From Paenarthrobacter ureafaciens (GTDB lineage Bacteria; Actinomycetota; Actinomycetes; Actinomycetales; Micrococcaceae), in NCBI RefSeq assembly GCF_004028095.1, contig NZ_SBHM01000007.1, positions 434,001 through 498,000 of the forward strand: 64,000 nt of DNA. Reading direction: 5' to 3'. The translations under genes were made by a program, and so were the position numbers. Shown here piece after piece: positions 1-64,000 of this stretch. Each line of letters begins with the position of its first letter. Position 1 is the first letter of the stretch. Under the pieces are notes generated by a model. That model had not been told where the DNA came from. It worked only from the letters and a program-made list of their open reading frames with translations, and made no database searches.

Positions 1-2
1 TT

Positions 3-116
3 GGGTGCGCAAATGCCCGCGTGAGCGTCGTGCAACTCGAGGCTGATGCGGTCCTGGACATCACTGTTGGAACGAGGTCCGATGCCAACTTCGCGTACCG
101 GGTCAGCCGGCTTTAG
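3..116 (+). CDS. C-terminal fragment of an unidentified protein
   Basis: An open frame enters from the left edge and ends with TAG at 114-116, giving about 37 residues that finish in ANFAYRVSRL. Third positions are G/C-rich as in neighbouring genes, and the other two forward frames stop within the first 50 bases, so this is probably the true end of an upstream gene. The short tail faintly resembles the end of a histidine-phosphatase-type protein, but that is a guess. The 53 bases between its stop and the trhO stop are GC-rich and hold imperfect repeats of a GGTCAGCCGNCTT-like element, which could act as a shared terminator for these converging genes. Confidence 0.4.
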   Translation, partial: GCANARVSVVQLEADAVLDITVGTRSDANFAYRVSRL

Positions 117-169
117 CGGGTCAGCCGCCTTGGGCGGGTAGCCGCCTTTGGTTCGGCGCCCGACGGCGG

Positions 170-1066
170 TCAGGCGGCTTCGCAGCCGTCCGGACACCTC
201 AAGGTTGCCGGATCCGAAGCGCAATCCGCGCAGTAAAGCGTCAACGTACGGCAGCTTGGGTTGGAGCAGTTCTCGAACTTGTTGGTGGGCGCCGAGCACC
301 GGACACACGAGCCGATGGTCTTGGCGTCGTCGCTGAACTCCACATGCATGCGCTTGTCGAAGACGTACAGCGAGCCCTCCCAAAGACCGTTGTCCTTGAA
401 GGTCTCTCCATACCGGACGATTCCGCCGTCCAATTGGTAGACCTCCTTGAATCCCCGGTTGACCATCAGGCTGGAGAGAACTTCGCAACGAATCCCGCCG
501 GTGCAGTACGTAACTACAGGCTTATCTTTGAGGTCGTCGTACTTCCCCGAGTCCAGTTCCTTGATGAAGTCGTGCGTTGTGGCGACGTCCGGGACCACCG
601 CATCCTTGAACTTGCCGATCTGAGCCTCGAACGCGTTGCGGCCGTCAAAGAAAACAACGTCCTCGCCGTCGGCCTTCTTGCTGTCCAGCAGGGCGTGCAG
701 CTCCTCGGGCTGCAGGTGCTTACCGCCACCCACAACGCCGTTCTCGTCCACTTTCAACTCGCCCGGTGCGCCGAAGGAGACAATCTCATCGCGGACCTTG
801 ACGCTGAGCCGCGGAAAGTCGTCAGCGCCGCCGTCGGACCATTTGAAGTCGATATCGTGGAAACCCTTGTACTCACGCGTGGTTTTGACGTACTGCTTCA
901 TGTTGTTGAGCTCACCGCCGACAGTTGCGTTGATGCCGTCCTTGGAGATCAGGATGCGGCCGGTAAGGCCCAGTTTCTCGCAGAGGGCGCGCTGCCATAG
1001 GCGCACTGCATCCGGGTCGGCGATCGGAGTAAAGCCGTAAAAAAGTACAATTCGGTTCAAAGCCAC
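170..1066 (-). CDS. trhO: tRNA uridine(34) hydroxylase TrhO (rhodanese family)
   Basis: This 298-residue protein matches the TrhO/YceA family, which uses O2 to hydroxylate U34 of certain tRNAs on the way to the (m)cmo5U wobble modification. The N-terminal acylphosphatase-like part covers about residues 1-95. The rhodanese domain covers about 130-235 with the active loop [10 protein letters not shown], the catalytic cysteine being near residue 188. The tail carries the cysteine-rich cluster (CVRC, NCSNPSC, YCADC, RCPDGC) typical of the long actinobacterial form. The start is GTG; no strong ribosome site is visible, but a good sigma70-type promoter lies just upstream. It is monocistronic and divergent from the GNAT gene. 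Confidence 0.9.
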
Positions 1067-1084
1067 CGTTAAAGGTTACTTGGT

Positions 1085-1112
1085 GTATTAGAATCCCGCG
1101 GCGAAGTCACAA
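1085..1112 (-). promoter_or_regulatory. Sigma70-type promoter of trhO
   Basis: On the minus strand the -35 TTGTGA (1107-1112) and -10 TAATAC (1085-1090) are separated by 16 bp. The expected transcription start lies about 12 nt before the GTG codon at 1066, so the 5' leader is very short. Confidence 0.55.
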
Positions 1113-1170
1113 TTTCATAAGCACCCGCTAGCGGGCAGAACCGGCTCTGTTGCTTCCCGGAGCGCTGGCA

Positions 1171-1176
1171 TACTCT
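1171..1176 (+). promoter_or_regulatory. -10 box for a leaderless transcript (GNAT gene)
   Basis: TACTCT fits the actinobacterial -10 consensus TANNNT and ends 6 nt before ATG 1183, with no Shine-Dalgarno sequence in between. Transcription would therefore begin at or next to the start codon. Confidence 0.45.
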
Positions 1177-1182
1177 CTCTAC

Positions 1183-1878
1183 ATGAGTCCAGACGCCTTG
1201 GTTGAAGACATCGCACACCTCTTGGAAGTCTGGGTAGCCGGGTGGACCGGCTGCCGGGGCTACGAATCACGGCAAGAGGGCCGTTTTCCTGCCGCGCTGC
1301 GCGCCGACAAGACAGGTGACTGGGAGTACTTTGCCCATGACCCTTCCGACGAGGAATTCGCTGCACTGGCTGCGAAAACCGCAGAAGCAGAGACCCGGAT
1401 CCTGACGATCCTGACCAACGACGTTCAACGGTACAAGTACCTTGCCGAACAACACGGACTCAACGTCAACTCCGCTTCCCAGACCATGATGATCGTGGAC
1501 ATGGAGACCCAGGATGCCGAAGATCCCTGGCTTCCCGACGATGATCTTGAACTGGCCACCAGCGAGTCCAATGGCGTGCACTACGCCGTGGTCCATTCCG
1601 GTGAGCAGGTGGCCGCGAGCGGCCGGGTTTACGTGGTGAACGGCACAGCGGTGTTCGACAAGATCGTCACGGAGCCCGCCTTCCAGCGGCGCGGCTTGGG
1701 AACTTTCATCATGAAGGCACTGGCCGCCCAGGCTTTCTCGCACGACGTCGAGAACGGGCTGCTGCTGGCTTCGTTGGACGGGCAGAAGCTCTACTCCCAC
1801 CTCGGTTGGGACGTGGTGTGCCACGTCCTCATGATGTCCGTGGGAAGCTCTGGAGGACCGGACCTTTCCGCGGAATGA
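1183..1878 (+). CDS. GNAT-family N-acetyltransferase
   Basis: A 231-residue protein with a C-terminal GNAT domain at about residues 130-225. The acetyl-CoA-binding motif A is visible as QRRGLGTFI and is followed by a helix and the LYSHLGW segment typical of motif B. The N-terminal 120 residues (WVAGWTGCRGYESRQEG onward) are not recognised and may be a family-specific substrate or regulatory domain. An upstream TTG at 1150 is in frame, but ATG 1183 is preferred because a TACTCT box lies exactly 6 nt before it, the arrangement of an actinobacterial leaderless mRNA. The substrate cannot be inferred. The helicase gene follows after 9 nt and may be cotranscribed. Confidence 0.75.
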   Translation: MSPDALVEDIAHLLEVWVAGWTGCRGYESRQEGRFPAALRADKTGDWEYFAHDPSDEEFAALAAKTAEAETRILTILTNDVQRYKYLAEQHGLNVNSASQTMMIVDMETQDAEDPWLPDDDLELATSESNGVHYAVVHSGEQVAASGRVYVVNGTAVFDKIVTEPAFQRRGLGTFIMKALAAQAFSHDVENGLLLASLDGQKLYSHLGWDVVCHVLMMSVGSSGGPDLSAE

Positions 1879-1887
1879 CAGAATGGG

Positions 1888-4230
1888 TTGGTGGCCGCAC
1901 CATCCCTGATCCCCTTGCTGAGCCGGACAACCGATCCGGAGCAACTTCGCCACGTCCACACCATCCCGGCGCGCAAAGCCGTCAACGAGCCGTGGCCCGA
2001 ATGGGTGCATCCGGACATCGTTGCCGCCTACCAAGGCCTGGGAATCCAGGAACCGTACCGGCACCAGGTGCAGGCAGCGGGTCTGGCCCACTCCGGCCAA
2101 CACGTGGTCATCGCCACGGGCACCGCCTCCGGGAAGTCCCTCGCCTACCAACTGCCCGCTTTGGATGCGATCCACAGGTCTGAGCTCCGGGTCCTGTCCG
2201 AACCCGGCAAACTCCACGACGACGGCGCCGTGGCTTTGTATCTGTCCCCCACCAAGGCTTTGGCCGCCGATCAGCTCGCTGCCGTGCGCTCGTTGCGCTT
2301 GCCGACGGTCCGCGCAGAAACCTACGACGGCGACACAGACCAGTCGTCCCGGCGCTGGATCCGTGATCATGCCAACCTGATCCTCGCCAACCCCGACATG
2401 CTGCACTTCGGCATCCTGCCCAACCACGAGTGGTGGGCCAAGTTCTTCCGTAGGCTGCGCTACGTCATTGTGGACGAGGCCCACAGCTACCGCGGGGTGT
2501 TCGGTTCCCACGTCGCCAACTTGATGAGGCGGTTGCGGAGGGTCTGCGCTTATTACGGCGCAGGTACGTCCTTTCCCGAGCCCGTCTTCATCGCCGCATC
2601 CGCAACGGCGTCGGACCCCGGCGTGTCCTTCGGCAGGCTCATCGGAGCCCCCGCCCGGGAAATTTCGGAGGACTGCTCTCCGCACGGTTCCACAACGGTA
2701 GCCTTCTGGGAGCCGGCCCTGACCGAACTCAAGGGCGAGAACGGCGCCAAACAGCGGCGGACGGCAGTGGCCGAAACCGCAGATATCCTGGCCAACCTTG
2801 TTTCGTCCCGCGTCCGTACCATCGCCTTCATCAAGTCCCGCCGCGGCGCTGAGTCCATCGCCTCGATCACCAAGCGGCTGTTGGACGAGGTGGACCCGAG
2901 CCTGCCTGCACGGGTGGCGGCCTACCGTTCGGGCTATTTGCCGGAGGAACGCCGGGCCCTGGAGCAAGCGCTGCGGTCGGGTCAATTGCTGGGCGTCTCC
3001 AGTACCTCGGCACTGGAACTGGGAATCGACATCTCCGGCCTCGACGCCGTGCTCGTTGCAGGATGGCCGGGCACCAGGGCATCGCTTTTCCAACAGATCG
3101 GGCGCGCGGGACGCGCCGGGCAGGACGCCTTGGCTGCGTTCGTGGCCAGCGACGATCCCTTGGATACCTACCTCGTGAACCACCCCCAGGCCATCTTCGA
3201 CGTATCGGTGGAGGCCACGGTCTTTGATCCCGGAAATCCATACGTCCTCGGCCCCCATCTGTGTGCCGCTGCCGCGGAATTGCCCATTGGACCGGCCGAA
3301 CTTGATCTGTTCGGGCCCAGCGCTGAGGGACTCCTCGACCGGCTGGTCATGCAGGGTTACCTCAGGAAGCGCCCTGCCGGTTGGTTCTGGACGCATTCGG
3401 AAAGCGCCGCCGGAATGGTCAATCTCCGGGCCGACGGTGGCGGCCCCGTGAGCATCGTGGATGCCGAAACCGGCTCCCTCCTGGGCACCATGGATTCGCC
3501 ACAGACGCACTACCAGGCCCACACCGGCGCGATCTATGTCCATCAAGGCGAAAGCTACCTCGTGGAGGAGCTCAACGAGGGCGATCATTGCGTCATGGTC
3601 CGGCGGGTGAACCCCGATTTCTACACGACGGCAAGGGACGTCACCCAGATCGAGGTGCTGGATACGAACCGGTCCGTCCAATGGGGCGATGTCACCGCAC
3701 ACTTCGGGGAAGTCAAAGTGACCACGCAAGTGGTGTCCTTCCAACGCAAGGCCTTGATCTCCAACGAAATCCTCGGTGAAGAACCGTTGGACCTTGGAGC
3801 CAGGGAACTCTTCACCAAGGCCGTGTGGTTTGTTGTCGAAAACCGGTCCCTGAACAATGCCGGCCTGGTTGAAGCCCAGTTCCCGGGAGCCTTGCACGCC
3901 GCGGAACATGCTGCGATCGGGCTCCTGCCATTGGTCGCGTCCAGTGATCGATGGGACATTGGAGGCGTCTCCACGGCGCTGCATGCTGACACCGGGCTGC
4001 CCACCATCTTCGTCTACGACGGGCACCCCGGAGGAGCAGGCTTTGCGGAGCGCGGCTTCGAGAAGGCCAAAACCTGGCTCAGCGCCACACGGGATGCCAT
4101 TGCCGCCTGCGAGTGCGACGCCGGCTGCCCGTCCTGTGTGCAGTCCCCCAAATGCGGGAACAAGAACAACCCGCTGGACAAGGCAGCCGCCATCACACTT
4201 CTGGATGTCCTGCTGAAGCAAGCCGTCTGA
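1888..4230 (+). CDS. DEAD/DEAH helicase with C-terminal DUF1998 zinc domain (MrfA/Hrq1-like)
   Basis: A 780-residue superfamily 2 helicase. Walker A is ATGTASGKS (residues 76-84), the DEAH box is VDEAH, motif III-like is ASAT and motif VI is QIGRAGRAGQ. The C-terminus has the DUF1998 metal-binding cluster CECDAGCPSCVQSPKCG, which places it with Bacillus MrfA and yeast Hrq1, repair helicases acting on mitomycin-type or crosslink damage. The homologue in other Actinobacteria (Rv3649, from memory) also borders the Tad pilus genes. The start is TTG 1888, 9 nt after the GNAT stop, with GTG 1891 as the alternative. A DNA-repair role is known for relatives and inferred here. Confidence 0.9.
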   Translation: MVAAPSLIPLLSRTTDPEQLRHVHTIPARKAVNEPWPEWVHPDIVAAYQGLGIQEPYRHQVQAAGLAHSGQHVVIATGTASGKSLAYQLPALDAIHRSELRVLSEPGKLHDDGAVALYLSPTKALAADQLAAVRSLRLPTVRAETYDGDTDQSSRRWIRDHANLILANPDMLHFGILPNHEWWAKFFRRLRYVIVDEAHSYRGVFGSHVANLMRRLRRVCAYYGAGTSFPEPVFIAASATASDPGVSFGRLIGAPAREISEDCSPHGSTTVAFWEPALTELKGENGAKQRRTAVAETADILANLVSSRVRTIAFIKSRRGAESIASITKRLLDEVDPSLPARVAAYRSGYLPEERRALEQALRSGQLLGVSSTSALELGIDISGLDAVLVAGWPGTRASLFQQIGRAGRAGQDALAAFVASDDPLDTYLVNHPQAIFDVSVEATVFDPGNPYVLGPHLCAAAAELPIGPAELDLFGPSAEGLLDRLVMQGYLRKRPAGWFWTHSESAAGMVNLRADGGGPVSIVDAETGSLLGTMDSPQTHYQAHTGAIYVHQGESYLVEELNEGDHCVMVRRVNPDFYTTARDVTQIEVLDTNRSVQWGDVTAHFGEVKVTTQVVSFQRKALISNEILGEEPLDLGARELFTKAVWFVVENRSLNNAGLVEAQFPGALHAAEHAAIGLLPLVASSDRWDIGGVSTALHADTGLPTIFVYDGHPGGAGFAERGFEKAKTWLSATRDAIAACECDAGCPSCVQSPKCGNKNNPLDKAAAITLLDVLLKQAV

Positions 4231-4298
4231 TCCGGTGCTCCCGTGCCCGTCCTACCCTCCGCGGTCCTACCCGTGCCAGAGCCGCAGCCCCGCAGACG

Positions 4299-4685
4299 CT
4301 AGGGCGGCGGTCCGGCCCGTGCCCGTCCAGTGGCTTGGCCAAACAGGAACGGTTGCAGCAGCTCCGTACTGACCTCGACGATCCCTTCCCCCAATGTCCC
4401 GCAACGAGTAGTACGGGCACCGTGCTCCGCCGCGACAGCCGATGCGACGGAACACGGTTCTCCGCTGGTCAGCCCGCGAGCGGCATCGGCGGCCGCAAGA
4501 GCCGATAGGTCCGCAGCTGTTGCCGCCCGTGAAGCCATGACGCCGGCCTGGGCCAACAGCAGCAGTCCCGCCAGCAGCGCGCCCAGGACTGCGACGAGGC
4601 CAAGGGACAAGATTGTTCCGGATCCGCGCTCAGCGAGGAACGCTTCACAACATTTCTCTGAACCCGTACCTGCCCTTCGGGTCAT
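4299..4685 (-). CDS. TadE-like protein of the helicase/secretion neighbourhood
   Basis: A 128-residue protein, last in the Tad operon. It has a short basic N-terminus, then ERGSGTILSLGLVAVLGALLAG, a pseudopilin-like stretch with a glutamate before the hydrophobic helix. The remaining segment is rich in Ala with two cysteines. This matches the small TadE-like family found between the actinobacterial Tad genes and the DUF1998 helicase. ATG 4685 lies 14 nt after the tadE stop; an in-frame start at 4751 would overlap tadE by 52 nt and is less likely. It would be processed like a minor pilin at the membrane. Its stop faces the helicase stop across 68 bp of C-rich sequence. Confidence 0.72.
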   Translation of the reverse strand: MTRRAGTGSEKCCEAFLAERGSGTILSLGLVAVLGALLAGLLLLAQAGVMASRAATAADLSALAAADAARGLTSGEPCSVASAVAAEHGARTTRCGTLGEGIVEVSTELLQPFLFGQATGRARAGPPP

Positions 4686-4699
4686 TCCGGAGGTACGTC

Positions 4700-5092
4700 T
4701 CACTTTCCCGGTACCTCTTGGCGAGCTATGGCCGTAGCACTCAGATCCCACGGAATCAGTGGGCCGACCGCTCCCCCTGCCCGGGCGGTGGCGGTAACGG
4801 AAAACCAGTCTCCGTCGCTTCCCACGTGCACGCTTGCTTCCTCTCCACCGATGCGCTGGACGATCCCTTGCACCTCCCCCTCGGTTTCTCCGCGGGCCAG
4901 GGCCCGAGCGCCGGCGCGCGCAGCTTCCTCCAGACGCAGCTGGGTGATACCTGCTGCACCCGCGGCCAACAGAAAGGCCAACAGCAGGATCACCGCGGGC
5001 AAGGTCACCGCCAATTCGGCCGTCACGGCTCCGGATTCCCTGCCGTCCACGTCATCCCTGCCGGCCAACCGGGCCCGGAGGTGTTGCCTCAT
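4700..5092 (-). CDS. TadE-family minor pilin
   Basis: A 130-residue protein with the TadE signature ESGAVTAELAVTLPAVILLLAFLLAAG at residues 19-45: a Glu-containing processing region followed by one membrane helix. The rest (RLEEAARAGARALARGE onward) is the soluble pseudopilin domain. TadE proteins are minor pilins cleaved by a TadV-type prepilin peptidase and needed for assembly of Flp pili. The start ATG overlaps the preceding pilin-like gene stop by 4 nt, so translation is probably coupled. No prepilin peptidase gene is visible in this window, so that enzyme must lie elsewhere. Confidence 0.8.
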   Translation of the reverse strand: MRQHLRARLAGRDDVDGRESGAVTAELAVTLPAVILLLAFLLAAGAAGITQLRLEEAARAGARALARGETEGEVQGIVQRIGGEEASVHVGSDGDWFSVTATARAGGAVGPLIPWDLSATAIARQEVPGK

Positions 5093-5631
5093 GGCAAAGA
5101 GAGCGCGGTTCGAATCAGGTTGAGCAGGAACCCACGAACTTCATCGCTGCGCAGGAGCACCACCAGCAGCCCGGCGAGTCCAACGGCAGCGAGGGTAGCG
5201 ATGGCGTATTCGGCCGTAGCCATCCCCGCTTCACCGGCCATGACCCGCCTGCGCATCCTGCTGACCAGGGAACGTCCGGCCGGTGACGTTCCAGCCGATG
5301 ACGTTCCGGCCGGTGAAGTTCCGATCCGTGAAGTTCCGGCCGATGACGCCACCTGTAGGGAAGGCACGCCTTCCGGGATGTGCTGCGCTTGCGGGATGTG
5401 CTGCGCTTGCGGGATGTGCGGCGCTTGCGAGGCGAGGGACGGGCTGGCGCCGGTCGTCTGTGCCAACGGCCGACGAGCTTCCCCGGCTGCCTGCGGCAGG
5501 GGCTTCCGACGTGCCTCCCCCTCTGCCTGCGAATTCCTGGCACCTCGTCTGGCCGCAAAGGCCCCAAAGACAAAACGGCCCTGACGCCGATGCGTTCGAC
5601 GAGCTGGCGAAGAGCTGGTGATGATGGTCAA
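5089..5631 (-). CDS. Flp pilin-like protein (DUF4244) with repeat-rich leader
   Basis: A 180-residue protein. The last 55 residues contain AGMATAEYAIATLAAVGLAG, the actinobacterial Flp-pilin/DUF4244 hydrophobic helix with the E-Y pair after the cleavage region, so this is probably the major pilin. The N-terminal 125 residues are unusual: three copies of a six-residue HIPQAQ/HIPEGV-type repeat (about residues 73-90) and then runs of AGTS, IGTS and PAGTS. TTG 5631 is taken as start because AGAGG lies 6 nt upstream. A start at residue 126 (MRRRVMAGEAGM) would give a normal short pilin of about 55 residues, so the long leader is either real and exceptional or a repeat-grown 5' extension. Confidence 0.7.
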   Translation of the reverse strand: MTIITSSSPARRTHRRQGRFVFGAFAARRGARNSQAEGEARRKPLPQAAGEARRPLAQTTGASPSLASQAPHIPQAQHIPQAQHIPEGVPSLQVASSAGTSRIGTSPAGTSSAGTSPAGRSLVSRMRRRVMAGEAGMATAEYAIATLAAVGLAGLLVVLLRSDEVRGFLLNLIRTALSLP

Positions 5632-5763
5632 GACATTCCTCTCGTAGATCCGGAAGATTCCGGTAAGACGACTCTTCCGGTCCGCGGATTACCTTTGAAG
5701 ATCCCCGTTCGTTCAAGTGGAAAACCCACTGCCTGCACCTTCTGTGGAGGAGCAGTGTGAGCC

Positions 5764-6396
5764 TCAACCCGGGGGAAGCATGGCGATGAGGACGGGCACC
5801 ACCCCGAGGCAAATGAAGGCCGGAAGCGAGCACAGGCCAAGGGGAATAACGAGTTTGACCCCCAGGGCGGCCGCGCGTTTCTCTGCAGCACGGAACTGCT
5901 CACGGCGTTCCCGGGCGGCCTGGGCATACAGGATCGATGCCGAGGGCGCACCGGTAAGTGCTGCGAAAGCCAACGCGTCACGTATACGGGCCACTTCGGG
6001 AGGTTGGCGGCCAGGTGTACTCCACGCTGTTTCCCAGTCCGTTCCCAAGAACAACGCGGCCACCACAGGCCTCAGGGAGTCGCGAACAGGAGTGGTGGCA
6101 CTCCGTGCAATGAGTTCCAAGGCCCGCCCGATTCCTGCCCCGGAGTCCAGCATCGAGGCCATCAGCTCGAGCATCATAGCGGGATCGCGCAAACCGTCCG
6201 CTGCGCTCTCGTGAAGCGGCGCGGCATGACCCACGGAAATTTCAGAGTTCCTGGTGTGCGGCGTTGCCGGATGCCCGGCGCCGGTGAGACTCAGTCGTCT
6301 GCGGAACTCCGCACGCGGCCGTCGACGTTTCCCGAAGCCCACCACGACTGCCAGAAGCAGGCCCGCAAGCACCAACAGGGACATACCGGACATCAA
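5764..6396 (-). CDS. tadC: TadC-like type II secretion F-domain membrane protein
   Basis: A 210-residue inner-membrane protein. The first helix is at about residues 5-20, the T2SS-F domain at about 70-190 (LELMASMLDSGAGIGRALELIA) and the last hydrophobic segment is LGLCSLPAFICLGVVPVLIAML. Together with TadB it forms the platform on which the TadA ATPase drives pilin assembly. The start overlaps the tadB stop by 4 nt (ATGA). It is shorter than TadC of Proteobacteria, as is usual in Actinobacteria. A 132-nt gap with an inverted repeat (5650-5680) separates it from the pilin gene. Confidence 0.8.
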   Translation of the reverse strand: MMSGMSLLVLAGLLLAVVVGFGKRRRPRAEFRRRLSLTGAGHPATPHTRNSEISVGHAAPLHESAADGLRDPAMMLELMASMLDSGAGIGRALELIARSATTPVRDSLRPVVAALFLGTDWETAWSTPGRQPPEVARIRDALAFAALTGAPSASILYAQAARERREQFRAAEKRAAALGVKLVIPLGLCSLPAFICLGVVPVLIAMLPPG

Positions 6397-7229
6397 TCAG
6401 CCCCCGCCGCCGCAACCAAGCGCGCCGACCACAGGCGGCCTGCCATGGTCAGCACCAGCCCCGAGACGAACGTCGCCGTGCCCATGACGTTACCCAGCAG
6501 GATCCCCACGGGATCCACTCCCAGGGCCATCCCGAGCAACAGCCCAAAGACGGGGAGCCACGACAGGAGCCGGACGGTTGCCTTGGGTCCCGCCAAGGCA
6601 GTCTGCCGGGCAGCCTCGGCGTCCTCTTCCGCTTCCAGCTGGGCAGCAAAGCGCGCCAATAGCCCGGCGAGCGGACACCCGCTGATCTCCGCGATGTCGA
6701 GGCACGCGGCCAACTCAATCCAAACCCGCCGTTCCTTGCTACCGCGCACGGGATACACCCGGGCACACGCGCTCCTAATTGCTTGGGCCGGGGAACTGCC
6801 CACTGCTGCTACTGCACGGGCCGCGGCCAGTATCTCCAAAGATTCGCCGGAGACTACGGTTACAGCGCTTTGCCTTCCATCGCGGGAGGATCGGCGCCCA
6901 GGTACTCCCGTGCCACGGGGCATCGATGTATGCACGCGCCACAGCTCGTCCCACATCTGCAGTTGCGCCCGTCCGCCACGGAGAAGGGCAGCGAGCTGCT
7001 GCACCAGGACCACCATGGACACTGACGGGGTTCGTTCGGCAACGGCGCCCCTAAAACGGCCGGAAAGTCCTGCACGTTGCGCCCGCCCGGTTGCTGGCAC
7101 GCCCGGCCCGGGTGGCGTTCCATCGCCAGTGTCAAGACGGCGTCGTATCCGCCGTGTGGCTGCATAAGCTCCCCGGAAGTGGAGAAGCACAGCAACAGTG
7201 GCGAACACGACGACGAACGCGGTACTCAT
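6393..7229 (-). CDS. tadB: TadB-like type II secretion F-domain membrane protein
   Basis: A 278-residue protein with an N-terminal helix (residues 3-20), a cytoplasmic stretch containing VVLVQQLAALLRGGRAQLQMWDEL, which is the start of the F domain, and two C-terminal membrane segments (VRLLSWLPVFGLLLGMALGV and a final one ending LVLTMAGRLW). It is expected to form the pilus-assembly platform with TadC. Both ends overlap neighbours by 4 nt, so tadA, tadB and tadC are very likely translationally coupled. Confidence 0.8.
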   Translation of the reverse strand: MSTAFVVVFATVAVLLHFRGAYAATRRIRRRLDTGDGTPPGPGVPATGRAQRAGLSGRFRGAVAERTPSVSMVVLVQQLAALLRGGRAQLQMWDELWRVHTSMPRGTGVPGRRSSRDGRQSAVTVVSGESLEILAAARAVAAVGSSPAQAIRSACARVYPVRGSKERRVWIELAACLDIAEISGCPLAGLLARFAAQLEAEEDAEAARQTALAGPKATVRLLSWLPVFGLLLGMALGVDPVGILLGNVMGTATFVSGLVLTMAGRLWSARLVAAAGAD

Positions 7230-8413
7230 GCATCAGCGCCGAGGGCCAAGCGTGCTGCCAGCAGCGGCCAGCCCGGACCGCGGGCCAGGCCGCTGTCCGT
7301 CAACGTCAGTGCAGGCACCACGGTCTGGCTGACACCAGCGTCGCTCACGATGCCAAGTGAGGAGACTCTTCGGCCCGTCTGCGAACGCTCCACGTGGATC
7401 ACCAGATCCAAGGCACTGGCGACCTGCAACCGCACGGCCTCCGCGCTCAACCCTGCTAGCGCGCCCAATGCGATCAACCGTGCAGGGACCGCCTGGGCCG
7501 TATTGGCATGGATGGTCCCGCCCCCGCCCGTGTGACCGGTGTTCAGCGCGGTCAGAAGTTCACGGACCTCCGCTCCCCTGCATTCGCCCACGATCAACCG
7601 GTCCGGCCGCATCCGGAGAGCCTGCCGCACCAATTCACCAAGATCCAGCGCGCCGCCCCCTTCAAGGTTTCCATGCCTGGACTCAAGGGTCACCACGTGG
7701 GGGTGGACGGGGTTGAGTTCGGCTGCGTCTTCGATCAGGACAAGTCGTTCGGAGGGATCGCTGAGGCCCAGCAAGCTGGACAGAAGGGTGGTCTTCCCCG
7801 AGCCTGTGGAGCCGCTGACGAGGAAGCTGAGGCGGTGCCTGATGATCGCCTTGAGAACGTCCTCTATCTCTTCGCAGAACATTCCTCCTGCCCGCAATTC
7901 GGTGATGGTGAATGTTTCTTCCCGCCGAATACGGATGGAGAGCAGGGTGCCAACGGTGGAGATGGGCGGGAGCACTGCATGCACCCGGTAGCCACCGCTG
8001 AGGCGAACGTCCACGCAGGGTGAGCCGTCGTCCAAGCGACGCCCGCCAGCGGCTACCAAACGTGAGGCAAGTGACCGTACTTGGGCTTCTGTGTCGAACC
8101 TGACGGCCGAGCGCTCCAAACCGCTGCCCCTGTCCAACCAGACGGAGTCGGGCGCGTTGACGAAGATGTCGGTGACCGCTGGATCGCGGACCAGGGGCTG
8201 CAGCGGACCCAGGCCGTTGAGTTCGGCGTTGATCGTCTCGGCCGCTTCCAAAGCCCCTGCTGTGCCAAGGAGCTTGCCGCTGGCTTGGACAGCTGCTGCC
8301 ACGGTGGAAGGGGTGACGGGGCCGCGTCCTGCCAGCACCGACTCCCGAACTGTCTCGAGAAGGACCGCGTCAAGACGTCGGTGTTCCCGTCCGCGGTTGT
8401 CCCTTCGGTTCAC
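7226..8413 (-). CDS. tadA: TadA-family pilus assembly ATPase
   Basis: A 395-residue secretion ATPase of the VirB11/TadA type. Walker A is GSTGSGKTT (residues 201-209), Walker B is RLVLIEDAAEL and the His-box region is SRHGNLEGGGALDLGELVRQALRMRPDRLIVGE, followed by ALNTGHTGGGGTIHAN. The N-terminal domain (residues 55-150) has the GPLQPLVRDPAVTDIFVN segment common to the family. It powers Flp pilus assembly from the cytoplasmic face. It overlaps the ssd stop by 4 nt. This fits the actinobacterial form often named conjugal-transfer-associated ATPase, but nothing here suggests conjugation. Confidence 0.9.
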   Translation of the reverse strand: MNRRDNRGREHRRLDAVLLETVRESVLAGRGPVTPSTVAAAVQASGKLLGTAGALEAAETINAELNGLGPLQPLVRDPAVTDIFVNAPDSVWLDRGSGLERSAVRFDTEAQVRSLASRLVAAGGRRLDDGSPCVDVRLSGGYRVHAVLPPISTVGTLLSIRIRREETFTITELRAGGMFCEEIEDVLKAIIRHRLSFLVSGSTGSGKTTLLSSLLGLSDPSERLVLIEDAAELNPVHPHVVTLESRHGNLEGGGALDLGELVRQALRMRPDRLIVGECRGAEVRELLTALNTGHTGGGGTIHANTAQAVPARLIALGALAGLSAEAVRLQVASALDLVIHVERSQTGRRVSSLGIVSDAGVSQTVVPALTLTDSGLARGPGWPLLAARLALGADA

Positions 8414-9516
8414 CGGTCGCCACCGTTCAATCCAAGTGCCGCCTCGGCAAACCGCCTGACGGGCCGGCGCCGTCCAAGTTCCAGGAGGCGTCCCTGCTCC
8501 GTCCCGGCCCCTACTCCACGGAGGTCCGGTACCACTCCTGCCAGCGGAATTCCCAGGGCATCGGCCACAAGGTGAGGGTCTGTTGGGTCCGATCCAGCGG
8601 CGCGGACAAGCAGCCCTGTGTCGGTAGGTGGCACCTCGTTGAGGACCCTTGCGGTTGCGACGGCGGATTTCAGGTGCGTTGTGGTGAGAAGCAGTATCCG
8701 GTCACAGTCCCAGGCGAACGCCTGCAATCCTTCCTGGTTCCGGGCAATGTCAATGACAGTCAGTTCGAATGCCCGGCGGGCCGCATCGAGAACGGCAGAT
8801 GCGGAAGCCGGATCCGTGCTTTCGAACGGCTCGCGCCTACCGGGCCAGGACAAAAACGCGAAGCCTCCAGCCGTGGGCAGGGAGTCCCTGAACTGGCCGG
8901 GATCGATGCTGCCCCTTGTCGCGGCGAAGTCCGGCCACCTCAGTCCCGGCAGGGACTGGTCGCTGACAGCCAGTTCCACCCCGCCTCCCCACGGGTCACC
9001 GTCCACCAATAGGGTAGCGACGCCATGGTTGGCCGCGGCATGGGCCAACCAGATGGCTGCAGTCGTGGCGCCGGATCCTCCCCTCCCACCGACCACCCCC
9101 ACCATGGTTCCGCCGGGCTCCGGGGCGCTGGCCAGGCTCAGGTGCTCGGCAAGCCATGCCGCGGCCTCCGGCAGCGCCGCAACACGCTCTGCTCCCAGGA
9201 CCGCTGCCAGCCTCCACAATTCTTCGGCTTCGGCGGACCGGCCCAACAGGACTGCCGGGGCTCGCCTGCGTGGCGGCGTCTCCCTGACGTCACTGCCTAC
9301 GATCAGAACATCGGCCGTGTCCCATCCCGAAAGCGCCTCTTCCACCCGTTCGACCGTGCGCAGCCTCCCGCCGGACGCCGCCACGATGCGCACGGCTTCA
9401 TCCTGCAGGTATGGGTCGGCTGAAACGAGCAGGATGTCAGCGGCGGCAGGCGGTATCCAGGGATCCCCTGAGGCTTCACTGTGTGGTGGTCGTGGCCGTT
9501 GTTGTCTTCTGCCCAT
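8410..9516 (-). CDS. ssd: Septum-site-determining protein Ssd / CpaE-like P-loop protein
   Basis: A 368-residue protein, first gene of the Tad operon. It has a receiver-like N-terminus (ADILLVSADPYL, residues 27-38) and a MinD/ParA-like domain from residue 138. The P-loop region reads VGGRGGSGATT (142-152): the usual GKT/GKS lysine is replaced by Ala, a change also seen in CpaE/Ssd proteins, so ATP hydrolysis is doubtful. LLVDGDPWGGG and FELTVIDIARN are the later nucleotide motifs. CpaE-type proteins position the Tad machine; the mycobacterial relative (Rv3660c, from memory) is linked to septum regulation. ATG 9516 is chosen because upstream sequence in frame loses coding character and enters the divergent polymerase gene. 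Confidence 0.8.
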   Translation of the reverse strand: MGRRQQRPRPPHSEASGDPWIPPAAADILLVSADPYLQDEAVRIVAASGGRLRTVERVEEALSGWDTADVLIVGSDVRETPPRRRAPAVLLGRSAEAEELWRLAAVLGAERVAALPEAAAWLAEHLSLASAPEPGGTMVGVVGGRGGSGATTAAIWLAHAAANHGVATLLVDGDPWGGGVELAVSDQSLPGLRWPDFAATRGSIDPGQFRDSLPTAGGFAFLSWPGRREPFESTDPASASAVLDAARRAFELTVIDIARNQEGLQAFAWDCDRILLLTTTHLKSAVATARVLNEVPPTDTGLLVRAAGSDPTDPHLVADALGIPLAGVVPDLRGVGAGTEQGRLLELGRRRPVRRFAEAALGLNGGDR

Positions 9517-9663
9517 GGAAGCCAGCCTCGCTTGTGTCCGGGCCGGGAAGTAAGGCTTGACCGGGCGTATGTGGACAAGCCCGGGACCCCGAGGCTGTGG
9601 AGGAACAGTCACCCGGGCTTTACAGGCCCTGCGCGTACAACGCGTCCCGCGCCGCAAGGCAGA

Positions 9664-11355
9664 ATGGACTCCATGTATTTGTTGCTCGCCGCCCACCAGG
9701 ACGGCGCAGCTATTCAGAGGATTTCCCCTTCCGGAAAGCCCACATCCGATGCGCGCCCCGTCACCAAAGGTGAGCTGCCCGGCGTCGTACGTGAACTGGA
9801 ACTGCAGCGGCCCCGCTGGGTGTGGAGCCGCGCCCAGGATTGGTACCCCGAACTGCTGGCCCGGGGTGTTGAACTGGAGCGCTGCCATGACTTGGCGCTG
9901 TGCGGATCGATCCTCGCCAATTCCGCCCTGACCGCCCACACGGAGTACGCGAAGAACGCTGAAAAGCTCGTCCAGGATGACGACACAACCCCTGCCAGGG
10001 CCCTGCAACCGCCGCCCCCGCCAAGTACGCAAGGGGCCCTCTTCGAGGACATCAAACCCGTTGTGGCGGGCGTGGTTGAGTTGCGGAACGAGTTCGCCGC
10101 CCAGCAGGCCGCCCTAGCGGACGTCGATGATGCTGATCTATCCAAGCGGCTGCAGCTGCTCCTCGCCGCAGAATCGGCAGGCGCGATCATCGCCGTCGAA
10201 ATGCAGCACGCCGGCGTTCCATGGCGCGAGGAACTGCATGAGCAGATCCTCACCGAAGCCCTTGGCCCGCGGCCTCCGCTGGGCCACCGGCCACCCGCGC
10301 TTGAGGCGCTGTGCAACGAGTTACGGCACATGCTCAATTCGCCCGCGTTGAACCCGGATTCGCCCCAGGACCTCATGCGGGCCCTGCACCGCAACGGCAT
10401 CGAGGTCAAAAGCACCCGCAAGTGGGAACTCCAGCAGTCCGGCCACCCCGCCATCCAACCGCTGCTGGCGTACAAGCAACTGTCCCGCCTCCACACCGCC
10501 AATGGCTGGACCTGGCTGGATACCTGGGTTCGCGACGGACGCTTCCATCCCGAGTACGTAGTTGGCGGCGTCGTCTCCGGCCGTTGGGCGTCGCGGGGCG
10601 GCGGAGCCCTGCAAATTCCCAGGAACATCCGTGCGGCCGTCCATGCAGAACCCGGACACAAGCTCATTGTCGCCGACGCATCCCAGCTGGAACCGAGGGT
10701 TCTGGTGGCCTTGGCGCAGGACACGAAGATGGCGGAGGCCGCGCGGGACAAGGACCTGTATGCGGGCATCGCCGCGCAGGGGTTCGGCGGCGACCGCCAA
10801 AAAGCCAAGGTGGCGCTTCTGGGCGCAATATACGGAGCCACCACGGGTGAATCCGGCCGTTTGATGCCCCAGCTTGCCCGCACGTATCCGCGTGCTGTCG
10901 GCTTCGTTGAGCAGGCGGCGCGCGAAGGCGAGGCGGGGCGTACGGTGACCACCCGGCTGGGTCGCAGCAGTCCCGCGCCTTCCCTCGGTTGGTTGCGCAG
11001 CCAGCAGTCCACCACCGCCGAGGAACAGCGGCGGGCAGACACCATCGCACGCTCGCGCGGACGCTTCACCCGAAACTTCGTGGTGCAAGGTTCCGCGGCT
11101 GAGTGGGCTGCGTGCTGGCTGGCGGAATTACGACGCCGGTTGCGAACCTTCAGGGCAGAAGGACGTCCCTCGGGTGAACTCGTCTTTTTCCTGCACGACG
11201 AAGTGATGGTCCATGCGGCGGACGATGCGGTGGAGGCGTGCGTGGAGGCTATCCGGGAAGCAGCCGATGCCGCCAAGGAACTCATGTTCGGCCGGATTCC
11301 CGTGGAGTTCCCGGTGAGCATCGCCGTCGTCGACTCCTACGACAAAGCGAAGTAG
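9664..11355 (+). CDS. Bifunctional 3'-5' exonuclease / DNA polymerase I-like protein
   Basis: A 563-residue family A polymerase of the short actinobacterial type, distinct from the essential PolA. Polymerase motif A is VADASQLEPRVL, motif B is the RQKAKVALLGAIYGAT helix and motif C is FLHDEVMVHA with the catalytic aspartate. The N-terminal 170 residues are a reduced exonuclease-like domain in which I do not see a complete set of exonuclease acidic residues. ATG 9664 (MDSMYLLLA) or ATG 9673 could be used; AAGG lies before the first. It is divergent from ssd across 147 bp. A repair-synthesis role is inferred. Confidence 0.85.
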   Translation: MDSMYLLLAAHQDGAAIQRISPSGKPTSDARPVTKGELPGVVRELELQRPRWVWSRAQDWYPELLARGVELERCHDLALCGSILANSALTAHTEYAKNAEKLVQDDDTTPARALQPPPPPSTQGALFEDIKPVVAGVVELRNEFAAQQAALADVDDADLSKRLQLLLAAESAGAIIAVEMQHAGVPWREELHEQILTEALGPRPPLGHRPPALEALCNELRHMLNSPALNPDSPQDLMRALHRNGIEVKSTRKWELQQSGHPAIQPLLAYKQLSRLHTANGWTWLDTWVRDGRFHPEYVVGGVVSGRWASRGGGALQIPRNIRAAVHAEPGHKLIVADASQLEPRVLVALAQDTKMAEAARDKDLYAGIAAQGFGGDRQKAKVALLGAIYGATTGESGRLMPQLARTYPRAVGFVEQAAREGEAGRTVTTRLGRSSPAPSLGWLRSQQSTTAEEQRRADTIARSRGRFTRNFVVQGSAAEWAACWLAELRRRLRTFRAEGRPSGELVFFLHDEVMVHAADDAVEACVEAIREAADAAKELMFGRIPVEFPVSIAVVDSYDKAK

Positions 11356-11399
11356 CCCCGGCCTTGAAGCCCGCCGCATCACGGATGGAAACTGGCTGC

Positions 11400-12296
11400 A
11401 TGGCTTCGGAAGTCCGCGAATCCCTGGACGCCTACCTCGCCTTTCAGATCGCCGAGGTGCAGCGTTCCATGCCCCTCATTTCGGCGGCCGACCAGGAAGC
11501 TGTCCACAGCGCCCGCCTCGCCTTGCGGCGGCTGCGGTCCGGGATTTCCTGCTTTGGCATCTTCCTGCCCCCTGCCCCGCCGGAGGCGCGCCACGGAATC
11601 AGGTGGCTTGCGACGTCCCTGGGTGAGGCGCGGGACCTGTTTGTCCTGGCCCAGCGCGTGAAGCTGTGGTTGGACGCCCCGGTGCCGTGGCGGTCGGCAG
11701 AGATCCTCCGCACCGCCGTCGAGGGTCTGGTGGAGCGAAGCAACAGCATCGCCCGTCACGTTGCCGGCGATCTACGTGCCAGCAGGGCGATAACGGATTT
11801 TGCTGGCCTCCCGTCTCACGGAACGGGGCCGAATGGGCCCACCGACGGGCAAGCCATCGCCTGCCTGCACCGTCAGTGGGAGGTGATGCAGCAGCGAATC
11901 GCCGAAGCAGAGAAATCCCGCTCCGGCTCCGCACGAAATGAACTCCTCCACGACGCCCGGAAGGACGTCAAAAGACTCCGTTATGCCCTGGAGGCCGTTG
12001 CCGGGGCGCTCGGTCCCGGTTCCCTACTCATCCTTCAGCCGGCCGTTGCCCTCCAGCGGGTTCTCGGAGAACACCACGACGCCGTTGCGAGCCTGGCGTG
12101 GATGGACACCCTCGCCGTGGACCGGGGAATTGACGCATCGGACCTGGACCAGCTTCGCCACATGGAAGCACGGCGCTTGGAAGAAGCAGAGAGGGAGTAC
12201 AGCCGGACCCTGCTGGAAACACCTGTTCCCGCACCGGGAGCCGTGCTTTCATCTGACGGCGCAGTACCCGCCGTTCGGCTCCAGGACCAGTCATAA
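11400..12296 (+). CDS. CHAD domain protein
   Basis: A 298-residue alpha-helical protein with the conserved histidines and basic residues of CHAD domains, for example EAVHSARLALRRLRSGISCF (residues 29-48) and LLHDARKDVKRLRYALEAVAG in the second half. CHAD domains bind polyphosphate, and the protein probably associates with polyphosphate granules. It follows the polymerase by 44 nt. ATG 11385 is also possible; 11400 is preferred because GGATGG lies 11 nt upstream and MASEVRESLDAY begins the conserved part. No CYTH domain is fused or adjacent. Confidence 0.8.
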   Translation: MASEVRESLDAYLAFQIAEVQRSMPLISAADQEAVHSARLALRRLRSGISCFGIFLPPAPPEARHGIRWLATSLGEARDLFVLAQRVKLWLDAPVPWRSAEILRTAVEGLVERSNSIARHVAGDLRASRAITDFAGLPSHGTGPNGPTDGQAIACLHRQWEVMQQRIAEAEKSRSGSARNELLHDARKDVKRLRYALEAVAGALGPGSLLILQPAVALQRVLGEHHDAVASLAWMDTLAVDRGIDASDLDQLRHMEARRLEEAEREYSRTLLETPVPAPGAVLSSDGAVPAVRLQDQS

Positions 12297-12447
12297 GACG
12301 CTTTGTGATGGACCATGACCACCCCCATGACGGGTACTCGGAAGTAACTTTAATTCCTCGCCGCTTCTGGATACGGTCTCTTGTGTGGCCTGCAACACAA
12401 GGTCACTCAACGTATGCAAAGACGCATTTTGACAAGGGGGATCAGCG

Positions 12448-12648
12448 ATGGCTGGCAGATTCGTAATTGTTCGGGACAACGACGGCACGTACCGCTTCCG
12501 CCTTACGGCAGCGGACGGAACCGTGGTGGCGGAATCGCCCGCATACAAGCACCTCAAGGGCGTCGTGGAAGGCATCCACGCGGTACGCGAAAACGCAGCA
12601 ACGGGACTGATCGTGGACCGTTCAAGCACTGCCCGGGAGGCAGCCTGA
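12448..12648 (+). CDS. YegP / DUF1508 small protein (copy 1)
   Basis: A 66-residue protein made of a single YegP-type unit: FVIVRDNDGTYRFRLTAADG, then the A-E-SP-Y segment and the closing IHAVRENAATGLIVD. An AAGGGGGATCAGCG leader provides the ribosome site directly before ATG. DUF1508 proteins are small beta-alpha proteins of unknown role, often stress-induced. A paralogue lies at 53109-53300. It stands alone, convergent with the CoA-Nudix gene across 38 bp. Confidence 0.85.
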   Translation: MAGRFVIVRDNDGTYRFRLTAADGTVVAESPAYKHLKGVVEGIHAVRENAATGLIVDRSSTAREAA

Positions 12649-12686
12649 CATAGCCGTGGGACTGCCAGGGGCAGGGTTGGCAAGCG

Positions 12687-13364
12687 TCAGAGATCGACGT
12701 CGTAAAGCTTGCCTTCGTCCCAAGGCACGGTCCAGCCGAGCTCATCGAACAGCCCGCTGAGGACCATGCCCGTGAACCCCCAGACCAGGACGCCGTTCAC
12801 CGTGAAACCAGGACTGGTGAAGGTGCGTCCCATGCGGCTGATGGTGGCCGTCACCCGGTTGGCGGGATCCAGCAGGTCCCGGACAGGAACGCGGAACACC
12901 TGCGCCGATTCGGCGTAATCCACTACACCCACCGGTGACGGGGAGTCCCACCAGGCCACAACGGGAGTGACCCGGAAGTTGCTGCGCGTGATGCCCAACT
13001 CCGGGATCACTCCCAGAACGCGCACTCCTGCGACGTCCAGTCCGGTCTCCTCAACGGCTTCCCGGAGGGCGGCAGCAACCACTGATTCATCCTCGGGGTC
13101 TACACTGCCACCCGGGAAAGCCACTTGGCCTGGATGGTCGTCCAAGGTATGTGCCCGTTCCAAAAGGAGGACATCGAGGTCTGCCGGTGCAATGGGACGA
13201 TCCGATTCGGCCGGGACATCGTCCAGCTTTCCAAAGAGCATCAACACCGCCGCAGGCCTGTTCGTCTCCGCGCTGACCGGCAGCTTGGCCCACTGCCCGG
13301 CGTGGCTTTGCCCGCCACCCTCGAAACGGGCAACCAGCGCTGATAAATCCTCAAACGCCGTCAA
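12687..13364 (-). CDS. CoA pyrophosphatase, Nudix family
   Basis: A 225-residue Nudix hydrolase. The CoA-type signature is evident: [21 protein letters not shown] followed by the Nudix box [12 protein letters not shown]. Members split CoA and its derivatives into phosphopantetheine and 3',5'-ADP. The start is TTG 13364 with GGAGG 4 nt upstream; the same frame continues into nth but loses homology there. The first 14 nt overlap the nth gene, so nth and this gene form an operon. The pair is also adjacent in mycobacteria (recalled as Rv3672c and Rv3674c). Confidence 0.87.
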
Positions 13365-14154
13365 CGGGCCTCCTCTGGGACTCCATCCGGATCTCGGCGG
13401 CCCGGTGTGTTTCTGCCAGCAACTGCTCCAGCAATGCTTCGTTGCCGGGCGCCAACTCGTATTTAAGCAGCTTCGCGGCTTTGACCGGATCTGTTTCGCC
13501 GTCACCGTAGCTAGGGCACAAGCTCGCCACCGGGCACGCCCCGCAAGCCGGTTTCTTCGCGTGGCAGATCCTCCGGCCGTGGAACACCACACGGTGGGAC
13601 AACATGGTCCAATCGCGCGGCTCGAACAACTCTGCAACGTCGAACTCAACCTTGACCGGATCCTCCGATGCGGTCCACCCGAACCGCCTTGCCAGGCGGC
13701 CGAAGTGGGTATCCACCGTGATACCGGGGACTCCGAAGGCATTGCCCAGGACCACGTTGGCAGTCTTCCGGCCAACGCCGGGCAGGGTTACCAGATCCTC
13801 CAGGCGGCCGGGGACCTGCCCGTCGAACTCGTCCACCAGCCGGTTGCATAGGGCGAGGACGTTCCGGGCCTTGGCACGGAAGAACCCCGTGGGTTGCAGG
13901 ATGGTCTCAAGTTCGACGGGGTCTGCTTCCGCCATGGAACGGGCGTCCGGATAGCGGGCAAACAGGATCTTGGTGACCTGATTTACCAGGACATCCGTGG
14001 TTTGGGCAGAAAGGACCGTGGCCACCACAAGCTCAAAGGGGTTGCGGAAGTCCAGCTCGGCATGTGCGTACGGATACTTCTCCGCGAGCACCCTGTTGAT
14101 CTTGCGTGCGCGGCGCTTGAGCGCGAACGGGGAACCAGCGTCAGTGATGGCCAC
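13351..14154 (-). CDS. nth: Endonuclease III (DNA glycosylase / AP lyase)
   Basis: A 267-residue HhH-GPD glycosylase that removes oxidised pyrimidines. The helix-hairpin-helix is [18 protein letters not shown] with catalytic Lys130; the catalytic Asp is D148 in [10 protein letters not shown]. The 4Fe-4S loop is C197-x6-C204-x2-C207-x5-C213. The length is slightly above that of E. coli Nth because of short basic N- and C-terminal extensions. The gene is 9 nt after the stop of the upstream membrane-protein gene, so these may share a transcript. Confidence 0.95.
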
Positions 14155-14163
14155 GGCGTCCTG

Positions 14164-15594
14164 CTAACCGCGTTCGATGTTGCTGAGCTCCCTGAGGACC
14201 CCAAGCTTGCCGTCGGTGTCCTGCACCAGGAACTCATGGCCGCGGTCCTCGAGAGCCAACACCCAACCACCGGGTTGAATGACGAACGCAGGAGCGCCGG
14301 TCCTCTGGTCATAGGCCGTTCGCGGCTGGGCTACGGCGAACCAGAAAGCCTCGTAGTGCGGCGCGTCCTGGGACTCGTCGGGTCGGCTCGCGGGATCCAC
14401 TGTTGCGCCGATGGAGTCGCTGACGGTCCGGGTGTCGGACGAAACGATCGGCGTCGCCATGGTCGCTGCCCATGGACGTTCATTGGATTGCTGCTGGGCG
14501 GCCGACTGGCCGACCTGTTCGGCCGCAGCCTGTCGGGATGCTGCCTGCTGCGCAGCTGCTTCCTGGGCGGCTCCCGGCTGGGCGGCCGCCGGCTGGGTGG
14601 CTGACGGTTCGGCGGCTGACGGTTGGCCGGCTGGGTGGCTGACGGTTCCCGGCTGGGCGGTTCCCGGCTGGGCAGCTGCAGGCTGGTCCCCGCCTTGGGC
14701 TGCAGCGGCGGGAGTACCGGCCGCGGTTCCGAGGGCTGCGGAGGAAAAGCCGGGCTCCCGGGAGGCAGGTTCCTGCGCACCTTGCTGCGGGCCCCGCGCG
14801 GACTGGTCTGCGGTCCTCGGCGCTGCTTGCGTCGCCGGCGCAGAGTGGGTCACAGGCGTGTGGGCGGAAGGCTGCTGGCTCCCGGTCTGCTGCGCAACAG
14901 GCGTCTGCTGCGGAACAGGGGCCTGCGCACCCGAAGCCGAGGCCGAACCGGTGAATCCGGGGACTGCCGGGCCAACACCGGACTTGCCGTCCTTGGGCAC
15001 CTTCGGTGCCTTGGGCGCAGCCGGTTTGCGGGTGGGAACAGCGGCTTGCCGGGCCACGACGTGCGCTGGTGTTTCGGCACGGCCCTTGAAGTCGACCGAG
15101 AGGAAGGGAAGGTGCGGCCCAAGGACCGTGGCGGCAAGCAGGCCCACGGAGCCCACGAGGCCCAGCAAAACGCTGCCATTAAAGGAGTCCGCGATCGTCA
15201 GGAAAAACAGGGGCAAGGCAAAGGCAGCGGTGACTGAGGCGAACTGGTCAATGGACAGGGAGCCGATGCGGATGTTGGTGCCGGGCTGGAGGCGACGTGC
15301 CACAAAAAGTGCGGCAACCACCAGCGGAAGGATGACCCCCAACAAGAGGAAGAACAGGTTGCCCAGGTTCCACAGGTTGTAGCGACCGCCAAACATGGGA
15401 AGCAGCGACGCAATGAACATCAACAGGACGGAACCAAAGACCGTCAAGTCCCTGACCGTGAACGGACCGGCGACGGCTTCAAACTTGCCGGCTGCCCCGG
15501 ACGTGGTTGCCGTGCTGTCAGGTGTGGCCGTTCCAGCGTTGGTGTCCGTTCCCGAGGATTGCGAGTCGTGCGGGCCTGGTCTCAGCTGGTTCAT
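14164..15594 (-). CDS. Membrane protein with long Ala/Pro/Gln low-complexity region
   Basis: A 476-residue protein I do not recognise by family. After a hydrophilic start (residues 1-40) come about four membrane helices between 47 and 165 (LTVFGSVLLMFIASLLPMF, FFLLLGVILPLVVAALFV, AAFALPLFFLTIA, LLGLVGSVGLLAATVLG). Residues 180-400 are low complexity, built from degenerate QPGTA, QPAAA and EPSATQ-like five-residue steps. The last 70 residues form a compact domain (APAFVIQPGGWVLALEDRG, DTDGKLGVLRELSNIERG) that looks like a small beta-barrel. The C-terminal domain is expected in the cytoplasm. Homologues next to nth are common in Micrococcaceae from memory; the function is unknown. Confidence 0.65.
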   Translation of the reverse strand: MNQLRPGPHDSQSSGTDTNAGTATPDSTATTSGAAGKFEAVAGPFTVRDLTVFGSVLLMFIASLLPMFGGRYNLWNLGNLFFLLLGVILPLVVAALFVARRLQPGTNIRIGSLSIDQFASVTAAFALPLFFLTIADSFNGSVLLGLVGSVGLLAATVLGPHLPFLSVDFKGRAETPAHVVARQAAVPTRKPAAPKAPKVPKDGKSGVGPAVPGFTGSASASGAQAPVPQQTPVAQQTGSQQPSAHTPVTHSAPATQAAPRTADQSARGPQQGAQEPASREPGFSSAALGTAAGTPAAAAQGGDQPAAAQPGTAQPGTVSHPAGQPSAAEPSATQPAAAQPGAAQEAAAQQAASRQAAAEQVGQSAAQQQSNERPWAATMATPIVSSDTRTVSDSIGATVDPASRPDESQDAPHYEAFWFAVAQPRTAYDQRTGAPAFVIQPGGWVLALEDRGHEFLVQDTDGKLGVLRELSNIERG

Positions 15595-15903
15595 CTAATC
15601 TCCTTCGTGCGGCGTCGTCCTGGGCAGTCCGGACCGGCTGTTCCGCGGCATTCCGCAGCCCAACCTGACACGCCTCTGGCGTCCCCAAGACTTATTCAGC
15701 CTATGCCACCCCACAGACACTGACCTAGCCAAAAACGGTCCTCCGGCTTCGCCCTCAGCAAACTCAAAGGCTACTTACGGATGGGCGCAGGAATGCGTGG
15801 CCCGCGACCAGCGAAACGAGTACCGCCGTCGTCGTCATGAAAGCGGTTCCCAGCCACCCAACGCGCCATTCGGCGCCAAATTCTTACCGCTCACTGACGC
15901 ATT

Positions 15904-15919
15904 TGTGATGACGCACACG
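15904..15919 (+). promoter_or_regulatory. Candidate CRP/GlxR-type operator upstream of acsA
   Basis: TGTGATGACGCACACG keeps the GTG-N8-CAC core of the cAMP-receptor-protein consensus TGTGA-N6-TCACA, with mismatches at two flanking positions. A Crp-family regulator is encoded in this window at 29458, and acetyl-CoA synthetase genes are known CRP-family targets in related genera. The link here is inferred. Confidence 0.35.
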
Positions 15920-15946
15920 TAGGACCTCTCGAAAGGGATAGTGTTG

Positions 15947-16051
15947 ATGGCGGACAGCGCTGCAGCCCCCGCCCAGGGCCAGTACGACGCCGGAACACGG
16001 CTTGTGCGGGACCCCGCGGACGGCGGTTGCGGCTTAGATCGCGATGAATGA
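15947..16051 (+). CDS. Possible 34-residue upstream ORF before acsA
   Basis: ATG 15947 is preceded by GAAAGGG at 9-15 nt and opens a frame of 34 codons ([20 protein letters not shown] onward) ending TGA at 16051, 10 nt before the acsA start. Third positions are mostly G or C. No family is recognised. It could be a translated leader coupled to acsA, or chance. Confidence 0.25.
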
Positions 16052-16061
16052 TGAGGTTCAC

Positions 16062-18101
<2,040 letters not shown>

Positions 18102-18123
18102 CGTCCCTTCCCTGCCGGGAACC

Positions 18124-18159
18124 ACGGCGCCGCCCACCACACCAGGTGAGCGGCGCCGT
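18124..18159 (+). terminator. Rho-independent-like hairpin after acsA
   Basis: A perfect 10-bp stem ACGGCGCCGC / GCGGCGCCGT encloses a 16-nt loop, starting 22 nt after the acsA stop. The following sequence (CGTCGTTCTG) is only weakly T-rich, as is common in high-GC actinobacteria. Confidence 0.6.
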
Positions 18160-18246
18160 CGTCGTTCTGTGCACTCAGCCAACGGAATCCCGCCCTAGAC
18201 TGTAGCCAGACGACTCCCTCCCTCGAGGCCCCCAAGAAAGGCCCTG

Positions 18247-19041
18247 ATGCTTCAGGCAGCACGCCACTCCGCCATCCTCGAAGCCGTGCAACGCGAACGC
18301 GTGGTGCGTGTCTCGGATCTGGCCCAGTTGTTGGGCGTTTCCCCCATGACGGTCCGTCGGGACATTGAGGCCCTGGAAGAAACCGGGCGTGTTGAGCGCA
18401 TCCATGGCGGCGCCAAGCTTCCCGGAGATGCGGGCACCCACGAACCCGGCTTTGAACTGAAGTCCACCCGGCTGATGTCCGAGAAGCATGCCATTGCCGT
18501 TGAGGCGGCTGCGCTGGTGCAGGAAGGCATGGCCGTCGGGCTCAGCGCCGGGACAACCACGTGGGCGCTGGCCCAGGAGCTCGTCCACGGCCCTCGCATC
18601 ACGGTGGTGACCAACTCTGTCCGGATCGCGGACCTGTTCCACCACGGCGCGTCGTCCGGTCCGGGACGGTTCGGCTCCACAGTGATTCTGATCGGCGGCG
18701 AGCGCACGCCGTCGGATGCCCTGGTAGGTCCGATCGCAACGTCGTCGCTGAAGCAGCTGCATTTGGACGCGCTGTTCCTCGGCGTGCACGGCATGGATGC
18801 GCAGGCCGGCTTCACTACGCCCAACCTGCTTGAAGCCGAAACCAACCGGGCCTTCATGGCATCGGCCCGCAGCACCGTGGTCCTGGCCGACCACAGCAAA
18901 TGGGGTGTTGTAGGCATCGCTTCCATAGCTGCCCTTGAGGAGGCGGACGAACTTATCACCGACTCCCTGCTCGGTGACGATGCCCGCAAGGTGCTGGCCG
19001 AGAATGTGGCCAAGCTCCGGATCGCCGGCGCACCCAACTAG
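18247..19041 (+). CDS. DeoR/GlpR-family transcriptional regulator
   Basis: A 264-residue repressor. The N-terminal DeoR helix-turn-helix covers residues 5-58 (RVSDLAQLLGVSPMTVRRDI, IHGGAKL). The C-terminal sugar-phosphate sensor domain begins near 75 with the VGLSAGTTTWALAQEL phosphate-binding loop. Such proteins usually sense a phosphorylated sugar and repress catabolic genes. It lies between acsA and the alpha-galactoside genes but points toward lacI rather than leading an operon, so its target is unknown. AAGAAAGG precedes ATG. Its stop codon lies inside a hairpin shared with the convergent lacI gene. Confidence 0.85.
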   Translation: MLQAARHSAILEAVQRERVVRVSDLAQLLGVSPMTVRRDIEALEETGRVERIHGGAKLPGDAGTHEPGFELKSTRLMSEKHAIAVEAAALVQEGMAVGLSAGTTTWALAQELVHGPRITVVTNSVRIADLFHHGASSGPGRFGSTVILIGGERTPSDALVGPIATSSLKQLHLDALFLGVHGMDAQAGFTTPNLLEAETNRAFMASARSTVVLADHSKWGVVGIASIAALEEADELITDSLLGDDARKVLAENVAKLRIAGAPN

Positions 19042-19091
19042 GTCGCATTTGTGCGCGTTCTGAGCCTTCACAACGCGCTCAGCTGCGACCT
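19040..19091. terminator. Bidirectional hairpin AGGTCGCA...TGCGACCT
   Basis: An outer 8-bp stem AGGTCGCA/TGCGACCT and an inner stem GCGCGTT/AACGCGC lie directly at the deoR stop, between convergent deoR and lacI. A closely related hairpin occurs at 54139-54204, so this is a repeated element rather than a one-off terminator. Confidence 0.6.
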
Positions 19092-19126
19092 GGATGGGTC
19101 TTGCGCCGGCCTCCCCTACCGACGCT

Positions 19127-19256
19127 CTATCACTTTCCGCAGCGTTCAGGCCGACCCTCTATCACTTCCTTGAGAGGAGTGATAGAGGGAAGCCCTCAAC
19201 GGGTGATGATGTGACAAAGGACCGCCCGGGAAGGGGGTGGGACGTGAGAGAGGAAG
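19127..19256. repeat. 32-bp-period intergenic repeat, locus A (two orientations)
   Basis: CTATCAC begins units at 19127 and 19159 (32 bp apart). The same element in the opposite orientation, GTGA-, begins units at 19179, 19211 and 19244. Where the orientations meet, CCCTCTATCACT (19155-19166) and AGTGATAGAGGG (19178-19189) form a perfect 12-bp stem with an 11-nt loop. It fills the convergent deoR/lacI gap and reaches the lacI stop. Confidence 0.75.
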
Positions 19257-20276
19257 CTAGGGGCAACCGCAGGACTGCCGGATGATCAGTTCGGTGGGCA
19301 GGATGTGGTGCTGGAGCTCCTCCCCACGGTTCGCGCCCACGAGTGACCGGACCGCGGCCTCGGCCATTGCCTCGATGGGTTGCGAAACGGTGGTCAGCGC
19401 CGGCCAGCTGTACTCGGCGTCGAGGGAACCGTCGAAGGAGACCAGCGCGATGTCCGCGGGAACCCGCACACCGGCTTCGTGAAACGCGCGCAGTATGCCG
19501 ATGGCCTGCATGTCACTGCTGGCAAAGATCGCCGTTGGCCGGTTGGCCATGGCCAGGAACCGCTTGCCCACCTCGTAGCCGCCGGATCTGCTGAATTCCC
19601 CGTGTATCAGTGGCCCGTCGGGCAGCCCTGCCGCACGCAGGGCGGCCAACCAACCGGCCTCACGCCCATCCAATTGATTGCCGGTATTGGTGCCGATCGC
19701 CAGGCCGATGCTGGTGTGGCCGTGGCCGATCAAATGCTCCACGGCAGCACGGGCACCTGCTTCCAAATCCACTCCGACGCTACTGAAACCGGGAGGCGAA
19801 CCAAGGTTGTTCAGCAGCACCGACGGAATGTCGGTGGCCTCCAGGTCCGTCAGGTCCGGGTCGAAAACACAGCTTGCCAGGAAAACCCCATCCACCTGCC
19901 GCGCCGCCAAGGTGTGGATGTTTTTGCGTTCACGGGTCAGGCTGCCGTTCGAGTTGGCGAGCACCATGCCGTAGCCCAGCGCGGCGGCAGCTTCTTCCAC
20001 GGCATGCGCCAGATGGGTAAAAAACGGGTTCGTGTTGTCCGGAACCACCACGCCGATAGTCTCGGTCGACCCCAGCTTCAACGCCCGCGCAGCCGCGTTG
20101 GGCCGGTATCCGAGGATTCGGATGGCGTCCCGCACCTTGGCTTCGGTGGCCGGCGCCACGTTCTTGGGACCGCCGTTCACAACGTAACTCACGACGGCGG
20201 TACTCACCCCGGCGTACCGGGCCACGTCCTTGCGGGTCACAGGGCCGCGCGGGGTTTGTACAGCAGAAGTGGTCAT
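19257..20276 (-). CDS. LacI-family regulator of the alpha-galactoside genes
   Basis: A 339-residue LacI/GalR protein. The HTH is at residues 14-35 (TRKDVARYAGVSTAVVSYVV) and the hinge helix is near NAAARALKLG. The ligand domain ends ELIIRQSCGCP, with the conserved R-Q-S-C-G of this family. The gene is 14 nt downstream of the Gfo/Idh/MocA gene on the same strand and divergent from the transport operon. It very likely represses both directions through the operator-like sites at 21566-21575 and 21632-21641, lifted by a galactoside or galactose. The ligand is inferred from neighbours only. Confidence 0.88.
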   Translation of the reverse strand: MTTSAVQTPRGPVTRKDVARYAGVSTAVVSYVVNGGPKNVAPATEAKVRDAIRILGYRPNAAARALKLGSTETIGVVVPDNTNPFFTHLAHAVEEAAAALGYGMVLANSNGSLTRERKNIHTLAARQVDGVFLASCVFDPDLTDLEATDIPSVLLNNLGSPPGFSSVGVDLEAGARAAVEHLIGHGHTSIGLAIGTNTGNQLDGREAGWLAALRAAGLPDGPLIHGEFSRSGGYEVGKRFLAMANRPTAIFASSDMQAIGILRAFHEAGVRVPADIALVSFDGSLDAEYSWPALTTVSQPIEAMAEAAVRSLVGANRGEELQHHILPTELIIRQSCGCP

Positions 20277-20290
20277 GGGGTAAATGCTAG

Positions 20291-21490
20291 CTACATCGCA
20301 GGAGCGTCGCCGAAGTCCCTGATGGGAAGGCGCTCGCCTCCGCGCAACGCGGACTGGTGCGCCACGATGCCGGGAAGGGTATACCGCGCAGCAACCCAGG
20401 CATTGACGGGTGGCAGCTGGTTCTTGTTGACGGCAGTGACGAAGTCGTCCACGAGGAACTGATGGCTGCCCTCGTGGCCGTTGGGGGCACCGAGGAACTC
20501 CTGCGGAAGCCGGGCCGGCTCGTGGACGGGCGCAAGACCGGAGATGAAAGCGTCCCGAAGTTCAGGGGCTACGCCCGCCAGGGACAGATCGTCAGGTGAC
20601 ATGGTGGGTTTCGTTTCAACCTGGTCCGACACATCGGTGACGCCCTGTTTGTCCTGCCACAGTGTGGTGGTCACGAGCTGTTCGAAGCTTGCCTCGGTGC
20701 CGAAATAGCGGAACCGTGACTCCCGGATGTGGGAGGGGTACCCCACCCGGCGCATCTCATTGGTGCGCATCGCACCGCCGTCGTTCATTTCGAACAGGGC
20801 CGTTGCGTTGGAGAAGTCGTTGGCGAACATGCTGACGTCCTTGTCGAAGACTCCGTCGTTCCGCTGGTCCTTGACTCCGATGCAACTGACGCTGACCGCA
20901 TGTCCGGGGACAGCACCCAGAACCCCGCCTATTGCGTGGGTGGGATACAACATGGGCGGGTAGCTGGCGGTCTCCTTCCAACGGTCGCCGCCGCTGTACT
21001 GGTAGGCCTCATAGAAACCAAGGTCCATGTCATGGACGTAGTCCCCCTCGGTGTAGAAAATGCGGCCGAACTTTCCGGCTTCCTGCTGTTTCCTGGCGAA
21101 GACCGTGGCGGGGTTGTAATAACTCGTTTCACCCATCATGTAGACGAGCTTGGTTTCCCGGACGGCGGTGATGATGCGCTCGATTTCTTCCTCGGAAACG
21201 GCCATCGGCACGGCGGAGTAGACGTGCTTTCCGGCGCGCAGCGCCCGTTCAACCAAAGGGCCATGCGTCCATCGCTGGGTAAAGATAGCGACCGCATCGA
21301 CGTCGGAGGCCAGCAGTTCGTTGAAGGAGGCCATGGTGCCGTCCAAGCTCCATTGCTCCCGGGCGGCCAGCGCCCTCTCGGGGCGTTCATCCACCGCGTA
21401 GACCGCGCTGACACCGGGGTGGAGCTTGAACAAGTGCGCGAATTGGCCGCCGAACTGGCCGACGCCCAAGACACCAATCGAAAACGACAT
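20291..21490 (-). CDS. Gfo/Idh/MocA-family oxidoreductase
   Basis: A 399-residue NAD(P)-dependent sugar dehydrogenase-like protein. The Rossmann motif GVLGVGQFGGQFAHL is at residues 6-20 and a C-terminal alpha/beta domain follows. Most family members carry an E-K-P motif with a catalytic lysine at about residue 95; here the matching stretch is VYSAVPMAVSEEE, so the lysine is missing and chemistry may differ. ATG 21490 has AGGAGG 5-10 nt upstream; an earlier in-frame start lacks support. It leads a two-gene operon with lacI, divergent from the ABC genes. Conversion of a galactoside-derived sugar is a plausible guess. Confidence 0.8.
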   Translation of the reverse strand: MSFSIGVLGVGQFGGQFAHLFKLHPGVSAVYAVDERPERALAAREQWSLDGTMASFNELLASDVDAVAIFTQRWTHGPLVERALRAGKHVYSAVPMAVSEEEIERIITAVRETKLVYMMGETSYYNPATVFARKQQEAGKFGRIFYTEGDYVHDMDLGFYEAYQYSGGDRWKETASYPPMLYPTHAIGGVLGAVPGHAVSVSCIGVKDQRNDGVFDKDVSMFANDFSNATALFEMNDGGAMRTNEMRRVGYPSHIRESRFRYFGTEASFEQLVTTTLWQDKQGVTDVSDQVETKPTMSPDDLSLAGVAPELRDAFISGLAPVHEPARLPQEFLGAPNGHEGSHQFLVDDFVTAVNKNQLPPVNAWVAARYTLPGIVAHQSALRGGERLPIRDFGDAPAM

Positions 21491-21565
21491 TCTGCCCTCC
21501 TGAGCTGCGTTGCCTGGGATTGAGGCGCCCGTAGAAGGGCGTGATGTGAGTCTCCCACCACTATC

Positions 21566-21641
21566 TACTCGAGTCAACTAAGGAGGCTTATCACATCAAT
21601 AAACTAGGCAAGACCTTGCTTAACAAGTTTCTACTCGTGTA
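21566..21641. promoter_or_regulatory. Pair of operator-like sites CTACTCGNGT in the divergent galactoside promoter
   Basis: CTACTCGAGT (21566-21575) contains the palindrome ACTCGAGT. CTACTCGTGT (21632-21641) sits in TCTAC-TCGT-GTAGA, an inverted repeat. They share nine of ten bases, are 66 bp apart and lie between the divergent oxidoreductase and permease genes. A centre with CG is typical of LacI-family operators, so the neighbouring LacI protein is the likely binder. Confidence 0.5.
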
Positions 21642-21687
21642 GATTCAGCAGCGTTGTTACCCGCATCACAGTCAGGAAGTGTCGACG

Positions 21688-22650
21688 ATGACCACACTCA
21701 CCAAGCCTCCGGCCAGCGCAGCCAAGCGCTCCGGACGCAAGCAGGGGCCCGGGAACGCACCCGTCAAACGCAGCATTACCAGCCGCCTCGGCGACCTTCG
21801 GATCGCAATCCTCTTCATCCTTCCGGCGATGGTTGGCTTCGTGGCCTTCTTCCTGGTCCCCACCATCCGCGGCATCTACCTCAGCTTCACGGAATACAGC
21901 ATCCTGGGTGAGCCGACGTGGATCGGGACTAAGAACTACTCGGCACTCTTCCAGGACGAACTGTTCTGGAACGCCATGGGAGTCACCCTCCAGTACGTGG
22001 CGCTCAACATCGGATTCCAGACCGTCATCGCGCTGGGGCTCGCGCTGCTGATGCACCGGGTAGCGAAATCCACTTTCATCCGTGGCGCCCTGCTGCTGCC
22101 GTTCCTGGTAGCCAACGTCATCGTGGCACTTGTGTGGTTCTGGATGCTGGACTACCAACTGGGCATCGTCAATGAAGTCATGAGCTGGATCGGGCTCCCC
22201 CGGGTGGCCTTCTTCGGCAGCGAGCAATGGGCCATCCCCACCATCGCGTTCGTCAATGTCTGGCGGCACATGGGCTACACGGCACTGTTGATCTTTGCCG
22301 GCCTACAGGCCATCCCCAACCACCTGTACGAGGTAGCAAACCTCGACGGCGCCTCACCCACCCGGACATTCTGGAGCATCACCATGCCCCTGCTCCGGCC
22401 CGTGCTGGTTCTGGTGCTGGTGGTCACTGTCATCGGATCGTTCCAGGTCTTCGACACCGTGGCCGTCACCACCAACGGCGGGCCCGTCAACGCCTCCCGC
22501 GTGATCCAGATGTACATCTACCAAAAAGCCTTCGGCGAGTCGGACTTCGGCTACGCCTCCGCACTGTCCGTCATCCTGTTCATCATTCTCGCCCTGGTGG
22601 CCTTCATCCAGATGAAGTTCCTCAAGGGCAACGAATCGGACCTGGACTAA
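21688..22650 (+). CDS. Sugar ABC transporter permease (MalF/UgpA type)
   Basis: A 320-residue protein with six predicted membrane helices, the first near residues 38-60 (LFILPAMVGFVAFFLVPTIRG). The EAA loop is visible as YEVANLDGASPTRTFWSITMPLLRP, which contacts the ATPase. ATG 21688 is chosen with AGGA 10 nt upstream; GTG 21679 would leave only one base after the ribosome site. It starts a four-gene operon (two permeases, binding protein, alpha-galactosidase). No ATP-binding subunit is in this cluster, so a shared MsiK-type ATPase encoded elsewhere is expected. Confidence 0.9.
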   Translation: MTTLTKPPASAAKRSGRKQGPGNAPVKRSITSRLGDLRIAILFILPAMVGFVAFFLVPTIRGIYLSFTEYSILGEPTWIGTKNYSALFQDELFWNAMGVTLQYVALNIGFQTVIALGLALLMHRVAKSTFIRGALLLPFLVANVIVALVWFWMLDYQLGIVNEVMSWIGLPRVAFFGSEQWAIPTIAFVNVWRHMGYTALLIFAGLQAIPNHLYEVANLDGASPTRTFWSITMPLLRPVLVLVLVVTVIGSFQVFDTVAVTTNGGPVNASRVIQMYIYQKAFGESDFGYASALSVILFIILALVAFIQMKFLKGNESDLD

Positions 22651-22659
22651 GGAACCGCA

Positions 22660-23580
22660 ATGACAAGCTCAACCCTGCCTGAAACCCGCACGCCGTCCCG
22701 GAAGAAGCCCCTGAATTGGCGCCGCATCGGCGCGTGGGTGCTGGTCGCCGTCGCCGTCGCCGTGACCATTGCCCCTTTCTACTGGATGCTGCGCACGGCA
22801 CTTTCCAGCAACGGCGCCCTAGCCTCCAACTCGGGCAACCTCCTCCCCGCCGAGTTCAGCTGGGGCGCCTTCAAACGGGTCCTTGGCCTTCAAACCACCG
22901 AGGAAGCGATCGCCGAAGGCGGCTCCGGCGCCGCCATCAACTTCTGGCTTTACCTGAGGAACTCGATCGTCTTTGCCACGGTCACCACTGTGGCGCAGGT
23001 GTTCTTCAGCGCGATGGCTGCCTACGCCTTCGCCCGGCTTCGCTGGCCCGGAAGGAACAAGGTCTTCGGCCTGTTCCTCACCACCATGATGGTCCCGCCC
23101 ATCTTCACCGCCTTGCCCAACTTCCTCATGATCAAGAACCTCGGGCTGCTCAACACCATGGCCGGCATGACCCTCCCGTTCCTGTTCATGACGCCGTTTG
23201 CGATCTTCTTCCTACGCCAGTTCTTCCTGGGCATGTCCCGCGAGGTTGAGGAAGCGGCCATGCTCGACGGCGCCAAGCACCTGAGGATCTTCTTCCAGAT
23301 TGTGCTTCCCAACGCCGCAGCCCCCATCGCCACCCTGGCGCTGCTCACCTTCATCGGTCAGTGGAACGAATACTTCTGGCCGCTCCTGGTTGGCCAGGAC
23401 GAAAGCGTCCGGGTACTCACTGTCGGCCTGAGCGTCTTCAAATCACAATCCCCGCAGGGCGCCTTGGATTGGTCCGGACTCATGGCCGGAACCCTCGTGG
23501 CCGCGCTGCCGATCTTCATCCTGTTCATCGCCTTCGGCAAGAAGGTTGTGAACTCCATCGGATTCTCCGGAATCAAATAA
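22660..23580 (+). CDS. Sugar ABC transporter permease (MalG/UgpE type)
   Basis: A 306-residue inner-membrane partner of the preceding permease, 9 nt downstream. Six helices are predicted, the first at about residues 27-47 (WVLVAVAVAVTIAPFYWML). The EAA loop reads EEAAMLDGAKHLRIFFQIVLP. A relatively long periplasmic loop (residues 55-100, including TTEEAIAEGGSGAAINFW) is present. GGAACCGCA precedes ATG. Carbohydrate specificity follows from the operon, not from this sequence. Confidence 0.9.
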   Translation: MTSSTLPETRTPSRKKPLNWRRIGAWVLVAVAVAVTIAPFYWMLRTALSSNGALASNSGNLLPAEFSWGAFKRVLGLQTTEEAIAEGGSGAAINFWLYLRNSIVFATVTTVAQVFFSAMAAYAFARLRWPGRNKVFGLFLTTMMVPPIFTALPNFLMIKNLGLLNTMAGMTLPFLFMTPFAIFFLRQFFLGMSREVEEAAMLDGAKHLRIFFQIVLPNAAAPIATLALLTFIGQWNEYFWPLLVGQDESVRVLTVGLSVFKSQSPQGALDWSGLMAGTLVAALPIFILFIAFGKKVVNSIGFSGIK

Positions 23581-23609
23581 ACCGCAAGAACACTCCTGAA
23601 AGGCCTGTC

Positions 23610-24947
23610 ATGAAGAAACCCCTTGGCGTCGCAGCTGCAGCCGCCGTCCTTGCCCTGACGATGTCCGCCTGCGGTAGCTCCGATTCCGGTTCCGCGGCAA
23701 ACGGCGAAATCAACTACTGGCTTTGGGACGCCAACCAGCTTCCCGCCTACCAACAGTGCGCCGATGACTTCACCAAAGCCAACCCGGATATCAAGGTCAA
23801 AATCACCCAACGCGGGTGGGACGACTACTGGACCACCTTGACCAACGGCTTTGTGGCCGGAACGGCACCGGACGTCTTTACCAACCACCTCTCCAAATAC
23901 CCGGAATTCGCGGCCAAGAAGCAGCTGCTGCCCTTGGACGAAGCAGTTGAAAAGGACGGCGTCAAACTGGACGCCTACACCGCCGGGCTTCCGGAACTGT
24001 GGGTCGGCCAGGACGGCAAGCGTTACGGCCTTCCCAAAGACTGGGACACCGTGGGCCTGTTCTACAACAAGGCAATGACCGACGCCGCAGGCATCCCGGC
24101 CGAACAGATGGCCAACCTTGACTGGAACCCCAAGGACGGCGGCAGCTACGAGAAAGTCATTGCCAAGCTGACGGTGGACAAGAACGGCAAGCGCGGCGAC
24201 GAGCCCGGCTTCGATAAGAACAATGTAGCCACGTACGGCTTGGGACTCACCGGCAGCGGCGCAGGCCAAGGCCAGACTGAATGGAGCTTCCTCACCGCCA
24301 CCACCGGATGGACTGCTACGGACAAGAACCCTTGGGGAAGCAAGTTCAACTACGACGACCCCCGCTTCCAGGAGACCATCACCTGGTGGGCCGGGCTGAC
24401 GGAAAAGGGTTACATGCCCAAGCTGGAAACCACCGTGGGTGCGAGCATGCCGGACAGCTTCGGCGCCGGAAAGGCCGCCATCAACTCCAACGGCGACTGG
24501 CTGATCGGGCAGTACAAGACCTACAAGGGCATTGAGACCGCCATTGCTCCTACGCCCAAGGGCCCCAACGGCCAGCGCGCTTCCATGTTCAACGGCTTGG
24601 CGGACTCCGTCTGGGCCGGCACCAAGAACCCGGCAGCGAGCGTCAAGTGGGCTGAATACCTCGGCTCAGCAGCCTGCCAGGACGTCGTCGCGGGCAAGGC
24701 CGTGGTGTTCCCGGCAATCAGCAGCTCCGCCGAGATCGCCGCCAAGGCCTTCGCCGACAAGGGCATCGACGTGTCCGCTTTCACCACTCACGTCAAGGAC
24801 GGCACCACCTTCCTCTTCCCGATTGCAGACAAAGCAGCAAAGGTGGACGGCATCATGAAGCCCGCCATGGACGCCGTGCTTTCGGGCAAGAAGCCCGCTT
24901 CATCGCTCACGGAAGCCAACAACCAGGTCAACGATCTCTTCAAGTAA
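23610..24947 (+). CDS. Extracellular sugar-binding lipoprotein
   Basis: A 445-residue cluster-1 solute-binding protein. The N-terminus is a lipoprotein signal: KK, a hydrophobic run, then the lipobox LTMSAC with the lipidated cysteine at residue 20. The mature part starts with a Ser/Gly linker and the family pattern INYWLWDANQLPAYQQCADDF. Mid-protein NGDWLIGQY and the C-terminal PAMDAVLSGKKPASSLTEAN are typical. GAAAGG lies 8 nt before ATG. It delivers the sugar, probably an alpha-galactoside such as raffinose or melibiose, to the two permeases. A hairpin after the gene may raise its level relative to the enzyme. Confidence 0.9.
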   Translation: MKKPLGVAAAAAVLALTMSACGSSDSGSAANGEINYWLWDANQLPAYQQCADDFTKANPDIKVKITQRGWDDYWTTLTNGFVAGTAPDVFTNHLSKYPEFAAKKQLLPLDEAVEKDGVKLDAYTAGLPELWVGQDGKRYGLPKDWDTVGLFYNKAMTDAAGIPAEQMANLDWNPKDGGSYEKVIAKLTVDKNGKRGDEPGFDKNNVATYGLGLTGSGAGQGQTEWSFLTATTGWTATDKNPWGSKFNYDDPRFQETITWWAGLTEKGYMPKLETTVGASMPDSFGAGKAAINSNGDWLIGQYKTYKGIETAIAPTPKGPNGQRASMFNGLADSVWAGTKNPAASVKWAEYLGSAACQDVVAGKAVVFPAISSSAEIAAKAFADKGIDVSAFTTHVKDGTTFLFPIADKAAKVDGIMKPAMDAVLSGKKPASSLTEANNQVNDLFK

Positions 24948-24957
24948 AGCCCCTTTT

Positions 24958-25013
24958 GCGGGGCCCGTTCTGCGCGCTTTGATTCCCAGGACGGCGCGCA
25001 CACCGGGCCCCGC
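24958..25013 (+). terminator. Large intercistronic hairpin after the binding-protein gene
   Basis: A perfect 10-bp stem GCGGGGCCCG / CGGGCCCCGC encloses an inner stem TGCGCGC / GCGCGCA. It sits 11 nt after the binding-protein stop and 29 nt before the alpha-galactosidase start. It has no T-tract, so partial termination or 3'-end protection of the upstream mRNA is more likely than full termination. Confidence 0.55.
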
Positions 25014-25041
25014 ACCCCTTATCTGAAAGCGACAAACACGC

Positions 25042-27213
25042 ATGCACCCGCTCCACCTCCGTTCCGCCGGCACCAGCCTGGTCATCAGCACGCACCGCGG
25101 AGAGGCCGAGATTACTCATTGGGGAGCCGACCTCGGCGACTCACTCCCCGACCTTTCCATCCTCAACGAGCCCGTTCCGCCGTCCGCGGCTGACGCGAAT
25201 GTACCGGCCGGGCTGCTCCCCCAGGCTTCCTCCTCGTGGCAGGGCCGCCCGGGCCTCAGGGGACACCGCGTCATAGACGGCGTTCCCGGCTTTGATTTTT
25301 CGGTGCGCCTCCGCGTGGTGAGTGCGCCGACGGACGGCAGTACCGCCGTCGTTCTTCAGTCAGATCCCGACGCCGGGATCACCGTCACCAGCAACCTCAC
25401 CCTCCATCCGGGCGGGCTGCTGGAACTGCGGCACGAACTACGGAATGACGGAACGTCGCCGTTCCAGGTGGACGAATTGGCAACCGTTCTCCCGGTGGCG
25501 CCGGACGCCGTCGAACTTTTGGACCTGACCGGACGCTGGTGCCGGGAGCGCCACCCGCAGCGCCGCCCCCTCCAGCAGGGAACGTGGGTCAGGACGGGAC
25601 GGCACGGGCGCACCGGGCATGATTCGTCCCTGCTGTTCGCCGCCGGGACGGCAGGTTTCGGCAACCGGCACGGCAAGGTTTGGGCCACGCATCTCGCGTG
25701 GAGCGGCAACCATGAACAATTTGCGGACAGCGCGGCCGACGGGCGCACCATGATCGGCGGCTCCGAGTTGCTGGGCGCCGCCGAAGTGGTGCTGCAACCC
25801 GGCGAAAGCTACGCATCTCCCGCCCTGTACGCCGCCTACTCGGACCGTGGCCTCGACGGCATCACTGAAGCCTTCTACAGCTGGTTCCGGGCCCGGCCGC
25901 ACCATGTATCGGGCCCGCGCCCCGTGGTCTTGAACACCTGGGAAGCGGTCTACTTTGACCACAATCTGGACACCCTGCTGGAACTCGCGGAGTCAGCCGC
26001 TGATTTGGGCGTGGAACGCTTTGTGCTGGACGACGGCTGGTTCCGTGGCCGCCGTGATGACCATGCCGGGCTGGGCGACTGGTACGTGGATGAAACGGTG
26101 TGGCCCAAGGGGCTGACACCGCTCATCCAGGCGGTGACGTCCCGCGGCATGGAGTTCGGGCTGTGGGTGGAACCGGAGATGGTCAACCTTGATTCGGACG
26201 TCGCGCGCGCCCATCCCGAGTGGATTGTTGGCCCCTCGGTTGCGTCCTACAAGGAGGGCGGCCGGCTCCCGCTCGAGTGGAGGCACCAGCACGTCATGGA
26301 CCTCGTCAACCCGGAAGCCTGGCAGTACGTCTACGATCGGATCGACGCCCTGCTGCGGGAGAACGACATCAGCTACCTCAAATGGGACCAAAACCGCGAC
26401 CTGCTGGAACACGGACATGCGGGGCGCGCTTCGGTCCATGAGCAGACCCTCGGCGCATACCGACTCTTCGACGCCTTGCGTGCTGCGCACCCGGAGGTGG
26501 AGATTGAGAGCTGCTCGTCCGGCGGCGCCCGCGTGGACTTGGGGATCCTGGAGCGGACAGACCGGATCTGGGCATCGGATTGCAACGACGCGCTGGAGCG
26601 CCAAACCATCCAGCGCTGGACAGGCATGGTGGTCCCCCCGGAGCTGGTCGGCAGCCACATCGGTCCCACGACGTCGCACACCACCGCCCGGACACACGAT
26701 CTTTCCTTCCGCGCGATCACCGCACTCTTCGGCCATTTCGGCATGGAGTGGGATGTCCGCGCGGTCAGGGGAGCCGAGCGCGAGGAACTCAAGCGGTTCA
26801 TCGCGTTGTACAAGGCGCACCGGGACCTCATCCACAGTGGACGAATGGTGCGCGCCGACTCCCCCGATGAGTCCCTCATGGTGCATGGCGTGGTCGCGTC
26901 GGAGTACGACGGCGGTATCCCGGCCGGTGCCACTGCGGCGCTGTTTGCGGTGGTCAAGACGCGGACGTCGTTCGCCGAACAGGTGGGCCGCGTTTCACTC
27001 CCGGGGCTCGATGCGGACCGTGGCTACCGTGTGGAGCTGCTGTTCCCCACGCCGGAAGACCCCGATTACAGCCACACGGTCATCGAAGCCCAGCCGGTGC
27101 AGTGGCTCGCCTCCGGCGCGGAAGCTTCCGGGCGGTTCCTCGGGGAAGTCGGGCTGCCGATGCCCGTCCTGCACCCTGAGCACGCGGTCCTCCTCCGGAT
27201 CACCGCCTTGTGA
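25042..27213 (+). CDS. Alpha-galactosidase, glycoside hydrolase family 36
   Basis: A 723-residue cytoplasmic enzyme of the bacterial GH36 type that removes terminal alpha-galactose from raffinose, melibiose and related sugars. The nucleophile region is ISYLKWDQNRDL (Asp449) and the acid/base is in RIWASDCNDALER (Asp513). Other signatures are VLDDGWFRGRRDD, GLWVEPEMVN and ESCSSGGARVDLG. The N-terminal 280 residues are the usual beta-sandwich. No signal peptide is present, consistent with hydrolysis after uptake. It is last in the transporter operon and is followed by a tandem repeat array. Confidence 0.93.
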   Translation: MHPLHLRSAGTSLVISTHRGEAEITHWGADLGDSLPDLSILNEPVPPSAADANVPAGLLPQASSSWQGRPGLRGHRVIDGVPGFDFSVRLRVVSAPTDGSTAVVLQSDPDAGITVTSNLTLHPGGLLELRHELRNDGTSPFQVDELATVLPVAPDAVELLDLTGRWCRERHPQRRPLQQGTWVRTGRHGRTGHDSSLLFAAGTAGFGNRHGKVWATHLAWSGNHEQFADSAADGRTMIGGSELLGAAEVVLQPGESYASPALYAAYSDRGLDGITEAFYSWFRARPHHVSGPRPVVLNTWEAVYFDHNLDTLLELAESAADLGVERFVLDDGWFRGRRDDHAGLGDWYVDETVWPKGLTPLIQAVTSRGMEFGLWVEPEMVNLDSDVARAHPEWIVGPSVASYKEGGRLPLEWRHQHVMDLVNPEAWQYVYDRIDALLRENDISYLKWDQNRDLLEHGHAGRASVHEQTLGAYRLFDALRAAHPEVEIESCSSGGARVDLGILERTDRIWASDCNDALERQTIQRWTGMVVPPELVGSHIGPTTSHTTARTHDLSFRAITALFGHFGMEWDVRAVRGAEREELKRFIALYKAHRDLIHSGRMVRADSPDESLMVHGVVASEYDGGIPAGATAALFAVVKTRTSFAEQVGRVSLPGLDADRGYRVELLFPTPEDPDYSHTVIEAQPVQWLASGAEASGRFLGEVGLPMPVLHPEHAVLLRITAL

Positions 27214-27217
27214 TCCT

Positions 27218-27424
27218 CTATCACATCCCAACGCTTTGGGCCCGACGCCCTATCACATCCCAACGCTTTGGGCCCGACGCCCTATCACATCCCAACGCTT
27301 TGGGCCCGACGCCCTATCACATCCCAACGCTTTGGGCCCGACGCCCTATCACATCCCAACGCGCTGGGCCCGACGCTCTATCACATCCCAACGCTTTGGG
27401 CCCGACGTTCTATCACATCCCAAC
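27218..27424. repeat. 32-bp tandem repeat array, locus B (6.5 copies)
   Basis: CTATCACATCCCAACG starts units at 27218, 27250, 27282, 27314, 27346 and 27378, with a partial copy at 27410. The period is exactly 32 bp. Units are nearly identical; the fifth changes GCTTTGGG to GCGCTGGG. The array fills the gap between the convergent alpha-galactosidase and aroQ genes. On the other strand each unit begins GTGATAG, as in the 30186 array. Confidence 0.92.
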
Positions 27425-27426
27425 CG

Positions 27427-27891
27427 TCAGAGCGTGTCGGCCAGATAGTCGACGGCCAGCTTGTACCCGAGTACACCGGCACCAACAATGATCGCGTTGC
27501 ACACGCCGGACAGGTACGAGTGGTGGCGGAATTCCTCCCGCTGGTGGACGTTGGTGATGTGCACCTCGACGGCGGGGAGCTGGACAGCTGCCAAGGCGTC
27601 GCGAAGCGCCACGGACGTGTGAGTGAACGCCCCCGCATTAATCACGATGCCAACGGCCGTTCCGCGGGCGGCGTGGATTGCGTCCAAGAGATCGCCTTCA
27701 TGGTTCGACTGGACGCAATCCACCGTGAACCCGTGCGATTCGGCGGCGGACAAGGCCAGTCGTTCAACGTCCGCCAATGTGGAGGTCCCGTACTTCTCGG
27801 GCTCACGCGTACCCAAAAGGTTCAAGTTGGGGCCGTTGACAACAAGAATGGTGCCGCGTCCGGGTTCAGAGGCGGGAGTGGCTTCAGTCAT
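27427..27891 (-). CDS. aroQ: 3-dehydroquinate dehydratase, type II
   Basis: A 154-residue enzyme of the shikimate pathway. The N-terminal [16 protein letters not shown] holds the lid Tyr and Arg, [10 protein letters not shown] is the active-site loop, and [21 protein letters not shown] carries the catalytic His and conserved Arg. ATG 27891 is used; an upstream in-frame TTG is less likely. TATAGA lies 9 nt before the ATG, so the transcript may be leaderless or nearly so. The gene stands alone between two 32-bp repeat arrays, not next to other aro genes. Confidence 0.93.
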
Positions 27892-27909
27892 GACTCTCAA
27901 TCTATAGGG

Positions 27910-28005
27910 GTGAAAGAGCGTCTGGGAATCAGGGCCCTTAGGTGAACGAGCGTTGGCAAAAAACGCTCATTATGTGAGAGAGCATCGCGAATGTGGGGGC
28001 ACATC
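27910..28005. repeat. 32-bp-period repeat, locus C (three degenerate units)
   Basis: GTGAAAGAGCG (27910), GTGAACGAGCG (27942) and GTGAGAGAGCA (27974) start units exactly 32 bp apart. The middle unit contains the hairpin GAGCGTT...AACGCTC. It lies between the marP stop and the aroQ start, which are co-directional, so here the array is in a 5' region rather than at a convergent end. Confidence 0.7.
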
Positions 28006-28036
28006 ACGCGGACGGGGGCAGGTCAGGCAGCGGGTA

Positions 28037-29221
28037 TTACTTGCGCGTGCACTGGCCTGACTCCACCGGGGCGCTCAATCCGGGAGCCTGCGCCGCTACC
28101 GGCTGGACGTCCTGCATGGTCAGCGCGAAACCGAGGGCAGCATTGGTTGTTGTTTTGGCAAAGATGAGGCCAGCCACCTGCCCCTGCGTCGTGAGCAAAG
28201 GCCCGCCCGAGTTGCCCGGCTGGACGTCGCCCGCCAGCTTATAGACCAGCTCAGGTGACGGGTTGCTGCCGTAAATGTCCGGAACCAGGATCGTCGAGAT
28301 CCCTTCCACAGTGGCGGGTTTGGACTGGAACGGCCCGCCGTGCGGGTAACCGGCGAACGCTGCGGGACTGCCGTCAGGCAGGTCCCCGCTCAACGGCAGC
28401 GGCGAAGCGGCGAGTCCGTCCACAGCCAACACGGCAATGTCCCGCCGGGGGTCGAAGTAGACCACCCGTCCCGGCAGCGCACCGCCGTCGGGCACTTCCA
28501 CCACCGGTTGCGACACGCCGGCAACGACGTGCGCGTTGGTGACCACGCGCTCCGGTGACACCACGAAGCCGGAACCCGTCTGGTTCTGGCCGCATTGGAA
28601 GGCTGTGCCGGCGATCTTCAGCACGGATTGTGCAGCCTGGTTGAGGGCAGGGGTATCGGTGGACTCGTTGGGGATTTTGGCCGGTGTGGTGGAGCCGAAG
28701 CCCTCGATCAGTTTGGGAATGCCATCGCCGATCACCGTGGACCGCAGTTGCGCCATGGTGGCTTTGACGGGCGTTGGCGTCAGTGAATCGATGTACCGGA
28801 TCACCCTGGATTGCGCCAGCTGCTGTGAGACGAAGGGCACACCGAGGGAACTGATGCTGAAGGCCAACATGGACATGACCAGCGCGGCGACCACGAGGCT
28901 TACCGCACCGCCCACCAGGCGGTCCACAGCGTGCAGCGGCTTAAGCCGCACCACGTGACGGACCCGTCGCCCGATCATGGTTCCGAGTCCATGGCCCAAA
29001 GCAATAAGTACGACGGCGGCAGCCACTGTGGCGGTAAGCCTCCACGCGCTGTCACTCACCCAGCCGCTGACCAGCGGGACCGCGATGAAGGCCGCGATTG
29101 CACCAACGATGAATCCCGCGATCCCGCCGAGGGTCACCAGGAAGCCATTGCGAAGGCCATAGATCAGGTAGGACAAGAGCATGAAAATCAATGCAAAGTC
29201 CAAAATGGTCAAGCCAAACAC
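28037..29221 (-). CDS. marP: Membrane serine protease MarP-like (CvpA + trypsin domain)
   Basis: A 394-residue protein. Four membrane helices within residues 1-120 form the CvpA-type domain (ILDFALIFMLLSYLIYG and following), and the trypsin-like domain is extracytoplasmic. The triad is visible as TNAHVV (His), DPRRDIAVL (Asp) and GNSGGP (Ser). In mycobacteria MarP protects against acid and oxidative stress by activating peptidoglycan hydrolases. GTG 29221 with GAGGAG 6 nt upstream is chosen rather than an earlier in-frame codon. It is divergent from crp, as in related genomes. Confidence 0.9.
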   Translation of the reverse strand: MFGLTILDFALIFMLLSYLIYGLRNGFLVTLGGIAGFIVGAIAAFIAVPLVSGWVSDSAWRLTATVAAAVVLIALGHGLGTMIGRRVRHVVRLKPLHAVDRLVGGAVSLVVAALVMSMLAFSISSLGVPFVSQQLAQSRVIRYIDSLTPTPVKATMAQLRSTVIGDGIPKLIEGFGSTTPAKIPNESTDTPALNQAAQSVLKIAGTAFQCGQNQTGSGFVVSPERVVTNAHVVAGVSQPVVEVPDGGALPGRVVYFDPRRDIAVLAVDGLAASPLPLSGDLPDGSPAAFAGYPHGGPFQSKPATVEGISTILVPDIYGSNPSPELVYKLAGDVQPGNSGGPLLTTQGQVAGLIFAKTTTNAALGFALTMQDVQPVAAQAPGLSAPVESGQCTRK

Positions 29222-29457
29222 CAAGTGCTCCTCATAGCCGGGTAGCGCCAATTCTAGAGGGGGACCCTGACAGTAAACCGTTAGCCCGGTCACGGAGCGG
29301 GCTCGGTCCGGGTTCAGTTGTGGCCTGAAACAGGGCGATCGGGCAACGGAATCCGCGTGATTTCAGCGTTTCACGTGCCAAGTACGTCACAGAACGCTAA
29401 AAATTCTGAAACAATGGCTGAAGCGCCACGACCGAAACTTTATTCTCAGGAGACTTC
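29222..29457. other. 236-bp divergent region between marP and crp
   Basis: It contains the promoters of both genes. CGTGATTTCAGC, TTTCACGTGCC and TACGTCACAG contain CRP half-sites (GTGA or TCAC), but none is paired at the canonical 6-bp spacing, so autoregulation cannot be claimed. The ribosome site CAGGAG of crp is at 29447-29452. Confidence 0.35.
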
Positions 29458-30135
29458 ATGGACATCGAGGTATTGCGCCGCGCACCCCTCTTCGCCACCC
29501 TTGACGACGATGCATTCCGCTTGCTGACAGACGAACTCACCGAGGTGGATCTTTCCCGCGGGGCGTCGGTGTTCCGCGAAGGAGACCAGGGTGACCAGCT
29601 CTACTTCATTGTGTCCGGCAAGGTAAAGCTCGGCCGCACTTCCCCCGACGGCCGTGAGTCGCTGCTGGCGATCCTCGGCCCCGGTGAACTCTTCGGCGAG
29701 ATGGCCCTGTTCGATCCGAGCCCCCGCACCGCTACGGCAACCGCTGTCTCGGAGACCCGCCTCGCCGGCCTGAAGAACGAGAGCCTCAACGCACTGCTCC
29801 GCACCCGCCCTGAGGTGTCGGCCCAGCTGCTGCAGGCCTTGGCGCGCCGCCTGCGCCGCACCAACGATTCCCTGTCCGACCTCGTCTTCTCCGACGTCCC
29901 CGGCCGCGTAGCGAAGGCCCTCCTGGACCTCGCCGACCGCTTCGGCCGCCCTGCGACCGACGGCGTGCTGGTCGCCCACGAACTGACGCAGGAAGAACTG
30001 GCCCAGCTGGTCGGCGCATCCCGCGAAACTGTCAACAAGGCCCTGGCCGAATTCGTCCAGCGCGGTTGGCTGCGGTTGGAAGCGCGCGCCGTCGTTATTC
30101 TCGACATGCAGCGCCTGCGTCAGCGCTCCCGCTAA
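29458..30135 (+). CDS. crp: Crp/Fnr-family transcriptional regulator (CRP/GlxR type)
   Basis: A 225-residue regulator. The cyclic-nucleotide domain (residues 10-120) includes GELFGEMALFDPSPRTATATA, the phosphate-binding cassette with Glu, Arg and Thr as needed for cAMP. The C-terminal winged HTH has LTQEELAQLVGASRETVNKAL as recognition region. There is no Fnr-type N-terminal cysteine cluster. It is close in plan to mycobacterial Crp and corynebacterial GlxR, global regulators of carbon use. Candidate target in this window: acsA. It is followed by a strong terminator. Confidence 0.92.
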   Translation: MDIEVLRRAPLFATLDDDAFRLLTDELTEVDLSRGASVFREGDQGDQLYFIVSGKVKLGRTSPDGRESLLAILGPGELFGEMALFDPSPRTATATAVSETRLAGLKNESLNALLRTRPEVSAQLLQALARRLRRTNDSLSDLVFSDVPGRVAKALLDLADRFGRPATDGVLVAHELTQEELAQLVGASRETVNKALAEFVQRGWLRLEARAVVILDMQRLRQRSR

Positions 30136-30150
30136 ACCCCCTTCGCAAAG

Positions 30151-30184
30151 AGGCCGCTCCGGTGATCACCGGGGCGGCCTTTTT
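30151..30184 (+). terminator. Rho-independent terminator of crp
   Basis: AGGCCGCTCCGG pairs with CCGGGGCGGCCT around the centre TGATCA, with one G-T pair, followed by TTTTT. It begins 15 nt after the crp stop and immediately precedes the 32-bp repeat array. Confidence 0.85.
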
Positions 30185-30185
30185 C

Positions 30186-30323
30186 GTGAGAGAGGAACGC
30201 CCGAAAATGGGCGGGACGTGACAGAGGGACGCCGGAAAACGGGCGGGAAGTGATAGAGGAACGCCTCAAAACCGGCGGGAAGTGACAGAGGGACGCCGGA
30301 AAACGGGCGGGAAGTGATAGAGG
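30186..30323. repeat. 32-bp tandem repeat array, locus D (four units plus a partial)
   Basis: Units start at 30186, 30218, 30250, 30282 and 30314, each GTGAGAGAGG, GTGACAGAGG or GTGATAGAGG, exactly 32 bp apart. Within units CGCC and GGCG flank an A-rich centre, so each could fold into a small hairpin. The last partial unit ends next to the stop codon of the convergent Nudix gene. Confidence 0.9.
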
Positions 30324-30324
30324 G

Positions 30325-31236
30325 TCAGCGTTCGCGCTGGGGTTCGCCCGGGACGGTCCTTGCGGCTTCAACCTCGAGCATGAGCTGCCCGCCCTCGTCC
30401 ACGAGCCGGGGCTGGTAGACATGCGCCTTCCGCTTGTAGCTCAGGTAAGCGATGCAGCCGTTGGCGTGGGCCATTTTCTCGAGCATGATCTCAGACCCGG
30501 GAACCAGCAGCTCGCCGAGCTTGTGGCCGACGGTGTTTTCCTGTGCCACTTCATCACCCAAGGCGGAGGTGTCCCTGAGGGCAATAGCCTCGGCAGCATT
30601 GACCCATCGGCCCCATACGCCCTTGCTGCCCAGGATGCTCGGCTGCTGGTTGACGGGAACAGTGGCCGCGAAATAGCGCGTGTTGAAGCGTGAGTGCGCG
30701 AAGTCGGGGCTGAGCCAATTGACCAGGGGTTTGAGGAGGTCGGTGCGCACGGACAGTCCGCGCTTCGCCAGGACTTCTGTGAAGGATTTCTCCTGGGCGG
30801 CAACAGCCTCGCGGGCCTTCATCCATTCCACGGTGGAGTTCGACTCCACCGTGGAGGCAGCGTCAGGGCCTGCCAACAGAACGCCGGTCTCTTCGAAGAG
30901 CTCCCTGATGGCGCCCACCACGTGACGGCGGGCGAGTCCGACGTCGTCCGTCCCCATCTGCTCGGCCCAGTGCTGGGGCGACGGGCCCAACCAACCGACG
31001 GGTTCGTCGTCGGAGGGTTCAAGCGAACCGCCGGGGAACGCGAGAACGCCCAACGGCGAGGAGCCGGGCCTGTAACCAAGCCACGTCTCCAAGCCGGTGG
31101 GCGAATCACGCAGCAGGACAACGGATGATGCGTAGCGGGCGGCCCTGGGGGTCCGCTCGCCAAGGTGAAGCCAGTTCTCTGCCGCTCCTTCGAGTTCAGG
31201 AGGCAGGACAAACAGGCGACGGGCAAGCTGAGGCAC
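30325..31236 (-). CDS. NUDIX hydrolase, NUDT19-like
   Basis: A 303-residue Nudix protein. The box is split in the manner of the NUDT19-like group: FPGGSLEPSDDEPV, an insertion of about 35 residues, then GAIRELFEETGVLL. SSVVLLRDSPTGLETWLGYR is the domain start. The C-terminal half (LLKPLVNWLSPDFAHSRFNTRYF) is conserved in the family and may bind a CoA-like substrate. The substrate is not established by sequence. It lies 17 nt after the ridA gene on the same strand and is probably cotranscribed with it. Its stop touches the 32-bp repeat array. Confidence 0.8.
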   Translation of the reverse strand: MPQLARRLFVLPPELEGAAENWLHLGERTPRAARYASSVVLLRDSPTGLETWLGYRPGSSPLGVLAFPGGSLEPSDDEPVGWLGPSPQHWAEQMGTDDVGLARRHVVGAIRELFEETGVLLAGPDAASTVESNSTVEWMKAREAVAAQEKSFTEVLAKRGLSVRTDLLKPLVNWLSPDFAHSRFNTRYFAATVPVNQQPSILGSKGVWGRWVNAAEAIALRDTSALGDEVAQENTVGHKLGELLVPGSEIMLEKMAHANGCIAYLSYKRKAHVYQPRLVDEGGQLMLEVEAARTVPGEPQRER

Positions 31237-31253
31237 TTGGGTGAACCGGTTCC

Positions 31254-31790
31254 TTAGCTGAATTCAGCGATGAGCTCGACCTCGACAGGCGAGTCAAGCG
31301 GCAATACGGCAACGCCGACGGCGGAACGGGCGTGGATGCCGGCGTCGCCGAATACCTGGCCCAGGAGTTCGGAAGCGCCGTTGATGACACCGGGCTGGCC
31401 GGTGAACGTGGGATCGGATGAGACGAAGCCAACAACTTTGACGATCCGGGTAACGCGGTCGAGGTCGCCGATGACGCTCTTCACTGCTGCGAGGGCGTTG
31501 ATCGCGCATACGGCGGCGTAACGCTTGGCGTCCTCGGGATCGACGGTGGGCTCATCGGACGTGCCGAGTTCGCCTGTGGAGACCTTGCCCGTAGCTTCGA
31601 GTTTGCCGTTAATAAAGGGCAGCTGGCCGGAGGTGTAGACGTAGCTGCCGGACACGACGGCCGGAACGTAGGCAGCAACCGGAGCGGCGACCTCGGGAAG
31701 GGTCAGTCCGAGCTCCGCGAGGCGCTGTTCGACGGCGGACGTCGGAGCGCCCGATTCCGCGGCAGAGGTGGTTTCTGCGGGGGTAGTCAT
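31254..31790 (-). CDS. RidA-family enamine/imine deaminase
   Basis: A 178-residue RidA/YjgF protein, longer than the usual 130 because of an N-terminal extension of about 20 residues. YVYTSGQLPFINGKLEATG and the C-terminal ARSAVGVAVLPLDSPVEVELIAEFS match the family; the arginine in HARSAVG corresponds to the substrate-binding arginine. RidA proteins hydrolyse reactive 2-aminoacrylate and similar enamines. It follows the DUF4177 gene by 2 nt and precedes the Nudix gene, forming a three-gene operon. Confidence 0.87.
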   Translation of the reverse strand: MTTPAETTSAAESGAPTSAVEQRLAELGLTLPEVAAPVAAYVPAVVSGSYVYTSGQLPFINGKLEATGKVSTGELGTSDEPTVDPEDAKRYAAVCAINALAAVKSVIGDLDRVTRIVKVVGFVSSDPTFTGQPGVINGASELLGQVFGDAGIHARSAVGVAVLPLDSPVEVELIAEFS

Positions 31791-31792
31791 TG

Positions 31793-31948
31793 TTACTGCT
31801 TCTCCCTTTTAAGGTATGCGACAAGTCCTTTGCCATCGGGGCCACCGACGACCTGTACAAGCTCCCAGCCGTCCTCGCCCCATTGGTCCAGGATCTGCTT
31901 CGTGGCATGGATTATGAGCGGAATCGTGGCGTACTCCCATTTGGTCAT
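31793..31948 (-). CDS. DUF4177 small protein
   Basis: A 51-residue protein, MTKWEYATIPLII to VAYLKREKQ, with the DUF4177 pattern W-E-Y, Q-I-L-D-x-W-G-x-x-G-W-E-L. The function is unknown. It is immediately upstream of ridA in mycobacteria as well (recalled as Rv3678A), which supports the gene. ATG 31948 is only 37 bp from the divergent ponA start, so the two promoters must overlap. Confidence 0.85.
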   Translation of the reverse strand: MTKWEYATIPLIIHATKQILDQWGEDGWELVQVVGGPDGKGLVAYLKREKQ

Positions 31949-31985
31949 GACAGAAAGCCTAGCCCTTGCCGGTAAAGTGGAAAAC

Positions 31986-34304
31986 ATGGTGACTCGCAAG
32001 AACCCCATATTCGACACTGCCACCACCCTCGGAAAGATTCTAGGTTTCCTTGGCGTGAGTGCAATTTGTGGCGTCTTGGTGGCGGGCCTCTTGGTCCCGG
32101 CCGCCGCCGTCTCCGGCAGTGCCGCCAGTGGTTCCATCCAGTTCTTTGACACGCTTCCGGCGGAGCTCCAAGTGGACCCGCCGAGCCAGAACACCACGAT
32201 TCTGGCCAAGGACGGATCGCCCATTGCGTCGATCTACGCGGAGAACCGGACGAAGGTCCCCCTCGACCAGATGAGCCCCTTCATCAAGGACGCTGTCATC
32301 GCGATCGAGGACAGCCGTTTTTATGAGCACGGCGGCATCGACACCACGGGCATCATGCGCGCGCTGGTGAGCACGGCCCGCGGTAACAAGCAGGGTGCGT
32401 CCACCATCACCCAGCAGTACGTCAACAACGTCATCAACGAGTCACTGGTGGCTTCCGGCAAGGAAGAAGACGTCAAGCTCAACGGCCTTAACAAGGGCGT
32501 TGGGGACAAGCTGCGTGAAATGAAGCTCGCGATCGCCTTGGAGAAGAAGTTCTCCAAGGAGCAGATCCTTGAGGGATACCTCAACATTGTCTTCTTCAAC
32601 CGTGACGCTTACGGCATCGAAGCCGCTTCCAAGTTCTTCTTCAGCACCAGCGCGAAGGACCTGACGCTGCCGCAGGCAGCCCTGCTTGCAGGCCTGGTCA
32701 ACAGCCCCTCGGCCTTTGATCCGATCAGCAACCCGGACAACTCCAAGAAGCGCCGCGACCTGGTGCTGGCCGCCATGGTCAACCAGGGCAAAATCACCCA
32801 GGCAGAGTACGACGAGGCTGTGGCCACTCCTGTCACCACCAAGGTCACCCCGGCCCGCCAGGGTTGCGCCTACGCCACCATGGCTCCGTACTTCTGTGAC
32901 TACGTGCTCCACCTTCTCTTGAACAACCCCGCCTACGGCGAAACTTCCGACGATCGCGAGAAGCGCATCATGCGCGGCGGCCTCACCATCCAGACCACCC
33001 TCGACCCCACGGCCCAGGCTGTGGCACAGCAGCAGGTGGACGGTACGGCCGGCGCCAACCCGGACAAGTGGGGAGCGTCGATCGTCTCCGTGCAGCCGGG
33101 CACCGGCCAGATCGTGAGCATGGCCCAGAACACCGTGTGGCTCCCGCAAGAGGGCAAGTTCGATCAAACCCAGAACTTCAACGTGGACGTCATGGACGCC
33201 AAGGGCAACGACCTGAACGGCATCGGTGGCTTCCAGCCCGGCTCGACGATGAAGCCGTTTACGTTCGCCGAATGGTTGAACGAAGGCAAGTCCATGAACC
33301 AGACGGTCAACGCAGCACAGCGCCGGTATCCGCAGAACTTCCCTTGGAAGAACACCTGCGAGACGCCGACCGTTGGGTGGTATGACGCGACGAATGGCAC
33401 GTTCGATCTCCAGAACTCCGAGGAGAACTACTACCGGAACATGACGGTCCTCTACGGCCTGATGAACTCCATCAACACCGCCACGTTCGCTTCAGCGGCA
33501 CAGGTGGACCTCTGTGGGATTCAGAAGATTGTTGACGCTGTGGGAATCCATGGCGGTCTGCCCGCGCGGGACAAGGAAACCGGCAAGATCACGGATCCGA
33601 ATCCCAAGGTCCCCATGACCACGCTGTCCAACCTGATCGGTGCGACGCAGACCGCACCGCTGACGATGGCCAGTGCTTTCGCGACCTTCGCTGCCGACGG
33701 CAAGTACTGTGAACCGATCGCCATCACGTCAGTGAAAGACCAGACCGGAGCTGACCTCCCGGCGCAGTCGTCCAACTGCAAGGACGCCGTAAAACCTGAG
33801 GTTGCGCGCGGCGTGGCTTATGCGATGCAGGAAGTACTGAATGCCGGTTCCGGTTCCTTGATCCGGCCCGCACTCAGCACCCGCAACAACTTCCCCGTCG
33901 CTGCCAAGACCGGTACCAACGACTCCAACGGCTCCACGTGGGTTGTCGGGTACACCACCGGCCTGGCCACGGCCTCTTGGTTCGGCGATCCCTTGGGTGA
34001 CCAGCTCCGCCCGGGCCGTAACATCACCGTCAACGGCAAGTTCTACCAGTCCATTGACGGTTACATGATCGCCGGCCCGCAGTTCACCAACTTTATGCTG
34101 GCGGTGGCACCGGCGTATGGAACCAACCCGTTCCCGGCACCGCCATCGAACCTCATGGGTGGCGGAGCACCGCAGCGCAACACCACACCGGCGCCCAACA
34201 CCCAGAACAGCAAGGCCCCGTCGAACGGCGGCAACAGCGGCAATAGTGGCAACAACGGGAACAACGGTGGAAACGGCAATAACAACGGCCCCGGCAAGGA
34301 CTAA
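31986..34304 (+). CDS. Bifunctional class A penicillin-binding protein (PonA2-like)
   Basis: A 772-residue peptidoglycan synthase. There is one N-terminal membrane helix (residues 17-45). The GT51 glycosyltransferase has IAIEDSRFYEHGGID with the catalytic Glu and GASTITQQYVNN. The transpeptidase has STMK, the SIN motif in LMNSINTATFA, and KTGT. The C-terminus ends in a proline/asparagine/glycine-rich tail (NGGNSGNSGNNGNNGG) and lacks the PASTA domain of mycobacterial PonA2. TAAAGT lies 7 nt before ATG 31986, indicating a leaderless transcript. No whiB gene lies next to it, unlike in mycobacteria. Confidence 0.92.
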   Translation: MVTRKNPIFDTATTLGKILGFLGVSAICGVLVAGLLVPAAAVSGSAASGSIQFFDTLPAELQVDPPSQNTTILAKDGSPIASIYAENRTKVPLDQMSPFIKDAVIAIEDSRFYEHGGIDTTGIMRALVSTARGNKQGASTITQQYVNNVINESLVASGKEEDVKLNGLNKGVGDKLREMKLAIALEKKFSKEQILEGYLNIVFFNRDAYGIEAASKFFFSTSAKDLTLPQAALLAGLVNSPSAFDPISNPDNSKKRRDLVLAAMVNQGKITQAEYDEAVATPVTTKVTPARQGCAYATMAPYFCDYVLHLLLNNPAYGETSDDREKRIMRGGLTIQTTLDPTAQAVAQQQVDGTAGANPDKWGASIVSVQPGTGQIVSMAQNTVWLPQEGKFDQTQNFNVDVMDAKGNDLNGIGGFQPGSTMKPFTFAEWLNEGKSMNQTVNAAQRRYPQNFPWKNTCETPTVGWYDATNGTFDLQNSEENYYRNMTVLYGLMNSINTATFASAAQVDLCGIQKIVDAVGIHGGLPARDKETGKITDPNPKVPMTTLSNLIGATQTAPLTMASAFATFAADGKYCEPIAITSVKDQTGADLPAQSSNCKDAVKPEVARGVAYAMQEVLNAGSGSLIRPALSTRNNFPVAAKTGTNDSNGSTWVVGYTTGLATASWFGDPLGDQLRPGRNITVNGKFYQSIDGYMIAGPQFTNFMLAVAPAYGTNPFPAPPSNLMGGGAPQRNTTPAPNTQNSKAPSNGGNSGNSGNNGNNGGNGNNNGPGKD

Positions 34305-34307
34305 CTA

Positions 34308-35255
34308 GTGACTTTCCGTGATTCCCTGGCAAACCGCGTCCGCGTTATTGGGCGCGGTTTCGCCGTAACCACAGCAATCGGAGCAACAGCCGGCGCAGCA
34401 GCTGCCGCCTACGGCTGGTGGGAAAAGGACCAGTTCGAGCTCAGGCGGGAGACGCTGCCCATTCTGCCCGAGGACTTTGGACCACTCCGCGTCCTGCACC
34501 TGAGCGACATCCACTTCGTCCCGGGACAAGACAAAAAGGCGCAGTGGCTGCGGTCTTTGGCAGACCTCAAACCGGACCTCGTGGTCAATACCGGTGACAA
34601 CCTGAGCCACCAGAAGGCAATAGATCCCTTGGTGGAGGCGCTCCGTCCCCTGATGGAATTCCCGGGCGTCTTTGTGCCGGGTTCCAACGACTATTACGCG
34701 CCCCGCATGAAGAATCCGGCCGGCTACTTCCGTGGACCGTCAAAGCCCAAGCAAGACCCCATCAAGCTCGACTGGCCCAAGCTCCGCACGGCCTTCGGCA
34801 TGGGCGGGTGGATCGAACTGACCAACCGGGCCCAATCGGTGGTCATCGACGGCCTGCGCTTCGACTTCTCCGGCGTCGATGATCCGCATCTGAAGCGTGA
34901 CCGCTTTGCCGGTTGGCCCCGAGGCACGGTCAATCAGGATGCCCGCCCGCACCTGAAGGTTGGGGTAATCCACGCTCCGTACCAACGCGTCCTGGACCGC
35001 TTCACCGAAGCGGAGGCAGACCTCATCCTCGCCGGGCACACCCACGGCGGCCAGATCTGCATCCCCGGCTACGGTGCGCTCGTGTCCAATTGCGACCTCC
35101 CCACGTGGCGCGCCCGCGGCCTCCACGATTGGGAAAGCGATGGATTCACGACGCCGGTGAACGTCTCCGGCGGCATCGGAACCTCCCGCTTCGCCCCGGT
35201 ACGCATAGCTTGCCGGCCTGAAGCGGTCCTGTTGACCCTTACGGCCCGCAACTGA
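34308..35255 (+). CDS. Metallophosphoesterase
   Basis: A 315-residue calcineurin-like phosphoesterase. After an N-terminal hydrophobic segment (residues 18-35) come the metal-binding motifs LSDIH, TGDN, GSND, then IHAPY and GHTHGGQ. The order and the membrane anchor resemble YaeI/YkuE-type enzymes, which act on lipid-linked phosphates; the substrate is not known here. GTG 34308 is 4 nt after the PBP stop, and the same pair occurs in mycobacteria (recalled as Rv3682 and Rv3683). A role in cell-envelope turnover with the PBP is inferred. Confidence 0.9.
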   Translation: MTFRDSLANRVRVIGRGFAVTTAIGATAGAAAAAYGWWEKDQFELRRETLPILPEDFGPLRVLHLSDIHFVPGQDKKAQWLRSLADLKPDLVVNTGDNLSHQKAIDPLVEALRPLMEFPGVFVPGSNDYYAPRMKNPAGYFRGPSKPKQDPIKLDWPKLRTAFGMGGWIELTNRAQSVVIDGLRFDFSGVDDPHLKRDRFAGWPRGTVNQDARPHLKVGVIHAPYQRVLDRFTEAEADLILAGHTHGGQICIPGYGALVSNCDLPTWRARGLHDWESDGFTTPVNVSGGIGTSRFAPVRIACRPEAVLLTLTARN

Positions 35256-35406
35256 ACCAGCTGCGGCATTACAAAGCCCAATAACTGGGACCATCATTCC
35301 AACGGCGTCGCGCCATCCTGTGAAACGAATCACGGCATGGCATAGGGTTGTTGCTACGGGAAACTACCTCCGCACCACCTGAAGATCCAGCTGTTGAGAA
35401 GCGGGC

Positions 35407-37206
35407 ATGTCCAAGCAAACGTCGTTCTTTACCTCCGTCGGCCGGCTATACCCCCATGTGCGGCCCATCCTGCCCCGGCTTTTCATGGGCCTTTTGTGCG
35501 CCTTGCTTGCCAGTGTCGTGGCACTGGCCATCCCGCAGGTGCTCCGGGTACTGGTCAATAACTCCCTTGAACCCGACGGCAACCCGGGCGCCGTCTGGAC
35601 TGCCGCCGTCGTGATTCTTGCGCTTGGCGTGGGCGAAGCGGGACTGGTGGCGCTGCGCCGTCAGTTCGTGATCAACCCTGCGACCACGGTCGAGACGAAG
35701 ATGAGGGTGTCCCTGTACGGGCACTTGCAGCAGCTCACGGTTGCCTTCCATGATCGCTGGGGTTCGGGGCAACTGCTCTCGCGGGCCATGACGGACCTCA
35801 GCTTCCTCCGCCGCTGGATGGCATTCGGCGCCATCATGCTGGTGGTCACGACGCTCACGGTGATCATTGGCGTGGGCGTCATGTTCTCCATGAGCTGGCA
35901 GTTGGCGTTGATCTTCCTGGCCGCTGCCGTCCCGATCATGGTCAACTCGTTCCGTTTCCGCCGCCGCTTCAGCCTGGTCACGCGGCTCAGCCAGGACCAG
36001 GCCGGCGACCTTGCCACCACAGTGGAAGAGTCGGTCCATGGCATCCGCGTCCTCAAGGCGTTCGGCCGCAGCCGGGAAGCGCTGGAGAACTTCAATGGAC
36101 AGGCCGAGGAACTTCGCCAGACGGAGATCGCCAAAGCCAAGCAACAGGCCGGCTTCACGCTGGTAGTCACCCTCCTGCCCGAACTTGCCCTGGGTGTTGG
36201 ACTGGTAGTCGGCATCATGCTGGCTGCTTCAGGCCAGCTGAGCATTGGAGCGCTCGTGGCCTTCTTCGCCACCGCGGCGGTCGTGGCGACTCCCGTGGAA
36301 TTCTCGGGCATGCTTCTGGCCATGGCGCTGACCGCCAAAACCGCGCTTGACCGCCACTTCGAGGTCATGGACACGGTCAACACCATCACGTCCCCGGACC
36401 AGCCCGCCACCCCTTCCGTGGTCAGGGGCGCCTTGCGCTTTGAGCACGCAGGCTTCGGGTTCGACGACGGCGGGACGCTCCTGCGCGACGTCACCCTGGA
36501 CATCCGCCCCGGCGAAACCATGGCCCTCGTGGGCATCACGGGAAGCGGAAAGAGCGCCATGCTGCAGCTGGTTCCGCGCCTCTACGACGTGACCGAAGGA
36601 GCTGTGACCATCGACGGCGTGGACGTGCGCGATTTCGACCTCCAAGAACTCCGGAGGATTGTGGCAGTGGCGTTCGAGGACACCACGCTCTTCTCCAGTT
36701 CCGTCCGGGACAACGTCCTGCTGGGCGCGCCCGACGCCTCGGATGCAGCCCTCGACGAAGCACTTGACGTCGCCCAGGCACAGTTCGCCTATTCATTGCC
36801 GGACGGCGTGGACACCTTGATCGGAGAGGAAGGGCTGAGCCTCTCCGGTGGCCAGCGGCAAAGGATCGCCCTGGCCCGTGCCATCGCAGCCAAGCCGAAG
36901 GTCCTGGTGTTGGATGACCCCCTGTCCGCCTTGGACGTCAACACCGAGGAACGCGTGGAAGCGCGGCTTCGCGATGTCCTCCACGACACCACGACGCTCA
37001 TCGTTGCGCACAGGCCGTCCACGGTAGCGTTGGCGGACCGCGTGGCCTTGCTCGAAAACGGAACAATCACCGCCGTCGGAACCCATACCGAACTCCTGGC
37101 CAACAACGCCCACTACCGCTACGTCATCGCGAGCCTGGACACCGGGCCCAAGGACCTGGACAGCGAACTGCACGATCTCGAGGACGCAGAGGAGGCCCGC
37201 CGGTGA
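35407..37206 (+). CDS. ABC exporter subunit A (degenerate catalytic site)
   Basis: A 599-residue fused permease-ATPase. Six helices occupy residues 1-300. The NBD has Walker [10 protein letters not shown], signature [14 protein letters not shown], Walker [14 protein letters not shown] and H-loop VAHRPST. The residue after the Walker B aspartate is Asp instead of the catalytic Glu, the mark of the degenerate site in heterodimeric exporters. It overlaps the second subunit by 4 nt, so equal translation is expected. The substrate is unknown; relatives export lipids or drugs. Confidence 0.9.
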
Positions 37207-39035
37207 GTGCCACGACTTTTGGAACGGCCAACGAGGACAACACCCTTCTCTCCAAAGCTGACAGCAAAACCGTACGACGGCGGTCCCTCGCTTTGCTTGC
37301 CTCCCTGATACGTCCGGTCCGGCTGCGTTTTTGGTTGACGATCGTGATGGTGGTGGTTTCGCAGCTCACCCGCGTTGCGGGGCCGGCACTCATCGCTTTT
37401 GGCATCGACCACGCACTCCCCGCGTTGCAGTCCGGCGACAACGGTCCGCTGGTTCTGGTGGGCGTTCTGTATATCGCCGCGGCTGTGGCAACTGCCGGAA
37501 TGACGGCGTTGTACGTCACCTCCACGGCACGCTTGAGCCAGGCGATGCTGTTGGATCTCCGGGTCCGGGTGTTCCGCCACACTCAGCGGCTGAGCCTCGA
37601 ATTCCACGAGAAATACACTTCCGGGCGCATCATCGCCAGGCAGACCTCGGACCTGGAGGCTCTCCGCGAGCTCCTGGACTCGGGCGTCAGCTCACTGGCA
37701 TCCGGCCTGCTGTTCATGATCTTCACCGCGGTCACCATCTTCGCTTTGGACTGGCGAAGCGGACTGATCGTCCTGGCTGCAGGGGTGCCCATGTTCTTCC
37801 TGGCCCGCTGGTACCAAATTCGTTCCCAGATCGCCTTCCGGGAATCCCGCGTCGTGTCGGCACGGCTGATCGTCCACTTCGTGGAGACCATGACCGGCAT
37901 CCGTGCGGTCAAGGCTTTCCGCAAGGAGCGGGAGAACGCCGAACAGTACGGCGAGGTGGCCGAGGACTACCGCAAGGTCACGGTCCGGTCGATCTTCCTG
38001 AACGGTGTCCTGCAGCCCGGCCTGGTGCTGATCGGTAACGTCTGCGTGGCTGTAGTTCTGTTGTTCGGAGGCTTCCGGGTTCTCAGCGGGGATCTGGCGG
38101 TGGGTGTCCTGCTGGCCCTCATCCTGTCCACTAAGCGCTTCTTCCAACCCGTGGACCAGATGGCCATGTTCTACAACTCCTTCCAAAGTGCGCAGGCTGC
38201 CCTGGAAAAGGTGTCCGGGTTGCTCGAGGAAGTTCCCACCGTTCGTCCGCCCAAGAACCCGGTGGCGTTGAAGCAGCCGCGCGGCGAGATCGACTTCAAC
38301 GGCGTGGAGTTCGGCTACAACGACGGCAGCATTGTGGTTCCACGGCTTGACCTGCACATTCCTGCCGGACAGACCGTGGCGCTGGTGGGGCAGACGGGCG
38401 CCGGCAAGTCAACGCTGGCCAAGCTCATAGCGCGTTTCTATGACGTCTCTTCCGGGTCCATCACGCTGGACGGCGTCGATCTGCGCGATCTGTCCACCAC
38501 CGATCTTCGGCGGGCAGTGGTCATGGTCACCCAGGAAGCTTTCCTCTTCAGTGGCTCGGTGGCGGACAACATTGCCCTGGGACGCCCGGAAGCGTCCCGC
38601 GCCGAGATTGAAGCAGCGGCACGGGCAGTGGGAGCCCACGAGTTCATCATGGGCCTGCCTGACGGCTACGACACCGATGTGAACAAGCGGGGCGGACGCG
38701 TATCCTCCGGGCAGCGCCAGCTCATAGGCTTCGCCCGGGCCTTCCTCGCGGCGCCGGCAGTCCTGATCCTGGATGAGGCAACCTCCTCCCTGGATATCCC
38801 TTCCGAGCGGATGGTCCAGCAGGGATTGGCCAACCTGCTGGAAGGAGTATCCGGGGGCAGCGCGGGACGGACTGCGATCATCATTGCCCACCGTCTTTCC
38901 ACCGTGGAGACTGCGGACCGTGTGCTGGTGGTCCACGACGGACGGATCGTTGAGGACGGGACACCCGCGGAATTGATCTCCGGCGGCGGCAGGTTCGCCC
39001 GCCTGCACGGGGCTTGGCGGGATTCCCTGGTCTAG
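37203..39035 (+). CDS. ABC exporter subunit B (consensus catalytic site)
   Basis: A 610-residue partner of the preceding protein. Helices lie at about residues 30-320. Walker A is GQTGAGKST, the signature is [14 protein letters not shown], Walker B is [12 protein letters not shown] with the normal catalytic Glu, and the H-loop is IIAHRLST. In the heterodimer, this Walker A/B pairs with the LSGGQ signature of subunit A to give one fully active site, while the other site combines subunit A Walker B and the SSGQ signature. The start GTG lies within the upstream stop. The gene is followed by tRNA-Pro. Confidence 0.9.
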
Positions 39036-39143
39036 CGTCAAGGGGTGGGGCTCACGGTGTTGTTGTGACGAGCAACACCGCTCCCCCGATTTCGCATCCC
39101 GCACCGAGTCAGCTATTCTTTAACAGTTGCTTTCGCAGCGGAT

Positions 39144-39220
<77 letters not shown>

Positions 39221-39231
39221 AACACGAAAAT

Positions 39232-39257
39232 GGCGTCGAGAAATCGGCGCCTTTTTT
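39232..39257 (+). terminator. Rho-independent terminator of tRNA-Pro
   Basis: GGCGTCGA-GAAA-TCGGCGCC forms an 8-bp stem with one G-T pair and a four-base loop, followed by TTTTTT. It starts 11 nt after the tRNA 3' end. Confidence 0.88.
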
Positions 39258-39360
39258 GTTTTAAGTTGAGCCCGGGACCCGAGCCCGGGACCTTGGGCCG
39301 GGGCCTTGTCTCAAGGCACGAGACTCACGGTTGCGCCGCCGGGCTGTCCACGCATAAAAC

Positions 39361-39400
39361 GCAAAAAGAAACCCCGGAGCTGCTCGTGATGCTCCGGGGT
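39361..39400 (-). terminator. Rho-independent terminator of the peptide-precursor gene
   Basis: On the minus strand ACCCCGGAGC pairs perfectly with GCTCCGGGGT around a 10-nt loop, followed by TTCTTTTTGC. It begins 17 nt after the peptide stop codon, making the peptide gene a separate transcription unit. Confidence 0.88.
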
Positions 39401-39417
39401 TCCAGTCGAGTGATTGA

Positions 39418-39642
39418 TTACATCGGATCCGGCCAGTTGCCGATGGACGAGGTGGTGTACGTCGTCTCCGTTGTCTTGGTGGGTGCCGCTACGCTTGCGC
39501 GCATCGGATCAGGCCAGTTGCCAATGGCACTGAGCGAAGTGTCGGATTCAACGGTCGAAGCCGCGGAGACGACTGCGGGAGCCGCAACCGTGAACGCAAG
39601 CGCGCCTGCCAGTGCCACCGAGGCGGCGAGTTTCTTGAACAT
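39418..39642 (-). CDS. Secreted peptide precursor with two IGNWPDPM repeats (candidate pheromone)
   Basis: A 74-residue protein. Residues 1-27 are a clear Sec signal peptide (MFKKLAASVALAGALAF, then a V-S-A cleavage site before A28). The mature part is short and contains SAIGNWPDPM at 38-47 and SSIGNWPDPM at 65-74, the second ending at the stop codon. The DNA of the two copies (39421-39446 and 39502-39527) matches at 24 of 26 bases. GGGGA lies 5 nt before ATG 39642; an upstream in-frame TTG is less likely. The gene has its own promoter and terminator and faces a divergent Xre/TPR-like regulator. C-terminal pheromone copies behind a signal peptide are typical of Phr, PapR and NprX-type precursors. 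The function is inferred; no known family is recognised. Confidence 0.8.
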   Translation of the reverse strand: MFKKLAASVALAGALAFTVAAPAVVSAASTVESDTSLSAIGNWPDPMRASVAAPTKTTETTYTTSSIGNWPDPM

Positions 39643-39692
39643 ATTGTTCCCCAATGCGAGTCGGATTCGTTACGGAAATTGCGCGGTCCCTG

Positions 39693-39732
39693 TTGACATA
39701 CATTGTAAAATGTTTTCCACAGACACTGTCAA
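39693..39732. promoter_or_regulatory. Divergent promoter and dyad operator of the peptide/regulator pair
   Basis: The dyad ACATT-GTAA-AATGT (39700-39713) covers two overlapping -10 boxes: TACAAT on the minus strand (39702-39707) for the peptide gene and TAAAAT on the plus strand (39706-39711) for the regulator. The minus -35 TTGACA is at 39727-39732 (spacer 19). An outer inverted pair TTGACA (39693-39698) / TGTCAA (39727-39732) flanks the dyad. This AT-rich island stands out from the GC-rich surroundings. Confidence 0.6.
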
Positions 39733-39766
39733 GGTTTGGGTCGAAAGACACCGGAGGGAGGAACCC

Positions 39767-41035
39767 GTGGGAAACGGATTCGGCGAGAAACTACGTGCCG
39801 AACGGCTGGAACGCGGTCTGACCCAGGCCGAGCTGGGTAAGAACCTGTACTCCCCGAGCTACATCTCCCTGCTTGAAACCGGACGGCGCGAGCCCACCCA
39901 AGAGGTCATCGAGGAACTCGCCCGGCGCTTGGAATTGGCACCTAAGGCCTTGGAGGCCTGGAGCCAGCCCGTTTCAGTCAGTGACGCCGAGTACGTCCTG
40001 GCCGGTCTTTACGCCCGGCAGGCCTGGGACCTCCGCGACTACCAATTAGCCGCCAGTCATGCAGCAACGGCAGCGCAGATCGCCCTGGAAGCCAAGAACA
40101 ACAGCGCTTGGTGGAACATGACCTACATGCAGGCCGAGTGCGTCATGAAGCAGGGCCTGCTGAAGGAATGCCAGCAGATTGTCGAACACCTGCTGGAACA
40201 CCCTATGGCCACCGAGTCCGCAGGCTTGGGAGTGCGCGCCTGGCAGATGCTTGCTGCTGTGTGCCACGGTCAAGGCCAACTAGCCACCGCCGTCGAGCAT
40301 GCCAAGAAGGCAGTTGAACTCTCCAGTCAGCTGCCCAAGGGATCCACGCTGATCATCGGCGCCCACCGGGCGTTGATCGGTGCAATGGCTGAGAGCGGAA
40401 AACTGGATGAGGCGTGGGAGTACTGCCTTGCGATGATCGAGCACATGGATGAGCACTCCATGTCCCAGCTCGCCGGCGAGGTGGCCTGGGTGGTGGGCAA
40501 CGTCGCCTTCATGCGCCACGATTACGCAGAGGGCATCAAGCACCACGAACGGGCCGCCAAGCTCCTCTCCCCCGCCAACGACATCGAACTGTGGGCGCGC
40601 TTCAACAAGGCCTCCGCCGCAGTCCGGCTGTCCTCCGGAATCGTTGAGCCGGAGACGTTGTCCGCCATCGAGCGGGCCGAGTTGGCCCTGTCCATTGTGG
40701 GCGGCAACAAGACCGACCAGCTCGAAGTCGCTTTCATCCGTGCGCGCTGGCTGTACCTGACCGGTGATATTCCTGCCGCCGTCGACAAACTGCGGGAGAT
40801 TTACGAGGACCGCAAGGTCCTGGCCCGGCACACTGCCGGCGAAGTCTCACTTCTGCTCGGCAAGTCGTTGAAGGCTGCGGGCGAAACCGCCGAGGCGCTT
40901 CACTTCCTGGAGGAAGCACAGCACGACTTCAGCGCGGCGGGTGCCTCAGACCGTGTCCAGCAGGCCATGGACGCGGTCCTGGAAATCCGCTTGGCCGAAC
41001 GCCGCGCCGCCGCAACACACCCGGAAGCCGTTTAA
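39767..41035 (+). CDS. Xre-type HTH regulator with TPR-like repeats (candidate peptide receptor)
   Basis: A 422-residue protein. The N-terminal HTH covers residues 4-57 (FGEKLRAERLERGLTQAELG, SPSYISLLETGRREPT). The rest is helical with TPR-like helix pairs, for example YQLAASHAATAAQIALEAK, GQLATAVEHAKKAVELSS, DYAEGIKHHERAAKLL and GETAEALHFLEEAQHDF. This HTH plus TPR plan is that of RRNPP quorum-sensing receptors (PlcR, NprR, Rgg-like). GTG 39767 is chosen because GGAGGGAGG lies 5 nt upstream; a longer frame exists but runs across the promoter. It is divergent from the secreted peptide gene 124 bp away, which is its likely signal source. The ligand and targets are inferred. Confidence 0.85.
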   Translation: MGNGFGEKLRAERLERGLTQAELGKNLYSPSYISLLETGRREPTQEVIEELARRLELAPKALEAWSQPVSVSDAEYVLAGLYARQAWDLRDYQLAASHAATAAQIALEAKNNSAWWNMTYMQAECVMKQGLLKECQQIVEHLLEHPMATESAGLGVRAWQMLAAVCHGQGQLATAVEHAKKAVELSSQLPKGSTLIIGAHRALIGAMAESGKLDEAWEYCLAMIEHMDEHSMSQLAGEVAWVVGNVAFMRHDYAEGIKHHERAAKLLSPANDIELWARFNKASAAVRLSSGIVEPETLSAIERAELALSIVGGNKTDQLEVAFIRARWLYLTGDIPAAVDKLREIYEDRKVLARHTAGEVSLLLGKSLKAAGETAEALHFLEEAQHDFSAAGASDRVQQAMDAVLEIRLAERRAAATHPEAV

Positions 41036-41038
41036 GCG

Positions 41039-41102
41039 CCAACTGACTGGCAGTAGGGGTTGCTCTGAGCGCTCAGAACAACCCCTACTGCCAGTCAGTT
41101 GG
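41039..41102. terminator. 64-bp near-perfect palindrome between convergent genes
   Basis: Two 32-nt arms (41039-41070 and 41071-41102) are reverse complements except for one pair, with no loop. The arm begins CCAACTGACTGGCAGTAGGG. It starts 3 nt after the regulator stop and ends 7 nt before the purC stop, so it can end transcription from both sides. It lacks flanking T-tracts. Confidence 0.8.
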
Positions 41103-41109
41103 GCAGGCG

Positions 41110-42048
41110 TTACGCGAAGGTGCGGCCAGTCAGTTTCTCGTACGCTTCGACGTAGCGGGCGCGGGTGCGCTCCACAACCTCGGCAGGCAGTGCCGGCGGA
41201 GGGGTGTCCGAGGACTTGTCCCACCCGGATTCCGCGGAGGTCAGCCAGTCGCGGACGTACTGCTTGTCGTAGGACGGCTGCGACTTACCCGGTTCGTACG
41301 TGGACGCATCCCAGAAGCGGGACGAGTCCGGCGTCAGGACCTCGTCTCCCAGGGTGATCACGCCCGTGTTCGCATCGACACCGAACTCCACTTTGGTGTC
41401 GGCCAGGATGATGCCCCGTTCCCGGGCGATCTCCTCGGCGCGGGTGTAGATCTTCAGGGTGAGCTCGCTCAAGCGTGCAGCGATGTCGTCGCCAACCATG
41501 GCCACAACGTCGTCGTACGTGATGTTCTCGTCATGCTCGCCCACCTCGGCCTTGGCCGACGGCGTGAACAGCGCTTTCTTCAGGCGGGACCCGTCAACCA
41601 GGCCCTCGGGCAGCGGAATGTCGCACACCGTGCCCGATTCCTTGTACTCGGCCAGCCCGGAACCGGTCAGGTACCCGCGGGCGATGCACTCCACAGGGAA
41701 CATGTCCAGCTTCTTGCAGATCATGGCCCGGCCCTCAACCTCCGCCGGAACACCGCCTTCAACGGTGGAAGCAAGCACATGGTGCTCAACACCCAGCTGA
41801 TCGAACCACCACAGGCTCAACTGCGTCAGCACGCGGCCCTTGTCCGGGATCTCGCTGCTGAGCACATGGTCGTAGGCGCTAATCCGGTCGCTGGCCACCA
41901 CCAGGACGCACTCCTGCCCGAACTTCTCGTTAATGGACTCATCGGCGGGAACGTAGAGGTCGCGGACCTTGCCGGAGTACACGTGCGTCCAGCCGGGAAG
42001 CTGCAAAGCCTCCGTCTCAAGGCCGCCGGTGGGAAGGGAATCAGTCAT
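41110..42048 (-). CDS. purC: SAICAR synthetase
   Basis: A 312-residue phosphoribosylaminoimidazole-succinocarboxamide synthase, step 7 of IMP synthesis. It has the nucleotide-binding N-terminus (HVYSGKVRDLYVP), VVASDRISAYDHVL, CIARGYLTGSGLAEYKESG and LADTKVEFG with catalytic acidic residues. The length and plan match the longer actinobacterial/eukaryotic-like form. It lies 3 nt downstream of purD in a two-gene operon and ends at the long palindrome. Confidence 0.96.
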   Translation of the reverse strand: MTDSLPTGGLETEALQLPGWTHVYSGKVRDLYVPADESINEKFGQECVLVVASDRISAYDHVLSSEIPDKGRVLTQLSLWWFDQLGVEHHVLASTVEGGVPAEVEGRAMICKKLDMFPVECIARGYLTGSGLAEYKESGTVCDIPLPEGLVDGSRLKKALFTPSAKAEVGEHDENITYDDVVAMVGDDIAARLSELTLKIYTRAEEIARERGIILADTKVEFGVDANTGVITLGDEVLTPDSSRFWDASTYEPGKSQPSYDKQYVRDWLTSAESGWDKSSDTPPPALPAEVVERTRARYVEAYEKLTGRTFA

Positions 42049-42051
42049 GGC

Positions 42052-43362
42052 TCAGGCCTGCACTTTCGGGATGCTTCCGGTGGCGCCGTACGGTACGTGG
42101 ATTTCCCCGCGGGCGGCCTTGCCTGCAATATCCGTACGGAACTGTGCGCCTTCGAGCTGAATCAGCTCCACGCCGTCGTACGCTTTTTCGCGCGCGTCCA
42201 CCAGGTCGGAACCGAGCGCAACAACGGCCAGGACGCGGCCGCCGGCCGAGACCACCTTGCCGTCGTCGTCCAGCTTGGTGCCGGCGTGGATGACGTGGAC
42301 GCCGTCCAGCTCGTCAACCTTCTTGAGGCCGCGGATGCGGTCGCCCGTGCGGGGCGTGTCCGGGTAGTTCTCGGCGGCCACGACGACGGCGACCGCCGTG
42401 TCCTTGGACCAGCGCAGCTCTTCTGCCGTGTCCAGTTCGCCCTTGGCAGCTGCCAGCAGCAGCGCACCGAGCGGCGTCTTGAGGCGGGCAAGGACGGCCT
42501 GGGTCTCCGGATCGCCGAAGCGGACGTTGAACTCGATGACGCGGGTGCCGCGGGAGGTCAACGCGAGGCCGCAGTACAGGACCCCGATGAAAGGCGTGCC
42601 ACGGCGGGCCATCTCGTCCACGGTGGGTTGGGCGACGCGGTCGATGACTTCCTGGACGAGGCCTTCCGGTGCCCACTCCAGCGGGGTGTAGGCACCCATG
42701 CCGCCGGTGTTGGGGCCTTCGTCGTTGTCGAAGATGCGCTTGAAGTCCTGCGCCGGGGACAACGGGACGGTGTTGCGGCCGTCGCAAAGAACAAACAGGG
42801 ATACCTCGGGGCCGTCGAGGAACTCCTCGATCACCACGGTTCCGCCGGCGTCGAAGCAGGCCTGCGCGTGGGCCAGGGCTTCGTCGCGGTCACGGGTGAC
42901 AACAACGCCCTTGCCGGCAGCCAGTCCGTCGTCCTTCACAACGTAGGGAGCACCGAAGGTGTCCAGCGCGTCGGCGGCTTCTTCGGCGTTCTCGGCAACC
43001 CGGGCCATGGCGGTCGGCACGCCGGCCTCGGCCATGATCTGCTTCGCAAAAGCCTTGGATGCCTCAAGCTGGGCGGCTTCCTTGCCAGGACCGAAAACGG
43101 GAATGCCTGCCTCACGGACGGCGTCGGAAACACCGGCAGCGAGGGGAGCTTCCGGACCAACCACTACCAGGTCCACGCCGAGCTTGGTGGCAAGGGCGGA
43201 CACGGCTTCCGGGCTGTTCCCGTCGATCGCGTGGGTGGGAACCAGTTTGCTGATGCCTGCGTTTCCGGGCGCCGCGTGGACCTCGGAGACGTTGGGATCT
43301 TCAAGCAGGGAGCGGACAATGGCGTGTTCGCGGCCGCCTGGGCCAATGACGAGTACCTTCAC
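42052..43362 (-). CDS. purD: Phosphoribosylamine-glycine ligase (GAR synthetase)
   Basis: A 436-residue ATP-grasp enzyme, step 2 of purine synthesis. It begins MKVLVIGPGGREHAIVRSL when read from GTG 43362; a TTG four codons earlier is in frame but the family normally starts here. Motifs include VVVGPEAPLAAGVSDA, the ATP-grasp loop GLAAGKGVVV, GPEVSLFVLCDG and NVRFGDPETQA. TACCCT lies 8 nt before the start, so the leader is very short. It is cotranscribed with purC. Confidence 0.95.
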   Translation of the reverse strand: MKVLVIGPGGREHAIVRSLLEDPNVSEVHAAPGNAGISKLVPTHAIDGNSPEAVSALATKLGVDLVVVGPEAPLAAGVSDAVREAGIPVFGPGKEAAQLEASKAFAKQIMAEAGVPTAMARVAENAEEAADALDTFGAPYVVKDDGLAAGKGVVVTRDRDEALAHAQACFDAGGTVVIEEFLDGPEVSLFVLCDGRNTVPLSPAQDFKRIFDNDEGPNTGGMGAYTPLEWAPEGLVQEVIDRVAQPTVDEMARRGTPFIGVLYCGLALTSRGTRVIEFNVRFGDPETQAVLARLKTPLGALLLAAAKGELDTAEELRWSKDTAVAVVVAAENYPDTPRTGDRIRGLKKVDELDGVHVIHAGTKLDDDGKVVSAGGRVLAVVALGSDLVDAREKAYDGVELIQLEGAQFRTDIAGKAARGEIHVPYGATGSIPKVQA

Positions 43363-43509
43363 AGTCTTCAAGGGTACTTTGTGAAGGCGTGCGAGTCCTA
43401 AGGTGTGTCAGCCCCCTGGGCAAGGATGACCGGCAAGGATGACCCTGCGTGCATGACCCGGCAGGTTGGACCCGGCAGGGATGACCCGCTCCCGGCGTCC
43501 CGCGCCGCC

Positions 43510-43515
43510 TAGACT
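43510..43515 (+). promoter_or_regulatory. -10 box for a leaderless transcript (asparaginase)
   Basis: TAGACT matches TANNNT and is followed by exactly 6 nt and ATG 43522. The same spacing is seen at 1171, 31973 (7 nt) and 53476. Confidence 0.45.
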
Positions 43516-43521
43516 GGGCAC

Positions 43522-44538
43522 ATGCCACTGAGTTCCCATGAAACGTTCACCGTTGAGTCCGCCGTCGAACTTGCAGTGATCGAACGCAGCGGCTTCATCG
43601 AGTCCCGGCACATCGGTTCCGCGGTGGTCCTGTCCGGAGACGGGAATGTGGTTACGAGCCTCGGCGACATCGACGCCCCCGTCATGGCCCGCTCAACCCT
43701 CAAGCCGTTCCAGGCCCTCGCCGCCATGCAGTCCGGCGTCCCGCTCCGCGGTGCACAGGTGGCCCTCGCCTGCGCCAGCCACAACGGCTCCCTCGATCAC
43801 ATGGACGTGGTTGAAGGCATGCTGAAAGCGGCCGGGCTGAAGGAAGACCAGCTCCAGTGCCCCGCAGCCTGGCCCCAGGACGAGACCGCAAGGAACTGGC
43901 TGGTCCGGACCGAGCGGGGCCAGTCGAAGCTCGCCTTCAACTGCTCGGGCAAGCACGCAGCTTTCCTCTGGGCGTGCGTGGAAAACGGCTGGGACCTCCG
44001 CAGCTACCTCGAGCCGAACCACCCCCTGCAGCAGCAAGTGCGCGCCGTGATCGAGGAGTACGCCGACCAGCGGATTGCGCATCTGGGCATCGACGGCTGC
44101 GGCGCACCCGTTGCGGCGATCTCCTTGACCGGCTTGGCCCGGGCCTACTCGCGCTTGGCCCAATCGCCCGGGAACCCGGCTTCGAATGCCCGGGCCGCCA
44201 CCATCGCCACGTCCATGCTGGACTACCCGTGGGCCGTGCAAGGCCGGGGCGAAGCGAATACCACCGTCATGGAAGAGCTGGGAGTCCTGGCCAAGATCGG
44301 CGCGGAAGGCGTGCTGGTCCTCGCCACGGACACCGGCGCGACCGTGGCCGTCAAAGTGCTGGACGGGAACCTTCGGGCCACGTCGCTGGTAGGCCTGACG
44401 CTCCTTGCCGTGAGCGGCGCCGTGGACATCCCGGCGGTCTCCAACGTGCTGGAGCGCGTGGTGGAACCCGTCCTCGGCGGCGGACGGCAAGTAGGCAGGA
44501 TCCGGCTGGGCAATGCCGTGTCCGCGTTGCTCGACTAA
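43522..44538 (+). CDS. Asparaginase (Rhizobium type II-like, PF06089)
   Basis: A 338-residue cytoplasmic protein of the thermolabile asparaginase family unrelated to E. coli AnsB. Conserved stretches are RSTLKPFQALAAMQ, LACASHNGSLDH, NCSGKHAAFLWAC and IDGCGAPV. TAGACT sits 6 nt before ATG and no ribosome site is visible, so the mRNA is probably leaderless. A broken sterol-carrier gene follows after 28 nt and was probably part of the same transcript. Confidence 0.88.
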   Translation: MPLSSHETFTVESAVELAVIERSGFIESRHIGSAVVLSGDGNVVTSLGDIDAPVMARSTLKPFQALAAMQSGVPLRGAQVALACASHNGSLDHMDVVEGMLKAAGLKEDQLQCPAAWPQDETARNWLVRTERGQSKLAFNCSGKHAAFLWACVENGWDLRSYLEPNHPLQQQVRAVIEEYADQRIAHLGIDGCGAPVAAISLTGLARAYSRLAQSPGNPASNARAATIATSMLDYPWAVQGRGEANTTVMEELGVLAKIGAEGVLVLATDTGATVAVKVLDGNLRATSLVGLTLLAVSGAVDIPAVSNVLERVVEPVLGGGRQVGRIRLGNAVSALLD

Positions 44539-44566
44539 GACTGATACGCAGGTTTAGGAGAAGTTC

Positions 44567-44966
44567 ATGGCAGTTGCACGACGCCGCGTCGACATCAACG
44601 AGGGCCGCGCCGCGCTGGAAGCCTGGCAGTCCGCCGTCGGGCCCCGGGAAGGTTCCGGCGGCGACGGAGCCGGGACCCCGCCGTCGCGCTCCGTCATAGC
44701 GATGGCGGTCCGCTACTCGCTGGAGGAAGTCACCCGCACGCGCGCCGGGTAATTCGGTGGAGGTCCGTGTACCGCCGTTCGGCGTGACGCAGTGCGTGGA
44801 GGGTCCGCGGCACACGCGGGGCACTCCCCCGAACGTCATCGAGACCGACGGCGCCACCTGGCTTGAACTGGTGACCGGACGGACCACGTGGGGAGAGGCC
44901 GTTGCCGCCGGGCGTGTGGCAGCTTCCGGCCTGCGCGCGGACCTTTCAACACTCCTGCCGCTCTAG
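44567..44966 (+). pseudogene. Sterol-carrier-family protein gene split by a +1 frameshift
   Basis: Two consecutive frames together make one bacterial sterol-carrier-like protein of about 132 residues. The first part (MAVARRRVDINEGRAALEAW to EEVTRTRAG) stops at TAA 44750-44752. The second, in another frame, contains [20 protein letters not shown] and [20 protein letters not shown] up to TAG 44966. Removing the T at 44750 joins them as ...[15 protein letters not shown]..., as expected for the family. Either the gene is newly inactivated or the base is a sequencing error. Both halves keep normal codon use, so the break is recent. Confidence 0.8.
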
Positions 44967-44994
44967 GCACAAACCCGATAGCCGGCGGAAACAA

Positions 44995-45029
44995 GCGATG
45001 CCCCCAAGACCGGGTCTTGGGGGCATCGC
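44995..45029. terminator. Bidirectional terminator hairpin
   Basis: A perfect 16-bp stem GCGATGCCCCCAAGAC / GTCTTGGGGGCATCGC has a 3-nt loop. It lies between the sterol-carrier remnant and the convergent dctA gene. Confidence 0.85.
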
Positions 45030-45043
45030 GCGACTGTTTGGAG

Positions 45044-46531
45044 TCAGTCGGGACAGACCGGGGTTTCGGACTGGCCCTTCTTGCTCATTTCGAACTGTGG
45101 AATGTTGTCGGGGGTGGGACCGCCACGGAATTTGGGCGACGGGTTCTGGCCGCCGGTGATCCGCTGCAGTTCCTGCTCCTCGTAGACGTCTTCCTTGCCG
45201 AGCATGATGGCCGAATCCTCGTTGGTGATCTCACCCTTGAAAGCACGGAGCATGACGCTGCGGTCGAATTGGCCTTCCCACTTGGCCACCACGAAGGTCG
45301 CCACGCAGTTGCCGAGCAGGTTCACTACAACGCGCATGGAGTCCATGAGGCGGTCCGCACCGAGGAGGAGTGCGACGCCGGCAACCGGGAAGATGCCCAG
45401 GGCTGCGGCGGTTGCCGAGAGGGCCAGGAACGATGATCCCGGAACTCCTGCCATGCCCTTGGAGGTCAGCAGCAGCACACCGAGCGCCGCGAGCTGCTGG
45501 CCGAGGTCGAGGTTGTGCCCGAACGCCTGCGCCAGGAACAGCAGTGAGATGGAAAGGTAGATCGCGGCGCCGTCAAGGTTGAAGGAGTAACCCGTGGGGA
45601 CCACCAGGCCGGTGGTGGCCCGGGAGCAGCCGGCGTTGGTCAGCTTGGTCATGATGCGCGGCATGACGGCCTCCGTGGAGGCGGTTCCGAGTGCCAGCAG
45701 GAATTCTTCGCGGGTGTACTTCAGGAAGCTCCACAGCGGAACCCGGGCGAAGCCCCATGCAACGAGGAACAGCAGCGCGATGAAGACGATGGCCGCTCCG
45801 TAGCAGGCTGCGATCAAGAGGGCGTAAGTGCTGAGGGTGCCCAGGCCGTACTGGCCGATGATGAACGCCATGGCGCCGAAGGCACCAATGGGGGCGACCT
45901 TCATGATCCAGGACATGATCTTGAAGATCAGTTCGAGGACGGTCTCCATGAGGCTGATGACCGGCATGCAGCGTTCCCGGCCGATCACCACGATGGCTGC
46001 GCCGAAGAAGACCGAGAAGAACAGGACCTGGAGCAGGCTGTTGTTCGCGAAGGCGCCGATGACGCTGGTGGGGATGACGTCCAGGATGAAGGCTGCGGCA
46101 TCCTTGGGCGGCGCGTTGCCTGTCTTGGCGTTGAGGGCGTCCTGGGACAGCGTCGCGGGATCGATGTTCAGGCCGGCACCCGGCTGGACGATGTTACCTA
46201 CGATGAGTCCGAAGACGAGGGCGAAAAGCGTGGCGCCGGTGAAGTACAGGAGTGCTTTGACCCCGACCCTTCCGACCGCCTTGACGTCGCCGACCGCTGA
46301 GATACCCGTGACGATCACGAGGAAGATCAGCGGGGCAATGATCATCTTGATGAGTTGAATGAAACCATCGCCCAACGGCCGGAGGGTGGACCCGATGGTC
46401 GGCCAAAAGTGGCCGATGAGTACACCTGCGACGACGGCGATCAGGATTTGGAAGAAGAGCGACCTATACAGGGGCTTCTTCTTCCGCGGAGCCGAACTCG
46501 CCTTCAGCGCCGCAGAGTCTGGGATCTTCAT
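45044..46531 (-). CDS. dctA: C4-dicarboxylate:cation symporter DctA
   Basis: A 495-residue DAACS-family transporter, importing succinate, fumarate and malate with cations. It has the N-terminal helices (LFFQILIAVVAGVLIG), IIAPLIFLVIVTGI, the serine-rich hairpin region LALGTASTEAVMPRIM and the motif GYSFNLDGAAIYLSISLLFLAQA, with the final binding segment GVALLLGADRLMDSMRVVVNLLGN. The hydrophilic C-terminus (about 60 residues) is usual for DctA. It is separated from the SDR gene by a terminator. No DctB/DctR sensor pair is adjacent. Confidence 0.92.
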   Translation of the reverse strand: MKIPDSAALKASSAPRKKKPLYRSLFFQILIAVVAGVLIGHFWPTIGSTLRPLGDGFIQLIKMIIAPLIFLVIVTGISAVGDVKAVGRVGVKALLYFTGATLFALVFGLIVGNIVQPGAGLNIDPATLSQDALNAKTGNAPPKDAAAFILDVIPTSVIGAFANNSLLQVLFFSVFFGAAIVVIGRERCMPVISLMETVLELIFKIMSWIMKVAPIGAFGAMAFIIGQYGLGTLSTYALLIAACYGAAIVFIALLFLVAWGFARVPLWSFLKYTREEFLLALGTASTEAVMPRIMTKLTNAGCSRATTGLVVPTGYSFNLDGAAIYLSISLLFLAQAFGHNLDLGQQLAALGVLLLTSKGMAGVPGSSFLALSATAAALGIFPVAGVALLLGADRLMDSMRVVVNLLGNCVATFVVAKWEGQFDRSVMLRAFKGEITNEDSAIMLGKEDVYEEQELQRITGGQNPSPKFRGGPTPDNIPQFEMSKKGQSETPVCPD

Positions 46532-46698
46532 TGATCTGAACCAATCAGTTTGGGAACAGGCCCCTCATTTGGGGGATGTTTTCAATGTAATCCTGCTCAC
46601 ATCATTCCGCAAGGGGAAATTGATTTTCCATAATACGGAAGTCATATCTAGTTTGGTATGCCATTGCGGCGTGCGGCCACGATCCACTTTGACGGCAG

Positions 46699-46741
46699 GA
46701 AGCCCCCGACACGCCGGAAATTCGGGCTTGTCGGGGGCTTC
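46699..46741 (-). terminator. Terminator downstream of the SDR gene
   Basis: GAAGCCCCCGACA pairs perfectly with TGTCGGGGGCTTC (13 bp) around a 17-nt loop. It lies 58 nt after the SDR stop and upstream of dctA on the same strand, so it insulates the two transcripts. The rest of the 267-bp gap holds the AT-rich dctA leader. Confidence 0.75.
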
Positions 46742-46798
46742 TTGGGCTCAATGTTGGTCGGGGCGGTACGCGCACCTTGGGCGCCAGGCGGGAAACTC

Positions 46799-47566
46799 CT
46801 AGCCGCGGCCGATGAACGGCATGCCGGCGGCGGTCACCACCACGGATCCCACACTGGCCGACGGCGGCATGTTGGCCATCATCAGCACGGCGCGGGCCGC
46901 ATCATCCACAGGAAACATCGGCTCGACTTTGCGGGACCCATCGGCTTGGAGGGCACCGGAACCAACGCCAATGGTGTCCATGATCTCCGTGCGGGTGTTG
47001 CCGATGTCTATCTGTCCGCAGGTGATGCCAAAGCCGCGGCCGTCCAGCTCGATGCTCTTGGTCAGGCCGGTCATCGCGTGCTTGGTGACGGTATACGCAA
47101 CAGACCTGGGCCTGGGTGAATGCGCGGAGATGGATCCGTTGTTGATGATCCGGCCGCCCTGTGGCTCCTGTGCCTTCATGGTCCGGACGGCCTCGGCGGC
47201 ACACAGCATGGAGCCGGTCACGTTGACCCGCAGCGTGGCCTCCCACTCCGCGATGTCCAGGTCCCCCACGTCGCCTGCCGGCCCGAAGATGCCGGCATTG
47301 TTGAACAGCACATCAACCCGTCCCCAGCGTTGCCGCACCTGTTCGAAAAGGCGCGCAACGTCGTCGGGCACTGTTACGTCGCACGGGACCGCCAGCGCGT
47401 CCGGGTGGCCGTCCGCTGTTTCCAGCAGCTGAGCCTCGCGCCGCCCTGCCAGCGCCACCCGGTAACCCTCGGACAGCATGAGCCGGGCAACTGCGCGGCC
47501 AATACCGGAACCGGCCCCGGTGACGACGGCGACCCTCGGGTCTGCGGGCAGGCTTGGGTCAGTCAT
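46799..47566 (-). CDS. Short-chain dehydrogenase/reductase
   Basis: A 255-residue SDR. The cofactor motif is TGAGSGIG (residues 16-23) and NNAG is present. The catalytic region is [23 protein letters not shown] with Ser, Tyr and Lys in the classical spacing. The residues after the second strand (AGRREAQ) favour NADP. It is third in a probable operon with the racemase-like and NCS1 genes, so its substrate may be a carbonyl derived from a hydantoin or ureide, which is inference. It follows the racemase by 23 nt. Confidence 0.87.
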
Positions 47567-47589
47567 ATGGATGCCTTTCGGGTGGTCGC

Positions 47590-48333
47590 CTAGCGTGCAG
47601 CAGTCCGGGCTGCCTGGGTTATGGGCCAGCCTATGACAGTCTTGGGACGCGGCGTGGCGAAGGTGCGCACCTTGGAAGTGGTCAGGCCCAAGCGGACCAG
47701 GGACTCGGCGATAGTGACGGCGGAGGCTACCCCGTCCACCACGGGAACGCCGGTGCGCTGGCGGATCTGCTCGTCAAGGCCTGCCATTCCGCCGCAGCCC
47801 AGGACGATCACCTCGGCGTGATCCTTGCCCACGGCTTCTTCAGCCTGCCCTACGATCGCCTCGACGGCGCGCTCCGGGTACGCCTCCAACTCCAGGACCG
47901 CCATACCGCTGGCACGGACGGAAGCACAGCGGGCGTCCAGGCCGGCCAGTTTGAGACGGTCCTCAATCAGCGGAACCGCCCTGTCCAGGGTAGTGACCAC
48001 CGAGTACTTGTGACCGAGGAACATGGCCGTGCTGGCTGCTGCCTCGGTGATGTCCACTACGGGGACATCGAGGAGTTCCTGCAGGCCCTCGCGCCCGTGT
48101 TCACCGTAGCCTGCCTGGATCACGGCGTCGAAAGGCTCGGGGTAGTTGACCACTGCATCCATGACGGCGATCGCGGCAAGGTAGCTCTCGAAGTTGCCCT
48201 CGCAGGAATCGGCGCCGAACCGCGGGGTGATCCCGACGATCTCCGTACCCGGCGCGGCAGCAGCGCGGGCCTGGGCGGCGATGGAATCGGTCATGGACTG
48301 CGTGGTGTTCACGTTCGCAACAAGAATGCGCAT
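47590..48333 (-). CDS. Aspartate/glutamate/hydantoin racemase family protein
   Basis: A 247-residue protein of the HyuE/hydantoin-racemase branch. It begins [18 protein letters not shown] and carries the two catalytic cysteine regions, [10 protein letters not shown] near residue 70 and [10 protein letters not shown] near 185. AGAGG lies 8 nt before ATG 48333; an in-frame ATG five codons earlier is less likely. It could be an allantoin or hydantoin racemase. The NCS1 transporter upstream and SDR downstream on the same strand fit uptake and processing of a hydantoin-like compound; no hydantoinase gene is in the window. Confidence 0.85.
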
Positions 48334-48423
48334 GGTTTTTCCTCTCAACGGGCAGCGCCCGCCCTGCGACCGGTGGGACCGTGGTCCGGAACCGGGAGGA
48401 CGGGCAGCGCCTTGGTTTTGCTT

Positions 48424-49992
48424 CTAGTGGGTGCTTGCGACGGCGATCGGCTCGCCGGAGACGTCAAGGTGTGCCTGTTTCTTGTCAGCCACAGCGAAGT
48501 ACGTCAGCGCTCCGACGCCCGCTCCGATGAACCAGGCAAACGGCGCGGCCGCGGCCAGGCCCGGAATGAAAGCGATGGCGATGGCCAGCCCTGCGGCCGG
48601 GATCATGGCGATGATGGCCCGGGGGTTGACGCCGCGCTTGTAGAAGTACGCACCCTTCGGGTCTTCGGTGTAAAGCTCGGGGACGTTGACCTTGCCGCGG
48701 CGGACCAGCCAGTAGTCGGCCATCACGACGCCGAACAACGGACCGAGCAGGGCGCCAAGGCCACCGAGGAAGTACACGATGACGATCGGGTTGTTGTACA
48801 GGTTCCACGGAAGGATGACCAGGCCGATGGTGCCGCTGACCCAGGCCGCCTTGCGGAAGTTCAGGTGCCGCGGGAACAGGTTGGTCAGTGCGTAGACCGG
48901 AGCCACGAAGTTTGCCATCAGGTTCACTGCGATGGTCAGGATCAGCAGTGCAAGGCAAGCCAGGACCAGGAGGAGCGTGTTCGGGATGCTCTGGACGATG
49001 TCCGAGGGGCTTTCGATCACCGTTCCGTTGATCTTGTACTGTCCGCCGGCCATGACCACGACGATTGCGCCGAAGACCAGCATGTTGATGGGAATGCCCC
49101 AGAAGTTGCCCTTGACGATCGACTTCTTGGACGTGGAAGACCTCGTGAAGTCGCAGAAGTTCAGGACGAACGTGCCGTAGATGGACACCCAGAGGGCACC
49201 GCCGGCGAAGATGGTCAGCCACATCTCCGTACCTTCAAGGCCCTTGATGCCGGACCACTGGATGGCACCGCCGGCCTCGACAAAGACCCACACGGCGATG
49301 GCGGCCATGGTGACCAGGATGATGGGCCCGGCGAAGGCCTCGTACTTGCGGATCATTTCCATGCCAAAGCTCACGATGACCAGCTGGACGATCCACAGTG
49401 CAACGAAGGAGAGCCAGCCCAAGGTGGAGAGGCCGAGGATGGAATTGCTGTCCAGGTCCTTGAGCCCGGGTGCCACAGCTACCAGCAGGACGCGCAGGAC
49501 CACTGAAGCGAGGTACGTCTGGATGCCGAACCAGGCGACAGCAACGGCGCCACGGACCAGGCTGGCGAGCTGGGCTCCCCGAATGCCAAAGCTGATACGG
49601 CTCATGACCGGGAAAGGAACACCGGTTTTCTGCCCCATGAAGCCGGAGAAGTTGAGCAGGGCAAAGAGCAGCACTGCCCCGATTCCCAGCGCAACGAGGA
49701 TTTGCCAGCCGCCAAGGCCCAAGGAGAAGAGGCCAATGGCGAAGGCGTAATTACCCAGGCTGTGGACGTCGTTGGCCCAGAGGGTAAAGATGCTGTAGCT
49801 GGTCCACTTACGGCCCTCCACCTTGGTGGGTGCGAGGTCGATGTTGTAGAGGCTGGGGCTGATGGTACGGCCTGATGCTTCGGAAGCTATGGCGCAGAGT
49901 TCCGTATTTCCAACGGAAGGAAGGTGTCCTCCACCTTTATGTGCGTCTTCTTCCGGAGCTCCAGTGACGCCGACTGATGAAGTCGTCTGCAT
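48424..49992 (-). CDS. NCS1-family nucleobase/hydantoin:cation symporter
   Basis: A 522-residue transporter with about twelve helices. The N-terminal signature NIDLAPTKVEGRKWTSYSIFTLWANDVHSLGNYAFAIGLF and SFGIRGAQLASLVRGAVAVAWFGIQ are typical of NCS1 carriers such as Mhp1 and PucI. Helix 5 onward includes FCDFTRSSTSKKSIVKGNFWGIP. It likely imports hydantoin, allantoin or a pyrimidine/purine base. GGAGAT lies 5 nt before the start. It is first of a three-gene operon and divergent from aceE. Confidence 0.9.
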   Translation of the reverse strand: MQTTSSVGVTGAPEEDAHKGGGHLPSVGNTELCAIASEASGRTISPSLYNIDLAPTKVEGRKWTSYSIFTLWANDVHSLGNYAFAIGLFSLGLGGWQILVALGIGAVLLFALLNFSGFMGQKTGVPFPVMSRISFGIRGAQLASLVRGAVAVAWFGIQTYLASVVLRVLLVAVAPGLKDLDSNSILGLSTLGWLSFVALWIVQLVIVSFGMEMIRKYEAFAGPIILVTMAAIAVWVFVEAGGAIQWSGIKGLEGTEMWLTIFAGGALWVSIYGTFVLNFCDFTRSSTSKKSIVKGNFWGIPINMLVFGAIVVVMAGGQYKINGTVIESPSDIVQSIPNTLLLVLACLALLILTIAVNLMANFVAPVYALTNLFPRHLNFRKAAWVSGTIGLVILPWNLYNNPIVIVYFLGGLGALLGPLFGVVMADYWLVRRGKVNVPELYTEDPKGAYFYKRGVNPRAIIAMIPAAGLAIAIAFIPGLAAAAPFAWFIGAGVGALTYFAVADKKQAHLDVSGEPIAVASTH

Positions 49993-50044
49993 CGTGGATC
50001 TCCACTTCGTACTGTTTCCGTCAGGTGGAAACTAGTTATTGAAT

Positions 50045-50056
50045 AGTGAAAACACT
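50045..50056. promoter_or_regulatory. Small dyad AGTG-AAAA-CACT upstream of the NCS1 gene
   Basis: A 12-bp inverted repeat lies 53 nt before the NCS1 start in an AT-rich stretch. It could be an operator for the transporter operon; no regulator gene is adjacent, so support is weak. Confidence 0.25.
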
Positions 50057-50162
50057 TTATGACCTACATCACGCGCGGTCAAGGGGTCGACTGTCTGTCG
50101 GGTCACATTCTGTTGATTGGCCGGGGGCGGAGGAGTTGACTGTATCGGTCCAGCAATCCGTA

Positions 50163-50192
50163 TTGACGCCGCCCACCACGCGTGCGTAATCT
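50163..50192 (+). promoter_or_regulatory. Putative promoter of aceE
   Basis: -35 TTGACG (50163-50168) and -10 TAATCT (50187-50192) are separated by 18 bp, about 84 nt before the aceE start. The leader between them is AT-rich for this genome (GAATTTTATTCTCACAATAC). Confidence 0.5.
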
Positions 50193-50282
50193 CGAATTGC
50201 AGAATTTTATTCTCACAATACGAAATTCCTTGAGCGCCCCCACAGAGCAAGCGCCCAGACATTCAATGAAGAGAGGTTGGAC

Positions 50283-53036
<2,754 letters not shown>

Positions 53037-53049
53037 ACCCTGCATCAAC

Positions 53050-53095
53050 AAAAAGCGGCGGCAGTGTTCTTCATGAACACTGCCGCCGCTTTTTT
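53050..53095 (+). terminator. Rho-independent terminator of aceE
   Basis: AGCGGCGGCAGTGTTC and GAACACTGCCGCCGCT form a perfect 16-bp stem with a 5-nt loop, flanked by AAAAA and TTTTTT. The symmetric tracts mean it can also stop the convergent YegP gene. Confidence 0.93.
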
Positions 53096-53108
53096 GTTCC
53101 AACAGGAC

Positions 53109-53300
53109 CTACGTTCGCAAGCTGCGCCGATCCACCACAAACCCGGTGGCCGCATTTTCGCGGACTGCATTGATCCCGGCTACAACCGCCTTCAGGTTGG
53201 GAAACTGTGGCGACACTGCCACAACCGTGCCGTCGTCGGCCGTGAGCCGGAACCGGAAGGTGCTGGGTCCGGCCTTGAGAATTTCGAAACTGCCCGCCAT
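53109..53300 (-). CDS. YegP / DUF1508 small protein (copy 2)
   Basis: A 63-residue paralogue of the protein at 12448: MAGSFEILKAGPSTFRFRLT, then INAVRENAATGFVVDRRSL. The closing VRENAATGxxVDR is shared by both copies. ATG 53300 aligns with the start of copy 1; an upstream in-frame ATG at 53324 is possible. GGAGG lies 10 nt before it. The function is unknown. Confidence 0.85.
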   Translation of the reverse strand: MAGSFEILKAGPSTFRFRLTADDGTVVAVSPQFPNLKAVVAGINAVRENAATGFVVDRRSLRT

Positions 53301-53487
53301 CTTTGTTTGTCCTCCACGCGTCATTGCATCAGAGCTGATTTGAACAATTCCCTTCAGACCCTAATAGGCCCGCGAAGGCGCCAAAAGCCCTACCCGGCAG
53401 TAGTTTTTCAACCGATTCCGGTAGATAACCCTCAAAAGCCTGCATGGACCTAGAGACCCCGTCGAATGCCGCGCGTATGGTGAGGAT

Positions 53488-54099
53488 ATGACTCACTCCG
53501 GCTCATCACAGATCACCGGCGTCCTGTTGGCGGCCGGGGCAGGCACCCGTCTGGGCCGCGGCCCCAAAGCACTGCTCCCCTTCCGGGGGCGCACCCTGGT
53601 GGAAGTGCTGGCCGAAACCCTGTACGACGGCGGCTGCCGCGAGGTGGTGGTGGTGCTCGGTGCCGAGGCGGCCAACATCCGGAAGGACACCGACCTGGAT
53701 CGCTACACCGTGGTGGAAAACGCCGATTGGGCCAAGGGTATGGCGGGCTCGTTCCGCACCGGCATCGAGGCCGCCAACCCCAACAACAGCATCCTGGTGG
53801 CTCTGGTGGACCAGCCCGGACTGACCCCGACGGCGGTCAGCAGGTTACTGGGCGCCCACCGTCCCGGCCGGATCACTGCGGCGGCCTACCCCGATGATGC
53901 GGGCCACCTGAAGCGTCGGCACCCGCTGATCATCGACGTCGGGCTCCGCGAGCAAGCCGCGGAAGCGGCGAAAGGTGACACGGGGGCGCGGTCCTTCCTC
54001 AAGGCGCATCCGGGCCTGGTGGACCTGGTGGATTGCAGCGACCTCTGCTCCGGCGAGGACCTGGATACCAAGGACCAGCTGCACCTGCTCGAAGCCTGA
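53488..54099 (+). CDS. MobA-like molybdenum-cofactor nucleotidyltransferase
   Basis: A 203-residue NTP transferase. The nucleotide-binding motif LLAAGAGTRLGRGPKALLPFRG is at residues 11-32, with GAEAANIRKD and LVALVDQPGLTPTAV as later signatures. The pattern is that of MocA-type cytidylyltransferases, which make the molybdopterin cytosine dinucleotide used by xanthine-dehydrogenase-family enzymes; such an enzyme is encoded next door on the other strand. TATGGT ends 6 nt before ATG, suggesting a leaderless transcript, although GAGG also falls in that gap. Confidence 0.85.
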   Translation: MTHSGSSQITGVLLAAGAGTRLGRGPKALLPFRGRTLVEVLAETLYDGGCREVVVVLGAEAANIRKDTDLDRYTVVENADWAKGMAGSFRTGIEAANPNNSILVALVDQPGLTPTAVSRLLGAHRPGRITAAAYPDDAGHLKRRHPLIIDVGLREQAAEAAKGDTGARSFLKAHPGLVDLVDCSDLCSGEDLDTKDQLHLLEA

Positions 54100-54138
54100 T
54101 CCGCCCCCGCTTTAACCCGCCCCGCTCCCCCGTTTTAA

Positions 54139-54204
54139 CCCAAGTAGGTCGCAATAGTGCGCGTTTTGACGGGTCTAAACGCGCACTACTGCGACCTAGT
54201 TGGG
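54139..54204. terminator. Bidirectional hairpin between the MobA-like gene and the xdh operon
   Basis: Arms of 28 nt (beginning CCCAAGTAGGTCGC and ending GCGACCTAGTTGGG) pair with two mismatches around a 10-nt loop. The core AGGTCGCA...GTGCGCGTT is the same as in the hairpin at 19040-19091. It lies at the end of two convergent transcripts. Confidence 0.75.
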
Positions 54205-54230
54205 TGCTGGGCGGGGCGGGGTGGGGTTGG

Positions 54231-57050
54231 TTAGTTGGGTACCAGGGTGCGGTCGCGGAGGGCGAGGTAGATCTTGTCCCGCGCGATGGGGAGTTCGCCG
54301 AAGCGCACCCCGGTCGCGTTCCGGATCGCGTTGGCCAAGGCCGGTGCCACTGGGTTGAACGGACTCTCGCTCATGGACTTGGCGCCGAGCGGCCCCGTGG
54401 AGTCATTGGTCTTGGCGAAGTAGACCTCGCTCCGGGGCACGTCCGCGAAGGACGGGATGTGGTACTGCCGCAGGATGTCCGTGGTCACGTGCCCGGAGTC
54501 GTCAACTTTGACCTCCTCATACAGCGTGGCACCCAAGGCCTGCGCAATGCCGCCCTCGATCTGTCCCCGGCACTGGCGTGGGTTGACCACGACGCCGGCG
54601 TCGGCAGCCTGGACGCTCTGCAGGATCCGCAGCTCTCCCGTTCCGGTGTTCACGGCAACCCTGAATCCGTGGACGTTGAAGGCAACCGAACGCGGCGTGC
54701 CTCCCCAGTTGCCGTCGGTGGCAAGGCGGACGCCTTGGAGGCGGGCGGCGTCGTAAATTTCCTTCAACGGCACCGAACGGTCGCCGCACTCCACGGCTCC
54801 GTCCACCAGGCGGCAATCCGCCAACGGCGCGCCCGTGAGCGATGCGGCGACGGTCTGGATCCGGGTGGCGAGCTCGAGCGCGGCCGCGAGGGTCGCCTTC
54901 CCGGCCACCACCGTCCCTGCCGAACCGAAGGCGCCGGTGTCGTGCTCCACCAAGTCCGTGTCCGACTGCCGCACCTGAACGGCGTAGGCGGAGGTCCCCA
55001 ACGCGGTGGCGGCAAGCTGCGCATGCACGGTTGTGGTGCCGTTCCCGAATTCCGCAGTTCCGACGTCGACGGCGAACCTGCCGTCCGCTTCGAGGCTCAC
55101 CCGGGTGTGGGCGAAGTGGCCGCGCGGCGGGACGGTGTCGATCATGGACAATGCCGCGCCTTCGCCGGTGACCCATTCCGGGCCGAGGTCATCCAGGCCC
55201 GCGGCGCGGTAACGTTCCTTGCCACGATCAAGGGCGTCCCGGACAAGTGACACGCATTGGTCCAGGCCATAGCTGCCGTAATGCACATCTTCTTCGGGTT
55301 CGGGGGTGGTGGAGAGCATGTGGTCGCCGGGCCGGACCATGTTCTTGAGCCGGAACTCCAGCGGGTCCATGCCGATTCCGACCGCAAGCTCGTCAATGGC
55401 GGACTCGATCGCGAAGATCATCTGGCTGAGGCCATAGCCGCGGAAGGCACCTGCAGGAACCGTGTTGGTATACACCGCCTGCGCATCGACCTTCTTGTTG
55501 ACGCACTTGTACACGGCCAGGGATTCGCCGCAGCCGTGGAACATGACCCCCGGAGCGTGGTTTCCGTAGGCGCCGGTGTTGGTGATGACATCCAGTTGCA
55601 AGGCCGTGAGGTAACCGTCGCGGTTGGCTCCCGCCTTGAGCTTGATGGTGAAGGGGTGCCGGGTAGTGGTGGCCATGAACTGCTCGGTCCGGGTGAATTC
55701 CAACTGCACCGGGCGTTTGAGGGCCAGCGCCGCAAGTGCCACGAGGTCCTCGGTCAACACTTCCTGCTTGCCCCCGAAGCCGCCGCCGACGCGTCCTGCC
55801 ACCACGCGGACCGACTCCTCCGGAAGGTCGAACAGCCGGACCAGGGTTCGCTTGACCAGGAACGGAACCTGGCTGGAGGAGCGGACCATCAGCCGGCCGT
55901 CCTCGTCAAGCCACGCGATGGCCGAGTGGGTTTCCATGGCAACGTGCTGAACACGCTGCGTCCGGTAGGTGTGTTCATGGACGAAGTCAGCGGCCGCAAA
56001 ACCCTCCTCCACGCTGCCGAGCTCCGCGTGGACTTCAGCCACTACGTTGTCCAGGGGCCGGGCGATCCGCGTAGCCACCGCGTCTTTGTCACCATGGATG
56101 ACGGGAGCACCGGGAAGGATGGCTTCCAGGGGCGTGAACACCGCGTCCAGGAGCTCGTATTCCACTTCCAGCGCACGGGCACCTGCCTCGGCTGCGCCCA
56201 CCGATTCCGCTACGACGGCGGCAACCCGCTGCCCGATGAAGCGCACCACGTTATCCAGGACGCGGGTGTCGTCGGGATCGTCCTTGTAGTGCTCGTGCTG
56301 GGCGGTGGAGAAGAGTTGCTGCGGGGCGTCTTCATGAGTGAACACGGCCACGACCCCCGGCACGGCGAGCGCAGGCGCCTTGTTGATGGACACGATGCGT
56401 GCGTGCGGGTGCGGTGAACGGACCAGCTTGAGATGGAGCAGGCCGGGCAGCTGGTCCGCTGGAACATCAAGGGCATACCTCGCGGTTCCGGTGACCACGG
56501 CCGGGCCGGCGGGTGCGGGCACGTTGTCGCCCAGCTGACCGCTCTTAGGTTCGACGGCGGCGGGTGACTGTGCGCCGGAAACGTCAGCTCCGGCGTCGTG
56601 CGCGTCTGGACCGTGCCCGTCCGGACCGTGGCCGCAGACCGCGTCCGCAATGGAGCGGTACCCGGTGCACCGGCAGAGGTTGCCCTTGAGGTTCCGCGGC
56701 AGGTTGGCGCGCTGTTCGTCGTCGAAGGTTGCAGCGGTCATCATCATCCCGGCGGTGCAGAAGCCGCACTGGAAGCCTTGCGCCTCGAGGAACTGTTCCT
56801 GCACGGGGTGAAGTCCGTCGGCCGTGGCGAGGCCTTCGATGGTGGTGACGGCTTTTCCTTCGGCACGGACGGCCGGGTAGATGCAACTGTGGACTGGCGT
56901 GCCGTCGACGTGGACGGTGCAGGCCCCGCAGTCACCGCCGTCGCAACCCTTCTTGACGCCGAAGTTGCCTTGCTCGCGGAGGAAGGTGCGGAGGCACTGG
57001 CCGGGGCGGGGTGTGGCCTGCGAGGCAGCGCCGTTGATCTCAATTGCCAT
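54231..57050 (-). CDS. Xanthine dehydrogenase, fused 2Fe-2S and molybdopterin subunit
   Basis: A 939-residue protein. Residues 1-150 hold both 2Fe-2S clusters: GCDGGDCGACTVHVDG (plant-type) and QCGFCTAGMMM with LCRCTGYRSI. After an Ala/Gly-rich linker, residues 165-930 are the Mo-binding part with TGTARYALDVP, GRVGGGFGGKQE, AGAFRGYG and the C-terminal GPLGAKSMSESPFNPVAPALANAI, whose Glu is expected to be catalytic. Fusion of the 2Fe-2S subunit to the Mo subunit, with the FAD subunit separate, is an uncommon layout. The start overlaps the FAD-subunit gene by 11 nt. It hydroxylates a purine such as hypoxanthine or xanthine; neighbours support this. Confidence 0.9.
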   Translation of the reverse strand: MAIEINGAASQATPRPGQCLRTFLREQGNFGVKKGCDGGDCGACTVHVDGTPVHSCIYPAVRAEGKAVTTIEGLATADGLHPVQEQFLEAQGFQCGFCTAGMMMTAATFDDEQRANLPRNLKGNLCRCTGYRSIADAVCGHGPDGHGPDAHDAGADVSGAQSPAAVEPKSGQLGDNVPAPAGPAVVTGTARYALDVPADQLPGLLHLKLVRSPHPHARIVSINKAPALAVPGVVAVFTHEDAPQQLFSTAQHEHYKDDPDDTRVLDNVVRFIGQRVAAVVAESVGAAEAGARALEVEYELLDAVFTPLEAILPGAPVIHGDKDAVATRIARPLDNVVAEVHAELGSVEEGFAAADFVHEHTYRTQRVQHVAMETHSAIAWLDEDGRLMVRSSSQVPFLVKRTLVRLFDLPEESVRVVAGRVGGGFGGKQEVLTEDLVALAALALKRPVQLEFTRTEQFMATTTRHPFTIKLKAGANRDGYLTALQLDVITNTGAYGNHAPGVMFHGCGESLAVYKCVNKKVDAQAVYTNTVPAGAFRGYGLSQMIFAIESAIDELAVGIGMDPLEFRLKNMVRPGDHMLSTTPEPEEDVHYGSYGLDQCVSLVRDALDRGKERYRAAGLDDLGPEWVTGEGAALSMIDTVPPRGHFAHTRVSLEADGRFAVDVGTAEFGNGTTTVHAQLAATALGTSAYAVQVRQSDTDLVEHDTGAFGSAGTVVAGKATLAAALELATRIQTVAASLTGAPLADCRLVDGAVECGDRSVPLKEIYDAARLQGVRLATDGNWGGTPRSVAFNVHGFRVAVNTGTGELRILQSVQAADAGVVVNPRQCRGQIEGGIAQALGATLYEEVKVDDSGHVTTDILRQYHIPSFADVPRSEVYFAKTNDSTGPLGAKSMSESPFNPVAPALANAIRNATGVRFGELPIARDKIYLALRDRTLVPN

Positions 57051-57975
57051 GGGAGGCCTCCTTCTGGGTGCCTGACGTTTTGGGTTGCGTGGACGGCTGC
57101 GGCGAGGTGGCGTGCGGGGGCCAGAAGTCGCCGGACACGGTCATGGATTCGTCCAGCAACTCGGCCCGGATTTCCTCTGCGAGCCGGAAGGTCATGTCAC
57201 GCCGCCATGCGGGGAGCCCGTGGATGTCGTCGTGGTACAGGTCGAGGGGGATGGAATGCTCGACGGCGGCAGCCAGGGCCGCGGCGTCGGGAACCTGATC
57301 GGCGGGGAACCGCAGCTGCACGGGCCGCTTGGTGGACGCCGTGACGGTGATGACGAGGCCAAAGACGGGATCCAGCCGGCCGATCAGCAGCACCCCGGAA
57401 CGGCCGAGGTTGCTCAGGGAAAGACGACGGAACGCCACCCGCGCCGAGAGCGCCTCGGCAGGAAGGTGGATGCTCCGCAGCAGCTCACCCGGGGCCAGGA
57501 CGTTCTCCATCTCCCCCGTGACGAAATCGGCAACTGGAACGTTGCGGCTGGTGCCGTCGGGGCTGAGGATGGTGGCCATGCCGTCCAGGCCGGCGCACAG
57601 CGAGATCATGGGACCGGCGGGCAGGGAGGTGCAAAGGTTGCCGCCCACGGTGGACATGTTCCAGATCTTGAAGGACGCCACGAACGAGTCGCAGCTGGGA
57701 CGCACCAGGGCCAGGCCGGGCCATTCGCGGTGGGCCGCTTGATCCGACTCCGGCAAGGCGTACAGTTCAGCCACCGTGCAGGTGGCGGCGAGTTCAATGC
57801 CTTCATCGGTGACGGTGATGGCGGGCCAGCCGGCATTGCCGAGGTCGAGGAGCCGCTGCAGGACGGTGCTTCCGTAGGAGAAGAGGACCGTCCCGCCGGC
57901 CAGCCAGGCATCCCCTTCCCGCCACTGGGCCGGATCCGTGGTGGGTACCACGGCCTCTATGGTGTTCATGTCCAT
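57040..57975 (-). CDS. Xanthine dehydrogenase FAD-binding subunit
   Basis: A 311-residue protein of the CO-dehydrogenase flavoprotein fold. AWLAGGTVLFSYG is near the N-terminus, and IWNMSTVGGNLCTSLPAGPMI is the TxGGN FAD motif with the usual downstream acidic residues. The C-terminal domain lies from about 190. It passes electrons from the 2Fe-2S clusters to NAD+. It overlaps xdhC by 10 nt upstream and the fused subunit by 11 nt downstream, so translation is coupled. Confidence 0.9.
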   Translation of the reverse strand: MDMNTIEAVVPTTDPAQWREGDAWLAGGTVLFSYGSTVLQRLLDLGNAGWPAITVTDEGIELAATCTVAELYALPESDQAAHREWPGLALVRPSCDSFVASFKIWNMSTVGGNLCTSLPAGPMISLCAGLDGMATILSPDGTSRNVPVADFVTGEMENVLAPGELLRSIHLPAEALSARVAFRRLSLSNLGRSGVLLIGRLDPVFGLVITVTASTKRPVQLRFPADQVPDAAALAAAVEHSIPLDLYHDDIHGLPAWRRDMTFRLAEEIRAELLDESMTVSGDFWPPHATSPQPSTQPKTSGTQKEASHGN

Positions 57976-59213
57976 GAGTCCTCCTCGGTCAGAGAGTCTT
58001 GGGTGCCGGTCCCGGCATGAATTGGACCGGAAGTGTCTTTGAGAGAGCGGAAAGCTCCAACCCCGTGCAGGCTTCCCCGCGATGCGACGATTTCCGCAGT
58101 GATGGATACGGCCACCTCGGCAGGCGTGACGGCGCCCAACTCCAGCCCGATGGGCGAATGCAGCCGTTCCAGGATCCCGGCGGGCGTGCCCCTCTCCAGC
58201 AGCGCATCAGTGCGCTGCCGGTGGCTTCGCCGCGAACCCATGGCCCCCACGTAGGCGAGGTTCAGGCTGAGCGCTGTTTCCAGCAGGGGAAGATCAAATT
58301 TGGGGTCGTGGGTCAGGATGCAGACCACGGTGCGGGCGTCGATGCGTCCGGCTTCTGCTTCGTTCTCCAGGTAGCGGTGGGGCCATTCCGTGATCACCTG
58401 GTCCGCCCCGGCGAAGCGGCTTTGCTGCGCGAAGGCGGGGCGTGCGTCGCACAAGGTGACCTCGTAGCCCAGGAGTTGCCCGGCCGGCAGCAGCGCGGCA
58501 CCAAAGTCGTTGGCTCCGAACACCAGCATGCGGGCCGCCGGCAGTCGGCTTTCAACAAACAGCGTGATGGGTTGGGGTTCCGGTTCATCGCGGGGAGCCT
58601 CCCAGCGGTCCAGCGTGACCCAACCGTCGATGCAACCCTCGGGCGGGGCCAGCCGCACCAAACCGGCGCGGCCGCCTTGAAGCAGTGGCTCCACCTGGGC
58701 AGCCGCTGCGAAGAGCGTTGCGGGGTGGTCCCCCACCAGCTTGGCGAGTTCAGTGGACTCCATCGCGCGGAAGCGCACAGGATCATGCACGACGACGACT
58801 CCCCCTGCGCCGTCCAGCCTGCGGATGAGTGCCAAGGGGCTTGGGGCCTGGCCGTTGCGGGCTGCGGTGGATTCGTCCGCCAGCGATGAGAGCCCGTCCG
58901 CAAGGGGTTGGATATGGACTTCCAGTTCCCCTCCACAGGTAAGCCCCACCGCGAAAGCGTCCTCGGCACTGTAGCCGAACGACTCAAACCGCGGGCCGCC
59001 GTCGCGCATTGCTTCCAACGCCGCTTCAACCACGGCCCCTTCCACGCATCCGCCGGACAGGCTGCCCAGGATCTCGCCGGTTTCCGAGACCATCATGGAA
59101 GTCCCCAAGGGCCGCGGAACCGAGCCACCGGTTCCCACGATCGTTGCCACAGCGCAGCGTTGGCCGGAGACCGCCGGCCGCCAGCTGCCCAGTGAAGGCA
59201 TCAGATCCAGCAT
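57966..59213 (-). CDS. xdhC: XdhC-family molybdenum-enzyme maturation factor
   Basis: A 415-residue XdhC/CoxI protein that inserts the sulfurated cofactor into xanthine dehydrogenase. The N-terminal domain has VATIVGTGGSVPRPLGTSMMV and LSGGCVEGAVVEAALEA; the conserved cysteine is in GGCVEG. The C-terminal Rossmann domain has MLVFGANDFGAALLPAGQ and YVGAMGSRRSHRQRTDALLE. ATG 59213 with AAAGGACG upstream is chosen; a longer frame lacks family similarity. It is first of the xdhC, FAD, Mo-subunit operon. Confidence 0.9.
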   Translation of the reverse strand: MLDLMPSLGSWRPAVSGQRCAVATIVGTGGSVPRPLGTSMMVSETGEILGSLSGGCVEGAVVEAALEAMRDGGPRFESFGYSAEDAFAVGLTCGGELEVHIQPLADGLSSLADESTAARNGQAPSPLALIRRLDGAGGVVVVHDPVRFRAMESTELAKLVGDHPATLFAAAAQVEPLLQGGRAGLVRLAPPEGCIDGWVTLDRWEAPRDEPEPQPITLFVESRLPAARMLVFGANDFGAALLPAGQLLGYEVTLCDARPAFAQQSRFAGADQVITEWPHRYLENEAEAGRIDARTVVCILTHDPKFDLPLLETALSLNLAYVGAMGSRRSHRQRTDALLERGTPAGILERLHSPIGLELGAVTPAEVAVSITAEIVASRGSLHGVGAFRSLKDTSGPIHAGTGTQDSLTEEDSWT

Positions 59214-59570
59214 GGCTACACGTCCTTTTCCAGGTGTCCCGGCAGGGTGGCCCGGCCGGGGCAGTGCGCGATCTTGCCTCAATTCTCATTCGGGATGGTG
59301 GCTGAGGGTAGTCGCGCTGACTAAGTTCAATGGTTTTGGTGGAGTGGGGCAGGGCTTCATCTCCCTGCCCCACTCGATGGAGCTGCGCGCTCCATGGCGG
59401 AGCATCGGCTCCCGGCCGCCGCCCGCCGTCGTCCCTTAATCAGGTGCCCTGCTGTGGAAGGGACCTTCCCTCATAAGGGAGGACGGCTGACGCCTATTCG
59501 TGCGGTGGGAGCGGATTCAACGCCGTTTCGGGTGCCGGTTTGCCCGCCGGCACGGGGTTTGCCGCCCCGG
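59214..59570. other. 357-bp gap between the NCS2 permease and xdhC
   Basis: It contains a perfect 13-bp hairpin, GAGTGGGGCAGGG (59342-59354) / CCCTGCCCCACTC (59363-59375), probably ending the permease transcript, and presumably the xdhC promoter. I see no gene or conserved operator in the remainder. Confidence 0.5.
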
Positions 59571-61163
59571 TCAGATGCCCATCAGCGCATTGATCGGGCC
59601 GCGGGCGAAGTAGATGACGAAGCCGGCCGTGACCACCCACATGAGTGGATGCACTTTCTTGGCTTTGCCGGACGCCGCGTTGACCACTGCGAAGGAGATG
59701 AATCCGACGCCGATGCCGTTGGCGATCGAGTAGGTCAGTGGCATGGTGACGATTGTCAGGAACGCCGGGAGTGCAATGGCGAACTTGGTGAACTTGATTT
59801 CACGGATCTGGGCCATCATCATCGCGCCCACAACCACCAGGGCAGCAGCTGCAACTTCCAGCGGAACCACCGAGGTGAGCGGGGTGAAGAACATCGATCC
59901 CAGGAACAACGCGCCGGTGACCACGGAAGCCAGGCCGGTGCGGGCGCCTTCGCCGATGCCCGCTGCGGAGTCGATGTAGACCGTGTTGGACGAACCGGAC
60001 GTTGCGCCGCCCACCACTGCGCCCATGCCTTCAACAATGAAGGCGGACTTCAGCTTGGGGAACGTTCCGTCCTTGTGTGCCACGCCGGCGCTCTTGGCCA
60101 GGCCGGTCATGGTGCCCATGGCGTCGAAGAAGTTGGTGAACACCAGGGTGAAGACCAGCATGGTGGCAGCCAGGCCGCCGATCCGTGCGAACGAACCGAA
60201 GAGATCGAACTGGCCCACGAGGCTCAGGTCCGGGACTGACACCAGCTGGCCGGAGAGCACCGGGGTGTTGAGGTGCCAGCCGCCGGGGTTGTCAGCGCTG
60301 CCGGGACCGATCCGGAACACGGCCTCGGCAACAGCGGCGAGGACGGTTGTTGCGACGATGCCGATCAGCAGGCCGCCCTGGATCTTGCGTGCCACGAGGA
60401 TACCCATGACCAGCAATCCGACGATGAAAACGAGGGTGGGGATGGACGTGATGGACCCATCGTTGCCGAGCTGGACCGGCGGGCCGCCCTTGGTGGGACG
60501 GACAAAGCCGGAGTCGACGAAGCCGATGAAGGCGATGAACAGGCCGATGCCAACGGTGATGGCGGCCTTGAGTTCCTTGGGTACTGCCTTGAAGATCGCC
60601 GTCCGTGCGCCCGTGGCGCCGAAGAGGACAATCAGGACGCCGTTGATGACCACCAGGCCCATGGCTTCGGGCCACGTCACCTCCTGGATGACGGCGACGG
60701 CCAGGAAGGAGTTGATGCCAAGGCCCGCTGCGAGACCGAAGGGCAGGTTGGCTACGAGGCCGAAGACGATGGTCATGACGCCGGCCGTGAGGCCCGTGAC
60801 AGCACCTACTTGCGCTGCCGACAGCCAGCCGCCGGCAACATCCGTGGGAGCGTTGTCGGCGGTGAAGCCGCCCAGGATGAGGGGGTTGAGGATGACGATG
60901 TACGCCATGGTGAAGAAGGTGACCAGGCCGCCGCGGAATTCCCGGGCGAGCGTGGATCCGCGCTTGGAGATCTCGAAGAACTTGTCCAGGAAGTTCGGCG
61001 GCTTCTTGCCATTGCCTGCTCCGGGTGCGGTGGTTGCGTGTGCCGCTGCGTGCCCTGCGCCCTTGTCCCCGTTGGGGAGGAGCGCAGCCTGCTTCTCAGC
61101 GGCGGTCTGCTTTTCAGCGGTATTTTGCATGTCTGCGGTATCCAGGATTTCCATGTCAGCCAC
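59571..61163 (-). CDS. NCS2-family purine permease (AzgA-like)
   Basis: A 530-residue transporter. A hydrophilic N-terminal tail of about 55 residues, with a TAEKQTAAEKQAA repeat, precedes FFEISKRGSTLAREFRGGLVTFFTMAYIVILNP, the hallmark of the AzgA branch that imports adenine, guanine and hypoxanthine. Later signatures are GLGINSFLAVAV, GLFIAFIGFVDSG, the GTMTGLAKSAG segment and EGMGAVVGGATSGSSNTVYIDSAAGIGEGARTGL. It is 6 nt downstream of the guanine deaminase gene, so uptake and deamination are coupled. Confidence 0.92.
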   Translation of the reverse strand: MADMEILDTADMQNTAEKQTAAEKQAALLPNGDKGAGHAAAHATTAPGAGNGKKPPNFLDKFFEISKRGSTLAREFRGGLVTFFTMAYIVILNPLILGGFTADNAPTDVAGGWLSAAQVGAVTGLTAGVMTIVFGLVANLPFGLAAGLGINSFLAVAVIQEVTWPEAMGLVVINGVLIVLFGATGARTAIFKAVPKELKAAITVGIGLFIAFIGFVDSGFVRPTKGGPPVQLGNDGSITSIPTLVFIVGLLVMGILVARKIQGGLLIGIVATTVLAAVAEAVFRIGPGSADNPGGWHLNTPVLSGQLVSVPDLSLVGQFDLFGSFARIGGLAATMLVFTLVFTNFFDAMGTMTGLAKSAGVAHKDGTFPKLKSAFIVEGMGAVVGGATSGSSNTVYIDSAAGIGEGARTGLASVVTGALFLGSMFFTPLTSVVPLEVAAAALVVVGAMMMAQIREIKFTKFAIALPAFLTIVTMPLTYSIANGIGVGFISFAVVNAASGKAKKVHPLMWVVTAGFVIYFARGPINALMGI

Positions 61164-61169
61164 CGGGCC

Positions 61170-61664
61170 CTAGTAGTCAATCCTGGAATCGAGGGTGTTC
61201 CATGTGGTGAACGGCTGGAGGACCGCCGGAGCCTGGGGGTCGCCCAGTTCCAACTTGGATACCGGCATCAGCTCGTCCCGGTTGTCATTCTCGAAGTACT
61301 CGTAGAAGACCGCGTCATCGAAGCCGACGGACGCGGCGTCATGGCGGTCGGCCGCGAAGAACACGCGGTCAATGCGGGCCCAGAGTGCGGATGCCAGGCA
61401 CATGGGGCACGGCTCGCAGCTGGTGTAGAGGGTTGCTCCGCTCAGGTCGAAGGTTCCCAGTTCGCTGCAGGCGTTGCGGATGGCCGTTACTTCTGCGTGG
61501 GCGGTGGGATCGTTCGAGGCGGTCACGCGGTTGACGCCATGGAAGGCTTGTCCGTCCGCGGTAACAATGACGGCGCCGAAAGGGCCTCCACTGTTGAGGA
61601 CATTGGCCGTTGCCAGCTCAATGGATGTGGCCAGGAATTGTTCGGCCGTGACGGTTGTACTCAT
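61170..61664 (-). CDS. guaD: Guanine deaminase (CMP/dCMP-type zinc deaminase)
   Basis: A 164-residue nucleoside/base deaminase. HAEVTAIRNAC contains the zinc His and catalytic Glu, and CEPCPMCLASALWARIDRV the two zinc cysteines. The C-terminal tail FYEYFENDNRD is the guanine-deaminase-type lid. It converts guanine to xanthine for the xanthine dehydrogenase. It is first in an operon with the NCS2 permease. Confidence 0.92.
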   Translation of the reverse strand: MSTTVTAEQFLATSIELATANVLNSGGPFGAVIVTADGQAFHGVNRVTASNDPTAHAEVTAIRNACSELGTFDLSGATLYTSCEPCPMCLASALWARIDRVFFAADRHDAASVGFDDAVFYEYFENDNRDELMPVSKLELGDPQAPAVLQPFTTWNTLDSRIDY

Positions 61665-62073
61665 GTTGCGACTTCCTTAGTGCTGGGAAGCCGGGTGACC
61701 TGTCGGGGGGCGCGCCGGAAAGGAGAGCTCCAGTGCTTGGTTACCAGGCTTCAGCATGTGCGATGAAGGTTAAGTTGCGCCTGGTAGATAGCTTCCCGGG
61801 ATCCGGGTGCCCGCCTTTGGCAGATAGAGCGTAACACCCACGCTGTGAGCCGCGCCATACGTTTTTTGAAAAAAGTTTTTCGTCTTGTGAAATTTGCCTT
61901 TGGAGTGCGGTTGACGCCGGATATGACCGGCGACGCTCCCACGGACGTTGACTGCCGCCGTCGGAAATCTTACTCTGGCGGGACCGGAGCTGACGTGACG
62001 CCCGGAACCTGGATCAGCAGACAGGGCCTAACTGAGCTGGAACGCAGAAACGCCGACCAGACAAGGAGCCCTC
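61665..62073. other. 409-bp divergent control region between guaD and the amidohydrolase gene
   Basis: It contains the promoters of two purine-catabolic units. An AT-rich island includes the 13-bp palindrome TTTTTTGAAAAAA (61862-61874), flanked by GTTTTTCGTC, which is striking in this GC-rich DNA and could be an operator or curved upstream element. I searched for a purine-riboswitch-like core and see none. No ORF with coding character is present. Confidence 0.4.
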
Positions 62074-63414
62074 ATGCTTTGGATCAAAAACCCGCTGGGT
62101 ATCTTCACCGCAAACGACCTCGACGCCGGCAACGGTTTAGTGGTTTCCGACGCCGGCACGATCCTGGAACTCGTACCCTCCGGCGCACGCCCATCCGTTC
62201 CCTGCACCGAGTTCGATGCCTCCGGGCACGTGGTGCTGCCGGGCCTGATCAACACCCACCACCACTTCTACCAAACACTCACCCGCGCCTGGGGACCGGT
62301 GGCCAACGCTCCCCTGTTCCCGTGGCTGCAGAACCTCTACCCGGTCTGGGCGCGGCTCACCCCGCGGAGCTTGGACCTTGCCGTGCAGGTGGCCCTTGCC
62401 GAGTTGCTGTTGTCCGGCTGCACCACCGCCGCCGACCACCACTATCTCTTCCCGGACAGCATGGAAGACGCGATCGATATTGAGGTGGCCGCCGTGCGGT
62501 CGATGGGGATGCGGGCAACCTTGACCCGCGGGTCCATGACGTTGGGAGAGGACGACGGCGGGCTGCCGCCGAGGACCACGGTCCAGTCACCCGAGGTGAT
62601 CCTTGCGGACAGCGAACGACTCATCCGTGAGTATCACCAGACCGGCGCCGGGGCATCCGTGCAGATCGCCCTAGCCCCTTGCTCGCCCTTCTCCGTGACC
62701 AAGGAAATCATGGCCGAGTCCGCGGTCATGGCCGAACAGTACGATGTCCGGCTGCACACACACCTCGCCGAAACCATCGACGAGGAGGACTTCTGCCGCT
62801 CCATGTTCGGCCTCCGGACCGTTGATTACCTGGAATCCGTCGGTTGGCTCGGATCACGGACCTGGCTGGGACACGGCATCCATTTCAACGACGAGGAGAT
62901 CGCCCGGCTGGGAGCCGCCGGAACCGCCGTCGCGCATTGCCCGACGTCGAACATGCGGCTGGCGTCCGGCACCGCGCGGGTGCTGGAACTTGAGGCGGCC
63001 GGGGTTCCAGTGGGCCTGGGGGTTGACGGTTCTGCCTCCAACGATGCGTCCAACATGATCCTCGAGGCGCGCCAGGCCCTGTACCTGCAGCGGCTCCGAT
63101 ACGGCGCCTCGGTCCCCGTGTCCCGCGCGCTCGGCTGGGCGACCCGAGGATCCGCCGCCGTTCTTGGCCGCTCGGACATCGGGCAGTTGGCTCCGGGAAT
63201 GCAGGCCGACCTCGCCATGTTCAAGCTCGATTCCCTGCGCTTCTCCGGGAGCCACGATCCTGTGGCAGCACTGCTCCTTTGCGGCGCGGACCGGGCCGAC
63301 CGGGTGATGGTGGGCGGGTCCTGGCGGGTTGTTGACGGCGCGATTCCCGATCTGGATGTGGCCGGGCTGATCGCGGAGCACACGGCCGCAGCCCGGAAGC
63401 TGATCGCGGGGTAG
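62074..63414 (+). CDS. Amidohydrolase, 8-oxoguanine deaminase-like
   Basis: A 446-residue metal-dependent deaminase of the TrzN/AtzB/8-oxoguanine-deaminase group. The metal site is visible as LINTHHHFYQTLTRAWG, LHTHLAETIDEEDF, WLGHGIHFN and VGLGVDGSASNDASNM. The ACTS-type composite domain closes with QLAPGMQADLAMFKLD. In the purine cluster it may deaminate 8-oxoguanine or another aminopurine to a form the dehydrogenase or urate route can take; substrate assignment from sequence is tentative. It is divergent from guaD and followed by a repeat/hairpin element. Confidence 0.85.
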   Translation: MLWIKNPLGIFTANDLDAGNGLVVSDAGTILELVPSGARPSVPCTEFDASGHVVLPGLINTHHHFYQTLTRAWGPVANAPLFPWLQNLYPVWARLTPRSLDLAVQVALAELLLSGCTTAADHHYLFPDSMEDAIDIEVAAVRSMGMRATLTRGSMTLGEDDGGLPPRTTVQSPEVILADSERLIREYHQTGAGASVQIALAPCSPFSVTKEIMAESAVMAEQYDVRLHTHLAETIDEEDFCRSMFGLRTVDYLESVGWLGSRTWLGHGIHFNDEEIARLGAAGTAVAHCPTSNMRLASGTARVLELEAAGVPVGLGVDGSASNDASNMILEARQALYLQRLRYGASVPVSRALGWATRGSAAVLGRSDIGQLAPGMQADLAMFKLDSLRFSGSHDPVAALLLCGADRADRVMVGGSWRVVDGAIPDLDVAGLIAEHTAAARKLIAG

Positions 63415-63423
63415 GTCCGTGGG

Positions 63424-63538
63424 GCCCGTTTCGTGCGTGCCCGAGGCCCGTTTCGTGTGGGCCCGACGCCCGTTTCGACGACTCGCTGCGTACTGTGCCG
63501 TGCGTTCGGCACAGTACGCAGCGAGTCCACGAAACGGG
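63424..63538. repeat. 22-bp repeats leading into a long hairpin
   Basis: GCCCGTTTCG recurs at 63424, 63446 and 63468, exactly 22 bp apart. The third copy is the base of a hairpin (63469-63538): CCCGTTTCG / CGAAACGGG, a two-base mismatch, then a perfect 21-bp stem starting GACTCGCTGCGTACTG with a six-base loop. CTTTTCC follows, so it can terminate the amidohydrolase transcript. Confidence 0.8.
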
Positions 63539-63599
63539 CTTTTCCACATACAACTCGTGACTCCTATTTCTTCCAGCGCACTCAGTTGACGCTGGATGA

Positions 63600-64000
63600 A
63601 TGAGAAAAACTCCAAGGCTCGAACTCCCCTCAGGCATGGACCTGTGGCGAACAGAAGAACTCCATGATGCCGGATTCAACGATCGAAATATCGCCGCCCT
63701 TGTGCGGAGCGGAAACCTTGTTCGGCTTCGCCGCGGCTGCTACATCCGCGGCAGCACTTGGAAAGCGCAGAAGCCTTGGGTCCGGAGCCGTCAGCTGATT
63801 GCCGCACATGCGCACGGAACCCTCACGACGGCGGCCGGCAGCTTCGTTTACAGCCACACGTCCGCTGCCCGTTTACACGGTTTGTTTCTCTGGGCTGTGG
63901 ATGATCGCGTGCATATCACGGCAGCCACTACTGCCTCGCGAACATCCCACGGAGCTGAGGTTGTTCCGCACACACGCGCCTTGGGCCCGGAAGAGATCCA
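63600..64000 (+). CDS. AbiEi-like antitoxin-domain protein, N-terminal part (runs off the window)
   Basis: ATG 63600 opens a frame that stays open to the window end, giving about 133 residues. LWRTEELHDAGFNDRNIAAL with VRSGNLVRLRRGCYIRG is the N-terminal winged-helix pattern of type IV AbiEi-like antitoxin domains. TAAGSFVYSHTSAARLHGLF and VHITAATTASRT follow as usual. In Micrococcaceae such proteins often end in a DUF559/Vsr-like nuclease fold, which would lie beyond the edge. TTGACGCTGGATGA precedes the start without a clear ribosome site; an overlapping ATG at 63596 stops early. It is a solitary domain so far as visible, with no AbiEii partner. Confidence 0.7.
   Translation, partial: MRKTPRLELPSGMDLWRTEELHDAGFNDRNIAALVRSGNLVRLRRGCYIRGSTWKAQKPWVRSRQLIAAHAHGTLTTAAGSFVYSHTSAARLHGLFLWAVDDRVHITAATTASRTSHGAEVVPHTRALGPEEI

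Follow-up and report, generated by a model that had tools for sequence, protein, structure and literature searches.

Members of the RRNPP(A) group of peptide-receptor systems that carry an HTH domain include PlcR-PapR, NprR-NprX, Rgg-SHP, ComR-ComS and PrgX, all from Bacillota. In the available excerpts of a survey of RRNPP systems in Firmicutes and viruses, five criteria are given: a propeptide of 10–100 aa, Sec secretion, a receptor of 250–500 aa, TPRs, and adjacency of the two genes, with a default spacing of -60 to 400 bp (PMC10075063). The same excerpts name enzyme-made small molecules as the typical actinobacterial signals (PMC10075063). As far as the accessible parts of the RRNPP literature go, peptide signalling through cytoplasmic TPR receptors is treated as a trait of Bacillota, and none of the actinobacterial terms sought occurs in PMC9765709. 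A sequence-only reading of the locus discussed here had stated that it knew of no actinobacterial system with its peptide. This agrees with the literature covered, which excludes most subscription journals and bioRxiv: among the titles and abstract openings listed there was no counterpart for the motif, for RRNPP systems in actinobacteria, or for pheromones of Arthrobacter or Micrococcaceae, and the sole match to GNWPD in the texts available was influenza neuraminidase. The novelty of the system rests on these negatives, at the breadth of literature just given.

The locus lies in a window of 64,000 nucleotides from Paenarthrobacter ureafaciens, the whole stretch of DNA that was analysed. Two divergent genes, one for a small precursor and one for an HTH and TPR regulator (Table 1), probably form an RRNPP-like peptide-receptor signalling system of the Micrococcaceae, and we extend that judgement to the whole mechanism proposed below. 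The precursor begins MFKKLAASVALAGALAFTVAAPAVVSAAS and ends SAIGNWPDPMRASVAAPTKTTETTYTTSSIGNWPDPM*, and the synonymous codons of its two IGNWPDPM copies differ in part. Its N-terminus, judged by eye and by hydropathy, has the MFKK, hydrophobic stretch and VSA-A of a Sec-type signal. A search for homologues returned 64 at E ≤ 1, of unknown function and, where an organism is named, from Paenarthrobacter, Arthrobacter, Pseudarthrobacter or Micrococcaceae; in their sequences the motif, or a near variant of it, occurs one to four times, and the spacers vary. The stem-loop beyond the stop codon has a folding energy of -25.6 kcal/mol (z -4.5), a stability reached by 0 of 200 shuffles, and is omitted by a simple terminator scan because its loop is 10 nt. 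The 74-residue precursor with its repeated motif, its terminator and the divergent 422-residue regulator had all been read from the letters beforehand, and in each case coordinates, folding or domain matches bore the reading out. The pair is flanked on the tRNA-Pro side by what we take to be an ABC-type exporter gene and on the other side, presumably, by a purC-like gene.

Table 1. Features of the precursor-regulator pair and its surroundings (positions in the window)
Feature	Position	Strand	Evidence
tRNA-Pro, same side of the pair as the ABC-type exporter gene	39144..39220		
Hairpin with a T tail behind the precursor gene, probably its intrinsic terminator	39358..39405	-	folding
Precursor, 74 aa, Sec-type N-terminus and two IGNWPDPM (start ATG at 39642; stop TAA at 39420-39418)	39418..39642	-	ORF reading, homologues
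Terminal IGNWPDPM copy, flush with the stop codon	39421..39444	-	ORF reading
Internal IGNWPDPM copy	39502..39525	-	ORF reading
Divergent promoter/operator block, candidate regulator site	39693..39732	.	conservation in relatives
HTH and TPR regulator, 422 aa, proposed peptide receptor (start GTG at 39767; stop at 41035)	39767..41035	+	Pfam, AF2 model, coevolution

The regulator matches HTH_31, HTH_3, TPR_12, TPR_1, TPR_2 and TPR_14 above the curated Pfam cut-offs, and scores below the cut-off for RNPP_C. Its AF2 model, compared with other structures by VIA-align, shows a confident TPR superhelix at residues of about 70–418. Position 12 of a TPR repeat faces the groove. Residue 167 occupies this position in an alignment to CTPR, and residue 127, placed by eye from the Gly of the preceding repeat, is in the same register.

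Four of the five RRNPP features are thus present in the pair: a 74-aa propeptide, a 422-aa receptor, TPRs and a gap of 124 bp between the start codons; the fifth, Sec secretion, is suggested by the N-terminal features given above. The small precursor adjoining a TPR receptor of 250–500 aa with an N-terminal HTH, the short, often C-terminal peptide, the putative Sec signal and the matching of receptor to peptide are all likenesses to the HTH-containing RRNPP systems as the excerpts describe them (PMC10075063). Unlike those systems, the present one is found in Actinomycetota rather than Bacillota, has a conserved GxWP core not part of RRNPP systems in the descriptions available, has up to eight copies per precursor and unlinked extra precursors, and falls below the RNPP_C cut-off. 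Phr3T and Phr105 of Bacillus phages also have more than one pheromone copy per propeptide, internal and C-terminal, with unconserved spacers, according to the accessible part of the report on them (PMC11343458). They have two copies in that account (PMC11343458), whereas here there are one to eight, in many genera and with no match to a phage.

The earlier reading had proposed that co-occurrence of regulator and precursor be checked in relatives. Regulator matches at E ≤ 0.001, the weakest of them HTH-only, were present in 45 of 59 relatives and in at least 169 of 295 family genomes. Neighbouring DNA was examined around 94 regulators (L001-L094), a precursor being a divergent ORF with the core [GW]xWP[DNHE]. 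By this rule, which sometimes took an internal start codon, a divergent precursor was found at 78 of the 94 loci, or 79 with L092 added by hand. Pairing was complete (55 of 55 loci) where regulators were at least 70% identical to that of the window; it fell to 12 of 16 at 50–70% identity and 11 of 23 below 50%, again by rule. Among these remaining 39, the 16 loci that lack a precursor by rule (15 after the one hand correction) carry distant paralogues, so the check came out in favour of the pairing, with distant paralogues unpaired more often. A further 19 regulators, 17 of them in the family, gave 12 more precursors, read by eye. The 15 paralogues without a recognisable precursor (L061, L062, L071-L079, L084, L087, L088 and L094) may be orphan receptors or may have unrecognised codes.

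The reverse test gave the same association. A tandem-motif scan of public genomes and viral contigs returned at least 163 stretches by motif alone, and in 18 of them a small ORF resembling a precursor was recognised by eye; a regulator homologue was present at 17 of the 18, the eighteenth was the satellite L227 (satellites are discussed below), and the rest were judged by eye to be chance matches. Among the matches listed from public genomes, such loci were in Arthrobacter and Tersicoccus. In a scan of 396 genomes of the order, 33 matched, many of them by chance since a reversed control pattern also matches many genomes; among the matches with loci, the precursor-like in-frame ORFs recognised by eye were all in Micrococcaceae. 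Two loci from other families of the order (L335, L336) have HTH-TPR genes 28–30% identical to the regulator and, divergent from them, small ORFs for secreted products in which ACC or PCC stands where GxWP is expected; these possibly carry a different code. A mobile-element origin was considered and set aside: there was no phage match to the system, no regulator stood beside the motif in any of 47 viral-contig stretches, and the plasmid matches were HTH-TPR proteins of 25–30% identity, 22 of 24 records being from Streptomyces, with no small secreted ORF found by the hydropathy rule at plasmid loci L310 and L311.

It is the peptide, not the DNA, that is under selection. In a separate count of the 55 orthologous loci, from which the copy numbers of orthologues are taken, there were one to six motif copies per locus and 150 in all, with 96 DNA spellings, and residues 2–7 were GNWPDP in 150 of 150. 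Residue 1 was I in 95, V in 49 and T in 6, and residue 8 was M in 131, A in 18 and V in 1. In 47 of the 55 precursors the stop codon directly follows the last copy. A Sec-type signal was seen by eye in 30 of 30 orthologous precursors and by the hydropathy rule in L031-L054 and L056. Across the family the code varies with the clade: IGNWPDPM, VGNWPDPM/A/S/F, VGIWPNS, VGNWPDAV, PGIWPDSV, VGDWPH (up to eight copies per precursor), VGNWPDR and others.

Random variation of the motif among close strains would have spoken against a signal. The variants instead follow the regulators: on a tree of 75 loci (the 78 with a precursor, minus three with TPR-only receptors), 23 peptide variants require 23 changes, the minimum being 22. 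Among regulators at least 70% identical, I at residue 1 pairs with M127, L132 and H167 in 32 of 32 loci, V with I127, W132 and Q167 in 20 of 20, and T with M127, L132 and Q167 in 3 of 3. At 12 more distant loci, column 132 is Y or F in V-type, W or F in P-type, and C in the T-type L069. A column test on the 67 tree loci of at least 50% identity, for which 127, 132 and 167 had been picked out beforehand, ranked column 132 first (p 1.2e-7) and 127 second (p 2.3e-7) of 303 variable columns for co-change with residue 1, by hypergeometric p-values that ignore branch lengths; column 167 was absent from the best 12. Such co-change of residue 1 with 132 and 127 fits what a binding pocket would show. 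For residues 7–8, column 67 ranked first. Candidate partners of residue 8 (M or A) at 389 and 404 failed in L038, L042 and L047, and no claim is made for this residue because its partners are weaker and inconsistent.

Neighbouring genes share a tree, and the variant groups are clustered on it, so that pairing and variant matching might reflect common ancestry of neighbours with no interaction. We regard this as scarcely credible, since V-type lineages have returned to I: L024, L036 and the IGNWPDPA clade sit inside the V clade, and M, L and H are found at 127, 132 and 167 each time. In a DNA tree of 55 loci built without codons 115–180, several forks of which are weak, I-type genes still fall among V-type rows, with eight label changes against a minimum of two. 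Exchange of gene blocks, which would suit the ancestry explanation, could carry some switches. Segment 120–175 of L024 is nearest to I-type genes and its other segments to V-type genes, and in L017, L020 and L042 the closest genes to this segment are of I- or T-type; block exchange is therefore possible at these four loci, and may account for some of the variant switches. In L036 the same segment is nearest to the V-type L043. The match of unlinked precursors to the receptor type of their genome, given below, also tells against ancestry without interaction.

A strong promoter region shared by the two genes had been claimed from the letters. The shared region stands, through a 40-bp block conserved at 55 of 55 orthologous loci; a consensus promoter does not, as a sigma-70 scan found no site, and the case for a shared promoter rests on conservation for that reason. 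The block (TTGACATACATTGTAAAATGTTTTCCACAGACACTGTCAA) has the architecture TTGACA-N28-TGTCAA with CATTGTAAA inside, and is conserved in the 48 intergenic regions aligned (all orthologous loci except L049-L054 and L056). It is also found, with the 28-nt spacing kept, in other genera with HTH-type receptors. Scored over 400 bp upstream with a 20-letter template, which was written after the blocks had been seen, 48 of the 55 orthologous loci reach 20/20 and seven reach 17/20. Of the 75 HTH-type loci that have a precursor, 73 score at least 15/20 (the exceptions are L089 and L093), as do 2 of the 14 HTH loci that lack one; none of the 12 TPR-only loci does, their maximum being 13, and in 94 trials with shuffled DNA the maximum was 14. 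The two high-scoring HTH loci that lack a recognisable precursor, L084 and L087, belong to the possible orphans and still carry the block at 15/20. Within the genome of P. ureafaciens the sole match at up to three mismatches is the locus itself. A palindrome, ACATT-n4-AATGT, was dropped as operator in favour of the longer block, as it is not kept across genera. Viewed from the precursor side, TACAAT is at roughly the place expected of a -10 box, so that repression of the precursor promoter is one reading.

The genome of P. ureafaciens has a second candidate receptor, L055 (G000:C7:328399-329355), of 372 aa, with weak TPR matches under the Pfam cut-offs and no detectable HTH. It adjoins a secreted precursor that ends IGWWPN at the stop codon. 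Similar TPR-only pairs in other genera have IGDWPN (L091), VGNWPF (L337), GIWPY (L338) and IDDWPH (L348); the TPR-only, leaderless and precursor-like classes were often assigned by eye. Rap-Phr of Bacillus likewise has TPRs without a DNA-binding domain. Unlike in Rap-Phr, no response-regulator partner is known here, and the fold match is generic for TPR proteins.

Further copies of the octapeptide are encoded away from the regulator. Among 121 genomes of the genus, at least 52 matched the I-type pattern and 49 the V-type; among the matches listed, five matched both (G699, G711, G715, G742 and G752), and the I-type copies of P. ureafaciens were the two primary ones only. A subset of these satellites, 21 I-type and 20 V-type loci, was sampled, and no regulator match was found within 1.5–2 kb on either side of the 41. 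They include leaderless ORFs with several copies, in some of which IGNWPDPM or VGNWPDPM stands together with IGWWP-type motifs; very short ORFs, of 11–20 aa, among them five whose alignment shows a shared Shine-Dalgarno sequence and a hairpin resembling a terminator; and longer ORFs with the motif at their very end, one of which (L128) adjoins masked bases. Motifs of both receptor classes occur in one leaderless chain in L114, L139, L140, L141, L143, L145 and L323. The I-type satellites are in 16 genomes, 16 of 16 with an I-type primary; the V-type are in 20, of which 15 are V-type, three I-type (G715, G742 and G711), one mixed (G752) and one unassigned (G029), and a further V match lies in the I-type G699, outside the sample. 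Satellite and primary types match at a Fisher p of 4.5e-7 (1.9e-6 with G699), counted per genome and ignoring kinship. The primary was seen beside the regulator in 7 of 16 I-type and 4 of 15 V-type genomes, and was otherwise taken as the multi-copy cluster among the matches.

On the same strand and just upstream of 25 of the 41 satellites is a Pro/Ala-rich protein ending DPGSSPD-stop, usually with F or Y before it (L125, L126, L129-L134, L137, L139-L145, L316, L318-L320, L322, L325, L326, L329 and L333). Its N-terminus is signal-like where examined, including L334, the match in P. ureafaciens (G000:C7:273169-273192), which is followed by another secreted-looking protein and no satellite. The constancy of DPGSSPD is partly a product of selection, as the pattern was set beforehand. 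This C-terminus may be a second peptide signal.

Short regulator-linked precursors of about 20–40 aa without a clear Sec signal were also observed (L085, L086, L089, L341, L342, L343 and L351), for example MKILQAPNPASAGTRVGDWPD.

It could be argued from the leaderless ORFs that the octapeptide reaches the receptor mainly inside the producer, as a cytoplasmic ligand made by the ribosome, with export serving for removal or timing. Many genomes encode the octapeptide in ORFs whose products range from 11 to some 90 aa and show the eye no obvious Sec signal. The five small ORFs that were aligned have a Shine-Dalgarno sequence, a Pro-rich and probably secreted protein is encoded a short way upstream of 25 of the 41 satellites, and in some genera the linked precursor is itself short and leaderless. 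The window precursor and its orthologues nevertheless keep a Sec-type signal, by eye or by the hydropathy rule, and streptococcal SHP pheromones are leaderless yet exported by another exporter, PptAB, according to the available excerpts (PMC10075063). We think a mainly internal route unlikely. Small secreted repeat proteins can also be effectors, and the conserved promoter block common to both genes would suit a peptide acting outside the cell, as antimicrobial, surface ligand or protease inhibitor, with the regulator merely controlling its gene. This is very improbable: the TPR columns that coevolve with residue 1 head the ranking of 303, the octapeptide recurs in leaderless ORFs, and TPR-only paralogues without an HTH also adjoin such precursors.

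The preferred reading, signalling by a secreted peptide, extends to the following mechanism. To the computed gene structure, family-wide pairing, selection on the peptide, coevolution and conserved promoter block, it adds secretion, cleavage, re-import, binding, a sign of regulation and an output, all of which we infer. The precursor would be exported by Sec, and proteases would release the octapeptide IGNWPDPM, two per precursor in P. ureafaciens. A general oligopeptide importer would return it to the cell, where it may bind the adjacent regulator in its TPR groove, with residue 1 of the peptide in a pocket that 127, 132 and 167 help to form. Binding would then alter the action of the HTH at the 40-bp divergent promoter block, and the pair would thereby control its own expression, and perhaps that of a few other sites.

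The proposal that the octapeptide is a signal for the neighbouring regulator is supported by comparison of these genomes, and where one pair had been read the evidence shows a family, with receptors of two classes, many codes for the peptide and additional precursors that lie away from any regulator. The balance is even on a broader picture: an actinobacterial signalling family with a GxWP core, HTH-TPR and TPR-only receptors, clade codes and scattered satellites, in which leaderless two-code fusions would let one receptor integrate a self-made secreted signal with other genetic programmes. If the system is real, small ORFs at other places in the genome should turn out to be signals too. Dozens of matched natural variants, together with candidate specificity residues, make recognition, orthogonality and the evolution of peptide codes testable in common soil bacteria.
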